DNA from: a bacterium
GTDB taxonomy: Bacteria; SZUA-182; DTGQ01
Direction: 5' to 3'
Length of the DNA: 64,000 nucleotides
Assembly (NCBI GenBank): GCA_040755755.1
Contig: JBFLZW010000069.1
Span: forward strand, 1-64,000
This document shows positions 1-64,000 of this stretch, in pieces. The position numbers and the translations under genes are program-made. Position 1 is the first letter of the stretch. Each line of letters begins with the position of its first letter. Below the pieces are notes generated by a model. That model had not been told where the DNA came from, searched no databases, and was given only the letters and a program-made list of their open reading frames with translations.

Positions 1-1
1 C

Positions 2-61
2 TTCGGTGAAGCCCTGATGAAAGCTGGTATTACCCGGTGTGTCAATGGCTTGAAAGAATAA
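2..61 (+). CDS. C-terminal tail of an unknown protein (truncated by window edge)
   Basis: An open frame enters from the left edge and ends at a TAA at 59-61, giving about 19 residues that include LMKAGITRCVNGL. I do not recognise the family. The tail is supported by a related translation (LMKVGIYRCVNGL) on the minus strand inside the mobile-element-like unit at 40602-40875, so this short peptide is a real, recurring C-terminus. In both places it is followed by the same GCGTCTC-rich repeat. The gene is convergent with rnhB. Confidence 0.5.
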   Translation, partial: FGEALMKAGITRCVNGLKE

Positions 62-65
62 TATC

Positions 66-93
66 CTCTGCGTCTCTGCGTCTCTGCGGGAGA
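66..93 (+). repeat. GCGTCTC-rich dispersed repeat, copy 1
   Basis: A 28-bp stretch of the form CTCTGCGTCTC...GCGGGAGA follows the stop codon of the preceding gene. Two more copies, facing each other as inverted arms, lie at 40630-40657 and 40783-40810. All three differ at only one or two positions. Confidence 0.75.
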
Positions 94-174
94 AATACTA
101 TACAGTGTTATAGCGGGTTATTGAAAAAAAACCGTCACCCCAAGACTGCGCCGAAAAAAGGCAAGCCCTCCGAT

Positions 175-837
175 TCATTGCTCCTTCCCGCTTTCATCGA
201 AGAGCCGCTGCTGCAGAGGTTTCCGGAAGCGGGCAATGGTAGCCCATTTGGTGCGGATAAGAGGGGGAAGCGGCTTTCCTGCGGCAAGACACTGCCGGGC
301 AAAATGTCTGGTTTTTGGGTCTGAAGGATAGCCGGAACCAAAATCTCCATAGAATTCCTGCAATTTTTTGATTTCACGGTCCCGCATCACCTTGGCCACA
401 ATAGATGCGGCAGCAACGACTGCATAGTTTTGATCGGCCTTGTTTTCTCCGCAAATGTGCAAGCCCTCCCTGGCAACCAGGCAGCGGATGTCCTGACAGT
501 ATTTCGGGATTCCCATCCCCCTGGCCGGAACATCCAGATAGATGCAATCCGGATTCAGCCGAATGATCAGCTCCGCTGACTTTTTCTTGCTCAGCACATT
601 CAGGTTTTCCCGGTCAATCTCCTGGGGCATAACCATGACCATCTGCACCGACCGGGCTGTCTGGCCGATCAGCTCACAGATGCGCTCCCTTTTTGCGGGA
701 GTGAGCTGTTTGGAGTCTTTCACTCCGATCGCCCAAAGCTCCTTCTCCCTCTCCTGTTCGATCGCCACCCCGCACAGGACCATAGGCCCGATCAGGCATC
801 CCCGCCCGGCTTCATCAATACCGGCAATGAGCTGCAT
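175..837 (-). CDS. rnhB: Ribonuclease HII
   Basis: Cleaves the RNA strand of RNA-DNA hybrids and starts removal of misincorporated ribonucleotides; cytoplasmic and metal-dependent. The N-terminus carries the family motif GIDEAGRG with the first two acidic metal ligands. The later acidic positions are visible in YLDVPA and DREI, and the family block YAVVAAASIVAK is intact. At about 220 residues the length is normal. I start at the internal ATG at 837, because a GGAGG lies just upstream of it; an in-frame ATG four codons earlier overlaps that ribosome site. It stands alone here, without its common neighbours yraN or rplS. Confidence 0.95.
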   Translation of the reverse strand: MQLIAGIDEAGRGCLIGPMVLCGVAIEQEREKELWAIGVKDSKQLTPAKRERICELIGQTARSVQMVMVMPQEIDRENLNVLSKKKSAELIIRLNPDCIYLDVPARGMGIPKYCQDIRCLVAREGLHICGENKADQNYAVVAAASIVAKVMRDREIKKLQEFYGDFGSGYPSDPKTRHFARQCLAAGKPLPPLIRTKWATIARFRKPLQQRLFDESGKEQ

Positions 838-1105
838 GTCATCCTCCATGAACTTTACTATATGCTAAAAATTGATAGAAAATATTTGACAATTATGCTG
901 GTATTGTATATAAATATGAGATATAATTTTGTTATTACTGAAATCATTCATCCCCCCTTTTTCAAAACGGGCACGAGAGCCAGTTTAAGCATATCAGAGT
1001 TACCCATCAGGCACCCAGGTATTAACCATTTTCCATCAAGGCTGCACCAATGTCCAGGAGAAAAAGATTCATAATTAAACCTTTACAGTGAGAAAAGGAG
1101 AAAGC

Positions 1106-3418
1106 ATGAATCAGCTCAGCAGAAAGATCAAATTTGTGGCTATTCTTATGATCCTTGGTTTTACCGCCGGGGCCGCTCATAGCGGTACCGGCAAGGAAAA
1201 CTCCTCCCCGCCGAGCAAAGCTGATCCCAAGCAGACCATCGAGCAATTCTGGCTGAATGCCTATGGTGGATCATCACCAGCAGATTCACCCAAGAAGGGG
1301 GAGAAAATACCGGCCATACCCGGCATCCCCGGCACTCCACCGGGTGAATTGCCAGGGGATGAATTGTTTGCCACCCTGAGCAGGGAGTTACTGGCCAAGG
1401 CCACACCGGATGAATGCTATAACGGCATCGGCAATCCCTATCCTCCCGGCCCGCCCTGTTCCCAAGGAAAGCCTAAAGTGAACCAGGCCTATGTCTGGGG
1501 GCTTGCCAAGTCCGGAAGCAATATCTGGGTTGGGACCGCCCCGAACGTCCATTGCCTGGCTATGGGAACCTATGGCGGTAATCCCGACCCGGAGCCCAGG
1601 GAAACCGACTCATGGGTCTGCGAGTTTGGCAGCTCCCAATATTCTCGAAATTATCCCTATCTTCCGCCTGCCGGCGGTGACTGGCGGCCGCCTCACATCT
1701 ATACCTATAATACCGTGGCCAGGACTCTGACCGAGAAATCACCTCAAGATCCGGCTTTCCGCGCCATGCACGGGATTCGGTCGGCAGGGAGCCTTGGCAA
1801 TATAGTCTTCATGGGGGGGCCAAACGCTCTGGGAGGGATTACCCTGTGCGCATTCCTCTCAGACTCTGGCACGTATCTGGGATCGAAAAACCTGCCCGCC
1901 TACACCAATATCCGCAAGTGGGTGGTGGTGGATAATGTCCTCTACACCGCCGTGCGCAATGCCACAGGCCAATCCAAAGGAAGTGTGCTGCGATGGACGG
2001 GAGAGCTGGCCTATCTTCCATCGAATCTACCCGATCTTGCCAGGCTCTTCCAGTTTACCGTTGTCGGAAACCTGAGAGATGGCGAGGGCGCAGAGCTTGC
2101 CGAACATGAAGGCCGCCTCTTTGTGACCACCTGGCCAGGCAATATGCTGGCGGGAGAAGAGATAACTACAGCCGGTCTCTATATGAGCCCGCCCATTCCC
2201 CAAGGCGGTCTGACCGCCCGGGATGCGGACGGCTGGACCAAAGTCTGGCAGGTGGATGACTATGAGCCGGACTGGGTCACGGCGGCCACCTATGGAGGCG
2301 GGGCTCTGGCCTCCTTTGACGGCTATCTTTACTGGGGGACCATGCATGTCCCCTTCACCTCGGCACTTGCCCATTTTACCATATACGGGATGCCGGATAA
2401 TCCGGAGGATATTCTGACCGCTGTTCTGGCGACTTACCGTCCGATCAGCATTTTCCGCGGGCGTAATTTCAATAACAATCCCAGGATGCAGCTTGTCTAT
2501 GGCATGCCGTATCTGCCCAAATATGTGCCCCCGGGCGATGATCCCTCAAGCCAGGCCGGACACTGGGAGATTGTACCGACCAAAATGGGGCCGCCAATCT
2601 GGGGCCTGTCCGGGTTTGGCAATTTCTTTAATAACTATACCTGGACCATGTCAGTTTATAATAACAGGCTTTTTATTGGCACTATGGACTGGAGCTACTT
2701 CGTTGGAGAGCAGATGAGCGAATTTCTGGATTTTACCATCGGCTCTGTCCCGGATACTCTGCTTCAGCTTCCCACCCATTTTTTCGGGGCTGATCTTTAC
2801 CGAATAGAATCTTCGAGGACTCCTGCCGTGCCCGAATCCCTGGCCGGGGTTGGCAATTATACCAGCTATGGCATCCGGACCATGCTTGCGGACGATGCCC
2901 TTTATCTGGGTATGGCCAATCCCATGAACCTGCTCACCGACCCCGATGACGATCTGCCGGAGGGAGGATGGGAACTGATCAGGCTTGGGGGAGACTTCCC
3001 GGTGTCGGTGGATATTGATCCGGGAGTGTGTCCGAACCGGCTTCCGGTGGGCAGCAGCCGCAAGACTGTGACGATAGCCATCTCAGGCAGGCCGGGTTTC
3101 GACGTCCGCAGGATCGATCCCGGGTCAGTAAGAATCGGCAGGGAAGGAATTAAGGGTACGATTGCTCCTGTCCGCAGCATGTATCAGGATGCATCGACAC
3201 CCTTGGAAGGGGCTCCCTGCACCTGCCAGACCCTTGCCGGTGATGGACATATGGACCTGGTGCTTGTCTTCGATTTTCAGAAAGCTATGAATACATTCAA
3301 GCTGAAGCAGATGGTTGGCCAAGAAGTTCTCCTCACCCTGACCGGCAGGCTCAGGAAGGAGAGTGGCGGTTATCAGTTTGAGGGGCAGGATTGTGTATCA
3401 ATAATGAAGGTATGGTAA
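1106..3418 (+). CDS. Large secreted protein of unknown function
   Basis: A predicted exported protein of about 770 residues. The start at ATG 1106 is preceded by AAAGGAG; an in-frame GTG at 1088 is less likely. Residues 1-27 form a typical signal peptide (charged N-terminus, hydrophobic core, AGAAHSG). A low-complexity Pro/Gly-rich linker follows. The long middle part is rich in Gly, Trp and Tyr and reads like repeated beta strands (NIWVGTAP, LYLGMANP), possibly a propeller. The last 130 residues contain a segment of the type VDIDPGVCPNRLPVG...IDPGSVRIG, found at the C-terminus of many secreted bacterial proteins. No enzyme motif is visible. It has its own terminator downstream and appears monocistronic. 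Confidence 0.8.
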   Translation: MNQLSRKIKFVAILMILGFTAGAAHSGTGKENSSPPSKADPKQTIEQFWLNAYGGSSPADSPKKGEKIPAIPGIPGTPPGELPGDELFATLSRELLAKATPDECYNGIGNPYPPGPPCSQGKPKVNQAYVWGLAKSGSNIWVGTAPNVHCLAMGTYGGNPDPEPRETDSWVCEFGSSQYSRNYPYLPPAGGDWRPPHIYTYNTVARTLTEKSPQDPAFRAMHGIRSAGSLGNIVFMGGPNALGGITLCAFLSDSGTYLGSKNLPAYTNIRKWVVVDNVLYTAVRNATGQSKGSVLRWTGELAYLPSNLPDLARLFQFTVVGNLRDGEGAELAEHEGRLFVTTWPGNMLAGEEITTAGLYMSPPIPQGGLTARDADGWTKVWQVDDYEPDWVTAATYGGGALASFDGYLYWGTMHVPFTSALAHFTIYGMPDNPEDILTAVLATYRPISIFRGRNFNNNPRMQLVYGMPYLPKYVPPGDDPSSQAGHWEIVPTKMGPPIWGLSGFGNFFNNYTWTMSVYNNRLFIGTMDWSYFVGEQMSEFLDFTIGSVPDTLLQLPTHFFGADLYRIESSRTPAVPESLAGVGNYTSYGIRTMLADDALYLGMANPMNLLTDPDDDLPEGGWELIRLGGDFPVSVDIDPGVCPNRLPVGSSRKTVTIAISGRPGFDVRRIDPGSVRIGREGIKGTIAPVRSMYQDASTPLEGAPCTCQTLAGDGHMDLVLVFDFQKAMNTFKLKQMVGQEVLLTLTGRLRKESGGYQFEGQDCVSIMKVW

Positions 3419-3452
3419 GTTTTCGGGTAAGCGGGGCAATATTCTGAAAATA

Positions 3453-3482
3453 CCGGGCCTTCCCCGATCGGGGAAGGCCCGG
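3453..3482. terminator. Bidirectional hairpin between convergent genes
   Basis: A perfect 13-bp stem, CCGGGCCTTCCCC, with a GATC loop lies between the convergent secreted-protein gene and aroA. There is no long T run, but its location between two converging genes supports a shared terminator. Confidence 0.7.
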
Positions 3483-3517
3483 TGACTGTTCTACGGATTG
3501 GTTACGTAGTATCTTAA

Positions 3518-4807
3518 TTATGTATTATCTTCTATATTCATCCCGGCTGAAAGGCCCTGCATGAGATCGACGTAGCCGGGAAAGGTCACGTTAACCGCCT
3601 CGGCTGTCGTGATCAGTGTCGTACCTTCGGCCACCATCCCGGCCAGGGAAAGGGCCATAACCACGCGGTGGTCGTGATGCCCCTCGACCCTGGCACCATG
3701 CAGCCTGCTGCGCTCGATGATCAGCCCATCGGGGGTTTCCTGTACTTGAGCTCCCATCCGGCCAAGCTCTTCGGCCATGACCCGGATGCGGTCGGTCTCC
3801 TTGATCCGTGCGTGGGCAACGTTCCTGATCACGGTCACCCCTTCGGCCACGCAGGCGGCTGCGGCTATGGCCGGAAGGGCATCGGGGGTGTTATTCAAGT
3901 CAAGCTCCGCACCGTGCAGGCCCTGTCCGATAACCCGGATTCCCCGATCAATGATCTCAATCCGGGCCCCCATTTCCTGAAGATATTCCAGAACCTTCCG
4001 GTCAGCCTGGGAATCATTGATATCGAGCCCTTTAAGCAGGCAATCGGAGCCCCTGATCATGGCCGCCGCGCTTAAAGGGAAGGTGGCCGATGACCAGTCA
4101 GCCGGAATTTTGCGGGTAAAGGGGTGGTAGTGCTGTCCGCCGGGAATCTTAAAATATTCATACCCTTCCTGCTCGTACTGGATGCCGAGGCTGTGCATCC
4201 AGTCGAGAGTCATCTGGATATAGGGCACCTCGCATAAGTGATAGACCCGGATCGTGGTGGTCCCGGCAGGGATGAGCGGGCAGGATATCAGGAGGCTTGA
4301 GACGTACTGGGAGCTGCGGCATTCCACCTCGACCTCACCTCCCTGCATCGGGCCTCTGATCCGCAGCGGAGGACAGCCATTCCCGTTAATTGACTCTGCC
4401 TCAGCCCCCAGTTGTCTCAGGGCATCCAGCAGAGGCTGCACCGGACGGCGGCGGATGGAAGAATCCCCGTCGATAATGACCTCAAAATCCCCCAGGGCCG
4501 CTATCGAGGTAAACAGGTTAGTGGATGTGCCGCTGTTGAGCATATCGATCGGGCCAGCCGGAGGTTGAGGGTATCGGCCGAATCCTGTAATGATCCACTC
4601 GCCGGAGCGGGATGCATCGATCCGGGCACCCAGTGCCTGTGCTGCATTGAAGGCGGCCAGGGTATCGGCCGAATCCAGCGGGTCACTCAGGCAGGATCCG
4701 CCCTCAGCCAGGGAAGCCATGACCACACCCCGGATAGTATGGGATTTTGAGCCGGGAATGGAAATCTCACCGGCCAGACGGTCTGTTTTTTGTACTACCA
4801 GGTTCAT
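3518..4807 (-). CDS. aroA: 3-phosphoshikimate 1-carboxyvinyltransferase (EPSP synthase)
   Basis: Transfers enolpyruvate from PEP to shikimate 3-phosphate, the sixth step of the chorismate pathway; cytoplasmic. The start at 4807 follows GGAG at good spacing; an upstream in-frame start would add 11 poorly conserved residues. Family marks: PGSKSHT near the N-terminus (PEP/S3P-binding lysine), RRRPVQPLLDALRQLGA, ADWSSA, INDSQADRKV (catalytic acidic residue) and RIKETDR. At 429 residues it is full length. It lies 67 bp downstream of the aroD-aroE fusion on the same strand, so three chorismate-pathway activities are probably co-transcribed. Confidence 0.96.
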   Translation of the reverse strand: MNLVVQKTDRLAGEISIPGSKSHTIRGVVMASLAEGGSCLSDPLDSADTLAAFNAAQALGARIDASRSGEWIITGFGRYPQPPAGPIDMLNSGTSTNLFTSIAALGDFEVIIDGDSSIRRRPVQPLLDALRQLGAEAESINGNGCPPLRIRGPMQGGEVEVECRSSQYVSSLLISCPLIPAGTTTIRVYHLCEVPYIQMTLDWMHSLGIQYEQEGYEYFKIPGGQHYHPFTRKIPADWSSATFPLSAAAMIRGSDCLLKGLDINDSQADRKVLEYLQEMGARIEIIDRGIRVIGQGLHGAELDLNNTPDALPAIAAAACVAEGVTVIRNVAHARIKETDRIRVMAEELGRMGAQVQETPDGLIIERSRLHGARVEGHHDHRVVMALSLAGMVAEGTTLITTAEAVNVTFPGYVDLMQGLSAGMNIEDNT

Positions 4808-4841
4808 GGTAATCTCCAGGAATTCAGACTCTGATTCCAAT

Positions 4842-4859
4842 CACTGGCCACTGACCACT
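4842..4859. repeat. CACTGGCCACTGACCACT dispersed microrepeat, copy 1
   Basis: An 18-bp copy of a dispersed intergenic motif (reverse complement AGTGGTCAGTGGCCAGTG) in the aroDE-aroA gap. Related copies lie at 38192-38219, 47676-47691 and 56045-56086, always outside genes. Confidence 0.6.
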
Positions 4860-4874
4860 ATCTTCTCTCTCTTC

Positions 4875-6335
4875 TCACAATTTCAGGACTGACCTCATAA
4901 CCTCGATTGGTGCCTCAAGGCCGGTCCACAAGGTGAATTGGGCTGCCGCCTGGTTCAGGAACATATCCACGCCTGAGATAGTAAGGCAACCCCGTGCTCT
5001 GGCTTCTTTGAGCAGGCGCGTCTCAGCCGGATGATAAACGGTATCAAAGACGACCAGTCCCGGTCGCAGGACAGATTCAGGTACCGGCATTTCTTCGGTC
5101 TGGGGAGCCATGCCGACTGAGGTGCCGTTAATGAGAATGTCAGCTTCGAGGTTTTGGATCTCTTCCAGTCCTCCTGACCGGCAAAACAGCTCTCTGGCCA
5201 GAGTTTGAGCCCTGCCGGGTGTCCGGTTCAGGATGGTGAGCCTGCCTCCCTGCTTTGCCACCCCATGAGCAATGGCCCGTGCCACCCCGCCTGCCCCCAG
5301 GAGAACCACTTTCTTGTCGGCAAGGGGAGTGACTGCCTCAATGGCCTGAACAGCTCCGGTAATATCGGTATTATAGCCGATCAATTTGTTCTTTCTTTTA
5401 ACCACCGTATTGACGGCCCCGATCCGGCGGGCTATGGGGTCAACCTCGGTCAGATAATCCATGATCTTCTGCTTGTGAGGCATGGTAATACTGAGCCCGC
5501 AGATATAGCCTTTAAAGCCCCGCATAAAGGAAGCCAGGTCTTCCACCAGAAAATTGACATACAGGCTGTCCTGCTGCAGATGCTGGAAGGCGCGGTTATG
5601 AAGATAAATCCCCTGACTCTGGTTAACGGGATTGCCTACCAGGCCATAGAGACGAAAATCGGTATCCTTGAGGTCGCGGACCCGAAAGACATCACGGAGG
5701 CTCCGGGCTTCGATTTGCCCCGGGGCGGATTCTTTTCCCTGCCGCAGAGAGCCGAAGGTCAGGAAGGCCCCCAGCAGCGGAGCAAGTATCCGGCTGATTT
5801 CGCCATGAGGACCCATGCACAGGGCAATGATCTCCTGATCATCCTCCTGGGCCTGAAATATCAGGTCGAAAATCTTCAGGTTATCGTTGATGGAATTGGC
5901 CTGGGTGACGATTTTAACGATATCGGCCCCTGCTGATCGCATCGAGGTGTATAATCCGCCAAGATTCTGTGGCGTCTCCTGAAAGTTATGCCAGGAGCTG
6001 ATGATCCGGGTCCTGGTTCCCCTCGTCAGTTCCTTGAAGCGCTGCAAAACCTCCGGACCGCAGCTCCACTCCACATCGATATAATCCGCCCCCAGGCGAA
6101 CGGCCTCCTCAAGGAGCTGTATCCGCTCTGCTTCGGTGCCGGGGAATTTTCCGCCCTCATCCGTTTTTCGGCAGGTAACGATGAGCGGTTTTTTCCTGGC
6201 TGTCAGAATTTTTGCCAGATCCGGATCAGCCAGATAATCAACCCGCAATTCCAAAATGTCAGCAACTTCTTCCGCCTGCTGAATATCCTGCAGGGCTACT
6301 CCTGTGGTTATGGCAGTGATAGGTACACAGATCAT
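4875..6335 (-). CDS. aroDE: Bifunctional 3-dehydroquinate dehydratase (type I) / shikimate dehydrogenase
   Basis: A natural fusion catalysing two consecutive shikimate-pathway steps. The start at 6335 follows AGGAG; an upstream frame of 41 codons has no family similarity. Residues 1-220 are type I dehydroquinase: Glu29 (ELRVDYL), His116 (SWHNFQETP) and Schiff-base Lys141 (DIVKIVTQ). Residues from about 226 are AroE: MPHK with catalytic Lys288, GAVNT, YNTD with Asp324, the nucleotide loop GAGGVARA and NRT. One oddity: the shikimate-binding SxS that follows GNPxxxS reads SQG, so the second Ser is missing. The fusion order AroD-AroE is the one known from plants and some bacteria. Upstream of aroA on the same strand. 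Confidence 0.95.
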   Translation of the reverse strand: MICVPITAITTGVALQDIQQAEEVADILELRVDYLADPDLAKILTARKKPLIVTCRKTDEGGKFPGTEAERIQLLEEAVRLGADYIDVEWSCGPEVLQRFKELTRGTRTRIISSWHNFQETPQNLGGLYTSMRSAGADIVKIVTQANSINDNLKIFDLIFQAQEDDQEIIALCMGPHGEISRILAPLLGAFLTFGSLRQGKESAPGQIEARSLRDVFRVRDLKDTDFRLYGLVGNPVNQSQGIYLHNRAFQHLQQDSLYVNFLVEDLASFMRGFKGYICGLSITMPHKQKIMDYLTEVDPIARRIGAVNTVVKRKNKLIGYNTDITGAVQAIEAVTPLADKKVVLLGAGGVARAIAHGVAKQGGRLTILNRTPGRAQTLARELFCRSGGLEEIQNLEADILINGTSVGMAPQTEEMPVPESVLRPGLVVFDTVYHPAETRLLKEARARGCLTISGVDMFLNQAAAQFTLWTGLEAPIEVMRSVLKL

Positions 6336-6822
6336 GCTCTGACTCCTGATAAAGTATTCCTGAAATAACTGCTTGAGCCATGGGTTTCCTGAGCGACATA
6401 ATACGCCATTCCGGTGAGGTCGTCCGCATTTTTTCACAGGCGAGGCCCTTTTCATCATCCTTAAGAACAGCCGAAGGGAGAAAAATTTCTGCCTTTCAGT
6501 GAGCGATGATAAAGGGAATCAGCCTCCCTTTCCCCTCACAAGGTCATTTGACTGAGGAAAAACCCTCTTCTTCTTACACGCGGATGTTTTGAGTTATCCG
6601 CACTCCACATCGGAACAACATCCTCTTGCCTGTCCTCTGACACTTCCCGGAATGAGGTTTTTGGCAAAAAGGCTCAAATAGTTGCTTCCGAAGATCAAAA
6701 AAAAGGATAACATAAAAGAAGGTGAAAATCTATCCCAAAATGACAGTTACTTTCATTTTCGGCAATTCAATTCACCGGATACGGATTGCAGACTCAAGAT
6801 CATGGGTATAAAATGGATATTT
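6336..6822. other. 487-bp gap between divergent genes
   Basis: Lies between the divergently transcribed aroDE and radical SAM genes. The aroDE reading frame stays open upstream of the chosen start to 6458, but the residues look random. I see no RNA gene and no clear hairpin. Promoters for both sides must lie here, but none stands out. Confidence 0.5.
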
Positions 6823-8742
6823 ATGAACGTTCTCCTGATCCAGCCACCGATCCGGGACTTTTATCATACCGGCCACAGAATGTATCCCCTGGGGCTTCTG
6901 CACCTGGCCTCTGCCCTGAGGGAGTCAGGCTTTCCCTGTGAGGTGCTCGATGCCTTCAGCGGAGAGCGGAAAAAAGCCCTGCCCATCCCTCGGTCAATGA
7001 GCTATCTGGAAGAATACTACCCGGCGGAGGATAAAAGTCCGTTCCGGCTTTTTGGCCGTTTCTATCATTTCGGCCTTTTGGATGAACAGATTCGTGAAAA
7101 AATTGCAGCCGCAGACCTGGTAGGCATCGGCACGCTGTTTACGCCCTATGAGGAGGAATCGCTGGCTATTGCCCGGACAGCCAGAGAACTGGGAAAATTG
7201 ACCCTCCTGGGAGGATGCCATGCCACAGTCGCCGCCGCTCACCTGATGGAAGACCCCGCTGTGGACTATGTCATCCTGGGTGAGGGAGAGGCGCGGATTG
7301 CGGCCCTGGCAGAGGCCATCTGCGGCTGCAGAAGCTTTGAATCCATCGATGGGCTGGCCTGGCGGTCAAAGGGCTCGGTTAAGATATCTCCTCCGCGGTG
7401 TCTTGTGTCTGATCTTGATGAGCTGCCCTTTCCGGACCGCTCCCTGCTTGATCCTGATCGCTACCGCTTTCAGGGCGAGCGATACACCATGATGCTCTCA
7501 AGCCGGGGCTGCCCTTACCGTTGCCGGTTCTGCTCCGGGCATACGATTTTTGGCCATACCGTGCGCCTTCGCTCTATCGAGAGCATTCTGGCCGAAATGA
7601 GGCTGTGCTACGACCGCTATCGGATCAGGGTCTTCGATTTTGAAGATGAGCACTTTACCTGGCAAAGGGAGCGAACCATTCAGGTGCTCGATGCCATCGA
7701 GGCGGAATTCGGACATGATCCTGCCTTTGGCCTGCTCTTTGAAAACGGCCTCTTCCCTCACACTCTCGACCGGGAAATCCTGAGCAGGCTGAAAAAGCTC
7801 GGCTGCCGCCATCTGAACCTTCCCCTGGTCTCCTCTTCGGCAAGTACCCTCACGAGGCTGAAGAGACCGGGCTTAAGCTCCTCCTTTGCACGGACTGTCG
7901 GTGAGGCGGCAGAGAGTGACTTTTTCATCACCGGCTACCTGATTCTGGGACTTCCCGGCTCCAGCCTCGAGGAAATGGTGGAATCCATCCGCTTTCTGGC
8001 CGCACAGCCTGTGCTGATCGCACCCAGTATCTTCTATGCCACCCCCGGCATGGAGCTCTATGACGAGTGCCGGAAAAGCGGCTGGCTGCCGGAGGGAGGG
8101 TTCACGCTGCTGCGCTCTTCAGCCTTTGCGATTGAAACCGGGCAATTCCGGCGACTGGATCTTGTCACCCTCTTTCGCCTGGTCAGGATGCTCAATTTTA
8201 TCAAATCGCTGATCGATGAAGCAGCAGGGAGAGCGGGGGAGGAGGAAGAAGCAAAAGGAGAGACTGCCGGGGGAGAAATAAAACTATCCGCTTTCCTGAA
8301 AAGCCTGATGCAGGAATTTCGCCAGGATATCCTGGACTACCGGGCAGGAGCCGACCTTCCGGAAACTCAACCTTACGCTCCTGAAACCGACAGCAGGAGT
8401 GCAGGTGCCTGCTCCTCCTCTTCTATCACCTCACCTCGCCCGCTTTCACCACGGGAGCTTGGGCTCTGGCTCCTGGCCCAATGGCTTACCGACGGCCATT
8501 TTGCCTTCTACCGGGTTCAGGTGGAGAAGCAAAAAGCGACTCCGGCCAGCAAGCGGAAGCAGGGATCAGGGATCGGGCAGGAAAAAGTGCCTTGCCGATG
8601 GACTTATCGGATGGTCCGACAGGCTGATTCCGAGAGGGTGTGGAGGATTTTCCTTGATTTGATAGATCAAACATCTATCCGGGGTGTCAAAAATCCGTCT
8701 CTTTCCCCGGTCTGGGATATCAGCAAAGGGAAAATACCATGA
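6823..8742 (+). CDS. B12-binding-type radical SAM protein
   Basis: An N-terminal cobalamin-binding-like Rossmann domain (MNVLLIQPPIRDF, then GLLHLASALRESG; the GVGTLF and LGGCHAT region) is followed by a radical SAM domain with the cluster motif CPYRCRFC (CxxxCxxC) near residue 230, and FDFEDEHFTW. The class includes methyltransferases and ring-forming enzymes of lipid, hopanoid and natural-product pathways; I cannot name the substrate. The C-terminal 150 residues are low-complexity (Glu/Ser-rich) and poorly conserved. I start at ATG 6823, where similarity to the family begins; ATGs at 6802 and further upstream remain possible. Its stop overlaps the start of a short broken frame (ATGA at 8739-8742), suggesting it once led an operon. 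Confidence 0.85.
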   Translation: MNVLLIQPPIRDFYHTGHRMYPLGLLHLASALRESGFPCEVLDAFSGERKKALPIPRSMSYLEEYYPAEDKSPFRLFGRFYHFGLLDEQIREKIAAADLVGIGTLFTPYEEESLAIARTARELGKLTLLGGCHATVAAAHLMEDPAVDYVILGEGEARIAALAEAICGCRSFESIDGLAWRSKGSVKISPPRCLVSDLDELPFPDRSLLDPDRYRFQGERYTMMLSSRGCPYRCRFCSGHTIFGHTVRLRSIESILAEMRLCYDRYRIRVFDFEDEHFTWQRERTIQVLDAIEAEFGHDPAFGLLFENGLFPHTLDREILSRLKKLGCRHLNLPLVSSSASTLTRLKRPGLSSSFARTVGEAAESDFFITGYLILGLPGSSLEEMVESIRFLAAQPVLIAPSIFYATPGMELYDECRKSGWLPEGGFTLLRSSAFAIETGQFRRLDLVTLFRLVRMLNFIKSLIDEAAGRAGEEEEAKGETAGGEIKLSAFLKSLMQEFRQDILDYRAGADLPETQPYAPETDSRSAGACSSSSITSPRPLSPRELGLWLLAQWLTDGHFAFYRVQVEKQKATPASKRKQGSGIGQEKVPCRWTYRMVRQADSERVWRIFLDLIDQTSIRGVKNPSLSPVWDISKGKIP

Positions 8743-8834
8743 ATATAGCCGCAGCCTGGCAGGGAGTAGGACATGAACTGAGGCAGAAAGAGCGTTCAAT
8801 ATGGATATCTCAGCTCAGATTCTTGAACTCGTAG
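8739..8834 (+). pseudogene. Short frame coupled by ATGA to the radical SAM gene; possible remnant
   Basis: An ATG overlapping the TGA of the preceding gene (ATGA) opens a 31-codon frame beginning MNIAAAWQGVGHELRQKE. It runs 20 bp into the end of the opposing HTH-ATPase gene and stops. An ATGA junction normally marks a translationally coupled second gene, so this may be the start of a gene whose remainder was lost when the AT-rich block to the right arrived. Alternatively it is chance. Confidence 0.3.
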
Positions 8835-9867
8835 CACTATCAGACAGTGCCTTCATAATCATTTTTTCTACTTCTTCATCAGCATTAACCCAAATGATCT
8901 TTATTTGTGGGTTTTGCTTTTTAAAAACTCTGAATATTTCATCTGCAAATGCTTGCCCAATTGTCTTTATACCTTGAAAATCGAGGAATACCTCTTTAAA
9001 TCTATCAAATCTGGCTAATAGTCTCCTGGCTTGAGAACGTGATACAAGGTTCTCTTCACCATATTTAAGTAAGCTGACGGGTATCCGGGTTTTTGTAAAG
9101 CCGTAATCGGTATCCTCACTCGCATATCTGCCAAATATTTCCTGGAGGGTGTCGGAAGAGAATGTTGATATTCGCATGCATATCAGGGTCCCTTTACAAG
9201 GTTCGCCTTCGCTGTCCTCAATCAACCAGTCATCACCCGACTTTTTATGGCAAAAGTAGAGTTGATCAGATAGTATCGAGAAATAGTCAAATACGCGACT
9301 GGTAAAAAATATCCCTTCACCGGTATGGTGCTCAGGATCTGTTGTCAACTTACCTTTAGCCAGTTCCAAAATAGCGTGATGATGGTCTTCAAGTCCTAAC
9401 ACCTTTTTGATTTTATTAAAAATGCCAATACCATCATCGGATATCCACATCTCTACAAATGCAGCCGTAAGCTTAACAGTTACCTCAGCAGTATGACCTT
9501 CTGAGTGCTCAATCGCATTGTTAAATATCTCAGTAAAACCATATTGACATATATCCAAGACATTTGCTGGAACTGGAGTGAGTAAGTGTTTTACATGCTG
9601 CCGCCAGACTCTGTCTTCTTCCACATCAGGCCGTATTGGCACATTGTATATCTTATGAATAATATCTGTTAATTCATATACTTTATTCCGTGCTCTTCCT
9701 CGAGCTTTCAATACACCATCTTCAACCAATCTTTTTATGTACCGACTGACAGCTTGCCGGCTAATTCCGAATTTTTCAGCCGTTACCTTTGAAATGGTCT
9801 GAGGATTCTCGAACACATTTTTTATTATGAAAGAGGATATTTCCCTGCTCCTGCTTCTTTTCTCCAT
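8815..9867 (-). CDS. HTH - histidine-kinase-like ATPase - STAS-like (DUF4325) regulator
   Basis: A 350-residue, one-component-like regulator. Residues about 15-65 form a winged helix-turn-helix (EKFGISRQAVSRYIKRLVEDGVLKARG). Residues about 100-230 are GHKL-type ATPase: EIFNNAIEHS (N box), DDGIGIF (G1) and TGEGIFFTSR (G2-like). Residues about 255-345 are a STAS-like DUF4325 domain (VSRSQARRLLARFDRFKEVFLDF). Such fusions resemble anti-sigma kinase plus antagonist modules placed on a DNA-binding head; targets are unknown. The gene is AT-rich compared with its left neighbour. Its upstream region holds a good promoter and a direct repeat that could be its own operator. Confidence 0.85.
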   Translation of the reverse strand: MEKRSRSREISSFIIKNVFENPQTISKVTAEKFGISRQAVSRYIKRLVEDGVLKARGRARNKVYELTDIIHKIYNVPIRPDVEEDRVWRQHVKHLLTPVPANVLDICQYGFTEIFNNAIEHSEGHTAEVTVKLTAAFVEMWISDDGIGIFNKIKKVLGLEDHHHAILELAKGKLTTDPEHHTGEGIFFTSRVFDYFSILSDQLYFCHKKSGDDWLIEDSEGEPCKGTLICMRISTFSSDTLQEIFGRYASEDTDYGFTKTRIPVSLLKYGEENLVSRSQARRLLARFDRFKEVFLDFQGIKTIGQAFADEIFRVFKKQNPQIKIIWVNADEEVEKMIMKALSDSATSSRI

Positions 9868-9879
9868 TTTTCATCCTTA

Positions 9880-9907
9880 CGTCAACAATTTATTAATGTT
9901 TCGTCAA
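9880..9907 (-). promoter_or_regulatory. TTGACG direct repeat, possible autoregulatory operator
   Basis: On the minus strand TTGACG occurs twice (9880-9885 and 9902-9907), 22 bp apart and so two helical turns, between the promoter and the start codon of the HTH gene. That is the usual place for autorepression; the binding itself is inferred. Confidence 0.35.
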
Positions 9908-9921
9908 TAAATTCCCTATTA

Positions 9922-9951
9922 ATTATCAACGAAAGCCCACTGAATTGTCAA
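9922..9951 (-). promoter_or_regulatory. Sigma-70-type promoter of the HTH-ATPase-DUF4325 gene
   Basis: Perfect -35 TTGACA (9946-9951), 18-bp spacer, and -10 GATAAT (9922-9927) read on the minus strand, about 55 bp upstream of the start codon. Confidence 0.55.
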
Positions 9952-10004
9952 TATCACCCCCACCTGCCAGCCCCTTTTTGCCTTTAACAACAAGTATTTT
10001 CTCC

Positions 10005-10033
10005 TTGTAACACCACCTCTTGTTTGCTATAAT
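10005..10033 (+). promoter_or_regulatory. Sigma-70-type promoter of the AAA ATPase gene
   Basis: -35 TTGTAA (10005-10010), exactly 17 bp, and perfect -10 TATAAT (10028-10033), about 70 bp upstream of the start codon. Confidence 0.6.
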
Positions 10034-10106
10034 GTATTGCTAATCAAATAGTTAACCAAGCATAGAAAACTGCGCAAGGATATTTTATAATAAAAAAGGG
10101 AAGGAA

Positions 10107-11144
10107 ATGAAAAACCCATTCATTAAAGCTTCATCCAAGAAAAAACATTTGAAAATCAGCTTATATGGTGGTCCTGGAGTAGGTAAGACATATTTTGCGC
10201 TTGGATTTCCCAATCCGGCGGTTATTGATCTTGAGGGTGGGACGGATTTTTACGCAGACCGGTTCCAGTTTCATGTGCTCGATACCAAAAGCTACGCCGA
10301 AGTCCTGAATGCCGTAAACTTCCTGGAGCAGGGAAACCACGACTTCAGGACACTGGTCATCGATCCCATCACGGTTATCTGGTCCGCCCTGCAGGAGGGA
10401 AGGCTTGAGTATAAGGTTCAGGACCCTGACAAGGCCATTGCAGGCGAAGAGAAATCGGGCTTCAGTTATGTGGATTGGATGCAGATCAAGCGGTTTTACT
10501 CGCTGCTGATGACCAAGCTCGTCAATCTGCCCATGCATGTGGTCATGACCGGAAGGCTCAAGGATGAATATAAAGCCAGGGGTGGTGAAATCGTGAAGGC
10601 CGGAGTCAAAATGGAGGCTGAAAAGTCCACTCCCTACGCCCCAGACATCTGCTTTCGTCTGGAAGTGGAGGATGGCAGACGGGTGGCGGTCTTCGAGAAG
10701 GACCGGACCGGACACTTTGACCGGGGTACCACGATCGACAACCCCAGTTATGAAACCTTCCGTCCCCTGCTGGAAGAAAATGATGATAATTATGAATCGC
10801 AGGCCAGGCACCATGAAGAAGATGATGCCATGCGCAAGGATGCCGAGTTTTTCCAGGAGCACGAAAAATCGGCTAAAACCGATGGCTGCGGCGGCAATTA
10901 CCCGGCCGATGGAAGCAGCAGCCCGGCATCTCCTCAACTGCTGATAGCCAAATTCACCGGGCTGAAGATGAAAGCCTCATTGGAGCAATACGAGCAGTAT
11001 ATCCACCAAAAATATGGGCACTCTTCTGTCTTTCAACTTACGGACAGACAGATAAAAGAACAGAAAAACGTTCTGCAAAGGTGTGAACGGGATCCGCAAG
11101 TCAAGGCCCAGTTTGAAACTTTTCTCGAAACCGGGGCAATATGA
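10107..11144 (+). CDS. Phage-type RecA-like ATP-binding protein (AAA_24)
   Basis: A 345-residue P-loop protein: Walker A GGPGVGKT at about residues 23-30, a beta strand with acidic end ILDLEGG-type (VIDLEGGTDFY), and Walker B-like LVIDPIT near residue 90. This layout is that of phage nucleotide-binding proteins (AAA_24, related to Sak4 single-strand annealing ATPases). The last 100 residues are a charged linker and a small helical tail not seen in the core family. No other phage gene is adjacent, so it is an isolated, perhaps domesticated copy. The ribosome site AAGGGAAGGAA precedes the ATG. Confidence 0.75.
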   Translation: MKNPFIKASSKKKHLKISLYGGPGVGKTYFALGFPNPAVIDLEGGTDFYADRFQFHVLDTKSYAEVLNAVNFLEQGNHDFRTLVIDPITVIWSALQEGRLEYKVQDPDKAIAGEEKSGFSYVDWMQIKRFYSLLMTKLVNLPMHVVMTGRLKDEYKARGGEIVKAGVKMEAEKSTPYAPDICFRLEVEDGRRVAVFEKDRTGHFDRGTTIDNPSYETFRPLLEENDDNYESQARHHEEDDAMRKDAEFFQEHEKSAKTDGCGGNYPADGSSSPASPQLLIAKFTGLKMKASLEQYEQYIHQKYGHSSVFQLTDRQIKEQKNVLQRCERDPQVKAQFETFLETGAI

Positions 11145-11211
11145 CGATAAGAATATACGGGGATTTCTTACACACCTTACGATCTAACCATTAATATCGG
11201 GAAATAAAAAA

Positions 11212-13713
11212 ATGAAAGTATGCATTGTCGGCGGTGTTGCCGGGGGGGCTACGGCTGCCGCCAGATTACGACGATTAAATGAACAGGCCCAGATTATCAT
11301 GTTTGAGCGGGGTGATTACATTTCTTTTGCCAATTGCGGGCTTCCCTATCACATTTCAGGCAAGATCAAAGACCGCAGCCGGCTCCTGCTGCAAACGCCT
11401 GCCAGCTTTTTTTCCCGCTTTCAGGTCGAGGTCAGGGTCAACAACGAAGTTCTGGCCATTGAACCGGCCCGCAAGTCGATCCGGGTCAAGAACTTAAAGA
11501 CGGGTGCTGAATACCATGAATCCTACGATTACCTGATCTTGTCGCCGGGAGCGTATCCTTTCGTTCCACCGCTTGAGGGTGCTGACGCCAGGATGTTCAT
11601 GCGCCTTCGGGACATGGCGGATATGGATGCTATTATCGCCCATATCAGGGAGCACAAGGTAAGGGAGGCGGTAGTCATCGGTGGCGGATTCATCGGCGTT
11701 GAAATGGCCGAGAATCTGGTCGAGATGGGAATCAGGACGCATCTTGTCGAAATGATGAATCAGGTGATGGCCCCCTTTGATCCTGAAATGGCCAATATTA
11801 TTCATGCCAAACTCGCGGAGAAAGGAGTCTGTCTCCACCTGGGGGATGGCATCCAGAGAATAGTCGGAGATACGAAAGGCAAAGTTATCCTGAAATCCGG
11901 GGCCGAGCTCAATGCCGATGTGGTGATCGGTGCTCTTGGTGTTCGGCCTGACCATAAGCTGGCCAGGGATGCTGGGCTTCAGATTGGGACAACGGGCGGG
12001 ATTGCGGTTGATGAGCAGATGAGGACCAGTGATCCCTTCATTTTTGCCGTAGGTGATGCGGTTGAAACCACCCAGTTTGTTGAGGGAAGACAAGTGCACG
12101 TTCCTCTGGCCGGACCGGCCAACAGGCAGGGCCGCATTGCTGCGGATAACATTTGCGGCCTGAACTCCCGCTATCAGAAGACCCTGGGCACGGCCATCCT
12201 CAAAGTTTTCGATCTCCAGGCCGCTTCGACGGGCCTGAATGAAAAAGCAGCCCAAAGAGGCGGCATCAAGTATCAGGCGATACATCTGCACCCGTTTAAC
12301 CATGCAGGCTATTATCCGGGCGCTTCGCAGATGACCCTGAAGGTCCTGTTTGAAGTACCGGGCGGCAGGGTTCTCGGTGCTCAGGGAATCGGAGCTGAAG
12401 GAGTTGATAAGCGAATCGATGTCCTTGCCACAGCTATCCGCGCCGGGATGACGGTTTACGACCTGGAGCAGTTGGAGTTATCCTATGCACCTCCCTTTGG
12501 TTCGGCCAAGGATCCGGTAAATATGGCCGGGTTTGTCGGCAGCAATATTCTCAAAGGGTTAGTGAATGTTGTTACCTATGACCAGGCCAGAGCGATCGAA
12601 AATCCTCTCTTTCTGGATGTCCGGACCAAACCGGAATATATGCTGGGCAGTATCCCGCAGTCAGTCAATATTCCGGTCGATGAGCTGCGCTCACGGATGC
12701 ATGAATTGCCAAAGGACCGGCATATCGTCATAACCTGTCAGGTTGGTATCAGAGCCTATGTGGCCTATAGAATCCTGAAGCAGTCCGGCTTTGAGCATCT
12801 GTACAACCTGTCGGGAGGATATAAGACCTACAGCCATTCCACGGCCAGAATTTCACCCGCTCCTGACTGCGGCCAGGGGAACGATGTCCCCGATTGCTGC
12901 CAAAGCAGTTCAGGCAATGGCTCATCCTCGGCTTGCTGCGGCACTTCGGGGGATTCGGGTGGGAAAACCTCGGCAAGCACATCAGCTCAGGTTGAAGAGC
13001 TTGATCTGACCGGACTCCAATGTCCCGGACCGATTATGAGACTATCCCGGAAGCTGGAAACCATGAAGACGGGTGATCGGGTAGCGGTCAGAGCCTCAGA
13101 CCCTGGATTTACCAAGGACCTGCCGGCTTTCTGCCAGGCCGCGGGCCTCAAAATCCTCGATACCCGCTGGGAAGGTCGTGATTATCATGCCCTGATTGAG
13201 AGAGCGGAGAAGGAACACCGCCAGTCGGGGAATAACCATAACGGAAACAGAAAGACAATCGTTGTTTTTTCAAACGATCTTGACAGGGCTCTGGCAACCT
13301 TTGTTATTGCCAATGGAGCACGGGCAATGGGGAATGAGGTGACCTTATTCTTCACCTTCTGGGGGCTCAACATTCTGCGAAAAGAGCGGGCTACTCCGGC
13401 CCGTAAGCCTCTGCTCGACCGAATGTTCGGCATGATGATGCCAAAAGGCGCACAGCGCTTGAAACTTTCCAAACTGCATATGCTGGGCATGGGAACAGGC
13501 ATGATGAAGTATGTCATGAAAGAAAAAAACGTCGATTCTTTAGCCAGTTTAATAGAAGCAGCGATGAAATCAGGTATCAAGTTCGTTGTCTGCTCGATGT
13601 CGATGGATGTCATGGGGATAAAAAAGGAAGAGCTCATCGATGGCGTCGAGGTCGGCGGAGTCGCTCAATACCTGAGTGAAGCGGACCGGGCAAACATGAA
13701 TTTGTTCATTTGA
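11212..13713 (+). CDS. CoA-disulfide reductase-like flavoprotein fused to rhodanese, TusA and DsrE domains
   Basis: An 833-residue multidomain sulfur-handling protein. Residues 1-450 are a FAD/NAD(P)-disulfide oxidoreductase: GGVAGG dinucleotide loop, single redox Cys42 in SFANCGLPYH as in CoA-disulfide reductases, second nucleotide loop VIGGGFIGVE, and FAVGDA. Residues about 455-545 are a rhodanese with Cys509 (TCQVGIRA). After a Cys/Ser-rich linker, a TusA/SirA domain (LDLTGLQCPGP, Cys604) and a DsrE-like domain (from about 682) follow. The known role of such fusions is movement of sulfane sulfur between persulfide carriers and thiol cofactors; the exact substrate is not known. It is the only sulfur gene here, 67 bp after the AAA gene and likely transcribed alone. 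Confidence 0.93.
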   Translation: MKVCIVGGVAGGATAAARLRRLNEQAQIIMFERGDYISFANCGLPYHISGKIKDRSRLLLQTPASFFSRFQVEVRVNNEVLAIEPARKSIRVKNLKTGAEYHESYDYLILSPGAYPFVPPLEGADARMFMRLRDMADMDAIIAHIREHKVREAVVIGGGFIGVEMAENLVEMGIRTHLVEMMNQVMAPFDPEMANIIHAKLAEKGVCLHLGDGIQRIVGDTKGKVILKSGAELNADVVIGALGVRPDHKLARDAGLQIGTTGGIAVDEQMRTSDPFIFAVGDAVETTQFVEGRQVHVPLAGPANRQGRIAADNICGLNSRYQKTLGTAILKVFDLQAASTGLNEKAAQRGGIKYQAIHLHPFNHAGYYPGASQMTLKVLFEVPGGRVLGAQGIGAEGVDKRIDVLATAIRAGMTVYDLEQLELSYAPPFGSAKDPVNMAGFVGSNILKGLVNVVTYDQARAIENPLFLDVRTKPEYMLGSIPQSVNIPVDELRSRMHELPKDRHIVITCQVGIRAYVAYRILKQSGFEHLYNLSGGYKTYSHSTARISPAPDCGQGNDVPDCCQSSSGNGSSSACCGTSGDSGGKTSASTSAQVEELDLTGLQCPGPIMRLSRKLETMKTGDRVAVRASDPGFTKDLPAFCQAAGLKILDTRWEGRDYHALIERAEKEHRQSGNNHNGNRKTIVVFSNDLDRALATFVIANGARAMGNEVTLFFTFWGLNILRKERATPARKPLLDRMFGMMMPKGAQRLKLSKLHMLGMGTGMMKYVMKEKNVDSLASLIEAAMKSGIKFVVCSMSMDVMGIKKEELIDGVEVGGVAQYLSEADRANMNLFI

Positions 13714-14044
13714 AAGCTCCTCCACCCTTCTTTTAAAAATGAGGAGAGAGAAACTTAGTTACAGCACGTTAATACATGGCCAATATCTCGTAGGGGGCAG
13801 GTTTCTGCCCCCATCGTTATTTTGCTAGCATTTGCAGTGACAACCACATTGTGGGGTAGCTGCTAGGAGTGCCACGGTAAGATACCACATTTTTCTCTGC
13901 ACGTTAATTAATTACAAAAAAACCGAAAAAGATTGTCAGCTTGAATATACCTCTTGCTTAAAAACCTATTTTGCAGTATTCTTTTTAAGTCATTGAATTC
14001 TCTTCAGAGTCGCCAGTTATCAAGTTATACCAGAAGGTAAGAGT
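13714..14044. other. 331-bp AT-rich gap with one hairpin
   Basis: Contains GGGGGCAG-GTTT-CTGCCCCC at 13793-13812, an 8-bp perfect stem with a 4-base loop but no T run. Otherwise I see no gene. It marks the left edge of an AT-rich block that includes the next three genes. Confidence 0.5.
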
Positions 14045-14398
14045 ATGAATCTATTCACTATTGATAAAAATGGAAAGTTGATCCCGTATAAGGAGCATGA
14101 TTTCAAAGATTCCAATCGAGAAACTGATCTGGAAGCCTTGCTTGAGAACAATCCTGAGTACTTCTTTGAAGAGGGTAAAATTTTCATAATTGGCCGTCAG
14201 GTCACTACTAACCTAAATTCTTTCATTGACCTACTAGGTCTTGATAAGGCCGGTAATACTGTAGTTATAGAATTAAAGAGAGGGAAAACTCCTCGTGAAA
14301 CGATTGCTCAGTTATTAGAGTATGCATCGTTCATTGAAAATAATGAAGGTACAAAGGCAATAGCATGCCCGAAATTTGTAGATTCTATGGTCTTCTAA
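14045..14398 (+). pseudogene. Truncated NucS-like (DUF91-type) nuclease domain
   Basis: The first 100 residues resemble the PD-(D/E)xK domain of NucS-like proteins: NRETDLEALLENNPEYF, then FIDLLGLDKAGNTVVIELKRGKT, holding the Asp and the ExK catalytic pair, then TIAQLLEYASFIEN. Right after this the family similarity stops; the final 15 residues are encoded by the leader and start of the next gene, in another frame. Full relatives are at least twice this length, so this is a fused end left by a deletion or insertion near 14345. The ribosome site AAGGTAAGAG is good, so a short product may still be made. Confidence 0.6.
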
Positions 14399-14622
14399 TA
14401 TTCGTGAACTACAATGAGCATAATCCACCGCATTTCCATGTGAGATACCAGGATCAAGAAATCACTGTTGAAATCCAAACAGGAACTGTACAGGGGAAGA
14501 TGTCTCAGCGTGCACTGAAAATGATCTTTGAATGGTATGAGCAGCATATCGAAGAATTACACCTGGATTGGAACCTGGCTCAGGAAAGAAAACCGCTTAA
14601 AAGAATAGACCCATTACCTTAA
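14365..14622 (+). CDS. DUF4160 protein (probable toxin-antitoxin-like partner)
   Basis: An 85-residue protein with the DUF4160 signature: MPEICRFYGLLIFVNYNEHNPPHFHVRY at the N-terminus (the conserved HNPPHFH), then WNLAQERKPLKRIDPL at the end. It starts inside the truncated nuclease frame and is followed 12 bp later by a DUF2442 gene. The pair is common in mobile islands and is often classed with toxin-antitoxin-like modules; no biochemical activity is firmly known to me. Confidence 0.85.
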   Translation: MPEICRFYGLLIFVNYNEHNPPHFHVRYQDQEITVEIQTGTVQGKMSQRALKMIFEWYEQHIEELHLDWNLAQERKPLKRIDPLP

Positions 14623-14634
14623 GAAGGGATAACT

Positions 14635-14895
14635 ATGTTTTTGCATGTCATAGAAGCAACCTACTTAGAGGATTACAGATTAAGGCTCAAGTTTAACGAT
14701 GGCAAAGTCAAGGATGTTGATTTGAAAGATGAGCTATACGGCGAGGTATTTGAGCCGTTAAGAGATATTGAGGTATTTAAGAAGGTAAGGGTAAATAAAG
14801 AAACCAATACGATAGAGTGGGAGAATGGTGCTGATTTTGCCCCTGAATTTTTATACGAAATTGGCCAGGAGATAAAGGAGGTCAAAGCAGCATAG
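14635..14895 (+). CDS. DUF2442 protein
   Basis: An 86-residue partner of the upstream DUF4160 gene. It has the family pattern: a short strand reading YRLRLKFNDGKVKDVDL, then FEPLRDIEVFKKVRV, IEWENGADFAPEFLYE and a charged tail. The ribosome site AAGAAGGGATAACT precedes the ATG. Small DUF2442 proteins are thought to be antitoxin-like or DNA-contacting partners; this is inference from genome context. Confidence 0.85.
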   Translation: MFLHVIEATYLEDYRLRLKFNDGKVKDVDLKDELYGEVFEPLRDIEVFKKVRVNKETNTIEWENGADFAPEFLYEIGQEIKEVKAA

Positions 14896-14939
14896 AGTAA
14901 GGGAACTCCCAACAAATGATTTACCCATTGAAGAGTAGC

Positions 14940-15190
14940 GCCTTTCTCCCTTGCCCTCTTGAGGGTACCTATAGCTTCCTCGCCCGTGAGGGCACATCTT
15001 TTCTCCCTCGCCCCTGAAGGGGCTGGGGTAGGGGCCTTTGTAGTTAGTAGCTTACAGTTAACACTATTGCCCTTGAGGTAGGGAGTCCCTCTGGGGCTCT
15101 CTGTGTGGCAGGTGAGGGATAAGAATAGTTGCCTTATCAGCCCCCCTCACCCCAACCCTCTCCCCCTCAAAGGGGAGCGAGGGAGTGAAT
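14940..15190. repeat. Dispersed intergenic repeat of CCCTC/GAGGG units
   Basis: Several degenerate inverted units (for example CTCGCCCCTGAAGGGGC, and CCCTCACCCCAACCCTCTCC followed by CTCAAAGGGGAGCGAGGG) fill the gap downstream of the DUF2442 gene. This kind of sequence is a common multi-copy filler in bacterial intergenic DNA and folds into strong hairpins. No coding signal. Confidence 0.55.
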
Positions 15191-15261
15191 GGGCGGCTTT
15201 AACTGGCCGCGTATTTAATGCGCAGTGTACTAAGTACCCCTCCGGGTAACTCCTTATGGGA

Positions 15262-17679
15262 TCAAATTCCCCTCTTGAAATGCCCGGTGGTTGTTGCAGG
15301 TAAGATCCTCTTGATTGCCTGCCTATCCCCCTCCCTGTCCTGCTGGTTATGTCCCTGCTCCCCGGCCAGGATTCCGGCCATATAATCCAGGATCATTCTT
15401 TTTTCCCTCCCTGTCAGATGATAAAACGGGAAGCTGCGCATATCCAGAACAAACCAGGATATCCGGCCCTTCAACTGGCGCACTGCTTCGGGAGTGAAAA
15501 GAACGGCATTGTTGAAAACCTGCGTATATGCTCCCGGACGTTTATAAACGTAAAAGGGCATATTCCGCTCATCATACCAGACCGCATACTGGCGGCATGA
15601 GGTGAGGCAGCGCTCATCGCATGCCTTTTTGCGGCAGTGTGCCGTGTCCCGGAGCAGACACTGGCGGCTCGTCATCAGGGTAAGAGGCCCAAGGACGGTG
15701 ATCCAGGTCTCGATGTCAATACCTGCACTGGCCTCGGTGATCTGTCTGGCGTTCAATTCCGGAGAAAGGAATACACCTTCAGCTCCGCCCTTCTCCTGCA
15801 ATGCCCTGGCAGCATAGGGGTTAGCACAGTTAAGGGCAGGACCGGCGATCCAGCCGATCCCTTTTTCGGCAGCAGAAAGACCCAGACCGCCGTTGTTGGC
15901 CACGATTCTGGAACAGATGGCTGCATCCAGGCTTTCGGCCATCGTGCGATACTCCTTTTCAAAAAGGATGGCCGGGAAGAAGGGAAGTATGTTACGGTTT
16001 CCGGCCATGAAGAGGGCCGCCTGGTGAAACTCCTCAGCGGTGTTGATTTCCAGGAGCACCGCCGAAGTCAGGCTTGAGAAAGAGACCGCCTCTTCCGAGT
16101 CTGAAACCAGGATGGCCAGGCCGCTCTTCACCGGCTGTGCCGCAGGCAGCGGGGGAGGTTTTACCTCTCCGCCCTGAACCTCTACCGATTCCAGTTGGCT
16201 GACAGCCTTTCGCCTTATGGCATTCAGCTCACTGACCGGCAGAAAGAGGCTGCCGATCAAACCCGAGCAGTCTACCTTCTTCAAGTCAAACGGCGTATTC
16301 CCCAGCCTCCCGAAAGTTACGAAGAATGTTTCCTGAGTCAGCGGGTTTTTCGTGGCCTTGTGCAACACCAGCCTGCTTTCGACCCAAACGGTTTTCTGCC
16401 CGTCGCTGAAGCTGGCCCTCAATCTCTGGCCTTCTTTTCCTTCAACCCTGACCTGCACGGGAAGCCGTCTGTCCTTCAGGTGCTTCAATTCTGCCTGGAT
16501 GCGGGCCATCTCATCACTGTCTCTCAGGATGCAGACCAGATACCCCCGGAGGATCCTGTCCCGCACAAAGTGCTCTAGGCAGATACGGAAGACTCCGGAT
16601 GCCTGCTTCTCCCCGACCACGGCCGTGCAGATAAAACGGTTATCGGGGGTATAAATATTGATCCTGGTTCCTTCCGGCAAAACAGCGTCTTTGGTCAGTT
16701 CAAGAAGGTGCCGGTCGGCCAGGTATTTTTTTACCTCTCCGGCCAGGGGCAGGGACTGATCCAGGGGCGAAGTGGCAAACATCTGCCGGGAAATCCTGTT
16801 TTCCAGATAACCGGCGCTGAATCCGCGGTTGAAAACCTTATGCAGCCGGGGATCGTCCGGATTGGGGGGGAGCCCGGCAGAGATTCTGTCCAGTTGTTCC
16901 CGGAAGGCCCGGACAACCTGATAGACATAGAAAAAGTTCTTGAGCCGTCCCTCGATCTTGAAAGAGCTGACTCCAGCTTCCAGCAGGGAGGCGACCTCTT
17001 TGAAGGCGCTGTTGTCCTTGAGACTGAGGCGGCAGGCCCCGCTCTTTCCCGGCTGGAGGTAATAGACTTTGCGGCAGGGCTGGGCACACAGGCCACGGTT
17101 GGCGGACTGGCCGCCGATAAAAGAGCTCATCAGGCACTGACCGGAAAAAGAGATGCAGTAAGCTCCGTGAACAAAGACCTCGGTTTTGATTCCCAGCCGG
17201 CTGGCAACTGCGGTCAGCTCTTGTGTTTCGGTCAGGGACATCTCCCGGCAAAGGTTGACCTGCCGGACCCCGAATTTTTTAAGGAATTCCAGTTGCCTGC
17301 TGTTATGGCTGGTTGCCTGGGTAGAGGCGTGGACTTCTGCTTCCGGATAGAGTTTCTGGAGAAGGTACAATGCACCGTAGTCCTGAACAATCAGGGCATC
17401 CACTCCGGCTTTTCGACAAACCCCGATCAGGGCCAGAAATTCATCGATCTCACCGGGAGTAATCAGGGTATTGACGGTAACATAGATTTTTACTCCACAA
17501 GAGTGAGCCAGATGCACCAGAGCAGGTAAAGACTTTTCGGTAATATTGGCCGCCTTTATCCGGGCGTTAAACTTTGGCAGTCCCAGATAGACAGCGTCTG
17601 CTCCGGCAGAAATGGCGGCCAGGACCGCTTCTTCATTCCCGCCGGGAGCAAGAATTTCAGCTTTTTGGGTAGTCATCAC
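15262..17679 (-). CDS. U32 family peptidase-like protein with DUF3656-type C-terminus
   Basis: An 805-residue protein. The N-terminal 300 residues are the U32 barrel (EILAPGGNEEAVLAAISAGADAVYLG) with the signature FVHGAYCISFSGQC...SANRGLCAQPCR, whose cysteines bind an iron-sulfur cluster in characterised members. The region beyond about 370 matches the long form of the family with a DUF3656 domain and a second cysteine group at the C-terminus. The E. coli relative RlhA hydroxylates C2501 of 23S rRNA; that role is plausible but not proven here. The start may be GTG 17679 or the overlapping ATG 17676; no strong ribosome site. It stands alone. Confidence 0.88.
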   Translation of the reverse strand: MMTTQKAEILAPGGNEEAVLAAISAGADAVYLGLPKFNARIKAANITEKSLPALVHLAHSCGVKIYVTVNTLITPGEIDEFLALIGVCRKAGVDALIVQDYGALYLLQKLYPEAEVHASTQATSHNSRQLEFLKKFGVRQVNLCREMSLTETQELTAVASRLGIKTEVFVHGAYCISFSGQCLMSSFIGGQSANRGLCAQPCRKVYYLQPGKSGACRLSLKDNSAFKEVASLLEAGVSSFKIEGRLKNFFYVYQVVRAFREQLDRISAGLPPNPDDPRLHKVFNRGFSAGYLENRISRQMFATSPLDQSLPLAGEVKKYLADRHLLELTKDAVLPEGTRINIYTPDNRFICTAVVGEKQASGVFRICLEHFVRDRILRGYLVCILRDSDEMARIQAELKHLKDRRLPVQVRVEGKEGQRLRASFSDGQKTVWVESRLVLHKATKNPLTQETFFVTFGRLGNTPFDLKKVDCSGLIGSLFLPVSELNAIRRKAVSQLESVEVQGGEVKPPPLPAAQPVKSGLAILVSDSEEAVSFSSLTSAVLLEINTAEEFHQAALFMAGNRNILPFFPAILFEKEYRTMAESLDAAICSRIVANNGGLGLSAAEKGIGWIAGPALNCANPYAARALQEKGGAEGVFLSPELNARQITEASAGIDIETWITVLGPLTLMTSRQCLLRDTAHCRKKACDERCLTSCRQYAVWYDERNMPFYVYKRPGAYTQVFNNAVLFTPEAVRQLKGRISWFVLDMRSFPFYHLTGREKRMILDYMAGILAGEQGHNQQDREGDRQAIKRILPATTTGHFKRGI

Positions 17680-17804
17680 ACGTGATTAATCGATATTGAG
17701 ACTGGATTAAGGGTAAGAAAACTCAGGCCGGTTTTCTCCTGGTATTGATTTTTTCTTTAATCTCAATCTCAATCTCAATGGAATTATTACTCAGGTCATC
17801 GCCC

Positions 17805-18431
17805 TTATTTTGTCTCCGCGGGAGGAGCAGCTTGTTCTCCCTGGGGAGCGGTCTGTCCCTCTGCCGCAGGAGCAGCCTCTTGGCTTGGTGGGGGAGTAAC
17901 TGCTTCCGGAGGAGTAGACTCTGGTTGTCCACTTGGTTGAGGTGCCGGCTCTTCCTTTTTTTCTTCCGTTACACCTTCTCCAACCGTCATCCGGTCTTTG
18001 TTTGCTTTCCAGAATTTTCCTCCAAGTCCCTTTACCTTGAGGATATCCTCGGTTTTCTTGAACGGGCCTTTTTTCTCCCGGTAGGCAATAATCCTTTTGG
18101 CCAGATCAGGTCCAATCCTCTTGAGCTTCAGGAGGTCCTGTTCTCCGGCGGTATTGATATTGATAACCTCTGTAGACTCCTGCTGCCCGGCTGCCGGTGG
18201 TGCAGGTTGCTCGACTGCCGGCGGTGCAGGCTCCTCGGCTGGCGGAGCTGCCTGCTCAGGTGGTGCTGTGGGCTGCTCCGCTGGAGGTGTCGCCTGCTCC
18301 TCAGCCTTTACCGCCCCTTGCTCCTCCGGATTAGCCAGGGTAGTTGAAGGAGCTATAACGGTGAGAGATAAAACAAAGAACAAGATTGCAATAAAACCGA
18401 CTACGGATACGAGAGTTTTTGACTTTGCCAT
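17805..18431 (-). CDS. ComEA-like helix-hairpin-helix protein with Pro/Ala/Glu linkers
   Basis: A 208-residue exported or membrane-anchored protein. ATG 18431 has a very strong ribosome site (AAGGAGGAATATTC). Residues 7-32 form a hydrophobic export segment. A Pro-Ala-Glu-rich linker follows. A ComEA-type HhH domain (VININTAGEQDLLKLKRIGPDLAKRIIAYR...FKKTEDILKVKGLG) spans roughly residues 85-150, and a second PAE-rich tail ends the protein. Such domains bind DNA in the periplasm during competence, but no competence genes are nearby. The tail has no domain I recognise. Confidence 0.82.
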   Translation of the reverse strand: MAKSKTLVSVVGFIAILFFVLSLTVIAPSTTLANPEEQGAVKAEEQATPPAEQPTAPPEQAAPPAEEPAPPAVEQPAPPAAGQQESTEVININTAGEQDLLKLKRIGPDLAKRIIAYREKKGPFKKTEDILKVKGLGGKFWKANKDRMTVGEGVTEEKKEEPAPQPSGQPESTPPEAVTPPPSQEAAPAAEGQTAPQGEQAAPPAETK

Positions 18432-19108
18432 GAATATTCCTCCTTTTCCTGCAAAGTGATCCTGAAAAAACCGGCCTTGGTATTTTCCTGTATTTACTGA
18501 CATTTTTTATATTTACGATTCTTAATTAAAATTTTACATTTTTCCGGATAGGATAACATAATCTTTCTTTAAGATTATCTGGTATTTTTTGAGGGACTCC
18601 GGCTGTTTTTAGCCGGGGGAATTGTTGAAATAAGCAACTACCATATCCGAAAAATTTGGCAGTTTGCTTATTATTATGTGAGAGAAAAGCTGGTTCTTAT
18701 CGGTAAGCATCATCATATGTCGGGTGGGAATGATGAATTGATGTCATGACTGACTGATAGAGTATGATCCTGCCCATAATACATGGAGGTACCATTTATC
18801 TCCCCTTTATAGAATCAATAACAACCATAACCTATCATGAGCCAAAGCGGATAATATATGCAGCCCATAAGTTTATTGCTAAGAAAGAATAAAGTCAACA
18901 AAAAAATAATAGATGAAATTCTTTTGCCTGTTTATGCTATCAATTGCACAATCCGGAATGTAAAACTACCCTTGGTTATTTATTGACAATAATTTCTAAA
19001 TATTTTAATATCAATTACATTTGCTGCCGGGTGCAGCAGAAGTCATCGAGTCCTTGATCGCTTACTACAGCAGTCAGGATGCCACGTTACGGACCTGGAG
19101 AGAGAATA
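18432..19108. other. 677-bp AT-rich gap
   Basis: Separates the ComEA-like gene from the divergent glycogen locus. I see only a small hairpin-like TGCTGCCGGGTGCAGCAG near 19021, and no RNA gene or conserved frame. Confidence 0.45.
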
Positions 19109-20338
19109 ATGGCAAAGGTATGTCATACTCTTGGCTTCCTTATGCACCAACCCCCTGACATCTTCAGTTTACTTGTTGAGAACCAGATGGGAAGGCTTGT
19201 GCAGATCATCAATAGCTATCAGATGCCATTAAAGTATCTGGACAGCTACCGGGATTCCCTGAAAATTCATGTCGGTTTCTCCGGCATCCTTCTTGAGCAG
19301 CTTCTCAGCAGGGAGGTTATCGATGCCTGCCGAAAGGTTATTGATATTCCGTTAATGCTGAATGAATATCGGGAATCGAAAAATGTCGAGATCATCGGCC
19401 TTGGATATTCCCATCCTATCTTTCCCCTGATCCCGTCTGTGGATTGGAATTCACAGATAGCGCAGGGCCGGGAGATTATCAGGGAGGTTTTTGGACAGGA
19501 ACCGAAAGGATTTTGGCCATCAGGCAGAGGATTTTGTCCGCAGATGATCCCTGTGCTCAAAAAATACGGGTATGAATATGTTATTCTGGACCGGTCAATA
19601 ATAAAACCAGGATCCAGGGAGGTGGTTAAAGGCCGACATGGCAGGGAGCACTATTCCACCATTGGAAACCTGACCTACCAGGGAATTGAAATCGGCGCTG
19701 TGCTTATCAGTAAGGGATTTGATCACCTCCAGAACGGCGATTCCCCGCTAGAGCCTTCATCCGCTCATCCATATAGTGAAAATCCGTCCGGGCAGAGGCA
19801 GAGAAATCCGCTGGTGGTTGACTGGCTTTTTATTGACGAGCTGACCGGTCGAAGGACGGCTGGCGAGCCTGAAGACTGCGAATTCTGGGAAGGATGCTTT
19901 TCCCCCTACCTGGAGCGGATATACAAGGCCGGCTTGGCAGTCAGAGGTGTACTTCTCAGGGAGTTCCTGCATGACATGAAAGTGCGGCACCTGATGACTG
20001 TCCGGCAAGGAAGTGGCTTTGCAGCAGGGTCACAGGCTGATGACGGTCATTCGGCCTCCATCGGCAGGTACGCCGCATCTGACCGTGCCAGGGCGATTGA
20101 AGATGTCTGGCAGTTGAGCCAGCTCTATCATGAAGTAAAGTCAGCCTTATTGCGAAAGGCAGATCGCAGCCTCTGCCAGGAATATTTATCAGGTCTTTTG
20201 GAAAAAGCCGAGAAATGGCTGCTGAAATCTCAAACCGATTGCTATTTCGCGGAAGATGGACCCTGGGCGGCAAGGCTCTATGATAATATCAAGCCGGGTC
20301 TCATTCTTCTGAAGGAAATAAAGCGGCAGGTATTATAA
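19109..20338 (+). CDS. GH57-type glycoside-hydrolase-like protein lacking a visible nucleophile
   Basis: 409 residues from ATG 19109, which follows GGAGAGAGAATA. GH57 marks: GFLMHQPPDIF at the N-terminus, YLDSYRDSLKIHVGFSG, VEIIGLGYSHPIFPLI, and GFWPSGRGFCPQMIPVLKKYGYEYVILD. In active GH57 enzymes the WxPE segment carries the catalytic Glu; here it reads WPSGRG with no Glu, so the protein may be inactive or have shifted chemistry. It heads a three-gene locus with a DUF4912 protein and a GH57 branching enzyme and may bind or trim glycogen or amylose. Confidence 0.8.
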   Translation: MAKVCHTLGFLMHQPPDIFSLLVENQMGRLVQIINSYQMPLKYLDSYRDSLKIHVGFSGILLEQLLSREVIDACRKVIDIPLMLNEYRESKNVEIIGLGYSHPIFPLIPSVDWNSQIAQGREIIREVFGQEPKGFWPSGRGFCPQMIPVLKKYGYEYVILDRSIIKPGSREVVKGRHGREHYSTIGNLTYQGIEIGAVLISKGFDHLQNGDSPLEPSSAHPYSENPSGQRQRNPLVVDWLFIDELTGRRTAGEPEDCEFWEGCFSPYLERIYKAGLAVRGVLLREFLHDMKVRHLMTVRQGSGFAAGSQADDGHSASIGRYAASDRARAIEDVWQLSQLYHEVKSALLRKADRSLCQEYLSGLLEKAEKWLLKSQTDCYFAEDGPWAARLYDNIKPGLILLKEIKRQVL

Positions 20339-20380
20339 GCTCGAATTGTAAACCTGAAGGTAGGAGAAAATCCATTTGTC

Positions 20381-20430
20381 CTGACTTCTGACTTCTGACT
20401 CCTGACTTCTGACTCCTGACTCCTGACTTC
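20381..20430. repeat. CTGACTTCTGACTCC tandem microrepeat
   Basis: About seven imperfect units of CTGACTTC or CTGACTCC lie in the gap before the DUF4912 gene. Shorter scraps of the same motif occur near 26048-26075 and 56098-56125. It is simple-sequence DNA and probably unstable. Confidence 0.7.
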
Positions 20431-20469
20431 TTGTTCTAACCAGGAACTTATCCGGAAAGTAAGAGCAAA

Positions 20470-21678
20470 ATGAGCACCAGCCATACAACGGGCAATGGCC
20501 AGAATCCATCTCCAGCAAAGGAACGGGAGATTATCTCTCAGGAGTGGCTGTCTCCGCTTCTGCTCCTTCTGGAGGTTGATCCAGCGCATATATATGCCTG
20601 CTGGGAGGTATGGCCTGAGGATCTGACCGCCATTGGTGAGCAGCTTAAGGGCATTTTTCAGCAGACCCGGCTCACCCTCCGGATATTTGCAGGTGACGGG
20701 AATGAGCAGCAGCCCGGCTCATATTTTGATGTCCCGGTGGAAGGATGGAAGAATGACTGGTATATCGAGGTTCCTCAATCCGACAGGGCGTATTTTGCCG
20801 AATTGGGGTTAATATCTCTTTCATCGAATGACTTTTATGTCATCAAACGGTCAAATGTCGTCAAAACTCCGAAAAACATCCTCTCTCCACCTCAGCAGCA
20901 CCAGGAACAATGGATGAAAGTTCTCGGCGAGTATGAAACCATAAGCATGGTCAATCCCGATGAGCAGCTTCTGGCCCGACAACTCTTGCCCCAGCAGCCA
21001 CCCTCATCACAAACCCGGAAATCCATCAGCCGGAAGATGATTGAAGAATATTACAGCAACCTGCCTCAAGATCAGCCCAGGGAAGTTATGGAGCTGCAAG
21101 GGGAGAATATACCCTGCTGGCCGGCTTCACCTGCATCTTCACCGGAAAATGCCCTACTCCCCCTTTGGGACGCAGAAGAACCGGCAGGCATGGCCGGGCA
21201 GGTCGCCAGCAGCAGCCCTTTCAGCCTCAGCAGTCTGAGCAGCGCATCATTTGGAGCATCCGGTATCTTGAGCAGTTACTTCAGTGCCAGCCTGAGCAGT
21301 CCTGCAAGCAGTCCCTTGAGCAGCCCCTTCAGCAGTTATTTGAGCAGCTACCCATCGGCCAGCATGGGTAATTACTCCAGCCTGAACAACCGCCGTTCGG
21401 AAGAAACCTCCTCAGAAAGTTCTTCTCCTCGCCAGGTGAAAGGATTTTTCCAGTATGACCTTGATCTTTTGATCTATGGCCGTGCTCAGCCAGGGGCAGC
21501 GGTATATATTGGCGAGGATGCCGTTGAAGTCCAGCCGGATGGCAGCTTCTCCTGTCGTCTGAATCTCAGCCAACAGGGGAGGCATTGGATTACCTTACGG
21601 GCATGTTTGCCGGAAGGCGGAGAAGTCCATGAATTTATTCCCGTCTGGCTGCAAAAGATCAGGGTGAGTGGAGATTAA
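20470..21678 (+). CDS. DUF4912 domain protein with Ser-rich low-complexity insert
   Basis: 402 residues. Residues about 30-140 are the DUF4912 domain (LLLEVDPAHIYACWEVWPEDL, then YFDVPVEGWKNDWYIEVP), typically found beside GH57 branching enzymes. Residues about 235-315 are an extended run rich in Ser, Leu and Ala (many SSPLSSPFSSYLSS-like units) that probably grew by slippage. A second DUF4912-like or immunoglobulin-like piece ends the protein (YGRAQPGAAVYIGEDAVEV). The stop codon touches the ATG of the branching enzyme directly, so the two are translationally coupled. A role as carbohydrate-binding or scaffold partner is inferred. Confidence 0.82.
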   Translation: MSTSHTTGNGQNPSPAKEREIISQEWLSPLLLLLEVDPAHIYACWEVWPEDLTAIGEQLKGIFQQTRLTLRIFAGDGNEQQPGSYFDVPVEGWKNDWYIEVPQSDRAYFAELGLISLSSNDFYVIKRSNVVKTPKNILSPPQQHQEQWMKVLGEYETISMVNPDEQLLARQLLPQQPPSSQTRKSISRKMIEEYYSNLPQDQPREVMELQGENIPCWPASPASSPENALLPLWDAEEPAGMAGQVASSSPFSLSSLSSASFGASGILSSYFSASLSSPASSPLSSPFSSYLSSYPSASMGNYSSLNNRRSEETSSESSSPRQVKGFFQYDLDLLIYGRAQPGAAVYIGEDAVEVQPDGSFSCRLNLSQQGRHWITLRACLPEGGEVHEFIPVWLQKIRVSGD

Positions 21679-23265
21679 ATGGAGCCGCGGGCTTATTTTT
21701 GTCTGGTTCTTCATGCACACCTCCCTTTTGTCAGGCATCCTGAACAGGACGAGTGTCTGGAGGAGCGGTGGTTTTTTGAGGCCATCAACGAAAGCTATCT
21801 CCCCCTGCTTCAGGTGCTTGATAACCTGGTTGAGGAAGAAGTTGATTTTCGGCTTACCGTAAGCTTAAGCCCTACCCTGATAGCCATGCTCAACGATCCT
21901 CTGCTTCAGGAACGATACATCCGGTATCTGGACAGGCTGATTGAGCTGGCGGAAAAAGAGGTCCAAAGAAACAGGCTCCATCACAAGCTCCTGTCGCTGT
22001 CTTCCCTGTATTATGATAAGTTCTCGGCCAATAAAGTTCTTTTCCAGCAGAAGTATCAGCAAAACCTGATCCGGGCCTTCTCCCGGTTTCAGACCCTGGG
22101 AAAACTGGAGATCATTACCTGCCCGGCCACCCATGGCTATCTGCCGCTGTTAAAGATGAATCCCTCCTCGGTACGGGCTCAGATTGCCGTAGCCCTGAAA
22201 TGCTATCAAAGCTCCTTTGGAAAGCCCGCACGCGGCATATGGCTGTCTGAATGTGGATATTATCCGGGTCTGGACGATGTGCTGCGGTCTTTTGGCCTGC
22301 GCTTCTTTTTTGTGGACACCCACGGACTTTCCTTTGCTCACCCCCGGCCCAAATATTTTGTCTACGCTCCAGTTTATTGCCCGTCAGGAGTGGCTGCGTT
22401 CGGTCGTGATCAAAAGTCCGCCCGGCAGGTGTGGAGCGCTCAGGAGGGATATCCCGGAGATCCGGACTACCGGGAATTTTACCGTGATATCGGGCATGAC
22501 CTTGACTATGAATATATCCGGCCTTACCTTCACCAGAATCTGAGGGTGGATACCGGCATCAAGTATTACCGGATTACCGGGGCAACGGATCACAAGGATT
22601 TCTATGATCCGCAGAAGGCACTGGTCAAAGCCAGAGAGCATGCCCGGGATTGCTTTTGCAGCCACGAAAGCTGCGGCCTTTCCCTGAGTCAGGGGATGGA
22701 CCGCCCGCCTCTCTTTGTTGCGCCGTACGATGCGGAGCTGTTTGGCCACTGGTGGTATGAGGGGCCTGACTGGATCAACTTCCTGATTCGGGAAATGGCG
22801 GCTGGCAAGGATTCACTCAGGATGATTACCCCGTCGGAATATCTGGAAAAATTCCCCATCAATCAGGTTTCCCAGCCCGCCGCTTCGAGCTGGGGATGGA
22901 AGGGATATCACGAGATGTGGCTGAACAGCACCAATAAGTGGATTTATGCTCCCTTATTCAAGGCTGCCCAGTATATGGAATATCTGACCGCACGGTTTTC
23001 CGGCAGCAATGGTGTGGTGCGAAGGGCCCTGAATCAGGCCAGCCGTGAGCTTCTGCTGGCGCAGGGGAGTGACTGGGCCTTCATCATCCATAATAAAACC
23101 AGCGTCCAGTATGCCACAAAGCGCACCATTGCCCACCTTGAGCGGTTTAACCGAATCTGCCGCCAGGTCGAAGCCGGGGCTATCGACCTTGAGTGGCTTG
23201 AATCGATCGAGAAATTGAACAACCTTTTCCCTGACATCGGATTTGAGGTCTATCAGACTGATTAG
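21679..23265 (+). CDS. GH57 1,4-alpha-glucan branching enzyme
   Basis: Makes alpha-1,6 branches in glycogen. At 528 residues it has the standard length. Marks: LHAHLPFVRHPE at the N-terminus, catalytic nucleophile Glu191 in GIWLSECGY, acid/base Asp351 in APYDAELFGHWWYEG, and the C-terminal helical DUF1957 domain with SWGWKGYHEMWLN and RELLLAQGSDWAFI. All key residues are present, unlike the GH57-like gene two genes upstream. It is the last gene of the locus; the SPL gene beyond it is convergent. Confidence 0.93.
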   Translation: MEPRAYFCLVLHAHLPFVRHPEQDECLEERWFFEAINESYLPLLQVLDNLVEEEVDFRLTVSLSPTLIAMLNDPLLQERYIRYLDRLIELAEKEVQRNRLHHKLLSLSSLYYDKFSANKVLFQQKYQQNLIRAFSRFQTLGKLEIITCPATHGYLPLLKMNPSSVRAQIAVALKCYQSSFGKPARGIWLSECGYYPGLDDVLRSFGLRFFFVDTHGLSFAHPRPKYFVYAPVYCPSGVAAFGRDQKSARQVWSAQEGYPGDPDYREFYRDIGHDLDYEYIRPYLHQNLRVDTGIKYYRITGATDHKDFYDPQKALVKAREHARDCFCSHESCGLSLSQGMDRPPLFVAPYDAELFGHWWYEGPDWINFLIREMAAGKDSLRMITPSEYLEKFPINQVSQPAASSWGWKGYHEMWLNSTNKWIYAPLFKAAQYMEYLTARFSGSNGVVRRALNQASRELLLAQGSDWAFIIHNKTSVQYATKRTIAHLERFNRICRQVEAGAIDLEWLESIEKLNNLFPDIGFEVYQTD

Positions 23266-23290
23266 CCCGCCGACAGATTCCCTCTTCCAC

Positions 23291-24364
23291 TCATTCCCGG
23301 CAGCGCTGATCGAGCCAGGATTGAAGCTCCTGATTGCTGGCCGGAGCAAATCCAAGGCAGTTTCGCCATACTTTGGGGCTTTCCATACACAAATAAAGAA
23401 AACAGTGAGGAGCCCGCTCCCGGATCCACTGGACCATTTTGGCGTAGATCTCCTGACGGAGAACTTCCAGGTATCTCATCTTTCCGTCAAGACCTTGAAC
23501 AAACTCCTCATAAATGATCCGGCTGTGGCGAAACTTTTCCTGAATGATCGGTTTGAGCCTTGGCAGGTATCGAAAGCAGCCCAGGCTGATCCAGGCAATC
23601 CGGGATGCTGTGATTGTTGAAAAAAGCTGCTCGATGGTTTTCCGATACTCTTCTTCCCAGCCGGGGTAATAAATAATCGGATCAAAGTGAAAGGCCAGGC
23701 GGTATCCCCAGTCCTGGCATTTTCGGGCCGCCAGCAGGCGCTCCTCGATGGAGGGTGCTCCAAGCTCTTCCCGCCGGACAATCCCGGCTGAGTTCAGTGA
23801 CCAGGCCACAATGGTTTTTCCCCGGTGATCCAGGTTGTTCAGGTTATTGATATTGGTGGTTTTGGTCTTGATTTCCAGATAAGCGTTTTTCCGGGCGGCA
23901 AAATAAGGAACAATGATGGTGGACAGCCCCGTCAGATGGTCCAGAACCAGGCTGTCGGTGAATTCGCCGGTGCCGATCCGGAAAATATTCGCAGGATAGT
24001 GAGAAAAGAGTGCATCCAGCTCCGACAGCATATCGTCCACATTGGCATGCACAACCATGGCCGGATGGTCCAGGTAGGATTGCAGGATGCAGTAGGTGCA
24101 GGACAGGGGACAGTTTGATCCGATGTTCAGGATCTTGTACTGGCAGCACAGATAGTGCAGGGTGCCGGGACAGGGTTTATAAAAGTTTCCCTGATGCTGA
24201 GTTATGATCAGATCATCCGTAGTCAAAAGATGAAAGAAATCCTGATCGATTTTCCGGTATTCTACCGGAACTGAAGGAGCATTCCGGAGAATGGCATCAA
24301 GAAGCAGGGAGGATGATTTAACCTGCGGGCTGATAATGATTCTTTTTGGCAGATATAAAGGCAT
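23291..24364 (-). CDS. Spore-photoproduct-lyase-family radical SAM protein
   Basis: 357 residues. The cluster motif CPLSCTYC (CxxxCxxC) sits near residue 92, after CPGTLHYLCCQYKILNIGSNCP, the pattern of the SPL family. Downstream: RIGTGEFTDSL, LEIKTKTTN, TIVAWSLN and LAFHFDPIIYYPGW, all characteristic of this family. True SPL repairs the thymine dimer of spores; members in organisms without spores have unknown targets. It lies 17 bp downstream of a ParB-like gene on the same strand, so the pair is probably an operon. Confidence 0.87.
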   Translation of the reverse strand: MPLYLPKRIIISPQVKSSSLLLDAILRNAPSVPVEYRKIDQDFFHLLTTDDLIITQHQGNFYKPCPGTLHYLCCQYKILNIGSNCPLSCTYCILQSYLDHPAMVVHANVDDMLSELDALFSHYPANIFRIGTGEFTDSLVLDHLTGLSTIIVPYFAARKNAYLEIKTKTTNINNLNNLDHRGKTIVAWSLNSAGIVRREELGAPSIEERLLAARKCQDWGYRLAFHFDPIIYYPGWEEEYRKTIEQLFSTITASRIAWISLGCFRYLPRLKPIIQEKFRHSRIIYEEFVQGLDGKMRYLEVLRQEIYAKMVQWIRERAPHCFLYLCMESPKVWRNCLGFAPASNQELQSWLDQRCRE

Positions 24365-24381
24365 GATTGATAAGCTTAAGG

Positions 24382-25386
24382 TTACGACTTGATGATGTTG
24401 TTGAATTTTCCATTAGTTACGAGCTGATTTAAAAAGTCGAGCTTCTGCCGGAATTCGGCCAGGTCGGAAAACTTCAGCTCAAATTTATAGCTTCCATGCT
24501 CAAAATTATGGGGTGGATACAGCTCAAGCTGCTCCGGCAGCCGGAGCAGCTTTTTCTCCCTGCTAAACTCCTCCTCGATGGCAGTCAGGCGAGGGTATCG
24601 CCTGGCACGCCAGAAAAATCGGATGGAATTGGCTTTTTGCCGCTGATCGAGGTCACTGGCCAGAATATCCAGGACAGGTTGGAGAGTGAGGAGACTTTCA
24701 AGAGGTGTATGGTCTCGCAGGGCGATCTCCTGCACATATTCCAGAATCTCAAACTGCTGACTGAGAGTGAAGGGCAGCCGGCGAAGGAATCGATACAGGG
24801 CAAGCCGTGCAGCAGGGGCAACTTTGACAAGCCGCCACCCAAGCTGAGGATCAGCCTTCCCCACCGCCACATCCTGGGCAATCTCATCCTCCAATTCCGC
24901 GAGCTGAACGACCCGCTCAAGCACTTTCCGCTGGGGTAAAAGTCCCAGCCGGGGGAGAAAATCCTGAATGACCATATCCTGCGGAAAAAAGGCCTGAAGC
25001 CTTTGGATTATTCTGGCCTGCTCTATGATGTTCGGCTTATGGTGGCTGAGAAAGACCGAGAGGCTGAGCCGGTAAACCTCCTGCGCGCTCATGCCTGATG
25101 GAACAACCTGGCAGGGCAGAGCGGACCAGCCGAGCGACTGACAGGCATGAAAGCGCCTGGCTCCATGAACGATGAATACTTCATCATCCCCTCCCCCCTC
25201 CTGGACAATAACCGGAGAGAGAAGGCCATAGTGCCTGATGGAGCTTGCCAGCTCTTCCAGGTGGCCGGTAGTTCCTCCCTCATGATGCTGGTTGAAAGGG
25301 TAACGAATGACATAAGGCCGATGCTGAGGATTAAATTTTGCCAGCTCGATGAAGCGTGAGGTTAAGGGAAGAATATGGCTATTCAC
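24382..25386 (-). CDS. ParB/Spo0J N-terminal domain protein
   Basis: 334 residues starting at GTG 25386 with AGGAGGAG upstream. Residues about 35-110 are a ParB-type nuclease/CTPase fold: LEELASSIRHYGLLSPVIVQ, then FIVHGARRFHACQSLGWSALPCQVV. It lacks a ParA partner and the long DNA-binding middle of chromosomal ParB, so it is probably not the segregation protein. The helical C-terminal half has no domain I can name. Coupled to an SPL-type radical SAM gene; a joint role in DNA damage or modification is a guess. Confidence 0.8.
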   Translation of the reverse strand: MNSHILPLTSRFIELAKFNPQHRPYVIRYPFNQHHEGGTTGHLEELASSIRHYGLLSPVIVQEGGGDDEVFIVHGARRFHACQSLGWSALPCQVVPSGMSAQEVYRLSLSVFLSHHKPNIIEQARIIQRLQAFFPQDMVIQDFLPRLGLLPQRKVLERVVQLAELEDEIAQDVAVGKADPQLGWRLVKVAPAARLALYRFLRRLPFTLSQQFEILEYVQEIALRDHTPLESLLTLQPVLDILASDLDQRQKANSIRFFWRARRYPRLTAIEEEFSREKKLLRLPEQLELYPPHNFEHGSYKFELKFSDLAEFRQKLDFLNQLVTNGKFNNIIKS

Positions 25387-25437
25387 TCTTGGATAATACT
25401 CCTCCTGGATAGTACTCCTTTTACTTCGACAATGATC

Positions 25438-25959
25438 TTATTTCAAAAGCATGAATATAGTTGCGATCGCCCCTGTCTGAGCAACCAACAAGCCAGCAAC
25501 CCATTTGATTATACTCGATCGAACCTTCTCGATATCCAGTTTGACATTATTTATTTCATGGGTCAGTTTAAGCTCTACTTCCTTTATTTCCTTCCGAACC
25601 CCTTCTATCTCCCTGGTCAGGCTCAGGCGGACGCCTTCTATCTCCCTGGTGAGGGTCAGGCGGACCCCTTCTATCTCCTTGGTGAGGGTCAGGCGGACCC
25701 CTTCTATCTCCTTGGTGAGCTTAAGCTCTACTTCTTTTATCTCCTTGCGGACCTCTTCTATCTCCTTGGTGAGGGTCAGGCGGACCTCTTCTATCTCCTT
25801 GGTCAGTTTAAGCTCGGTTTCCTTCAGATTCTCCTTCGTTACCAATTCCTGTCTGGCCTCATCGATCAAGCTGGTAATATCCTTTACTACGAGCTGGGCT
25901 TTTTCCTTTCCCAGGCTCTCCTCAAAGGCCTTATATAATTCCAAGATTTGTATGCTCAC
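25438..25959 (-). CDS. Coiled-coil protein with C-terminal membrane anchor and 11-residue repeats
   Basis: 173 residues starting at GTG 25959. Residues 1-45 are a helical head (LELYKAFEESLGKEKAQLVVKDI). Residues about 50-140 are a near-perfect coiled coil made of 11-residue units of the type EIEGVRLTLTK, encoded by tandem 33-bp DNA repeats. Residues about 150-170 form a single membrane segment (WVAGLLVAQTGAIATIFML). Head and anchor closely match the smaller gene at 49950-50255 and loosely the gene at 27421-27759. The architecture resembles DUF1640/CCDC90-type proteins; function unknown. The repeat number probably varies between strains. Confidence 0.82.
   Translation of the reverse strand: MSIQILELYKAFEESLGKEKAQLVVKDITSLIDEARQELVTKENLKETELKLTKEIEEVRLTLTKEIEEVRKEIKEVELKLTKEIEGVRLTLTKEIEGVRLTLTREIEGVRLSLTREIEGVRKEIKEVELKLTHEINNVKLDIEKVRSSIIKWVAGLLVAQTGAIATIFMLLK
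25600..25800. repeat. 33-bp tandem repeats inside the coiled-coil gene
   Basis: At least five units of a 33-bp sequence (for example CCTTCTATCTCCTTGGTGAG followed by GGTCAGGCGGA) with a few substitutions each. The unit equals 11 codons, so gains or losses keep the frame and change the length of the coil by one hendecad. Confidence 0.8.
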
Positions 25960-26156
25960 AATCAGTCGTCCTCTCCATAGTCTTTCGAGCCCGGGTGTTC
26001 ATTTTATCCGGAGTTACAGCTCATATTGACTCTTCAGGCTTTATTTCTTCTGACTCCTGCATTCTGACGCCTGGCTCATAATTCCCTAACCTCTTATATT
26101 TATTTATTATACCCTGTCTTATCGGGAAATCTCAAGGAAATACTCTGGCTGAGGGC

Positions 26157-27050
26157 TTATTTCCTGGTGTGATCAAGAAAGTAATCTGAGGTGAGCAAGG
26201 TTTCAAGGCAAGCCGTGTCCATCGACGATTCAAAGGCTTTTGAAATGGACAGAAAGAAGGCCGCCTCTTCATCCTTGTGATGCTTCAGGCAGCCGCAGGC
26301 GTAAACCTGACATTTCCGTTTCAGTTCCTCTCCGGCAGCTTCCTTTTGTGGCCGGCTCAGGCTTCCTTTGGCCAGAATCTTCAGCAGGGCCTTGATGCGC
26401 AGCTTGTCCAGTCCTACGAATTTCCGGGAGAGCTGGTCCTCGTGTCCACCTCTTTTAATGATCAGACGATCTTCCAGATAGCCGATTGGAAATCGGCAGC
26501 CTATCCGAAGCCAAAGGTCGTAATCCTCGCAGGCGGGAAATGATTCATCGAAGCAGCCGGTCTGGTCCAGGACTTTTCGGGCTATCATGACTGATGATGG
26601 GCTGATGATGCAAAGGGGCAGGAGCTTTTCAAAAATATCGCCGGAGAACTTTTGGTGCTTCAATTTCTGGTTCAGCCAGGCCCCATCTCGCAGCCAGATC
26701 TCGTTCGTGTAGCAGATTTGATAGCCCGGGTGCGTGCTCAAGAAAGCGATCTGAGAAGACAGCTTATTTTTCTTCCAGAGGTCGTCGGAATCCAAAAAAC
26801 AGATGAGCTTTCCTGAAGAGCAGGCAATCCCCGTATTTCTGGCTGCACTGACTCCCCGATTCCGGCAGTGCTGAATGAAGAAGAAATACCTGCGGTATGG
26901 CTGAATCTGATGCAGGGTATCATCGGTCGATCCGTCATCCACAAGCAGGAATTCGAAATCCCGGTAATTCTGGTTCAGGACACTTTCGATGGCTTCGGGG
27001 AGAAATCGGCCCCGGTTGTAAGTCGTGAGGATCACACTGACTGTGGGCAT
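26157..27050 (-). CDS. Family 2 glycosyltransferase
   Basis: 297 residues of GT-A fold: VSVILTTYNRGRFLPEAIESVLNQ, then LLVDDGSTDDT, GVSAARNTGI, and the metal-binding LDSDDLW. The later EDYDLWLRI is the usual acceptor-side motif. It probably transfers a sugar to a surface polysaccharide or lipid carrier; no other glycan gene is adjacent, so the substrate is open. Confidence 0.92.
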   Translation of the reverse strand: MPTVSVILTTYNRGRFLPEAIESVLNQNYRDFEFLLVDDGSTDDTLHQIQPYRRYFFFIQHCRNRGVSAARNTGIACSSGKLICFLDSDDLWKKNKLSSQIAFLSTHPGYQICYTNEIWLRDGAWLNQKLKHQKFSGDIFEKLLPLCIISPSSVMIARKVLDQTGCFDESFPACEDYDLWLRIGCRFPIGYLEDRLIIKRGGHEDQLSRKFVGLDKLRIKALLKILAKGSLSRPQKEAAGEELKRKCQVYACGCLKHHKDEEAAFFLSISKAFESSMDTACLETLLTSDYFLDHTRK

Positions 27051-27167
27051 ATTATATTTTCCACTTACTTACCGCAAGCTGCCGGTAATGAACTGTAATT
27101 GATAACTGTTCAATAACTGGTTGACTTTTTGGGGTAATTTTATTATGATGACTTCACAATCTTCAAT

Positions 27168-27240
27168 GCGCCTGTAGCTCAGGGGATAGAGCGCAGCGCT
27201 CCGGACGCTGAAGCCGAAGGTTCGAGTCCTTCCAGGCGCA
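27168..27240 (+). tRNA. tRNA-Arg (anticodon CCG)
   Basis: A 73-nt cloverleaf without encoded CCA. Acceptor GCGCCTG pairs with CAGGCGC; D arm GCTCAGGGGATAGAGC; anticodon stem CAGCG/CGCTG with loop CTCCGGA giving anticodon CCG; T arm GAAGG/CCTTC with loop TTCGAGT. All stems pair fully. The discriminator base is A. Confidence 0.96.
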
Positions 27241-27420
27241 TAATACCTGCCAATGACAAGGGCAGCAAAAAATTTTGCTACCCCTTATTTCTATCCTCTA
27301 CTACGCTGTAGTATAGCACGCATGAGGTGGTATTACCAAACTGATTTGATTTTTTGCCGAAAAATAAGTTATACTTATAATATAAATTGGTGTAACATAT
27401 CATGGGAGCCAACAAGGAAT

Positions 27421-27759
27421 ATGCCGGAGCAAACTGAATACTTCAATAAGTATCTTGATGAACGATTCAAACATATTGATGAATCTATAGATACTTTAAA
27501 AGGTATGTTTATTGAATTGCGGCAAGAGGTTAAACAGGAAGTTAAGCAAGAGAGCGAAGCCACAAGAAAAGAGCTTGCAGAGGTTAGAGCAGAAGTTAGG
27601 GCAGATAACAAGGCTACCCGTCAATGGGTCGTAGGGACTGCAATTACCGTGTTGATTGGCTTTATTGCTGCCGCAGTAACCATATTCTTCGGCTTCTCGC
27701 AGCTTCAAACATCCTGGATTCAGACCGTGATCTCCTTCGTTGGAAAGACAATAAAGTAA
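27421..27759 (+). CDS. Small coiled-coil protein with C-terminal membrane anchor
   Basis: 112 residues from ATG 27421, preceded by AAGGAAT. Residues 1-35 (YFNKYLDERFKHIDESIDTLKG) are helical, followed by a coiled coil (EVKQEVKQESEATRKELAEVRAE) and one membrane segment at about 72-95 (WVVGTAITVLIGFIAAAVTIF). The plan matches the genes at 25438-25959 and 49950-50255, though the sequence is less similar. Just downstream of the tRNA gene in an AT-rich patch. Function unknown. Confidence 0.75.
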   Translation: MPEQTEYFNKYLDERFKHIDESIDTLKGMFIELRQEVKQEVKQESEATRKELAEVRAEVRADNKATRQWVVGTAITVLIGFIAAAVTIFFGFSQLQTSWIQTVISFVGKTIK

Positions 27760-28006
27760 TTTTTCCACGTTATCTTCACTTCAATTCCACCGAACTTGCA
27801 GCTAAGAAATTATTTCTGGTTCAACCTTTAAAGATTTTTCGTTTAGAACACGCTGATGAAGGAATCCAGCAGATATTTCACGAATCTTAAGAAAAAGGAA
27901 GGAAATATATTTTACGCTTTGATAACAACTTTTTATTAAGAGGAATGATTAACGCGTTAGGAGAAAATAATTTTTTACCTATTAATGATTAGATAAAAAT
28001 ACCTGA

Positions 28007-28990
28007 TTACGGCGCCCACAGGTACCAGAACCGGCAGGATAGATTGCTTAGTGAACCGAGTGAGGAGATAAAGGTGCTTTCGGCAGCGGATGAGCGGGCG
28101 TAGATTGTCTTTTTCGGCTGGCTGGGCCTCTGGTAGGCAATCACTCTGGCCTGGGATATCCCTGCCGCTTTTTTGGCCAGCTCAATTCCATCTTCCAGAT
28201 AGCCGATTTCATCGATCAGTTTCAGGTCCAGGGCCTGCTGGGCCGTATAAACCCTGCCATCGGCAAGCCGCTTGACCTCTGCCTGCGATAAACCGGGTCT
28301 GGATTCAGCCACAATGGTGGTAAACCGCTCATGCAGGGTATCGATAATATTTTGCAGCAAGGCCTGGTCTTCGGGTCTCAGGGTGTGAAAAATCGAGTTG
28401 AAGTCCTTCATATCCCCGGATTTGACCGTTACCTCCTCCACGCCGATCTTGGCCATTAAGCCCTGGATATCGAATTTCATGGTCAGAACCCCGATGCTTC
28501 CGGTGACAGTCGTGGGATGGGCAATGATTTTATCTGCGGCCATAGCGATGTAGTAGCCGCCTGATGCGGCTATATCCATCATGCTGACGATTATGGGAAT
28601 GCCGGTCTTCTTCTTGAATGCCTGCAATTCATGGTAGATAATGTCGCTGGCAGTGACTGTTCCTCCAGGGCTGTCGATCTTCAGCAGCAGGGCTTTGATC
28701 TTCCGGTCTTCCTTCGCTTTTTCCAGCTCTTCCCTGATTCTTGCCACCGGGCTGACGTCGGTGGTCATGCCCAGGGGATTGGTCTGGTCTTCCTCCGAGA
28801 TTACTCCGGAAACATCCAGAAGGAGGATCTTACTGTCTCCCTTTCCCAAAACCGTCCGTTCCTCAAGGTCGGAGAGGGAGGGTGCAAGGAGCGGGACACT
28901 GACAAAGGCACATCCGGCACAACAGCACATCAGGAAAAGGGTGATGATAATCAGGACAGGCTGATGCAAGCATGCTGCTCTTTGCCTCAT
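28007..28990 (-). CDS. sppA: Signal peptide peptidase SppA-type serine protease (S49)
   Basis: 327 residues, short-form SppA. A hydrophobic N-terminus ends in a lipoprotein-like [10 protein letters not shown], so it is probably membrane-anchored and faces the periplasm. The catalytic pair is Ser143 ([11 protein letters not shown]) and Lys190 ([10 protein letters not shown]); family strands [16 protein letters not shown] and GSIGVL are present. It digests leftover signal peptides in characterised members. The start ATG overlaps the TGA of carB (ATGA) with AGGAG upstream, so it is translationally coupled to the carbamoyl-phosphate operon, an unusual partner. Confidence 0.92.
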
Positions 28991-31900
28991 CGTATTCTCC
29001 TGCCGGTACGGTAGTAATTCTGGAGGGAGTTAACTCCCATGCCCCGCTTTTGCAGCGCTTCGATCCCATTGACCATGGCTGCGGCACCGGAGATGGTGGT
29101 TATGATCGGTATGTCGTATGCCAGGGCTGCGGCACGGATGGATAGCTCATCCTCCCAGGGTTTGGCACCGCTTGGAGTATTGATGATGAGCTGGATATCC
29201 CTGTTCTTGACCAGATCCACGATGTTGGGCCTGCCCTCGTGCACTTTGTAAACCTGCTCAACTTCCACATCGTTTTTCCGCAAAGCCCGGGCTGTTCCGT
29301 TGGTAGCCACAATGCCAAATCCCAGATCGACCAGCTTTTTGACGATGAACAGAATGTTCCGTTTGTCTTTATTCTTGACGCTGACGAAAACCTTGCCCCG
29401 GAAAGGCACCCTGCTTCCGGCAGCCAGTTCCGCCTTGGCAAAGGCCACGCCGAAGCCGGTATCAATGCCCATGACCTCGCCCGTAGACTTCATTTCAGGG
29501 CCAAGAAGCGTATCTACGCCGGGAAACCGGTTGAAGGGAAAGACCGCCTCCTTGACTCCGACATAGTCCAGCTCGACTTCCCGATCAAGCCCCATCTCGG
29601 CCAGGCTCTTGCCCAGCATAACCCGGGTAGCCACCTTGGCCAGGGGCACATTGGTCACCTTGCTGACAAAGGGGACCGTACGGGAAGCCCTCGGATTGAC
29701 CTCCAGGATATACACCTGATCATTTTTAATGGCATACTGGATATTGATCAATCCCCTGATCTTCAGCTCCGATGCCAGGGTCCTGGTGTTTTCCTTGATG
29801 ACCTCGATGATTTCGTCGGCCAGGGTATAGGGCGGAAGAACGCAGGCGCTGTCGCCGGAATGGATGCCGGCCTCCTCGATATGCTCCATAATGCCGCCGA
29901 TGTAGGTATTCTGGCCGTCGGAGACTGCATCCACATCCACTTCAATGGCATCTTCAAGGTATTTGTCGATCAGAATGGGGTGTCCCGGTGAAACATCCTG
30001 GGCCAGTTGGATAAACTCCGCCAGGGTAGCTTCATTATAGACAATCTTCATGGCCCTTCCTCCCAGAACATAGGAGGGGCGGACCACCACCGGATAGCCG
30101 ATTCTCCGGGCTACAGCCTGCGCCTCTTCCAGGGAGAATGCGGTGGCATTGTCGGGCTGAATCAGGCCCAGTTTGTTCAGAATCTGCTTGAACTTCTCCC
30201 GGTCTTCAGCCAGATCGATGCTTGCGCAACTGGTGCCCAGAATAGGCACTCCCTCTTCCGCCAGAGCTGCTGAAAGGTTCAGGGGGGTCTGGCCGCCAAA
30301 TTGCAAAACCACGCCGTCAGGCTTTTCCTTGTCGATGATGGATAACACATCCTCGCAGGTCAGGGGCTCAAAGTAGAGCTTGTCCGAGGTGTCGTAATCG
30401 GTGCTGACCGTCTCCGGGTTGCAGTTGACCATGATGCTCTCAACCCCCTCCTCCCGCAGGGCAAAGGAGGCGTGCACGCAGCAGTAGTCGAATTCGATCC
30501 CCTGGCCGATGCGGTTTGGCCCCCCTCCCAGGATCATGACCTTTTTCTTCTGCGAGATGCGGATTTCGTCCTCCTGCTCATAGGTGGAGTAATAATACGG
30601 GGTATAGGCCTCAAACTCGGCAGCGCAGGTATCGACCAGTTTATAAACCGGCTCGATCCCTAAAGCCTTTCGCCAGTGGCGGACCACCCGCTCCTGGGTC
30701 TTCAGTATCCTGGCCAGTTGAACATCGGAAAAGCCGTATTCCTTGGCCCTTCGCACCAGGTCCCTGCCGATTCCATCGGGAGATAACGTCCCCTGCTCCT
30801 GGAAGGAGCTGATTTCCTGCTGCATCGCTTCCCGCATGATGCAAAGCTCTCCTTCCATTTCGAGAATCTGCTGGATATTGGCCAGAAACCAGGGGTCGAT
30901 GAAGGTCAACTGGTAGATTTCCTCCATCGATATTCCGGCCAGGAAAGCATGGCGAAGGTAGAATATCCGGGCAGGATTGGGAATGCGCAGCTGCTGGCGG
31001 ATATTGACCACGTCCTCCTTACCATACCCCGAAGCCCGCAGCTTGAAGTATTCCTCAAGGGAAGCGGGGGATCCGTCACAGCTTTGCCCGCACTCCTCCC
31101 TTCCATCCAGTCCCAGGCCAAAGCGACCGGTCTCCAGGGAGCGCAGCCCCTTTTGCAGGGCCTCTTTAAAAGTCCTGCCAATGGCCATGGCTTCACCCAC
31201 GGACTTCATGGATACACCCAGGACAGCTTTGGTTTCCGGAAACTTTTCAAAGGTAAAGCGGGGGATTTTGACCACGCAGTAGTCGATGGTCGGCTCGAAA
31301 CAGGCCGGAGTCTGGCGGGTGATATCGTTGGGAATTTCATCGAGCGTATAGCCGACAGCCAGTTTTGCGGCAATCTTGGCAATGGGAAAGCCCGTTGCCT
31401 TGGAGGCCAGGGCAGAGCTCCGGGAGACTCTGGGGTTCATTTCGATGATGACCATTCTCCCGTCCTGCGGATTGATGGCAAACTGGACATTCGATCCGCC
31501 GGTCTCTACCCCGATCTTGCGGATTACCCGGATGGCGGCATCCCGCATCCTCTGGTATTCCTTGTCGGTCAGGGTCTGGGCCGGGGCCACGGTGATGCTG
31601 TCTCCGGTATGGACCCCCATAGGGTCCAGGTTTTCGATGGAGCAGATAATGACCACATTATCCTTGCGGTCCCGCATGACCTCAAGCTCATACTCTTTCC
31701 AGCCGATGACCGATTCTTCGATCAGAACTTCCCTGGTCATGCTCAGATCGAGCCCGCGCGCTACCTGGCTCTCGAACTCCTCCCGGTTGTAGACGATCCC
31801 GCCGCCGGTTCCGCCCAGGGTAAAGCTTGGCCGGATGATGACCGGAAAGGGCATATCCTGGATGATCTTTCGGGCTTCCTCCATGCTGTGGGCCATTTTG

Positions 31901-32337
31901 CTGAGGGGAAGGTCCAGCCCGATCTCGATCATGGCCTGCTTGAACTGCTCACGCTCCTCAGCCCGCTTGATGGCCTCATAGTTGGCCCCGATCATCTGAA
32001 CCTGATAGCGGTCGAGAATACCCATCTCACAGGCCTTGACAGCCACATTCAGGGAGGTCTGCCCCCCCAGCGTGGGCAGAAGGGCATCGGGGCGCTCTGT
32101 GGCGAAAATCTTTTCCAGAATTTCAGGAGTAATCGGCTCGACATACGTCCGATCGACGATTTCCGGATCGGTCATAATAGTCGCCGGATTGCTGTTGAGC
32201 AGAACAACCTCATATCCCTCCTCTTTCAAAGCCTTGCAGGCCTGAGTGCCGGAGTAGTCAAACTCACAGGCCTGGCCAATGACAATCGGCCCGGAGCCGA
32301 TGATCATGATCTTGCGAATATCTGTTCTTTTTGGCAT
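28987..32337 (-). CDS. carB: Carbamoyl-phosphate synthase large subunit
   Basis: Makes carbamoyl phosphate from bicarbonate, ammonia and two ATP for pyrimidines and arginine. About 1116 residues, 40 longer than usual because of an insert in the first half. The two ATP-grasp halves start with [21 protein letters not shown] and [19 protein letters not shown]; the C-terminal allosteric domain begins near [11 protein letters not shown] start at ATG 32337 (MPKRTD), where family similarity begins; the frame upstream lies over the end of carA. It follows carA by 40 bp. Confidence 0.97.
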
Positions 32338-32377
32338 TTCGTTGTTTTTCCTGCGATAGTGTTGCTTTTGGTTTGTT

Positions 32378-33589
32378 TCATGCCGCCTTATTCTGCCGGG
32401 CGTGAACCATCTGGTAAAATCGATGAAAGAGGTAATGGGAATCATGGGGGCCGGGAGAGGCTTCTGGATGGTATTGAACGGAAAAGACCGGCCATCTGTT
32501 ATGCTGCATTCCTTCGAGGGTTTGATCGTTGAGATTGATATGCGTGATAGTGACATCCTGAGATGGCAAAGAGTCGATATCCACGCAAAATCCGTGATTT
32601 TGTGAGGTTATCTCGACTTTTCCCGTGGTCAGATCCTTTACCGGATGGTTGCAGCCCCGGTGCCCGAACTTCAGTTTAAAAGTCTTGCCTCCCAGAGCCA
32701 GGCCCAGAATCTGATGCCCCAGGCAGATACCGAAAATCGGCACTCTGCCAAGGAGCCCTTTTACTGTCTCGATAACATACGAAACGGCAGCCGGATCTCC
32801 GGGGCCATTGGAAAGAAACACTCCTTGGGGCTTAAGGGACAGGATATCTTCTGCTGAAAAGCGCGCCGGAACCACCTGAACATCAAAACCAGCGCCAGTC
32901 AACTGGCGCAGGATGTTTTCCTTGATCCCGCAATCCACAGCCACCACTTGATAGCGGGGCAGGGCCAGGGGCGGACAGTCACAGTCCGCTTCGGTATTCC
33001 CCAGCTCGTTATTCTCCAGGCGATCAGGAAGGTATTCATGCCAATCCAGCTCATGCTCATCCTGCTTCCCTTCCCGATACGCATAGACTTCCCGGCAGGT
33101 CACCTCCTGCACCAGATCCTGTCCAGCCATGCCGGGCGCAGCCTGTACCCTGGCCAGTAAGTCGGGAATGCTCTCGGTTTCGGTAGAGATAATGGCCTTC
33201 ATGGCCCCCATCACCCGGATATGCCGGGTGATAGCCCGCGTATCCACGCCCTCGATGCCGATGATGTGATGCTCGTTCAGGTAGGAGGAAAGGGAGCTTT
33301 TTGAGCGCCAGTTGTTGGGGATCGGGCTGTTTTCCTTGACAATGAATCCGGAGACCTGGGGTTTTTCCGATTCCTGGTCACGATGATTGATCCCGTAGTT
33401 GCCAATCAGGGGATAGGTCATAACGACAATCTGTCCCCTATAGGACGGGTCAGTCAGTATCTCCTGATAGCCTGCCATCCCGGTGTTGAAAACAATTTCA
33501 CCCACCTGCTCTCCGGCGCAGCCAAAGGATCTCCCCTGATATACGGTGCCATCCTCCAGCACAATTATTCCTTTTTTTGCTATAGCCAT
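32378..33589 (-). CDS. carA: Carbamoyl-phosphate synthase small (glutaminase) subunit
   Basis: Releases ammonia from glutamine for the large subunit. 403 residues; N-terminal CPSase domain ([31 protein letters not shown]) and a class I amidotransferase domain with nucleophile Cys in [11 protein letters not shown] and the His/Glu pair in [12 protein letters not shown]. All residues are intact. First gene of carA-carB-sppA; the feoAB pair is 149 bp upstream on the same strand. Confidence 0.97.
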
Positions 33590-33738
33590 GTGATGTTACA
33601 CCCTGCAACTCTTATAAGGTTAAGGAATTGAGAATCCGTATTTTTGATGGTAGCCAAAATTACAGAATTTTATCACTCATCGAGGGGGTAGTCAATGGGA
33701 AGCTGAGTAGTTACAGTAAAAGTTTACCTTGGGCTCTA

Positions 33739-35433
33739 CTACCACAGCAGATTGATTGTTCCGCCGACGGTCAGGGCTACCGCCACCATGATGAGCGTGG
33801 CTTTGGCCATATCTTTAAAGCCCAGTTCCTTGACCAGGACAAAGAAGGTGGCCACACAGGGGAAATAGACCGCCAGCACGGTCGAGGCGATAACGAGCTG
33901 TTTGATGGTAAGATGCAGCGGCTGAAGCATCCCGACAGCTACGTCCTTGCGCAGGAATCCGATCATCATTGCCGGGATCACCTCTTTGGGAAGTCCCCAG
34001 ACCCGCATGGCTACCGGTGCGGCCAGGAAACTGATAAACTTCATAACGCCGATGCCGTTCAGGATATTGATAACCAGAATGCCAAGCAGTACCAGAGGCA
34101 CGGCTTCATTCAGGAATTCCATGATCCGCATTCTCAGTTTCTTCAGCAGAGACCCAAGATGCGGGACATGGTAAGAGGGTATCTCCATGAATATTTCGGG
34201 GCTTTCACCTTTCAGTGTCCGGTCCAGGATGAGACCGATCGAGATGCCGATACCCATGAGAATCCCGTAAACCAGAAAGATATAGCCAAGCCCGTACTTT
34301 CCGACCAGGCCGATGATCATGGCACTCTGGGCCATGCAGGGGACCGAGGTACATATCAGGGTGGAGGCGATGAACTTTTCCCTTCTGGTCTCCAGCACGC
34401 GGGTCGAAAGGGCACCCGGAACGTTGCATCCAAGGCCAAGGACAATCGAGATGATGGCAAAGCCATGCAATCCTATCCGGTGCATGACGTTGTCCGCCAG
34501 GACCGCCAGGCGGGGAAGATACCCGACATCCTCGAGGATACTGAGGACCAGATAGAAGGCAAAAATATACGGCAGTACCATGCCGAAGGGCACATACAGC
34601 CCGCTCGTCAGAAGCCCCATGGATTCAATGAAATTGGCTGAATTTCCGATCAGGATATTGTACATCAGACCTGACGGAAAGGGGATTTTTACCAGCCTGA
34701 TGATCCAGGGGCCATAAAAGCCATAGAAGAAGGGATCCATGACGGAGTGAATCAGGGATTCTCCCAAAAACCTGATCAGGGCAAAACAAAGGAGCAATAC
34801 GAGAAGGGCGAGAGGGATTCCGGTGTACGGCATAAGACTGGCATCTTCGAGTTTCTCCAGGAAGGTGTGATGCCGATGGGTTATTACCTGGGCATCTCTG
34901 GTGATTTTTCCAATATCCGCCCATCGCTCTTCATCGGTATGCTGATGAATTTTCGGAGCTCTGGCCTGCCTGATATTGGCCACCAGCTCCTTGATCCCCT
35001 CTCCGGCCACGGCCACGGTCGGAATAATCGGAATCTGCAAAAACTCCCTGAGCTTTTCAAGGTCAAGGTTAATCCCTTTGTGCTTGACATCATCCCACAT
35101 GTTCAGGGCCAGAACCATGGGGATTCCCAGCTCCAGGAGCTGCATGGTCAGGTAAAGACTTCGCTCAAGGTTTGTGGCATCCACGACATTGATAATAACG
35201 TCGCCCTCGGCCACCATCTTCACTGCCACTTCATCAGCCTTGGACAGCGGCTCAAGACGGTAGATGCCGGGAACGTCGATGAGCTCTGCCTCGAGTCCAT
35301 CAACCCGGATTTGCCCTTTGGTGAACCCTACTGTTGTGCCGGGATAATTGGATGATATCACATGGGCACCCGTAAGGCGGGAAAAAATAACGCTTTTTCC
35401 CACATTCGGATTGCCCATAAGAAGAATTTTCAT
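33739..35433 (-). CDS. feoB: Ferrous iron transporter B (short form)
   Basis: Inner-membrane Fe2+ uptake protein with an N-terminal GTPase: G1 GNPNVGKS, G2 region NYPGTT, G3 DVPG and G4 NMWD. The membrane part begins near residue 200, with the gate motifs (LGLGCNVPG and SVPCMAQSAM). At 564 residues it is shorter than the usual 650-800, mainly by short loops, but both halves of the channel are present. The start overlaps the feoA stop (ATGA). Confidence 0.95.
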   Translation of the reverse strand: MKILLMGNPNVGKSVIFSRLTGAHVISSNYPGTTVGFTKGQIRVDGLEAELIDVPGIYRLEPLSKADEVAVKMVAEGDVIINVVDATNLERSLYLTMQLLELGIPMVLALNMWDDVKHKGINLDLEKLREFLQIPIIPTVAVAGEGIKELVANIRQARAPKIHQHTDEERWADIGKITRDAQVITHRHHTFLEKLEDASLMPYTGIPLALLVLLLCFALIRFLGESLIHSVMDPFFYGFYGPWIIRLVKIPFPSGLMYNILIGNSANFIESMGLLTSGLYVPFGMVLPYIFAFYLVLSILEDVGYLPRLAVLADNVMHRIGLHGFAIISIVLGLGCNVPGALSTRVLETRREKFIASTLICTSVPCMAQSAMIIGLVGKYGLGYIFLVYGILMGIGISIGLILDRTLKGESPEIFMEIPSYHVPHLGSLLKKLRMRIMEFLNEAVPLVLLGILVINILNGIGVMKFISFLAAPVAMRVWGLPKEVIPAMMIGFLRKDVAVGMLQPLHLTIKQLVIASTVLAVYFPCVATFFVLVKELGFKDMAKATLIMVAVALTVGGTINLLW

Positions 35434-35708
35434 TGAGCGTTTCCAGGAATGCTTTCAGGTTGCTCAGGCGAAGGATCTTCAGTGAGCACCTCCAGAAATA
35501 CTTTTTGAGCCATGCCCAGCCCGATGGCCACCCGCGTATTATCCACTTCAACCACCACCGGGCTGCTTAAAATCGACTTGCTGATTTTTTTAATTTTTTT
35601 TCCAATTCGGAAGTTGAGCGAATTCATTTTGGCCCGAAATTGGACTCCTTCGCCTAACTGCTTGATAATTCCGGTTGTGTTCACTTTCATTTCCGCCAGC
35701 GAAATCAT
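35430..35708 (-). CDS. feoA: FeoA domain protein
   Basis: A small SH3-like cytoplasmic partner of FeoB, about 92 residues. Features: ISLAEMKVNTTGIIKQLGEG, RIGKKIKKISKS, SPVVVEVDNTRVAIGLGMAQKVFLE. I start at ATG 35708, where family similarity begins; ATG 35735 is an alternative. Overlaps feoB by 4 bp. Confidence 0.88.
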   Translation of the reverse strand: MISLAEMKVNTTGIIKQLGEGVQFRAKMNSLNFRIGKKIKKISKSILSSPVVVEVDNTRVAIGLGMAQKVFLEVLTEDPSPEQPESIPGNAQ

Positions 35709-35889
35709 GGTAGAGAACCCTTTCCAAGCCAACATCCTGTATGTTGTTGACCAAAGATGATTCAATTCATCACTGCCCGAAGATATTCGATCGAAGCTTA
35801 ACGGTTGTATTATAATGGTCAAGAACTATTTTGGCAAGGGGAAATTCTCTTCTTGACAATCCTGGCGGGACTCCTTTAAAATTGCCTCC

Positions 35890-37230
35890 ATGCCTCCGCA
35901 GGTAAAGATTTACTCGATCTCCCAAATTACTTCTCTCATCCGTGATAATCTGGAAACAGAGTTTCAGAATGTCTGGATCGAGGGAGAAATCTCCAATCTG
36001 AAGGCACCTTTCTCCGGTCACATCTACTTCATTTTAAAGGATGCAACCAGCCAGATACGGGCTGTAGCCTTCCGCTATCAAAGCCGCTCCTTCGCCGTCC
36101 GGCCTCAGGATGGAATGAAGGTTCTGGTACGGGGACGGATTACCGTTTACGAAGCCAGGGGTGAATATCAGATTGTGGTGGAACAGATGGAGGTCCGGGG
36201 AGCCGGAGCGCTCCAGGCCGCCTTTGAGCAGTTGAAAGCCAGGCTCCAGGCGGAAGGGTTGTTTGCCGCAGAGGCCAAAAAGCCCATTCCTTTGTATCCG
36301 CAGACTATCGGCCTGGTAACATCCCCGACCGGAGCAGCCATCCGGGATATCCTCCAGGTCATACACCGCCGGTTTGCCACGGTATCGATCATCATCAACC
36401 CGGTGCGGGTCCAGGGTGAAGAGGCTGCCGGTGAGATCGCCAGGGCTATCCGGGAATTTAACCAATGGCCGGATATCGATGTCCTCATCGTCGGCCGCGG
36501 CGGCGGATCGCTTGAAGACCTGTGGGCGTTCAATGAGGAAATCGTGGCCAGGGCCATCTATGAATCCCGCATTCCAATTATTTCCGCCGTAGGGCATGAA
36601 ATCGATTTTACCATTGCCGATTTTGTCGCAGACCTGCGGGCACCTACCCCTTCGGCAGCGGCGGAACTGGTTGTCAGGAACAAACAGGACCTTGTCGAAA
36701 AGATCGTGGTCAGGCAGCAGAAAATGTACCGGCTCATGCGGCACAAGCTTGACCTTCTCTCCGCGCGTGTTCAGCGATGCAGCCAAAACTGGGCATCCCC
36801 GCGCTCGGTGGACCGGTTTTTCCAGCACTACCATCAGACCATCGACACTCTGGAGCTTCGTCTGCGGCAATCCCTCCTGCACAAGCTTTCCCTGACCAGG
36901 GGACAGACGCAGCACACTATCGATACCTTCTACCGGCTTGCACCTTGTGCCCGCATTCATTCCTGGCAGGAGAGGGTAAGGAGCCTGCGGGAGCGGATCT
37001 GTCGGCAGGAGCAGGAATATATGAAAAGTCAGGCCGTGCGGCTGGCAGGCATCATGGGCAAGCTCGACTCTTTAAGCCCGCTGGCTGTATTGAGAAGAGG
37101 CTACAGCATCTGCCGGAAAATACCGGATCTGGAAATCATCACCGATTCCGCAAGCCTTGGTCCCAGAGATTTGATCAGTGTCAACTTGTTTCGCGGAAAA
37201 GTTACCTGTGAGGTGAAAGAGCATGGCTAA
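35890..37230 (+). CDS. xseA: Exodeoxyribonuclease VII large subunit
   Basis: Catalytic subunit of the single-strand exonuclease. 446 residues: N-terminal OB fold (FQNVWIEGEISNLK, SGHIYFILKD), then the nuclease core with the family block PTGAAIRDIL, VGRGGGSLEDLWAFNEE, and AVGHEIDFTIADFVADLRAPTPSAAAEL. The coiled C-terminal half ends in LSPLAVLRRGYSI. Overlaps the start of xseB by 8 bp. Confidence 0.97.
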   Translation: MPPQVKIYSISQITSLIRDNLETEFQNVWIEGEISNLKAPFSGHIYFILKDATSQIRAVAFRYQSRSFAVRPQDGMKVLVRGRITVYEARGEYQIVVEQMEVRGAGALQAAFEQLKARLQAEGLFAAEAKKPIPLYPQTIGLVTSPTGAAIRDILQVIHRRFATVSIIINPVRVQGEEAAGEIARAIREFNQWPDIDVLIVGRGGGSLEDLWAFNEEIVARAIYESRIPIISAVGHEIDFTIADFVADLRAPTPSAAAELVVRNKQDLVEKIVVRQQKMYRLMRHKLDLLSARVQRCSQNWASPRSVDRFFQHYHQTIDTLELRLRQSLLHKLSLTRGQTQHTIDTFYRLAPCARIHSWQERVRSLRERICRQEQEYMKSQAVRLAGIMGKLDSLSPLAVLRRGYSICRKIPDLEIITDSASLGPRDLISVNLFRGKVTCEVKEHG

Positions 37231-37516
37231 ATTTAAATTCGAAGAAGCCCTGGAGCGGCTGGAGGAGATTGTCCGCCAGTTGGAGGAGGGCTCGTTGGGG
37301 CTGGACGAATCCCTGAAGATCTTTGACGAGGGCATCCGGCTCACGCAAGCTTGCACCAAAAAGCTTGAGGAGTCTGAAAGAAAGATCCAGATACTCCTGC
37401 AGAACGGTCAGGGCGAAAAATCCCTTCAGCCCTTTATGATCGACGGAGAGGATTCCGCCCTGCTGGCTGAGGTGGCCAAAGAGACTGATTCAAAAAACGA
37501 AGAGAGCCTGGAATGA
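37223..37516 (+). CDS. xseB: Exodeoxyribonuclease VII small subunit
   Basis: 97 residues. The coiled helical hairpin (FEEALERLEEIVRQLEEGSLGLDESLKIFDEG) binds XseA. The C-terminal 30 residues are variable. The last 91 bp run opposite the 3-prime end of trpF, so the two genes converge and truly overlap. Confidence 0.93.
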   Translation: MAKFKFEEALERLEEIVRQLEEGSLGLDESLKIFDEGIRLTQACTKKLEESERKIQILLQNGQGEKSLQPFMIDGEDSALLAEVAKETDSKNEESLE

Positions 37517-38109
37517 TCCTTCTGACCGGGACAGGATTCAAGGCCGCTGCTGGCATCGACTCCATAGGGCTGAACAAGCTGAATCGCCTGCGCTACATTG
37601 AGCGGTGTCAAGCCTCCTGAGAGAATGATCCGGCCATGACGCTTGGCCAAAAGGGCCAACTGCCAGTCAAAGGTCTGGCCGGTGCCCCCCATCCGGTCCT
37701 GAACGAAGGTATCGAGAAGATACGCGGGGAGCGAATACCCGGCCAGGGGCGCAAGATCAGCTTCCTGCCGGATCCGGAAGGCCTTGATTGCCCTGCCCGG
37801 AAACTGGCGGCAGTAGTCCTGATCCTCATGGCCATGAAACTGAAGGTAATCCAGCAGGCAAAAGTCCTGGATTTCGCGTACCTTCCGGATATCTTCATCC
37901 ACAAAAACCCCTACCCGGCTCACCCAGGGAGGAAGAAGCTCGATGATGGCCCGTGCCGCTTCGGGCGTGACTTTCCGCGGGCTTTCAGCAAAGATGAACC
38001 CAAGAGCATCGGCACCAAGCTCTGCGGCCTTGAGTGCATCTTCCGCCCTGGTAAGGCCGCAGATTTTCACCCGAACGCGGGGGGTATTAACTTCCGGCTG
38101 GTTGGTCAT
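37426..38109 (-). CDS. trpF: Phosphoribosylanthranilate isomerase
   Basis: Tryptophan pathway, third step. 227 residues from ATG 38109, after GGGGAAAT. Marks: VKICGLTRAEDA with catalytic Cys, ADALGFIFAESPRKV, VGVFVDE, LLDTF and LSGGLTPLNVAQA, then the general acid region VDASSGLES. The last 15 or so residues extend beyond the usual end and overlap xseB. A gap of 106 bp with a microrepeat separates it from trpC; it is the last gene of the trp operon here, and trpB and trpA are not in the window. Confidence 0.95.
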   Translation of the reverse strand: MTNQPEVNTPRVRVKICGLTRAEDALKAAELGADALGFIFAESPRKVTPEAARAIIELLPPWVSRVGVFVDEDIRKVREIQDFCLLDYLQFHGHEDQDYCRQFPGRAIKAFRIRQEADLAPLAGYSLPAYLLDTFVQDRMGGTGQTFDWQLALLAKRHGRIILSGGLTPLNVAQAIQLVQPYGVDASSGLESCPGQKDHSRLSSFFESVSLATSASRAESSPSIIKG

Positions 38110-38191
38110 ATTTCCCCTGTAAAATGAAAAACAAAGGACACCCCACAGACACTGAGGCACAGAGAAAAACACTTGGTGGCACTGTATTTGC

Positions 38192-38219
38192 TGACCACTG
38201 GCCACTGATCACTGATCAC
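38192..38219. repeat. GACCACTGGCCACTGATCAC dispersed microrepeat, copy 2
   Basis: A 28-bp copy of the family described at 4842-4859, here between trpF and trpC. Confidence 0.65.
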
Positions 38220-39001
38220 CCTCTCCCCACCAGTTTCCGGAATGCCTGGCCGATATCATCATGAGCCATAAAAGCCTCACCGATCAGGACCGCATCCACG
38301 CCAAGGCTTTCTAGAAAATGAAGCTGGCTGGCCTCGTGGATGCCGCTTTCACTCACGATGACCCGGTCATGAGGGATCAGGGGGGCGAGGCTTGCCGTGA
38401 CAGATAAATCCACCTGGAATGTCTTGAGGTTTCGGTTGTTGATGCCGATGATCGCAGCGCCGATTGCAAGGGCCGTATCCAGCTCGTCCCGGTCATGGAC
38501 CTCCAGCAGCACCTGAAGGCCGATAGAGCGAGCCAGGGAATAAAGGCCGCCAAGCCGCTCCGGTGAGAGCGCAGCCGCTATCAGCAAAACCGCATCCGCC
38601 CCGGCTGCCCTGGCCTCATAGATCTGATACTCATCAATGATAAAGTCTTTGCGCAAAAGGGGAAGAGAGACAATCTCCCGCACCTTTCGCAGATAGTCCA
38701 GATCTCCCTGGAAGAACTTTTGATCCGTCAGGACGGATATGGCCGAAGCTCCCTCCTGTTCATACACCTGAGCGATCTGGATCGGGTCGAAACTTTTGCG
38801 GATAATTCCCCGCGAAGGGGAGGCTTTTTTGATCTCTGCGATGATGGATATCCCATCGGGCTGCTTGAGGGCCTGATAGAAATTTCGGGCCGGTGGCAGG
38901 CTTTTGGTTCTCTCCTCTAATTCCCGGAAAGGGAGTGAGAGTTTCTTCCGGGCTACTTCGATTCTTTTATGGATCAGAATTTCATCGAGTATAGGCGTCA
39001 T
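38216..39001 (-). CDS. trpC: Indole-3-glycerol phosphate synthase
   Basis: Tryptophan pathway, fourth step. 261 residues with the barrel motifs: IAEIKKASPSRG (catalytic Lys), ISVLTDQKFFQG, LLRKDFIIDEYQIYEARAAGADAVLL, LEVHD, GINNRNL and VSESGI. Normally follows trpD directly; here about 2 kb of foreign sequence lies between them. Confidence 0.97.
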   Translation of the reverse strand: MTPILDEILIHKRIEVARKKLSLPFRELEERTKSLPPARNFYQALKQPDGISIIAEIKKASPSRGIIRKSFDPIQIAQVYEQEGASAISVLTDQKFFQGDLDYLRKVREIVSLPLLRKDFIIDEYQIYEARAAGADAVLLIAAALSPERLGGLYSLARSIGLQVLLEVHDRDELDTALAIGAAIIGINNRNLKTFQVDLSVTASLAPLIPHDRVIVSESGIHEASQLHFLESLGVDAVLIGEAFMAHDDIGQAFRKLVGRG

Positions 39002-39028
39002 GGCTTAACTTGATCGTATACGTTGCTT

Positions 39029-39668
39029 TTAATAGGGCAATAATTCCTTTAACTTCTTTACGTATTCTTTATCTCTAATTTCTTCATCATCTATTCCGAT
39101 ACTGAAATAATGCTCGGCGAATCTTTGTGCAACCTTCTCTCTAACAAGGAGAAACAAGTTGTATGGCTTTTGACTTTAAAACTCTTTCCACTTCTTGTGG
39201 GTTACTGCCATCTAATTGCACAACTATATCAAAATCGATTATCATCGGCTCATCAAATTCTTTACCATCGGGAGGCAGAAACATGAATTTAGAAATTTTA
39301 TTCTGAACAAGGCTATCAATGTGTGATTTTTTTAAATTACCAAATGCCCTGGATATTTTATATATTGCCATGAAGACCATTTTTTTTCTTGCTCGTGAAA
39401 GAGCAGTTAATATATCTTTATCAAATAGTTTTCGTAAAATGTTAATAGTGAATAATGGGATAATTGATATATTTTGCTTTCTGGGCAACTTGGGTTCCAC
39501 AAAAACTAAATCACAGTTTTTAGTAATGATCATCCAATAATCGGGATCGCCATCTCTATTTGGCTCTTTTAACCCCACGCCAACAGCCCTGATTATGTCC
39601 CCCTGAAAAAGGGCGTTTTTGTCTATGGCATTAGAATAAAAGGAAGAAATATTTGAAGGTATTAACAT
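39029..39668 (-). pseudogene. Unknown protein, frameshifted near its C-terminus
   Basis: The frame beginning MLIPSNISSFYSN runs 175 codons and stops at 39141. In the next frame the sequence continues as KPYNLFLLVREKVAQRF and on to a stop at 39029, with normal AT-rich codon use. The two parts join at an AAAA run near 39170, where removing one A restores a reading frame of about 212 residues. I do not recognise the family; the pairing with the upstream TIGR04255-like gene suggests a functional two-gene cassette that has begun to decay, or a sequencing error. Clearly AT-rich compared with the flanking trp genes. Confidence 0.6.
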
Positions 39669-39681
39669 AAATCATATTTCA

Positions 39682-40562
39682 TCAAATAATAAAATTCTTT
39701 TTTCTTGAGGCATAAAAACTTTTAACATTACTCATATAAGTCGAAATTATTTCCATTTCCTCTCTTATTTCATCCTCATCAATTAATTTTTCAAGTGGAG
39801 AAGCTTGTAAATCAAGGACAGCCTTTATATCCTGTTCAATTCTATGGGAAAAGCTGGTATCGAGGCTAGTATCACTAGTAGTATCGAGACTAAGCTGTGT
39901 ATGTAAAATCCCGCTGGTGAGGTCTCCATCAATAACCCCGAAATCATCTTCCGATATAGAACATCCTTCCTGTAGTGATATATTATGTAATCTACCATGA
40001 GGTTTTGTAAAAGCCGTGTTAGCACTCATTGTCATTAAGCATACTGCACCGGCAAATATCTTTTTAAACTTTGAGGGTATATTTGAGGGGAATTGGAGTC
40101 ATTCTCTTGATCAAACCCAAATAAATTAATTTTTCTAATCGCCACTCTATTAAAAGAACTTATGCCAGCCTGTTTAAACAAAGGGAAAAAATCGTTCTTA
40201 ACCTCATTGAACATACGATTGAAATTCGAGTATGCAACACCTAAGATCGTCACAGTAAATGAATCATTTGTAAACGCTATTACAATACTATTATCCTTTT
40301 TCCTAAACTCAAATCCCCTTGCTGTATTTTGGGGTTGTTGAAGCAAAGAAGTCTTATTATCTGGTTTAAGTTCAAATTTTACCTTACTATGAAATATGGC
40401 TTTAATATTTGGGTATTTATTTTCAAGAGCTTTTTTCCAAAGCTCTTTATTGTTAGTAACAGAATTATTTTCCGGATACTGAAACTGAAAGATAACTGAT
40501 TTCAAAAAGTTAGTCTTATACTGAAATTCAGGCTCTTTCTTAACTTTTGGAAAATTAAACAT
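39682..40562 (-). pseudogene. TIGR04255-like protein split by a frameshift or stop-start overlap
   Basis: The upstream half (start ATG 40562 with AAGAGG ribosome site, 175 codons) resembles TIGR04255-family N-termini: FLKSVIFQFQYPE, RGFEFRKKDNSIVIAFTNDSFTVT, INRVAIRK-type FNRVAIRKINLFG. It ends at 40035 in TAATG, whose ATG opens a second frame of 117 codons to 39682 that reads like the matching C-terminal half (EIREEMEIISTYMSNVKSFYASRKK). One missing T would fuse them. TAATG is also a normal coupling signal, so two separate products remain possible. Family role unknown; often in accessory DNA. Confidence 0.5.
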
Positions 40563-40591
40563 TATTTTCCTCTTTACTTATCAATATAGCT

Positions 40592-40601
40592 CCTCTAATC
40601 A
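40592..40601. repeat. Left target-site duplication CCTCTAATCA
   Basis: The 10-bp sequence is repeated exactly at 40876-40885, directly touching the other end of the element. Confidence 0.85.
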
Positions 40602-40875
40602 GAATGGCACTTACATAAGAATTAGTAATTCTCCCGCAGAGACGCTGAGACGCAGAGGATATCATTGAAAAGTAAAAGTAAAATAAGTTCCTCCTTGTGC
40701 CTTTTTACTTTTTGCTTGCTTCCAGGCCGTTGACACATCGATATATCCCGACTTTCATCAGGACCTTGCCGGATTGGTTGTTCTCTGCGTCTCTGCGTCT
40801 CTGCGGGAGATCTTTTTTCCCTGTGTGCTTTGTGTCCTCTCTATATTATAAGCTTGGCTTATGTAAGTGCCATTC
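40602..40875. mobile_element. MITE-like non-autonomous element, 274 bp
   Basis: Perfect 18-bp terminal inverted repeats, GAATGGCACTTACATAAG at 40602-40619 and its reverse complement at 40858-40875, are flanked by an exact 10-bp duplication (CCTCTAATCA). Inside are two 28-bp GCGTCTC-rich arms in inverted orientation (40630-40657, 40783-40810; one mismatch). On the minus strand a remnant (LMKVGIYRCVNGL...) ends at a stop at 40705-40707 and matches the gene tail at the left edge of this window. There is no transposase. A 10-bp duplication is seen in IS4-like and some other families; I cannot assign one. It lies between trpD and the TIGR04255-like gene. Confidence 0.9.
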
Positions 40876-40885
40876 CCTCTAATCA
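40876..40885. repeat. Right target-site duplication CCTCTAATCA
   Basis: Exact partner of 40592-40601. The empty site would contain a single copy. Confidence 0.85.
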
Positions 40886-41012
40886 CGCCACTTTCACTCT
40901 GAATTTTACCATAATTGAAACCATAATTAAATCACCAAAGATTTCCATTTTACTTATGTGGTGTTTCGGCCACGGCGCAGGATGAAACCTTGCGCTACTG
41001 ATAACCGATAAC

Positions 41013-42035
41013 TTAACTTTTAACTTCCTGAACACATTTGCGAAGCATCTCCAGCTTGTCCAACGCTGCGCCGCTGTCGATGGACCGGGCAGCCAGGCTG
41101 ATGCCATCGGCCAGATTTTCGGCTTTTCCGTAAACATACAGGGCAGCCCCGGCATTGAGGAGGACGATATCTCTGGCCGGACCCTGCACGCCCTTGAGAA
41201 CATCCATCACGATTCTGGCGTTTTCTTCGGCTGTTCCACCGGCCAGGTCTTCCTTTTTGGCCAGGGGGAGCCCGAAATCCTGCGGATCGATTTCATAGTC
41301 GATAACCGAGCCGTTCTTTAACTCGCAAACCCTTGTCCGGCCAGTGGTGGTAATCTCGTCCAGGCCGTCCAGGCCGTGAACAACCATTGCCTTGGTGCTT
41401 CCCAGGTTCTTCAGGACGTGGGCCAGGGGACTGAGCAAAGCCTGGTCGTAGACTCCCAGCAACTGGCACTCGGCCCCTGCCGGATTGGTCATCGGGCCAA
41501 GGACATTGAACACGGTCCGGATGCCGATCTCTTTTCTGGGGCCGATGGCATACTTCATGGATTTATGCCAGAGCGGAGCAAAGAAAAAGCCTATTCCTGC
41601 CTCCCGGAGGCATTTTTCCACCACCGGGGGCTCGGCCATAATTTCAATTCCGAGGGCTAACAGGCAGTCTGCGCTTCCGCACTTGCTTGAAACCGACCGG
41701 TTTCCGTGCTTGGCCACGACAGCGCCTGCACCGGCAGCCACAAAAGCCGTTGCCGTCGAGATATTGAAGGTATGAGCACCATCCCCGCCCGTTCCGCAGG
41801 TATCCAGGACCGGGGTATCGAGATTCACCCGCTCGGCCTTCTCCCGCATAACCTGAGTGAACCCGGTGATTTCTTCGATGGTTTCTCCTTTCATCCGCAG
41901 GGCGGTAATGAAACTGGCGATCTGAGCATCGGTAGCCGCCCCCTCCATAACTTCTCTCATGACATCCACCGCTTCCTGACGGGACAGGTCCTTGCCTGCT
42001 ATAATCTGAGCGATAGCCTCCTTGATCATGGCCAT
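41013..42035 (-). CDS. trpD: Anthranilate phosphoribosyltransferase
   Basis: Second step from chorismate to tryptophan. 340 residues: DTCGTGGDGAHTFNIST (PRPP loop), KHGNRSVSSKCGSADCL, FFFAPLWHKSMKY, and GLDGLDEI. A separate gene, not fused to trpG. 21 bp after trpG. Confidence 0.97.
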   Translation of the reverse strand: MAMIKEAIAQIIAGKDLSRQEAVDVMREVMEGAATDAQIASFITALRMKGETIEEITGFTQVMREKAERVNLDTPVLDTCGTGGDGAHTFNISTATAFVAAGAGAVVAKHGNRSVSSKCGSADCLLALGIEIMAEPPVVEKCLREAGIGFFFAPLWHKSMKYAIGPRKEIGIRTVFNVLGPMTNPAGAECQLLGVYDQALLSPLAHVLKNLGSTKAMVVHGLDGLDEITTTGRTRVCELKNGSVIDYEIDPQDFGLPLAKKEDLAGGTAEENARIVMDVLKGVQGPARDIVLLNAGAALYVYGKAENLADGISLAARSIDSGAALDKLEMLRKCVQEVKS

Positions 42036-42056
42036 TCTTCCTCCTTAATCTATAAT

Positions 42057-42638
42057 CTATGTTTCAAATTCCAGAAAATTTTTCAGCAGCAGTTTTCCTT
42101 CCTTGGTCAAAATGGACTCCGGATGGAACTGAACTCCTTCAATGGGGTATTCTTTATGCCGGATACCCATGATTTCGCCCTCTTTGGTCCGGGCGGTAAT
42201 CTCAAGACATGCCGGGAGGGTCTCGGCTCTGACGATCAGGGAATGGTAGCGGGTGGCGATGAAAGGGTTGCTCAGGCCGCGGAATAATTTTTGCCCGTCA
42301 TGATAGATCATCGAGGTTTTGCCATGCATCAGCCGATCGGCCCTTACCACTTCACCGCCAAAGCAGTGGCCGATACACTGATGCCCCAGGCAGACGCCGA
42401 GAGTCGGGATGGAGGCACCGAAGGCCATGATGACCTCATTGGAGATTCCGGCTTCCAGCGGGGTGCAGGGGCCGGGTGAGATAACGATCCTGTCCGGAGA
42501 AAGCTTTGGAATCTGCTCCGCCGTAAGGTCATCATTGCGGTAGACGAGAACCTCTGCCCCTAATTCTCCAAGATACTGGACGATATTATAGGTAAAAGAA
42601 TCGTAATTATCGATCATGAGAACCTTCGGACTAATCAC
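42057..42638 (-). CDS. trpG: Anthranilate synthase component II (glutamine amidotransferase)
   Basis: Supplies ammonia to TrpE. 193 residues: [32 protein letters not shown], nucleophile in [11 protein letters not shown], and [11 protein letters not shown] with His and Glu. May also serve folate synthesis, as in other bacteria with one copy. Overlaps trpE by 8 bp. Confidence 0.96.
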
Positions 42639-44142
42639 TTTCCACCTTTCTGATGGCCTCGATCAGGGCCATTGCTTTGTTTAATGTTTCCTGGTACTCA
42701 AGCCGGGGATCGGAATCGGCTACGATCCCCGCACCAGCCTGGATATAGGCGGTCTTTCCTTTGATGACAATCGTTCGAATGGTAATGCAGGTGTCCATAT
42801 TTCCGGAAAACCCGAAATAGCCGACGGCCCCGGCATACGGGCCGCGCCTGACCGGCTCCAGTTCCTCGATAATCTGCATGGCCCGAACCTTGGGAGCCCC
42901 GGACACCGTCCCGGCAGGAAAGCAGGCCGAAAGCGCATCAAAGCAATCCTTGTCATCCTGGAGTATGCCCTTGACATTCGAGACAATGTGCATCACGTGG
43001 GAATATTTTTCAATGACCATCAGTTCGGTCACCTGTACCGTGCCGGGCCTGCAAACCCTGCCGACATCGTTTCTTCCCAGATCGACCAGCATGATATGCT
43101 CGGCCCGCTCCTTGGGATCCGCCAGAAGGTCTTCGGCCAGAAACCTGTCCTCTTCCTCGGTGGCTCCGCGCTTTCGCGTACCGGCGATGGGCCGCTCCTC
43201 GATCACCCCGTCCACCACCCGGACCAGAAGCTCAGGCGACGCCCCGACGATACTGGTATCGTCGTAGTGCAGATAATACATATAGGGGGAAGGGTTAACC
43301 AGCCGAAGCGCCCGGTAAAGGTCAAAAGGATTGCTGGAAATCTCGGTCGAAAGCCGCTGAGACAGGACGACCTGAATAGCGTCGCCCGCGGCAATGTATT
43401 CCTTGGCCTTCATAACGCACTCTTCAAAACCTGCCGGGGTAAAATTCGAGCTGATTTTCGATTGGCTCTGGATGAAATCAGCCGCAGGGCTGGATGCCCG
43501 GCGGCGAAGCATGATATCGCCATCCAGAATCTGAGAAGAGGCCACCGGCATCTTCATCCGTTCATAGAGATGATCGATCCTTTCGACAGCCTGATCATAG
43601 GCCCGGTCTGCCGAATCTTCAATAAAGGCATTGGATACAATTTTAATGGTATGCGCCAGATGATCGAAAATGAGAAGGGTATCGACCAGAAAGAATGCCA
43701 TCTCCGGCAGGTTGAGATCATCCGGATTCTCATCGGGTATAGGCTCCAGAGAGCGGACATAATCATAACTGATATATCCTACTGCACCTCCGGAGAATCG
43801 CGGCAGTCCAGGCACCGGAACCGGGTGAAACCTGCTCATCAGTTCTTTTAAGACCGCAAGGGGGTTAGGGGTGGAAATCACCGTGCCTGGCCGGGATCTC
43901 TCCTGGATTTTCACCTCTCCCTTATGGCCGAGAATAACGGTGACCGGATCGGATCCGAGGAAAGAATAGCGGGCGATCTTTTCGCCACCCTCGACACTTT
44001 CCAGCAGAAAGGATTTCCCGCTGTCGATTTTCCTGAAGGCCGACACCGGAGTATCCAGATCAGCACAGATTTCACGGTAGACAGGGATGAGATTACCCCG
44101 CAAGGCCATTTTTTGAAACTCTCCTTTATCCGGGTAATACAT
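42631..44142 (-). CDS. trpE: Anthranilate synthase component I
   Basis: Converts chorismate to anthranilate. 503 residues. The start at 44142 (MYYPDKGEF) fits family N-termini; an ATG at 44109 with a GGAG is an alternative. An N-terminal regulatory part carries LLES (tryptophan-feedback motif near residue 47). The chorismate-binding core has [43 protein letters not shown] and GAVGYF. First structural gene of the operon, preceded by the leader peptide and attenuator. Confidence 0.97.
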
Positions 44143-44202
44143 ATATTCTCGCTTATCTCCAAATTGGTGTTAGATTAATGATGGCAAATAGTCGAAAAAC
44201 CC

Positions 44203-44252
44203 TAAAAACAAAAAAGCCATAGAATCCTTGATCTTATGAGGACCCTATGGCT
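44203..44252 (-). terminator. trp operon attenuator (intrinsic terminator)
   Basis: On the transcribed strand, a 13-bp stem (AGCCATAGGGTCC with GGATTCTATGGCT, two G-U pairs) with a 12-base loop is followed by TTTTTTGTTTTT. It lies between the leader peptide and trpE. A competing upstream stem is formed by TCAGGCAG and CTGCCTGA around the Trp codons, the expected 1:2 pause hairpin; TGGCT near its end can pair with AGCCA of the terminator arm as an antiterminator. Confidence 0.85.
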
Positions 44253-44271
44253 ATGCGTGCCTTTCATTGAA

Positions 44272-44352
44272 TCAGGCAGCCAGAGGGGGCCTCTCCCGCC
44301 AGGAACGCCATCCCGCCTGCCTGATAAGATATTTATATCCCGTAAAATTCAT
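44272..44352 (-). CDS. trpL: trp leader peptide
   Basis: A 26-codon frame with AAGGGA ribosome site, starting MNFTGYKYL, containing two Trp codons in GWRSWRE, and ending in TGA. It sits between a consensus promoter and the attenuator hairpin, exactly as in ribosome-mediated attenuation of enteric trp operons. When charged tRNA-Trp is scarce, ribosomes stall at these codons and the terminator cannot form. Confidence 0.85.
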   Translation of the reverse strand: MNFTGYKYLIRQAGWRSWRERPPLAA

Positions 44353-44395
44353 TTTTGTTCCCTTTTTGATTATAACAAAGAGTTTTTCTCAATAA

Positions 44396-44424
44396 ATAGT
44401 AGCCAAATCCCTCTGTTCTGTCAA
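44396..44424 (-). promoter_or_regulatory. trp operon promoter
   Basis: Perfect -35 TTGACA (44419-44424), 17-bp spacer, -10 TACTAT (44396-44401), about 44 bp upstream of the leader ATG. A second -10-like TATAAT lies closer to the leader. I see no clear TrpR-type operator. Confidence 0.65.
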
Positions 44425-44996
44425 GGGATAATTCGGCACGTCATAAGAAAAATGGGCTGCATTTTCTCTGGATATACATCTCGCGACCCTGATATCCTGC
44501 TCGGGGTGCAAGTATTTACACGCTATGAATTTTTTTTCATAGTCCACAACCTCTTGAATTGATAACATAAAAACCATAGTTATCGCCTGGTGAAACATTT
44601 TTCATAAACTTTGGTATCGTATTTTTTTCCGGCAGCGGAAATTTTTATTCACCTTTATCCGCAAGATGCCATAATGCAAGCCTCTTAACTCCGTCTTTTA
44701 AAGATATGGCAGAGTCATGGTCTCATCATTATAAGGTCTATCGGCAGGCATACATATTGCATATGTCTTTGTTCAGTTTTCCTATAATTTTATACCCTAG
44801 ATAATAATGAATGATTATTTCATTCTTATTTTTTACATCAGGAACGGGCAAGCTCTTGAAATGCCTGGCAGCTTTGAGGAGGAGGTGAATTCGTCGAGTC
44901 GCTAATCCGCAAATAGACATAATTATCATGAATTATCAATGAGCATAGCAGCGCGTGATATATCCTTGGAAGGATATTCATCGAGGAGGGAACTTA
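44425..44996. other. 572-bp AT-rich gap
   Basis: Between the divergent trp promoter and the tyrosine-rich secreted gene. Short frames exist but have no ribosome site or composition that supports them. No RNA motif recognised. Confidence 0.45.
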
Positions 44997-46340
44997 ATGA
45001 AAAAAATATGGTTTTTGAAGGCGTTGGGAATAGGCCTGTTTCTTTTGACTATGTTTTTCTTTACGGGCAGTCAGCTCCTGGCGGCCACCACTGACACCTA
45101 TATAGAATTCGACGACATCGATGAGGCATCTCGATACATCCAATGGGAGATCGAAGCGGCAAAGACGTATGATGTGGTGGTCTACATGGTTGATGATGCA
45201 GGTGACGATTTTACGATAACTTTCAAAGCGGTGGATAACACCACTACCGTGTATTCAATCCCGTCATCTGACTCATATGTCGTTAACATCGGGACAGGTT
45301 TCTTCAATGCTACGGCTGCGACCCGAGAGACTTATGAGGCAGACCTGAGTGATCTCACGTCGAGAAACTTTGCCATCCTGATGGGAACACATTTCTACAC
45401 TCCCGGAGATCCACAGGCCAAGGTTGAAAAAATCCGCATTTACGGTGATGACTTCATACTCTATTCAATTGCCCTGGCCAATAATTCCAACTTTACCAGC
45501 CCGGACTGGATAGTCGATGATTCTGATTTTGCCACTATTAATACTATCCAGAAGTTTAAAGATGCTAATGGCGATTTATCCGATACCACGAATATCAACT
45601 TCCAACCCTCCTATATGTACGTGACCAAGAAGACAGCCACCAGTCAGACGGCGACCGATCCATATGCAGCATATTATGCATACTATGGCTATCCGCCAAC
45701 TACGGCCGGCGGTGGTACGAGTGCATATCCCTATGGGGCTTATCCCTATGCGACTAACCCCTATTCGGCCGATCCCCGGTACGCACAGGCTTATGGTGCC
45801 TACTATGGGCAGTATCCTTATGGTTATGGCCAATATCCTTCTGCGTACGGGTATCCCTCTGGTTACGGCCAGTATCCCACGTCCGGTTACGGCCAGTATC
45901 CGACCCCATATGGCCAGTATCCGACCCCATATGGCCAGTATCCCACGTCCGGCTACGGGCAGTATCCGACAAGCGGCTACGGGCAGTATCCGACAAGCGG
46001 CTACGGGCAATATCCCGCGACTGGCTACGGACAGCAATATGCCGCTGGCTACGGGCAGCAGCTCTATCCCGGCTACGGGCAGCAGCCTGGCTATGGGATG
46101 TATGGGCTGATGAATCCTGGCTTGGGACTTGGACTTCAGACTGCCGGATTGACCATGCCTGCTCTGTATCCGCCCCTGGGTCTGTCTATTCCCCCGGTGG
46201 GCCTGAATGCAGGATTGGGTTTTGATCCCTTCGGATTTGGTCTTGGGCTGACCGGCCTTGGAGCTTTTGATCCCCTGAGCATAGCCGCTCTGGCGAACGG
46301 AGTCGGCGGCCTTGGGATGTTTGGATTGGGCCTGTTCTAA
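44997..46340 (+). CDS. Secreted protein with YGQYP repeats and Gly/Leu-rich tail
   Basis: 447 residues; ATG 44997 follows GAGGAGGG. Residues 1-29 are a signal peptide. Residues about 30-205 form a beta-rich domain ([34 protein letters not shown]-like [17 protein letters not shown]). Residues about 225-375 are low-complexity and aromatic: at least ten units built on GYGQYP(TSG), rich in Tyr, Gly, Gln and Pro. The last 80 residues are rich in Gly, Leu and Pro and end GMFGLGLF. Similar Tyr/Gly/Gln repeats act as adhesive or phase-separating segments in other proteins; that role here is inferred. It has its own strong terminator. Confidence 0.8.
45850..46090 (+). repeat. Tandem GGCTACGGGCAGTATCC repeat units in the secreted gene
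   Basis: About ten units, mostly of 24 or 18 bp, of the form TACGGCCAGTATCCGAC, encode YGQYPTSG or YGQYPTP. Neighbouring units are almost identical in DNA, showing recent duplication. Confidence 0.8.
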
Positions 46341-46369
46341 TCCTTATTTTTGACTGTTACCCTTTATGG

Positions 46370-46415
46370 TACGGGGGATAAGGATGACTGATATCAGTCA
46401 TCCTTATCCCCCGTA
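46370..46415. terminator. Perfect 46-bp palindrome, bidirectional terminator
   Basis: A perfect self-complementary sequence centred on GATATC, with arms beginning TACGGGGGATAAGGATGACT, lies between two convergent genes and is followed by TTTATTTTG on the plus strand. Confidence 0.85.
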
Positions 46416-46416
46416 T

Positions 46417-47400
46417 TTATTTTGTCCCCTTAAATAATTCCTTCTGAATCCGGAATATACTCTGGTAAACTACATCTCCGACAACCTGCAGGCTGTCCGC
46501 ACTGAGCTTGTCCAGGGTATCCTGAGCCGTATGCCAATAGACGCCCGGCGGTTCGCTTCCGCCATACTGAAAGTCGATGATATCCACAGCGGGGATTCCT
46601 GCCTGAAGATACGGCCAATGGTCATCCATGACCATCTGGCTGCATTCCCGGAAGTACTTTTGGTAATTCATCTCCGAAGCAACAGACCATATCTGGTCCT
46701 GGAGCCATGTGGTTGAATATTTCTCCCGGCAGATGGTAAGGTCTTTATCGCCAATCATGTCCAGAAGAATCACCGACCGGATCCGGGGAAGCATCCTCTT
46801 CGCCAGAAGCTGGCTGGCAAGATAGCGGCTGCCATAGAGGCTGTCATCAGGAGACCATTGAATGAATGCCTCTTCACCATCAAAAAAGACAAACCAGAGC
46901 GTACAGTCAAGGTCTTTGCGGACCTTTCCCAGGGCTGTAGCCAATTCCAGCAGCAGGCCTGTTCCGGAGCAGCCGTCATTTGCTCCTACAAAATCAAACT
47001 CGGTAAAGAGCTTGGTTTCATAATGCGTGGCCAGCAGAATGATATCCTCCCGCTTTCCTGCCAGCGCTCCGATAATATTTTTCATCGGTATGCCGCCGAT
47101 CGGGGTGGAAGCGGTAAAACTCTGTTCGCTGATCGAACATCCCGCCTCTGTCAGGGTACTCTTGATGTATCGCTGAACTTCTTCCAATGCCTTTGAACCC
47201 GAAGGATGGGGGCCAAAACCTGCGACTTTCTCAACGTGCTGCCAGGCTCTCCGGCCATCGACCGGGCTTTGGCGGGATGTTTTTTGACATCCGCTGAAGC
47301 ATATGATCATTATCCAGGAAGATATGAGAGAGAAAAAAATTGCCACGGTCATCACTCTGTGTTGTTTACCGGCAGGATTCATCCGGAAATTGCCGATCAT
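46417..47400 (-). CDS. M28 family peptidase / glutaminyl-peptide cyclotransferase-like lipoprotein
   Basis: 327 residues from ATG 47400, which follows GGAGGAAC. A hydrophobic N-terminus leads to a lipobox-like ICFSGCQ. The zinc-peptidase fold is clear: LLATHYETK (first ligand His), GANDGCSGTGLLLELA (bridging Asp), FFDGEEAF (catalytic and metal Glu), DMIGDKD (Asp) and HTAQDTLDKL (His). The FFDGEEAF...DSLYGSRYLA block is typical of glutaminyl cyclases, which form pyroglutamate at protein N-termini; aminopeptidase action is the alternative. Faces the periplasm. Confidence 0.88.
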   Translation of the reverse strand: MIGNFRMNPAGKQHRVMTVAIFFSLISSWIMIICFSGCQKTSRQSPVDGRRAWQHVEKVAGFGPHPSGSKALEEVQRYIKSTLTEAGCSISEQSFTASTPIGGIPMKNIIGALAGKREDIILLATHYETKLFTEFDFVGANDGCSGTGLLLELATALGKVRKDLDCTLWFVFFDGEEAFIQWSPDDSLYGSRYLASQLLAKRMLPRIRSVILLDMIGDKDLTICREKYSTTWLQDQIWSVASEMNYQKYFRECSQMVMDDHWPYLQAGIPAVDIIDFQYGGSEPPGVYWHTAQDTLDKLSADSLQVVGDVVYQSIFRIQKELFKGTK

Positions 47401-47675
47401 CGGTAGTTCCTCCATCAGGTTGAATGCGGTTATAGTATGGTAATCAGAAAAAAGGTGAAAAACATGATTTAATCGTTATACCATAAATTTTGCCATTAGG
47501 ATATCCGGAACGACGTATTATCGGCAAGTTATTCCGATAAGACCCCCGATTCCGCACCAGTCGAATAAGATTGAGCATTTATGGATAACAATCTTGATAG
47601 AGGGGAATCGCCAAAGATAGGGTCACTGCTGAGGATGATGATTGGCCGAGTATTAAAGAAGGAAGACGGTAATTT

Positions 47676-47691
47676 AGTGGCCAGTGGTCAG
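47676..47691. repeat. TAGTGGCCAGTGGTCAG dispersed microrepeat, copy 3
   Basis: A short copy of the family at 4842-4859, in the 406-bp gap between the M28 and VWA genes. The rest of that gap holds the VWA promoter and no gene that I can see. Confidence 0.55.
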
Positions 47692-47732
47692 CCCCTCCCC
47701 CCGGTTCTTCTTTTCTTCAGGTATTTCCACTC

Positions 47733-47762
47733 TTGACAATGCGGAGTTAAATTGACTATATT
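47733..47762 (+). promoter_or_regulatory. Sigma-70-type promoter of the VWA gene
   Basis: -35 TTGACA (47733-47738), 18-bp spacer, -10 TATATT (47757-47762), 44 bp before the ATG. Confidence 0.55.
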
Positions 47763-47806
47763 TTATATAAAGTTTAATTTTTTTAATTTTTTCAGGAGGG
47801 GGAACC

Positions 47807-49756
47807 ATGAAAAAGGTATTAGTCTTCAATGTGGTTTTAGGAATCGCAGGAATAATGTCCGTGGCCATTCTGGCAGTTTCCGTCCTGCAATCCGGGGCAG
47901 CCCGGCCCCCCGTCGGTGACCTGAATGGAGATGGAGTATTGACTCCGCAGGACGCACTTTTGGTCTTTAACTGCTATCTTGGAAGAGTTTCCTGTTCTGC
48001 TCAGGCGGACATAAACCAGGATGGCAGTGTCACTCCCGAAGATGCCCTGTGTTTGTTCAAGAAGTACTTAGGGCAACCATCCTGCCTGGATGGAGGAGGA
48101 ACACCAGGAGGGAACGGGAAGGCTAAAGTTGATGACTGGCAGGAAGAGTGGACATCAAACAGCTCTGGGGGGGGATACACTCCTTTCTTTCCTGCCATGT
48201 ATGGCATCGCTGCCGGTGGAGCAATGGCTTCTTCTTCCTCCATCGGCCTTTCAACGGGTGGAGCAAAGGATATCAACAACTTCCGTTCGAATATCAAAAA
48301 CGGCTATCTTCCCATTCCTAGCGATGTGACCTATGAAGGGCTGTTCTATGACTATTATTTCGACACTGGCCAGCAGGGTGAGTGCCAGAAGCTTTTTTGC
48401 CCTTCCTACAGCATGGCTGTCTCCCGGGATATCTTTTCTGAAAAGGAAGACTATTACCTGTCGGTTGGATTGAATTCGGGCATCGAGGCGGGTGATTTTC
48501 AGAGGAAGAAATTGAACCTGGTTATTGTTCTGGACATTTCAGGCTCGATGGGGTCGTCTTTTGACTCCTACTATTATGACCGGTTTGGCGTCTGGCATGA
48601 AATCAAGGAAAGTGAGAGCGTCGGGAAGAGCAAGATCCGGGTTGCTACCGAATCCATTGCTGCCCTTATTGATCATCTCAAGGATGATGACCGCTTCGGT
48701 ATGGTTTGCTTTGACGATCGGGCTTATTTGTCCAAGCCATTGAGACTGGTTGGAGAAACGGACATGCAGGCCATCAAGGATCACGTTATGGAGCTTACCA
48801 GCCGTGGGGGGACGAATATGTCTGCCGGGATGAAAAAAGGGACTGAGCTTTTTAATGAATATCTGGACATAGATCACTCCCAATATGAAAACAGGATCAT
48901 TTTTTTGACTGATGCCATGCCAAACACGGAGGACACCAGCGAAACAGGGCTCCTCGGTATGGCTAAAAAGAATGCCAATAACAAGGTATACAGCACCTTT
49001 ATCGGCATCGGAGTCGATTTTAACACCGAGCTGGTGGAATATATAACCAAGGTGCGAGGCGCCAATTACTATTCCGTTCATTCCTCGGCTCAATTCAAGG
49101 AGCAGATGGATGAGAACTTCGATTATATGGTTACACCTCTGGTCTTCAATCTGGAGCTGCGCCTTGAGGCGTCAGGCTATGAGATTGCCAAGGTGTACGG
49201 GTCTCCTGAAGCCAACGAGGCAACCGGCGAGATCATGAAAGTCAATACCCTGTTTCCATCCAGCAAAACAGAAGAAGGAACCAGGGGCGGTGTCGTCCTG
49301 CTGAAACTCAAAAAGATAGCGAACGATGCCGGGATAAAGTTGACAGTATCGTATGAGGACAGAGAAGGAAAGACTGACCGTGTGAGCGAAGAGATAGTTT
49401 TTGGCAGTCAGGAGCAGGAATTTTTTGCCAACACGGGAGTGAGAAAGGCTGTCCTGCTTTCCAGCTATGCGGATCTGCTGAAAAACTGGATTATCGATGA
49501 GCGCAAAAGCAAGGCCCGCCATGAGCCGGTTGTACCTGCGGTTACCTATGAAAAGGGCATCGTCATTCCTATCCCCTGTCCCTGTCCAACCCTGCTGGGT
49601 GAATGGGAGCGCCAGTCGGTCAATCTCACGGTTTCCAGGGAATACAAGCAATTGTTCAAGGAATTTGCCGAACACTTTAAAGATGAAATGAAGGCCATCG
49701 GTGACGAGACCTTGCAGCAGGAAGTTGATGTGCTGGAGAAATTGAGCTTGTATTAA
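47807..49756 (+). CDS. Secreted von Willebrand factor A protein with dockerin-like repeats
   Basis: 649 residues; ribosome site CAGGAGGGGG. Signal peptide at 1-32. Two calcium-loop units at about 38-90 (GDLNGDGVLTPQDALLVFN and ADINQDGSVTPEDALCLFK) form a type I dockerin-like module at the N-terminus. A Gly/Ser linker follows. The VWA domain from about 235 has the metal site DISGSMGSS and the partner Thr and Asp in SRGGTNMSAG and FLTDAMPNTED. The C-terminal 250 residues match the usual beta/helical extension of such proteins. The role is probably protein binding at the cell surface; no cellulosome genes are nearby. Confidence 0.9.
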   Translation: MKKVLVFNVVLGIAGIMSVAILAVSVLQSGAARPPVGDLNGDGVLTPQDALLVFNCYLGRVSCSAQADINQDGSVTPEDALCLFKKYLGQPSCLDGGGTPGGNGKAKVDDWQEEWTSNSSGGGYTPFFPAMYGIAAGGAMASSSSIGLSTGGAKDINNFRSNIKNGYLPIPSDVTYEGLFYDYYFDTGQQGECQKLFCPSYSMAVSRDIFSEKEDYYLSVGLNSGIEAGDFQRKKLNLVIVLDISGSMGSSFDSYYYDRFGVWHEIKESESVGKSKIRVATESIAALIDHLKDDDRFGMVCFDDRAYLSKPLRLVGETDMQAIKDHVMELTSRGGTNMSAGMKKGTELFNEYLDIDHSQYENRIIFLTDAMPNTEDTSETGLLGMAKKNANNKVYSTFIGIGVDFNTELVEYITKVRGANYYSVHSSAQFKEQMDENFDYMVTPLVFNLELRLEASGYEIAKVYGSPEANEATGEIMKVNTLFPSSKTEEGTRGGVVLLKLKKIANDAGIKLTVSYEDREGKTDRVSEEIVFGSQEQEFFANTGVRKAVLLSSYADLLKNWIIDERKSKARHEPVVPAVTYEKGIVIPIPCPCPTLLGEWERQSVNLTVSREYKQLFKEFAEHFKDEMKAIGDETLQQEVDVLEKLSLY

Positions 49757-49913
49757 CGGCCTGTCCGCTTGAGGCTGGGTAGGATTGACGATGAAACCGC
49801 GTGCGGTACCTGGTGGACCCGTTTTGCCCGGGTAGCCTTGATTCCTCTTTGATGAAATAATGCCTTAACCGCTCATTGGCATGGCCCCAACGGTTCGGAC
49901 CAATGATGACCAC

Positions 49914-49946
49914 ATCCCGGATCGATGCCGCACATCGATCCGGGAT
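49914..49946. terminator. Hairpin between convergent genes
   Basis: ATCCCGGATCGATG and CATCGATCCGGGAT form a perfect 14-bp stem around CCGCA, followed by CGACTATTTT on the plus strand; lies between the VWA gene and the convergent coiled-coil gene. Confidence 0.6.
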
Positions 49947-49949
49947 CGA

Positions 49950-50255
49950 CTATTTTAACAGTGAAAGTACAGTTACAATTACTCCTGTATAAGCAATCAA
50001 AAGACCGGCAACCCAACCGACCACCCATTTGATAACACCAGATTTTACCTGTTCTATCTCCTTCGTAAGCCTCAACTCCGTCTCTTTGATTTCTTTGGTC
50101 AGTTTAAGCTCTGTTTCTCGAAGATCACCTTTCGTCGCTAATTCCAGCTTATGGTCATTTATCAAGGTCTCGATGTCTTTTACTATAGTCTGAGCTTCTT
50201 CTTTAGTGTAAGTCTTTGAGAAAATATTGAATAATTCCATTACCTCTACGCTCAT
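49950..50255 (-). CDS. Small coiled-coil protein with C-terminal membrane anchor
   Basis: 101 residues and a clear paralogue of the product of 25438-25959: both have the head pattern EAQ(T/L)(I/V)VKDI near residue 20, the coil segment ETELKLTKEI, and the end IKWVVGWVAGLLIAYTG, one membrane span. This copy has only two or three 11-residue coil units, so the larger one grew by unit duplication. Function unknown. Confidence 0.8.
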   Translation of the reverse strand: MSVEVMELFNIFSKTYTKEEAQTIVKDIETLINDHKLELATKGDLRETELKLTKEIKETELRLTKEIEQVKSGVIKWVVGWVAGLLIAYTGVIVTVLSLLK

Positions 50256-50375
50256 CTTGTAGCCGCCTTTGCTTCTTCAGTTTCACCCCTGATAAATCTA
50301 TCGATAGTAAGATAATAGATATTAGTGTATATTGTCAAACAAATAATTCACCAATAATTCACCATTGTGATTTCC

Positions 50376-52541
50376 TTAATAAGACCACCAGGGGGTTACA
50401 TCCAGGAGGAATTGCTGGGTCACACATCCGCCCAGGCTGTCATAGCCGGTGATCTGAACCAGATACTGGCCGGGGTACTGGGTCTGGATAGTAAAGACTC
50501 CATCATTGCTGACTGCCCCGATGTTACAGGAATAGAATATCTTCTGATCATCGGGATCGAACATTTTCAGCTCAGACAGGGTGAAAAGCTCTCCTGCCCG
50601 GCATTGCTGAGGCGATTGGATTTGTTCAACGACGATTGGAGGATGGTTTAACCATGTCCCCCTGTTAATGCAGAAGAGATTGAATGAGCTCACGGCAGCC
50701 ATTCCCCGGGAATCACGGACTGTGACGACGCACTGAAAAGAGCCTTCAAACTGGGGAGTAAAAGCGATAACCCCCCGGAAAGGATCGATGATGCTTTCCA
50801 TCCACGGGCCATATTGATACGAAGGAAGTCCATTCAGGGTAGCCGAATAGGTCAGAATGTCACCCGGATCCGAATCCGTGGCCGTTATGGTATAGACATT
50901 GGTAATGACCTGATCATCGGACATCGACAATCCCCCCATAATAATATCCCGCTGACTGGGAACTTGGCCTACCTCAAAGCACTGATCAGAAAGCTGCTCA
51001 ATTTTTGGAGGGTTATTGGTCACCGGATAATTGACCACCGAAACGGGGAAGGTTTCCACATCGGAAAGCCTCCCGTCGGATACCTCACAGGTGACGATAA
51101 GCTCTTCCAGTACCTGCCCCTGCATCCGCAGAACAATGACATTGGGCAGGTACGAAAAGCCGCTGTTAATCAGCGCATACTGGAGATTCCTGAAATGCTC
51201 CTCTCCGGAAATCCACTGAGTTATGGGCACATTCCACTTGGGGATAGCGGTAATGCCAAAGTAAGTGCGCAAATATTGGGCATAATTTGGTATAGGTATC
51301 GCGTTGCCGGTAGCAGGATCCTGGTAAATCAACGGGATCCTGCTGTACAGGTAGGGAGCTTCCACCCCCTGAGCTCCCGGCCCGCCGACCGTAAGCCTGA
51401 AGCTGAGGGCATCTCCCTTCCTGCCGTTGACAAACCTCCTGTTGCCTTCCGAGTCGATGGCGTAGAGCAGGTTTTCATCTTTGTAATTGGTGAATACATC
51501 AGAGGGGACATCCATCATGGTGGGTACTCTCGTTACCGGGTCTCTCGGTTTATCATAACAGAGCGCTTTTCCGTTCGGATCAAGGCACCATGTGCCAAGG
51601 TCCGGATCTTCGGCAAAAATGAGCCTGCTGCTGTATTGGCCGGTCTGGTCAAACAGGAGGGCGTAGAGCGGGCCGATCCGGAACAGGTAGGGGGCGCGGT
51701 TTTTATAGGGAGATTTTTTGAAAAAGATAATGTCATCCAACCGATACTGGTTGCCCCTTACCTGAATAGCCGTGATCTCCTTGAGGTTCTCACCGGTGGC
51801 CTTGAAGACAGCCTGCCTGATATCGATATTGACTGCATGCCAGGTTCCATCCTGAAACTGCCTGCCGAGATAAACCCAGATGGCCGGATTGACCTCCAGA
51901 TTGACGCTGTTCGGGTCAAGAGAGTCGATCCCTGTTCTGCCGCTTCCGTTGAGAGCCTCCCGGGGGAATAAGACAAGTTGAAAAGCATGGTTTGCCCCGG
52001 CGTTTTGACCGGTAAGATAGGTTTTTTCCGTAGTTCCGATGACCACAAAACTGAAGGTATCGAAATTTTCTATGGCCAGAGGAGCACGGATCTTAAAGCT
52101 CAAATCAGCGTTGTCAGCGCTTATGGGGACCAGGGAATTCCCGTTCGGGTAAACGGCGGCTTTGGTTATCGTATACGGCATGTATTGGGAGCTGAAGGGT
52201 AAAAAGATGGATGCCGGACGGTAAACATCGAGCACTCTGCTGCCTTCCTGAAAATCCACCACTCCATTAACTGTCCCGTAACCGGCTGACCCTCCATAGA
52301 CAGGATAGGCTGGCTCTCCCAGTTGCCAGCCATGATTCAACGGGCTATCCCAGTATTCAAAGTTATCCAGCAGAATATCTCCATTGGCAGTCATGAGGGC
52401 ATTTCCGGTCATCATCATCTGCATATCCATGAGCGGCAACTCGGTGGAGCGGGCTGCTGGCGTATGCCAGAACATGAGCACTGCGATCGATCCAAAAAGA
52501 GCAGGTTTAAAAAATGAGCAGATATACTTCCCTTTGATCAT
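50376..52541 (-). CDS. Large secreted protein with Ig-like C-terminal domains
   Basis: 721 residues. A signal peptide spans about residues 1-32. The N-terminal 250 residues (ILLDNFEYWDSPLNHGW, VLDVYRPASIFLP) are a beta-sandwich-like domain seen in other secreted proteins that I cannot name. The middle part is unrecognised. From about 520 two or three immunoglobulin/cadherin-like units appear (YTITATDSDPGDILTYSATLNG, GVIAFTPQFEGSFQCVVTVRDSRG, LYNIG-type tail), as in putative Ig (He_PIG) domains. Surface or extracellular; no catalytic motif. Confidence 0.78.
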   Translation of the reverse strand: MIKGKYICSFFKPALFGSIAVLMFWHTPAARSTELPLMDMQMMMTGNALMTANGDILLDNFEYWDSPLNHGWQLGEPAYPVYGGSAGYGTVNGVVDFQEGSRVLDVYRPASIFLPFSSQYMPYTITKAAVYPNGNSLVPISADNADLSFKIRAPLAIENFDTFSFVVIGTTEKTYLTGQNAGANHAFQLVLFPREALNGSGRTGIDSLDPNSVNLEVNPAIWVYLGRQFQDGTWHAVNIDIRQAVFKATGENLKEITAIQVRGNQYRLDDIIFFKKSPYKNRAPYLFRIGPLYALLFDQTGQYSSRLIFAEDPDLGTWCLDPNGKALCYDKPRDPVTRVPTMMDVPSDVFTNYKDENLLYAIDSEGNRRFVNGRKGDALSFRLTVGGPGAQGVEAPYLYSRIPLIYQDPATGNAIPIPNYAQYLRTYFGITAIPKWNVPITQWISGEEHFRNLQYALINSGFSYLPNVIVLRMQGQVLEELIVTCEVSDGRLSDVETFPVSVVNYPVTNNPPKIEQLSDQCFEVGQVPSQRDIIMGGLSMSDDQVITNVYTITATDSDPGDILTYSATLNGLPSYQYGPWMESIIDPFRGVIAFTPQFEGSFQCVVTVRDSRGMAAVSSFNLFCINRGTWLNHPPIVVEQIQSPQQCRAGELFTLSELKMFDPDDQKIFYSCNIGAVSNDGVFTIQTQYPGQYLVQITGYDSLGGCVTQQFLLDVTPWWSY

Positions 52542-52843
52542 GTGTGGAAATGCCCCCTCCCGAAAAAGTGTTCAGTAATTTACTGCATGAACGCAGCTCA
52601 ATAGCCAGACACAAGCAGGAAAAACAAGTATCCACGAACCTGATCTTCCGGATCCCAGCTCCTATATCAAATTCTCTTGAGCTCAAGAATATTGCAATTG
52701 AAATGCCGATCGGGAGAACAAGAGCCAATCTCCACAAATTGGTTCTGACATCGATTTCCTTCTTGATAATTTATCGCCGACCCAATAAAATATTACTATA
52801 AGAATAAACACTGACAGGTTTTCCTGTTTATTAAGGCTTTTGA

Positions 52844-53329
52844 ATGCAGTCACCAAGGGAATTATATTCAGAATTCACCATTACAGACCAATCCGACCGC
52901 CGTTTGCGCCTGGAACGGCGGGTATGTCCTACTCCCGCCATGAGTAGATATAGTATCTTGTCAGGGCAGAGGGAGGGAAAACGGCGAATAAACGATCCTT
53001 CTCAAGTTTATGTGGATCGATACAGTCACAGGCTTCTTTTGGTCATCTGTCTGGTCCTGCTTCTGTGCATTCTCGATGGGTACTTCACCCTGTTCAACGT
53101 CTTCTGCCTGGACATCCCGGAATTCAACCCGATTATGGCTTACCTGCTGAACAGGGGTGTCTCCTGGTTCTTTCTGGTAAAATACTGGCTGACCAGCCTG
53201 GGGTTGATCTTCCTCTGCGTGCGGATTAATTTCAGGTTTACGAGGCTGACGCTTATGGCCATCTTTGGTCTGTACCTTTTGGTGCTCTGCTCTCATCTCT
53301 ATATTTTTTCCTCCCTGGCATCCCTCTGA
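52844..53329 (+). CDS. DUF5658 membrane protein
   Basis: 161 residues. The first 70 are hydrophilic and charged. Three membrane spans follow, with the family pattern DGYFTLFNVF...EFNPIMAYLLNRG...FFLVKYWLTSLG. The ribosome site AAGG is weak. Function unknown. It precedes the nitrogen cluster but is separated from it by 420 bp of regulatory DNA. Confidence 0.8.
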   Translation: MQSPRELYSEFTITDQSDRRLRLERRVCPTPAMSRYSILSGQREGKRRINDPSQVYVDRYSHRLLLVICLVLLLCILDGYFTLFNVFCLDIPEFNPIMAYLLNRGVSWFFLVKYWLTSLGLIFLCVRINFRFTRLTLMAIFGLYLLVLCSHLYIFSSLASL

Positions 53330-53383
53330 TCGAAGAAAGGCACTTCGTGCCTTTACCTCATTATTCCAACCTTGAACAAATTC

Positions 53384-53412
53384 TGGCAATGATGACTGCT
53401 AATTGGCAGATG
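53384..53412. promoter_or_regulatory. Upstream near-palindrome CTGCTAATTGGCAG, copy A
   Basis: TGGCA-N-CTGCTAATTGGCAGATG; core at 53396-53409. Copies B and C share the core exactly. Confidence 0.6.
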
Positions 53413-53488
53413 CTCCAATGTCAGGAATGGCAAGAGCAGGATATTCCCCAGGCAGCTTATTAGATCCAATTGGATTTTGCCTGAATTT

Positions 53489-53517
53489 TGGCAGAGGTGT
53501 CTGCTAATTGGCAGATG
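53489..53517. promoter_or_regulatory. Upstream near-palindrome CTGCTAATTGGCAG, copy B
   Basis: Core at 53501-53514, exactly 112 nt before the -24 element of the first glnK promoter. The same distance (111 nt) is kept at the second glnK. Likely an activator binding site. Confidence 0.65.
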
Positions 53518-53626
53518 TTTTGACGATAAAAATGATGGGGGAGAAACCTCTTTTAACCCACCTATTGGCAAGAAAAACAAATAGTTAACTCACTTCTTCA
53601 CGATTCGTTTTTTTAAAAGATTAATC

Positions 53627-53642
53627 AGGCATGCTACTTGCT
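53627..53642 (+). promoter_or_regulatory. Sigma-54 promoter of glnK copy 1
   Basis: AGGCAT-N5-TTGCT, with GG and GC at the correct -24/-12 spacing; 106 nt before the start codon. The sequence just downstream (ACAGTAAAGGGAAAGAAAT) matches that after the second glnK promoter. Confidence 0.7.
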
Positions 53643-53682
53643 GCTAACATACAGTAAAGGGAAAGAAATATAATATTTATAA

Positions 53683-54087
<405 letters not shown>

Positions 54088-54157
54088 GATAATAGTATAC
54101 CGAGTTAGTAAAGAATTAAAGAATTAAAATAGAGCTATGCACCAAGGGAGGATTATT

Positions 54158-56038
54158 ATGTCAAAGAACTATGAAAAAATATATTCACCGGAAATTAAAC
54201 CGACACTTGGGCTCCTCGGAGCCACGGTAAACGCCATGGCTTTGATTGCGCCGGGGGCATTCTTATGGATTACCTATCAGTTACAGGCTGCTGCAACAGC
54301 ACCGAATGGGGCTTCGGTCGCCTCTGATATCTGGGCAGGGATTGTTTTGGCGCTGGTTGTGGCCTTTCTCACCGCTTTGTCTTACGCCCAACTCGCCAGG
54401 TTGTATCCGGAAGCGGGTTTTGCAAGCTGCTGCTATTTTGCGGAGAAGGCCTTTATGGATCGCAATGGAAGCAAGCATTCTGCGCCGGTTTCCCTGTCCC
54501 GTGTTGCCAAGCTCCTGACAGCATGGTCAGCCCATCTTTTCTACTGGGTTTATCCGGGGGTCATGGTAGCTTTCATGGCTATTTTGATTGGTTATATCTA
54601 TACTCAGTTCACGGGTGCCACCCTGTCCATTACGGCCTTGACCGTGATAGCGACGGCATTCGCCATTGCGATCGGATATATCGGCTATCGCGGTGTTTCC
54701 GGATCGACTGCCACGGCACTCTGGATCAACATCATCCAGCTTACCGCCCTGGTCATTTTCTCCGCTCTGGCAATATATTACCGGATTACCAATCCCCAGA
54801 GCGCAACCCAGTGGGCTTTTACCGGGGCCTGGGATGTTATGCGTCCGCATTCGCTGCAAGGAGTGCTGATTCAATCCACGCTGGCAATTTTAATTCTGGT
54901 TGGATTTGAAAGCTGTACCGCCCTGGCTGCGGAAACAAAAAACCCGGAAACAAATATCCCAAAGGCTATCATACTTTCTTTGGTCATTCAGGGAATTTTC
55001 GCTTATCTTCTCCAGTACTTTGCGGCAGGCAGCATGATCAGTGAAAAACTGACCGCTGCTGTCGGAGGCACAACAGTAACCGGTATGGCTGCGGCGGCTG
55101 CGTCGAGCGCACCGATCGGCGATCTTGTTAAACTGATCGGTGATCATGTGCTTCCTGGTTTGGGGTTTGGTTTGATGATAACCATGGCCATTACCGTGGC
55201 CATCGCCATCGTCGGTACCACCTTGAGCTGCATGAATACGGCCGTGCGTGTCACCTGCGGTATGGCTGAAACCCGTGAACTGCCGGAGATGATGGGTTTC
55301 CTGCACGGCAAATTCAGCACGCCTCATGTTGCACTCTGGATACTGGTTGCAGTCTCGTCGATAATTGCGGCAATTGGAGTCAGGTCTGTGGTTGGCTTAA
55401 CGGGAATTACACTGGCTTCAAACTTCGGGACCTTCATCCTGTACGGCCTGACCTGCATCTGGACAACCGTCGCCTTTAAAAACCGCAAGGACTTCAGCTT
55501 TATCAAACATGGGATAATTCCCTTCCTCGGCCTTATTGCCAACATCGTTATGGTGGTGTCGATCCTTTACCTCTACACCATCGGAAATGCCGATGCGCAG
55601 GCCGAGGCAAAGATTTGCTTCATCATTGCAGGTGCCTGGGCTGTGGTGAGCCTCCTTTACGTTGCCCTGACCAGTGTCCAGAAATCCTATCGCGTACGGC
55701 TGGTGACCTGCCTGATCCGTCCCGAACAGCTTGGCGACGTTGTCTCGGCTTTGAGACGGGAAAATCTGGTTATGGGTATGACCGTCATAGATGTGCGCGG
55801 TTTTGGACGTCAGCGCGGTGAGAATGATGACGGTTCACCAGTGGAGGAAGAGACTATTCGTTTCCTGCCCAAATTGAAACTGGAAATCATCGTGAAAGAC
55901 TGGGATGTCGATCGGGCGATGACAGTTATCAGCGATGCAGCGCGTACCGGAAATATCGGCGATGGAAAAATAATTGTACTCGAAGCGGCATCTGCCATGC
56001 GTATCCGTACCGGAGAAAAGGGAGTTTACGCAATGTGA
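54158..56038 (+). CDS. APC-family amino-acid permease with fused C-terminal P-II domain
   Basis: 626 residues from ATG 54158 (GGGAGG upstream). Residues about 10-505 have the layout of an APC-superfamily permease: GLLGATVNAMALIAPGAFLW in the first unwound helix, ARLYPEAGFASCCYF, and ESCTALAAETKNPETNIPKA, with about 12 membrane spans. Residues about 512-626 are a complete P-II domain: LVTCLIRPEQLGDVVSAL, GFGRQRGEN (the 2-oxoglutarate-binding Gln kept), [11 protein letters not shown] and RIRTGEKG. The T-loop is shortened and reads VEEETIRF where the uridylylated Tyr should be, so it is not a target of GlnD. It probably controls the transporter directly. Confidence 0.9.
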   Translation: MSKNYEKIYSPEIKPTLGLLGATVNAMALIAPGAFLWITYQLQAAATAPNGASVASDIWAGIVLALVVAFLTALSYAQLARLYPEAGFASCCYFAEKAFMDRNGSKHSAPVSLSRVAKLLTAWSAHLFYWVYPGVMVAFMAILIGYIYTQFTGATLSITALTVIATAFAIAIGYIGYRGVSGSTATALWINIIQLTALVIFSALAIYYRITNPQSATQWAFTGAWDVMRPHSLQGVLIQSTLAILILVGFESCTALAAETKNPETNIPKAIILSLVIQGIFAYLLQYFAAGSMISEKLTAAVGGTTVTGMAAAAASSAPIGDLVKLIGDHVLPGLGFGLMITMAITVAIAIVGTTLSCMNTAVRVTCGMAETRELPEMMGFLHGKFSTPHVALWILVAVSSIIAAIGVRSVVGLTGITLASNFGTFILYGLTCIWTTVAFKNRKDFSFIKHGIIPFLGLIANIVMVVSILYLYTIGNADAQAEAKICFIIAGAWAVVSLLYVALTSVQKSYRVRLVTCLIRPEQLGDVVSALRRENLVMGMTVIDVRGFGRQRGENDDGSPVEEETIRFLPKLKLEIIVKDWDVDRAMTVISDAARTGNIGDGKIIVLEAASAMRIRTGEKGVYAM

Positions 56039-56044
56039 TAAAAA

Positions 56045-56125
56045 CAGTGGCCAGTGGTCAGTGATCAGTGATCAGTTATCAGTTACCAATTAAGAGGAGT
56101 CACGAGTCAGAGTCAGAATTCAGGA
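56045..56125. repeat. Dispersed microrepeats (CAGTGGCCAGTGG and GAGTCAGAATTCAG)
   Basis: A long copy of the CACTGGCCACTG family (56045-56086) is followed by GAGTCACGAGTCAGAGTCAGAATTC, a scrap of the CTGACTCC family. Sits between the permease fusion and the third P-II gene. Confidence 0.65.
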
Positions 56126-56183
56126 AGCAAAGCCGCTATCCTGAATTCTGGCCGGGCTTTTACATTCCGTAAGGAGGTCATCC

Positions 56184-56522
56184 GTGAAAAAATTGGAAAT
56201 TATTATTCGCCCAGGGAAAATTGAAGCGGTACGCAAGGCGATGGAAGTGGCAGGGTGTGTCGGTGTTACCATATCGCAAGCGGAAGGTCATGGGAACCAG
56301 AAGGGTCTGACGAAGGAGAGACAGGGCAGCAGCTACCGCATGGAAATGGTTCCCAAGGTCCGCCTGGAGGCTGTTGTTCCCGACAACCGTGTCGAGCCGA
56401 TCGTCGAAGCGATTATCAGGGAAGCCAAGACAGGCCAGCCCGGTGATGGGAAAATATTTATCTTCGATGTCATGGATGTCGTCCGCATCCGCACGGGAGA
56501 AAGAGGAGAAAAGGCGATCTAG
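56184..56522 (+). CDS. Divergent P-II family protein
   Basis: 112 residues, about 40 percent like its GlnK neighbours by eye. Keeps the Gln of the T-loop base (GNQKG), a Tyr near the loop tip (GSSYRMEMVPK), GQPGDGKIFIF and RIRTGERGEKAI. Ribosome site AAGGAGG. Third P-II gene of the cluster; its partner is unknown, with the upstream permease fusion the nearest candidate. Confidence 0.92.
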   Translation: MKKLEIIIRPGKIEAVRKAMEVAGCVGVTISQAEGHGNQKGLTKERQGSSYRMEMVPKVRLEAVVPDNRVEPIVEAIIREAKTGQPGDGKIFIFDVMDVVRIRTGERGEKAI

Positions 56523-56558
56523 GCAGGCGGCCGGCTCAGCCTGGAGCGCTACCATGAA

Positions 56559-56597
56559 CCTGTCCCAAAATCCCGGCATCTTCAGTTTTGGGATAGG
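56559..56597. terminator. Hairpin between convergent genes
   Basis: CCTGTCCCAAAA and TTTTGGGATAGG pair over 12 bp (one G-U) around a 15-base loop, between the third P-II gene and the convergent zinc-ribbon gene. Confidence 0.6.
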
Positions 56598-56635
56598 CTC
56601 ATGGGAACCGGGCCGGAGAATCCACTGCATAATGG

Positions 56636-57291
56636 TCATTTCTTGGGACGGTTTCGGTTGCGCGATTGTTTTGCCATACGTTTTCTCGATTCAACCTTAC
56701 TGTCGTGTTTCCTGGTTTTTCCCTGCTTTGATGAAGGATTAACATCGAGAATGCGCATTGAAGCCGCCGCACCTCTCCTCCTCCTGCCGGGAAAAGTATT
56801 GAGCCCCAAAAGTCTGCCATACTCATCATAGATATAAACAGCCGTCTCACCATTCCAGGTTTTGAAGAAATCTTTAATCCCACCCCCACCACTGTAGGCA
56901 TCAGACAGGCCCACTACCTCCTGGAACCTATACCCACTTGATACACCGGATATCAGCAGGTCTTCGTCTATAATCACCGTTGGGCATTTTGTACAAAAAA
57001 ACCGGCTGGAGCATGCATTATACGAAGAGCGGTTTGGGTAGTATAAATAAAATTGCCGTAATGCCGCTCTGTCGGGGCGTGACATCGTGGACACCTCTCT
57101 GGGTCAGTAACCGACTTCAATGAGTATCCATGTTCGACATGGCCATGATATGCAGTGAAACCGGACCGCTTATCAATTTCACTAAAAAGCTTTTGTTTTT
57201 CATGGGGATTTAAGACATCCGTGTTGAATGATAAAAGTCTACCACCCGTTTCCTCAATATTGTTATTCTTCTTTGGCTTCCAGAAAGCCAT
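56636..57291 (-). pseudogene. Zinc-ribbon protein split at a T7 run (frameshift or slippage)
   Basis: The upstream frame (ATG 57291, MAFWKPKKN) ends 105 codons later. It carries CPRCHAPTERHYG and reaches APAGFF. In the -1 frame it continues FFCTKCPTVIIDEDLLISG to a basic tail (KQSRNRNRPKK) at 56636. Together the CPRC and CTKC pairs make a zinc ribbon of about 218 residues. The junction is TTTTTTT read as T-TTT-TTT, a classic -1 slippery heptamer, so the gene may be broken, mis-sequenced, or translated by programmed slippage. Family not recognised. Lies inside the P-II cluster but on the opposite strand. Confidence 0.6.
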
Positions 57292-57404
57292 TTTCTTTCT
57301 CCCTTAAAAATAACCATTGTTAAAATTCATATATTACAAGCAGTTTACCTCAAATATCCGGTGAATACAAGAGGTGCAAAACTCTTCTTTGTTTGCCTCA
57401 ATCC

Positions 57405-57433
57405 TGGCAGTAGTGTCTGCTAATTGGCAGGCA
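57405..57433. promoter_or_regulatory. Upstream near-palindrome CTGCTAATTGGCAG, copy C
   Basis: Core at 57417-57430, 111 nt before the -24 element of the second glnK promoter, matching copy B. Confidence 0.65.
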
Positions 57434-57541
57434 CTCTAAAGGTGACCATACCCGGAGCAAAATGTCCAGCGAGCAGTTTAGTAATAACAAAAACAAATTG
57501 TTATCCAGCTATTCTTTCGGACATTTTCCTTTTTTCAACCC

Positions 57542-57557
57542 TGGCACACCCCTTGCA
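57542..57557 (+). promoter_or_regulatory. Sigma-54 promoter of glnK copy 2 - amt
   Basis: TGGCAC-N5-TTGCA, an exact match to the -24/-12 consensus, 107 nt before the start codon. Confidence 0.9.
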
Positions 57558-57607
57558 CTGAGGATATAGTAAAAGAGAAAGAAATGTTGTCTTTCTTAAG
57601 TTATTAA

Positions 57608-58003
<396 letters not shown>

Positions 58004-58024
58004 TATGATAGAGAGGTAAAAACA

Positions 58025-59566
58025 ATGAAAAGACAAAAACTTGGAGCTTATTTCTTTCTGGCATTCTTTTTCATATGCTTGTCCATATTCATGGCAGGGA
58101 CGGTTCTGGCCGCAAGCGATCCGGTCGGGACAGCAACGGGGACGGCGGCTGACCTTGGAGTTGATGCCGGGACCCTGACAGTAGGGAAACTGGCTGATTT
58201 TGTCGGCCATAATACGGTCTCCATCAATTTCATGTGGCTGCTGCTGACCGGCTTTTTAGTCATGTTTATGCAGGCCGGATTCGCCCTGGTAGAGACCGGC
58301 TTTTGCCGGGCCAAGAGCGCGGCTGAAACCATGATGATGAACTTTATGGTCTATGCAGTTGGTATGACCGGCTATTGGATCTGCGGCTATGCGCTGCAAA
58401 TGGGGGGTGTCGGAGGATTTGCCTCGCTGGGCGGGGGTGCTGCCCTGAGCAGGGAGATTACCATCACCCTGTTTGGAAAACCCTTTGGTCTCTTTGGCGG
58501 CACGGGCTTTTTTCTGGCCGGGGCATCCTATGATGTGGCCATCTTTGCCATGTTCCTCTTTCAGATGGTATTTATGGATACAGCCGCGACCATACCCACC
58601 GGAGCCATGGCCGAGCGATGGAAGTTCTCGAACTTTTGCATATTCGGACTGTTCATGTCCATGCTGGTCTATCCCCTTTACGGCAACTGGGTCTGGGGCG
58701 GCGGATGGCTGGCGAAACTGGGAGAAAACTTTGGCCTTGGGCATGGGATGGTAGACTTTGCCGGCTCTTCAGTGGTTCACTGCGTAGGCGGTACGGCTGC
58801 ACTTGCCGGAGCTATAGTATTAGGCCCCAGGGTTGGGAAATATAATAAAGATGGAACTCCCAATGCCATACCCGGACATGATATCCCCATGGCTATTCTG
58901 GGAACCTTCATCCTGGCCTTTGGCTGGTTCGGATTTAACCCCGGCAGCACTCTGGCTGGTGTGGACCTGCGGCTGGCGGTGGTAGCGGTCAATACCATGC
59001 TGGCTTCAGCAGCCGGAGCGCTCAGTGCCATGCTGTACATGTGGTACACCACCGGCAAGCCCGATCCCAGCATGTCCGCTAACGGCATGCTGGCCGGGCT
59101 GGTGGCTATCACCGCACCCTGTGCCTTTGTCAACAGTATCTCCGCCTTTATCATCGGTGCCATAGCCGGAGTGCTGGTAATTTTAAGCGTCTACTTCGTT
59201 GAGCGGGTCCTGAAGGTGGATGACCCGGTAGGAGCGGTTTCAGTCCACGGAGTCAATGGAATCTGGGGATGCCTGGCTTTGGGAATCTTTGCCGACGGTA
59301 GATATGGTGCTGGCTGGAACGGCGTGGAAGGGACCGTACGGGGTCTTCTCTATGGCGATGCCTCACAGTTCATGGCCCAGTTGATTGGCTGCCTGGTCTG
59401 CTTTGCCTTCGTCTTTGTCAGCTTCTATGCATTCTTCAAGGTCAGCGACCTTCTGGTCGGAATCAGGGTAAGCAAAGAGGCGGAAATCGAAGGTCTGGAC
59501 ATTCCTGAAGTCGGCATCCTTGCATATCCGGATTTTCATACAGTAGAGTTATCTCCAGAAGCATAA
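58025..59566 (+). CDS. amt: Ammonium transporter
   Basis: 513 residues. A cleavable-type N-terminal hydrophobic segment (to about residue 28) is followed by 11 membrane spans. Marks: the signature DFAGSSVVHCVGGTAALAGA with the first pore His, FNPGST, and VSVHGVNGIWGCLALG with the second. The C-terminal cytoplasmic tail (SKEAEIEGLDIPEVG) is the GlnK-docking type. Driven by the upstream sigma-54 promoter under nitrogen limitation. Confidence 0.97.
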   Translation: MKRQKLGAYFFLAFFFICLSIFMAGTVLAASDPVGTATGTAADLGVDAGTLTVGKLADFVGHNTVSINFMWLLLTGFLVMFMQAGFALVETGFCRAKSAAETMMMNFMVYAVGMTGYWICGYALQMGGVGGFASLGGGAALSREITITLFGKPFGLFGGTGFFLAGASYDVAIFAMFLFQMVFMDTAATIPTGAMAERWKFSNFCIFGLFMSMLVYPLYGNWVWGGGWLAKLGENFGLGHGMVDFAGSSVVHCVGGTAALAGAIVLGPRVGKYNKDGTPNAIPGHDIPMAILGTFILAFGWFGFNPGSTLAGVDLRLAVVAVNTMLASAAGALSAMLYMWYTTGKPDPSMSANGMLAGLVAITAPCAFVNSISAFIIGAIAGVLVILSVYFVERVLKVDDPVGAVSVHGVNGIWGCLALGIFADGRYGAGWNGVEGTVRGLLYGDASQFMAQLIGCLVCFAFVFVSFYAFFKVSDLLVGIRVSKEAEIEGLDIPEVGILAYPDFHTVELSPEA

Positions 59567-59621
59567 AATATTCATGGTCCTGTAAACAGGTAATAAACCT
59601 GAGATAGACGATAAACCTGGG

Positions 59622-59660
59622 AAAGTCCCCTGAAAGAGCGAAATCCTTTCAGGGGACTTT
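59622..59660 (+). terminator. Terminator of glnK-amt
   Basis: AAAGTCCCCTGAAAG and CTTTCAGGGGACTTT pair perfectly over 15 bp with a 9-base loop, 55 bp after amt. Confidence 0.85.
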
Positions 59661-59683
59661 CTGAATTCGAGAGGAGGATTAAA

Positions 59684-59878
59684 ATGGAATTCTTTAAACC
59701 GGTGCTGATGAGTATGTTGTGCGGACTCTTGGTTTGCTCGATTCTGATTGTGTGTTTCGCTGCTCCTGCCGGGTCCGTGATTATGGGGGGATTCAGTGTC
59801 GTTGTCCTCTCAATGGGAAGGGCAATCTACGACCATTTCAGAAATCGTATAAGACAGAGAATGAAGCCATTCTTATAG
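59684..59878 (+). CDS. Small membrane protein
   Basis: 64 residues with a strong ribosome site (GAGGAGGATTAAA). One or two membrane segments (VLMSMLCGLLVCSILIVCFA and VIMGGFSVVVLSM) and a basic tail (RNRIRQRMK). Directly after the amt terminator; function unknown. Confidence 0.65.
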   Translation: MEFFKPVLMSMLCGLLVCSILIVCFAAPAGSVIMGGFSVVVLSMGRAIYDHFRNRIRQRMKPFL

Positions 59879-59919
59879 GATGGCTCGTTATCTGTTACTT
59901 ACAGGAATAGGGAGTAAAA

Positions 59920-60054
59920 TTACTTTACAAATTCAGCTAGTTGCATATCAATTTTGATAAGATTATTTACTACTGTTGATAAGTCTGAATTTTTCTTTTC
60001 AGCTTTGTAGAACTTGCCCCGTTCACCTTCTGAAAAATCATGCACTTTCTTCAT
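59920..60054 (-). pseudogene. Remnant of a small antitoxin-like protein
   Basis: A 44-codon frame starts MKKVHDFSEGERGKFYKAE, the N-terminus of a common family of short antitoxins (DFSxGxRGKFY), and ends VVNNLIKIDMQLAEFVK, which resembles their C-terminal end. The middle part seems to be deleted. GGGGAG lies upstream. No toxin gene is adjacent. Confidence 0.4.
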
Positions 60055-60070
60055 CAGCTTATTACTCCCC

Positions 60071-61204
60071 TCAATATCGTTCGCTCCTGAATACATAAAT
60101 CCCAAAAGCAGTATTTACGATCAGGAGCAGGCCGGAGATGATAAAGGGATAGTGCAGACCTGCCGTATATCCGATCGGAGAAAAAACCAGGGATCCCACC
60201 ATATGCCCCAGGGTCATTACAGCAAGGAGAATGCCGGAGCTTCCGCCGATGTTTTCCTTCTCGAACAGCCTGGAGATAAAGACAAAAATCAGGGCGGCCA
60301 GAAAACCATCCCCAAGCTCATGAACGACCCGGAAGAAAAAGGAAACAGATACACTGCTCTGGACCATAAGCACATGACCGATGCCGGAGAGGAGCATGGC
60401 GAAAAGAAAAATCCGCTCATTCATCCGGCGGTTATATTTCAGACAACATAGGGTAAATGAAGCAAAGGAAAGAATAAAGAGAGGCAGGGCAATATAGAGA
60501 GCAAGCTGCAGGTTGTTGAGGTGAAAGGTCTCCCGTAAGAAAGGGCTGTAGACCGTACTTTCCGCACCCCAGTGAAGTGTGAGAATAAAAATCAGGAGCG
60601 AAAAAAGGATGGTCTTTTTGTTGAGGAGACTCAGCTTGTATTTCCTGATGGGAATGAGATTGAACCTCCCTTCGGGAAGATTCAGCACTCCAAGCAGCAC
60701 TGCAACAAGATAAGCGGCATAGACCATGAACAGCGTATGAAAGTCAGTGTAGAAGGTAAATACCCCCCCAAGCAAAACCCCAACCGCAGCGCCCATTGAC
60801 AGCCAGAAATTCATCAGCCCGTACTTTCTGTTCAGATCCATATCTGTCTCATCTTTATAGTAGAGGCTGTTACAGGACATATCCAGGGCATTATTGGCAA
60901 CTCCCAGGAGCAGGAAAAGGATCGCCATCAGGATAAAATTTCTGATGCTGCCCATGAGGAGAAAGAGAATGACCAGGACCACCAGTGCCCCGTGAATCAT
61001 CCCCCTGATGGAGAGACGGTCGTTGATCCATCCGGTTGGGAAGGAAAAAAGCAGAGGTGCAAAGGCATAGAGCGAAGTAATCACCCCGATTTGCCACCCC
61101 GTGAATCCGATTTGCAGGAAATAAAGGGGGACCAGAAAGAATATCGTATTGATGGTCAGTTTCCTGCTGAAATTAATGAAATGGATCTGTCGCAGTGAGG
61201 CCAT
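60071..61204 (-). CDS. MFS transporter
   Basis: About 377 residues, 11-12 membrane spans. N-terminal half: TINTIFFLVPLYFLQIGFTGWQIG and the loop PTGWINDRLSIRG, the conserved D-R motif between helices 2 and 3. C-terminal half begins near HWGAESTVYSPFLRE. Substrate unknown. I start at ATG 61204; a TTG four codons earlier is possible. Confidence 0.88.
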   Translation of the reverse strand: MASLRQIHFINFSRKLTINTIFFLVPLYFLQIGFTGWQIGVITSLYAFAPLLFSFPTGWINDRLSIRGMIHGALVVLVILFLLMGSIRNFILMAILFLLLGVANNALDMSCNSLYYKDETDMDLNRKYGLMNFWLSMGAAVGVLLGGVFTFYTDFHTLFMVYAAYLVAVLLGVLNLPEGRFNLIPIRKYKLSLLNKKTILFSLLIFILTLHWGAESTVYSPFLRETFHLNNLQLALYIALPLFILSFASFTLCCLKYNRRMNERIFLFAMLLSGIGHVLMVQSSVSVSFFFRVVHELGDGFLAALIFVFISRLFEKENIGGSSGILLAVMTLGHMVGSLVFSPIGYTAGLHYPFIISGLLLIVNTAFGIYVFRSERY

Positions 61205-61306
61205 AATAGCGCTCAATATTAGAAGCTTTGCAAGTGGATTGTCAAGTGAAAATTCTCACTCATCGCTTCTTCATCCTGGAGTGAAGACGGGAATGGGGAG
61301 CGCATG

Positions 61307-61334
61307 GTGGGTGGGGCTTTTTCGCCCCACCCAC
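61307..61334. terminator. GTGGGTGGGGC hairpin
   Basis: An 11-bp perfect stem with a TTTTTC loop, followed by TTTATT, between the MFS gene and the proline-rich secreted gene. Confidence 0.6.
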
Positions 61335-61440
61335 TTTATTAACGCTGCGCTTCAACTGGACATTGATTTACTACCTTGCCCTTGCCGGTTGTAGTCTATC
61401 TGCAGATCCTGACCCCCGGCATATTGAGGGCGCATCGTAC

Positions 61441-62094
61441 TCAGATAACCGCCGTGCCCAGAATCGCCGCCGGACCAAGCAGGGTCGAGGCTGCGGGGGG
61501 CAGGGCCGGTATCGTCGAAGGTAAGGTTGTTGCCCCCAGGGCCAGCAAAAGAGCCGTAGAGATGGGCAAAGGAGAGGGCGGTGCATACGAGGGATATGCT
61601 GCCAGATAGGTTGGATTGGCAATAGGAACGGTAGTCTGTATCCAGGTAGCCGGGGTTGGCAGCAGGGCGGCATATCCGCTCGGCAGGGAAATCGGCACTG
61701 GTGCCCCGGTGGTCGGATCGACCAGATAGCTTGGCGGCCAGGGATTTATGCCATAGAGAGGATCGTAGAAAAGCATACCTGACGGCGTATTATACAAAAG
61801 CCAGGGGTTTGGCCAGGCCGGATCCCAGGTCAAGCCGGGCTGAGAAGGCAATACCGTGGTCCTGGCCAGATTGCTGACAATCGGGGTGGGCATACCGGTT
61901 ACCGGATCGACCGGTGACAAGGCAGGCGACCAGAGCGGCCACAGAGTATTATAGGGTGGAAGTGCCTGCCAGTTCTGAGCCCGGACAGATGAAAAATTAA
62001 TCAGGGAAAACCCGACTACGATCAGAATGAAAAACAAACCCTTTATCTGAGCTATTGGAGTTATCGGAGCATATATGCGGTGCCTGGTGTTCAT
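61441..62094 (-). CDS. Secreted Pro/Leu-rich protein
   Basis: 217 residues; AAAGGAG before ATG 62094. Signal peptide to about residue 39 (IVVGFSLINFSSVRAQ). The mature part is low in charge and rich in Pro, Leu, Thr and Tyr (WPLWSPALSPVDPVTGMP, DPTTGAPVPI), ending in a hydrophobic AAILGTAVI. Same style as the neighbouring gene at 62154-62699; the two are likely one unit. Function unknown. Confidence 0.7.
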   Translation of the reverse strand: MNTRHRIYAPITPIAQIKGLFFILIVVGFSLINFSSVRAQNWQALPPYNTLWPLWSPALSPVDPVTGMPTPIVSNLARTTVLPSQPGLTWDPAWPNPWLLYNTPSGMLFYDPLYGINPWPPSYLVDPTTGAPVPISLPSGYAALLPTPATWIQTTVPIANPTYLAAYPSYAPPSPLPISTALLLALGATTLPSTIPALPPAASTLLGPAAILGTAVI

Positions 62095-62153
62095 GGTTAT
62101 TTTCTCCTTTGGCTGTACTGAGGCCAGGTATCAGTGCCAAGTAGGTCTGGTTG

Positions 62154-62699
62154 CTATAAGAGCAAAAAAGAAAGCAGGGTATACGGTGATGTTCCCGCCA
62201 GAACCAGCGAGGTCAAAGCGCCATAGACAGAAGTGGTTGCCAGAGGCAAAACAGGTGCCGGAGCTGTTGCCGGAATCAGGGAGGTAAGCGTCAGCCCGGC
62301 TGGTGTGGTCGCAGGGGGAACAACAGTAGCAGCCGGTGCGGCTGCCGTAACGATGGGCGTGGCAGTAGTAACCACAGCCGCAGTTCTTGACAGGAAAAAT
62401 GGCGATGGAACGGCCAGCAGGGGAAGAGGGGAAATCAGGGGCGGAGCCGGCAATACCGGCAGCGGAGGAGGAGGGAGTGTCGGCAGCAGAGGAACGCCTG
62501 ATGACAAGGGAGTAGAGAAAAACGCAGGTACAAGGGAGACCTGAGCCTCGGCAGGGAGAGATATTATGGCCGGATTGCTCACGAGCAGGGTGAACAGAAT
62601 AAATACCGTGAAGCGCAGGGGATACTTTGTCCCTAGTCGGGGTTTCATAATTGACTTCTGAGGTGATTTCATGGTTGTTGTCATAGGTGATTGTATCAT
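62154..62699 (-). CDS. Secreted Pro/Ala-rich protein
   Basis: About 181 residues. I start at ATG 62699, after AGGAAGG; in-frame starts upstream are less supported. Residues about 30-52 are an export signal. The rest is nearly free of charge and built of Pro/Ala/Val/Thr (LLPTLPPPPLPVLPAPPLI), ending in LLSFLLL. No known domain. Co-directed with the previous gene. Confidence 0.6.
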   Translation of the reverse strand: MIQSPMTTTMKSPQKSIMKPRLGTKYPLRFTVFILFTLLVSNPAIISLPAEAQVSLVPAFFSTPLSSGVPLLPTLPPPPLPVLPAPPLISPLPLLAVPSPFFLSRTAAVVTTATPIVTAAAPAATVVPPATTPAGLTLTSLIPATAPAPVLPLATTSVYGALTSLVLAGTSPYTLLSFLLL

Positions 62700-62959
62700 T
62701 TTAACCTTCCTCATAACCTTTGATAATTGTTTAATTTTGCAGGGTCCGGCATTGCCTGATAGTATTACTATTTTATAGTATATATCTTTAAGGTGCGAGT
62801 TATCAAATTTTTTTAATACCATCCATCTCCACCGATAATACGCCAAAGTCCAAAGTTCAGGGGCAAAACAGCTTTACCCCTCTTGACAGACAGATTGTAA
62901 TGTATTATCTTTCTTTACTAGGTAATTTTATATATTGTTTAGCAAAAGGAGAATATACC

Positions 62960-63205
62960 ATGCGGACAAAGGTATCTTCCAAAGCACAGGTTTCCATCCC
63001 TGCGCCTATTCGCAAGGAATTCAATATCCGGCCAAATTCACAACTGGAGTGGATTGCCGAAGACGGACTCATCACCGTTGTTCCTGTACCGGAAGATCCG
63101 GTAGCTTCATTCAGGGGACGCGGCAAAGGCCATTATTCAACCTCTCAACTTGTCCTTGAAAGGCAAAAGGAGCGGGAGGAAGAAGATGGTAGAGACAGCA
63201 GGTAA
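62960..63205 (+). CDS. vapB: AbrB-type antitoxin
   Basis: 81 residues from ATG 62960 (AAAAGGAGAA). N-terminal swapped-hairpin DNA-binding domain: MRTKVSSKAQVSIPAPIRKEFNI and LEWIAEDGLITVVPV. The charged C-terminus, which should wrap the toxin, overlaps the vapC start by 20 bp. Typically represses its own promoter. Confidence 0.92.
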   Translation: MRTKVSSKAQVSIPAPIRKEFNIRPNSQLEWIAEDGLITVVPVPEDPVASFRGRGKGHYSTSQLVLERQKEREEEDGRDSR

Positions 63206-63635
63206 TATTTTTGCCCTGGACACCTCTGCCCTTTTAACCTTGTGGAATGATGAGCCTGGTGCTGATGAGGTCGAACGGATCCTCAATGATAAACACAAAA
63301 GCGTGATTGTTTCGTTCATGTCATATATGGAATGTTATTATCGGGTTTGGAAAAGCCGTGGCCGGGAGCGAGGCAGGGAGATTTACACTTACCTGTTCAC
63401 CTTGCCTATGGAACGGATCAACCTTACCGAAGAGATACTTCAGTCGGCAGCAGAGATAAAAGCATCTTATGCCCTTTCAGTAGCCGATAGCTGGATCATT
63501 GCAACCGCCAGGCTGCATGGCGCTATTCTTGTTCATAAAGACCCGGAGTTTTTGCAGGTCGAGCCAGCCGTAAAAATGCTCAGTTTGCCCTTCAAACAAG
63601 GGGAAAGCCGGGAACCAGAGCTTGATGCGGGATGA
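63186..63635 (+). CDS. vapC: PIN-domain toxin
   Basis: 149 residues; GGAGGAAGAAG precedes ATG 63186. PIN ribonuclease acidic residues: Asp in FALDTSALL, Glu in SYMECYYR, Asp in SVADSWIIATA and Asp in VHKDPEF. Cleaves RNA when free of VapB. Second gene of a coupled pair. Confidence 0.92.
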   Translation: MVETAGNIFALDTSALLTLWNDEPGADEVERILNDKHKSVIVSFMSYMECYYRVWKSRGRERGREIYTYLFTLPMERINLTEEILQSAAEIKASYALSVADSWIIATARLHGAILVHKDPEFLQVEPAVKMLSLPFKQGESREPELDAG

Positions 63636-63865
63636 TTGACAAACTCCCTGGTTCCTGTGAAAGAATCTGGCTGGTAAGAGGATAGCGGAAGAGGGGCGGC
63701 CCCTTCCGTCACCGCCCCCTTATATTGTCAGCGGAGATGATTTTTCGTAACTACCTACCAAACCTTAAAACTTGTTCCGAGCAAAGCGAAGGATATTCCC
63801 TTCGCTCCTTTCAGTCACTCGGAATGACAAAGACTGATCAGTTACGATGGTTCAGGGGTTGTTGT

Positions 63866-64000
63866 CTATTCCGGCTCTTCTGTTTTTTGCAGAGAAATTT
63901 CTTCCTGACCGGATTGATTGGCTGGCTGGTTGGCCTTGAGTCTCTCAATTGCTTCTTTGACTGAGCTTATGACCATCTCATCCTGTTCTTTCTTCAGGCA
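63866..64000 (-). CDS. C-terminal end of an unknown protein (truncated by window edge)
   Basis: On the minus strand a frame enters from the right edge and runs 44 codons (LKKEQDEMVISSVKEAIERL, then a Gln/Glu-rich tail) to a TAG at 63866-63868. The helical, charged composition and even codon use look real. Family unknown. Confidence 0.5.
   Translation of the reverse strand, partial: CLKKEQDEMVISSVKEAIERLKANQPANQSGQEEISLQKTEEPE

What the first reader, a model, noticed from the sequence alone, without database searches (positions are those of the whole stretch)
54158..56038. Amino-acid permease with its own P-II sensor domain
The sequence shows a complete P-II fold joined to the C-terminus of an APC permease, with ATP-loop, C-loop and 2-oxoglutarate Gln kept but the T-loop shortened and its Tyr lost. 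Known P-II proteins act as separate trimers that plug AmtB. A fused copy suggests an oligomeric transporter with built-in energy/nitrogen control that GlnD cannot modify. It lies between a GlnK gene and a third, divergent P-II.
Basis: partly seen in the sequence, partly recalled or inferred. Interest (0 to 1): 0.85.

Follow-up and report, generated by a model that had tools for sequence, protein, structure and literature searches.

The report
Amino-acid permease with tethered P-II sensor
A bacterial amino-acid-type transporter carries a nitrogen and energy sensor (P-II) welded to its tail and sits beside a matching free P-II; the pair recurs in at least nine named phyla where its sister transporters carry a kinase/phosphatase pair instead, which suggests uptake directly gated by nitrogen and energy status.

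Summary
The fusion is real. ORF 54158-56038 (626 aa) is one open frame: a 12-helix APC permease followed, after about two residues, by a complete P-II domain. It is no assembly error: 33 loci (34 proteins, at least nine named phyla) carry the same architecture as one clade (support 100/100), its P-II domain under purifying selection (dN/dS 0.04-0.08). Residues for ATP/2-oxoglutarate binding are kept. In 28 of 33 loci a distinct free P-II ('partner', window 56184-56522) adjoins the fusion, with fixed-length T-loop and usually Arg47/Tyr51. The unfused sister permeases (70% identical and below) lack P-II and instead have a PP2C phosphatase directly downstream (41/43) and a Ser/Thr kinase within 5 kb (39/40); fused loci have neither (0/27). 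Best explanation: P-II replaced a phospho-switch as on-board controller of a nitrogen-solute permease, probably as a mixed trimer with the partner; the mixed trimer is inference. I found no description in the literature held. Substrate and direction of control are unknown.

The parts
54158..56038 (+). APC permease - P-II fusion gene (626 aa; start ATG 54158 behind ribosome site 54144-54151)
   Evidence: same architecture in 33 other proteins
54158..55687 (+). permease domain, 12 predicted TM helices with broken TM1 and TM6 (LeuT/APC fold)
   Evidence: AA_permease_2 hit; AF2 model; best Foldseek match GkApcT 6f34/5oqt
55589..55687 (+). TM12 plus helical stalk (model residues 478-510), about two residues before P-II strand beta1
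   Evidence: AF2 model of the window protein and a second, largely overlapping model of L054
55697..56017 (+). fused P-II domain (Pfam-matched part)
   Evidence: PF00543, 67-71 bits; ligand residues kept
55820..55870 (+). degenerate T-loop of the fused domain (17 residues, no Arg47 or Tyr51)
   Evidence: Alignment with E. coli GlnB/GlnK
56184..56522 (+). partner P-II gene (EGHGNQKG in place of KGFGRQKG; T-loop of normal length; Tyr51 kept, Arg47 replaced by Gln in the window copy)
   Evidence: adjoining partner-type P-II in 28 of 33 fused loci
53749..54087 (+). GlnK-type P-II gene just upstream of the fusion
   Evidence: PF00543, 114.8 bits
57653..58003 (+). second GlnK-type P-II gene, 92% identical to the one at 53749
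58025..59566 (+). ammonium transporter amt
   Evidence: PF00909, 385.5 bits
57542..57557 (+). sigma-54 type promoter TGGCACACCCCTTGCA upstream of glnK-amt
   Evidence: Pattern scan; rpoN present in the genome

Best explanation
A secondary transporter of the APC superfamily, most likely for an amino acid or other nitrogenous solute, carries a canonical nucleotide/2-oxoglutarate P-II module as a rigid cytoplasmic cap. Shown: the single frame, the fold families, the kept ligand residues, the degenerate T-loop, the single origin of the fusion, the adjoining partner P-II in most loci, and its exchange with a PP2C phosphatase/Ser-Thr kinase module in the sister clade. Inferred: the fused domain binds ATP, ADP and 2-oxoglutarate at subunit interfaces of a P-II trimer; that trimer is made of one tethered domain and two copies (or two and one) of the partner, so that a permease of the usual APC stoichiometry can use an obligate trimer; ligand-driven changes are passed through the TM12 stalk to the gate, while the partner's T-loops point to the cytosol for other targets. 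The unit does the job of the kinase/phosphatase pair of the relatives: switching uptake to nitrogen and energy status. Low 2-oxoglutarate (nitrogen excess) would be expected to close the permease, by analogy with GlnK-AmtB; the sign is not shown.
For: Same architecture in 34 proteins, one clade 100/100 in the permease tree (the one unfused row in it, L066, stops at its contig end), labels of at least nine phyla. Fused domains are also one clade 100/100 in the P-II tree, separate from the partner class. Kept in the fused domain: Lys58, Lys90, Arg101 and Gly84/87/89 34/34, Arg103 32/34, Gln39 29/34; T-loop 11-24 residues, Arg47 and Tyr51 0/34. Partner set (29 free P-II): T-loop of fixed length but for one, Tyr51 26/29, Arg47 22/29, Gln39 28/29, Lys58 29/29. 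Partner-type gene within 200 nt downstream in 24 of 33 loci, 842-1431 nt in three more, just upstream in L068. PP2C downstream of the permease 41/43 unfused vs 0/27 fused; kinase 39/40 vs 0/27; even a remote relative (G233) has both. Nitrogen setting: glnA downstream 34/40 unfused and 7/27 fused, amt downstream 11/27 fused; sigma-54 sites upstream of 6-7 of 33 fused genes vs 0 of 42 unfused, background 0.018 per kb. Distance correlation fused domain-partner r 0.76 (n 26), fused domain-Amt-linked P-II r -0.16 (n 13). Precedents for mixed P-II trimers: GlnB/GlnK heterotrimers (cited in PMC5448240); PDB 9p1x holds two P-II chains at 12:6, the 12-chain one closest to this genome's NifI1.
Against: No binding, transport or oligomer data. 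The coevolution signal rests largely on the window's own subclade: without it the partial correlation given the permease is 0.30 (p 0.007), and 0.19 (p 0.07) for adjoining pairs only. Five fused loci, all labelled FCPU426, lack an adjoining partner (one is cut off 61 nt after the fusion), and five domains have Thr for Gln39, so a partner or 2-oxoglutarate is not always needed. The exchange with PP2C/kinase is one evolutionary event on each side of one branch, not many independent ones. The substrate is not known; Kdp-type sensor kinases and K+ transporters near some copies leave a potassium link open.
Confidence: 0.47

Rival explanations
1. The fusion forms its own homotrimer: three permeases joined by a trimer of fused P-II domains that senses ligands; the partner P-II is a separate regulator of other targets that merely travels in the same operon.
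For: P-II proteins are trimers; a 2023 review notes that known P-II-controlled transporters are trimeric (PMC10710835). FCPU426 members have no adjoining partner. Without the window clade, coevolution of the two P-II beyond that of the permease is weak.
Against: APC transporters are usually monomers or dimers (own knowledge). A separate, T-loop-bearing P-II class adjoins 28 of 33 fusions.
Confidence: 0.22
2. The fused domain is a membrane anchor or transceptor: it recruits partner or GlnK subunits to the membrane and reports solute flux or holds P-II back from targets, rather than gating the permease.
For: GlnK is sequestered at the membrane by AmtB (literature cited in PMC10710835). The T-loop face of the tethered domain should point to the cytosol, since residue 9, at the far end of strand beta1 from the tether, lies on the T-loop face (PMC6603209), and TM12 runs into beta1 with 1-2 residues between.
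Against: The same permeases elsewhere have a kinase/phosphatase pair at the same place, which suggests control of the permease itself.
Confidence: 0.2
3. The fused domain has become a structural cap that stabilises the permease and no longer senses ligands.
For: T-loop lost in all 34; Gln39 lost in five. A PII-like cytoplasmic cap in the unrelated exporter AexB helps transport by an unknown mechanism (PMC13170310).
Against: Lys58, Lys90, Arg101 and the B-loop glycines are invariant and Arg103 nearly so; dN/dS 0.04-0.08.
Confidence: 0.09
4. Assembly error or chance read-through joins two separate genes.
For: All copies are from genome assemblies, nearly all metagenome-derived.
Against: The same joint in 34 proteins of one clade from separate assemblies.
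Confidence: 0.01

Closest known systems
GlnK-AmtB (and cyanobacterial PII-Amt1)
   Same: P-II protein of the PF00543 family controlling a membrane transporter of nitrogen; found beside amt and glnA
   Different: GlnK is a separate trimer that plugs a trimeric channel with its T-loop; here the P-II is covalently attached by its N-terminal end, lacks the plug residues, and sits on an APC transporter
SbtA-SbtB
   Same: P-II superfamily protein controlling a secondary transporter (review PMC10710835)
   Different: separate proteins, bicarbonate transporter, AMP-dependent; no fusion
PII-UrtE in Synechocystis
   Same: P-II acting on a nitrogen transporter without need of the T-loop (PMC6603209)
   Different: ABC transporter; separate protein
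AexB (YvjA) of Bacillus subtilis
   Same: amino-acid transporter with a PII-like cytoplasmic cap on the same chain (PMC13170310)
   Different: exporter of another family; the cap is PII-like, its ligand unknown; here a canonical P-II domain with its ligand residues on an APC permease, with a partner P-II
KimA (APC potassium importer) with c-di-AMP
   Same: APC-fold transporter with nucleotide-bound cytoplasmic control; appears in the fold search
   Different: other ligand and other regulatory domain; no sequence match in the profile search of solved structures
NifI1/NifI2
   Same: two different P-II paralogues encoded side by side; the closest solved relative of NifI1 (9p1x) holds two P-II chains at 12:6
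   Different: control of nitrogenase, no membrane tether

Membership tests
P-II (Pfam PF00543) | match over the curated score | tested here: met
   67 bits vs 25
P-II (Pfam PF00543) | ATP and 2-oxoglutarate residues (Gln39, Lys58, Gly87, Lys90, Arg101, Arg103) | tested here: met
   all present in the window protein; family counts 29-34 of 34
GlnB/GlnK equivalogs (NCBIfam NF008111, NF007946) | match over the curated score | tested here: not met
   81.5 vs 202 and 85.1 vs 181 bits; but the free GlnK genes here also fall short (about 147-152)
GlnB/GlnK | T-loop with Tyr51 (uridylylation) and Arg47 (AmtB plug) | tested here: not met
   0 of 34 fused domains have either
GlnB/GlnK | free-standing homotrimer | not testable with these tools
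   covalently fused; oligomeric state unknown
APC superfamily, AA_permease_2 (PF13520) | match over the curated score | tested here: met
   61.4 bits vs 27
APC superfamily | 12 TM helices with broken TM1 and TM6 | tested here: met
   AF2 model, pLDDT 81.9; best structural match GkApcT, TM-score 0.80 by target length
CAT-type amino acid transporter (TIGR00909) | match over the subfamily cut-off | tested here: not met
   65.9 bits vs 556.8
Amino-acid permease | transport of an amino acid | not testable with these tools
   no substrate data; nitrogen neighbours only

The most novel reading that the evidence does not exclude
A tethered P-II system in which a non-trimeric transporter is controlled by a mixed P-II trimer (one fused domain with intact ligand site but no working T-loop, plus free partner subunits with working T-loops), having replaced a Ser/Thr kinase-phosphatase switch on the same permease and spread between phyla as a cassette.
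Probability: 0.35. Interest if true: 0.82.

Novelty: new variant of a known kind. Interest (0 to 1): 0.67.

Why it matters
P-II is among the most widespread signalling proteins, and its known transporter targets are controlled by separate P-II trimers; a 2023 review of transporter control lists no P-II fusion and notes that P-II use appears restricted to transporters that work as trimers (PMC10710835). A covalent P-II on an APC permease breaks that pattern, gives a one-chain object for asking how P-II ligands move a transporter gate, and the paired sister clade with PP2C/kinase offers a natural swap experiment: same permease, two regulatory logics. It also matters for annotation of Omnitrophota and other uncultured peat, fen and groundwater bacteria, where it recurs.

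Tried and rejected
Assembly error (rejected). T-loop plug of its own permease (unlikely: no plug residues, tether at the opposite face). GlnD control (no GlnD recognised). Plasmid hits of the fusion were free P-II or APC matches only; the Paracoccus hits that seemed to reach into TM12 are a free glnB before glnA. Other P-II fusions: in a 193-genome survey long open frames with P-II in G184, G037 and G069 looked like spurious upstream extensions in GC-rich DNA, not fusions; that survey's list was cut off at E about 5e-24, so weaker fused domains would not show. Fold-based substrate guess: the APC fold matches amino-acid transporters best but KimA too, so no substrate is claimed. Literature searches for a P-II-APC fusion found none, in an open-access library only.

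Full report
WHAT IS THERE. The frame 54137-56038 is open without a break; the likely start is ATG 54158, six bases behind AAGGGAGG. The 626-residue product matches Pfam AA_permease_2 and P-II, both well above their cut-offs. Around it lie glnK (53749), a divergent free P-II (56184), a second glnK (57653, 92% identical to the first) and amt (58025). The genome (5.26 Mb, 88 contigs, 97.6% complete) holds eight P-II matches in all, two of them nifI1 and nifI2 inside a nif cluster. The closest sequenced cousin of the same genus (G001) showed no fused permease, so the unit is patchy within the group.

CORRECTION OF THE OBSERVATION. The T-loop of the fused domain is 17 residues between the equivalents of Gly41 and Lys58; E. 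coli GlnB has 16. It is not shortened. It is degenerate: across 34 fused domains its length runs from 11 to 24 and neither Arg47 nor Tyr51 occurs once. Outside the T-loop the site is intact: Gly27, Thr29, Gly35, Gly37, Lys58, Gly84, Gly87, Asp88, Gly89, Lys90 and Arg101 in all 34, Arg103 in 32, Gln39 in 29. Purifying selection on the fused domain is as strong as on the permease (dN/dS 0.04-0.08 in six informative pairs; dS is near or above 1 in several, so these are rough).

A WIDESPREAD SINGLE-ORIGIN FUSION. With the window, 33 loci hold 34 fusion proteins. In the permease tree they form one clade with full support; the single row in it without P-II, L066, is cut by its contig end. Record labels: Omnitrophota 9, FCPU426 7, Planctomycetota 4, Nitrospirota 3, Thermodesulfobacteriota 2, Elusimicrobiota 2, one each of Myxococcota, Fibrobacterota and Spirochaetota, and unnamed bacteria. 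The labels are the depositors' and nearly all records are metagenome bins. They interleave in the tree, which points to transfer between phyla. The fused domains are also one clade in the P-II tree.

A DEDICATED PARTNER. In 24 of the 33 loci a free P-II of a distinct class begins within 200 nt of the fusion's stop (overlapping by four bases in L065), in three more within 1.5 kb, and in L068 it lies just upstream. Its signature is EGHGxQKG in place of KGFGRQKG (His for Phe36 in 28 of 29); its T-loop has GlnB's length in all but one, with Tyr51 in 26 and Arg47 in 22 of 29, and the ligand residues are kept. The window's copy has Gln at position 47. In the sampled loci the class was seen only with the fusion clade, apart from long-branched NifI genes that group uncertainly with it. 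The five loci without an adjoining partner are all labelled FCPU426, one of them cut 61 nt after the fusion. So the two P-II units are complementary: one has the ligand site and the membrane tether but no working T-loop, the other has both ligand site and T-loop but no tether. Distances in the two P-II units correlate (r 0.76, n 26, Mantel p 2e-4), while Amt-linked P-II from the same loci do not follow the fused domain (r -0.16, n 13). A caution: most of this comes from the window's own five-member clade; without it the partial correlation given the permease is 0.30 (p 0.007), and 0.19 (p 0.07) for adjoining pairs only.

AN EXCHANGED REGULATORY MODULE. The sister permeases (about 52-70% identical to the window's) have no P-II domain. 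In 41 of 43 with enough sequence, a PP2C phosphatase gene follows directly (gap at most 172 nt), and in 39 of 40 a Ser/Thr kinase gene lies within 5 kb; in fused loci 0 of 27 have either. A remote relative in G233 has both as well, so the phospho-switch is probably the older arrangement. glnA lies downstream in 34 of 40 unfused and 7 of 27 fused loci, amt downstream in 11 of 27 fused and none of 40 unfused. This is one branch of one tree, so it is one event seen many times, but the pattern is what replacement of one control device by another would leave. Sigma-54 promoters lie upstream of six or seven of 33 fused genes and none of 42 unfused ones against a background of 0.018 per kb; the window has a perfect one before glnK-amt (57542), and the genome has rpoN.

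GEOMETRY. In an AlphaFold2 model (mean pLDDT 81.9; about 67-78 at the joint) TM12 continues as one helix to residue 510 and strand beta1 of P-II begins at 513; a second model for L054 gives 507 and 509 (the two alignments share most rows, so this is a consistency check, not independent proof). In P-II, residue 9 at the end of beta1 lies on the T-loop face (PMC6603209), so the N-terminus lies at the other end. Hung by its N-terminus from a short stalk, the domain should turn its T-loop face to the cytosol, the reverse of GlnK on AmtB.

MECHANISM. Best supported: ligand-dependent control of the permease by the P-II cap, with the partner completing the trimer. P-II paralogues can form mixed trimers (GlnB/GlnK, cited in PMC5448240), and PDB entry 9p1x, whose 12-chain P-II is the closest solved relative of this genome's NifI1, holds its two P-II chains at 12:6 (trimer make-up there is my inference from the chain counts). 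Mixed trimers would solve the mismatch between an obligate trimer and an APC transporter. Direct gating of the permease by some P-II arrangement I put at about 0.7, the mixed-trimer form at about 0.47. Substrate is open: the fold is closest to the amino-acid transporter GkApcT and the neighbours are nitrogen genes, but Kdp-type sensor kinases and K+ transporters also occur nearby in several loci.

NOVELTY. Searches of the held open-access literature returned no P-II fused to an APC permease; the nearest are the PII-like cap of AexB and the separate P-II regulators listed in a 2023 review. The architecture may well be visible in domain databases; that could not be checked here. I rate it a new variant of a known kind: P-II control of transporters and fused regulatory domains are both known, their union with a paired partner and a swapped kinase/phosphatase module is not, as far as I could find.

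Noticed in passing
L039:8612-12158; L132:4427-8378; 41 of 43 unfused loci: The unfused sister permease sits in a conserved operon permease-PP2C-Ser/Thr kinase-glnA, itself apparently an undescribed phospho-regulated nitrogen permease unit.
   Followed up: partly
window 53749-54087 and 57653-58003: Two GlnK genes 92% identical to each other flank the fusion unit; only the second adjoins amt.
   Followed up: partly
L041:2605-10754 (genome contig C55): nif cluster with a nifA-like regulator, nifH, nifI1, nifI2, nifD, nifK, nifE: the organism is a likely diazotroph.
   Followed up: partly
L042:5126-5467 (genome contig C78): A weak P-II match (35 bits) whose gene overlaps the start of an HD-domain-like phosphohydrolase gene; weak P-II matches also occur in two other genomes (G094, G235), context there not checked.
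   Followed up: no
L046, L050, L059, L084, L089, L091, L132: A KdpD-like sensor kinase (DUF4118), often with a response regulator, is divergently encoded next to the permease in several loci, fused and unfused; K+ transporter genes are near some copies.
   Followed up: no
L045:2478-4196 and similar in L084, L089: A 573-residue protein with a C-terminal universal-stress domain, no other Pfam or NCBIfam match, recurs near the permease and Kdp-type genes.
   Followed up: no
L058:7944-8909, L065:6038-6812: Some fused loci carry two partner-like free P-II genes in tandem after the fusion.
   Followed up: no
window 47807-49756: Secreted-looking protein with a dockerin type I and a von Willebrand A domain.
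   Followed up: no
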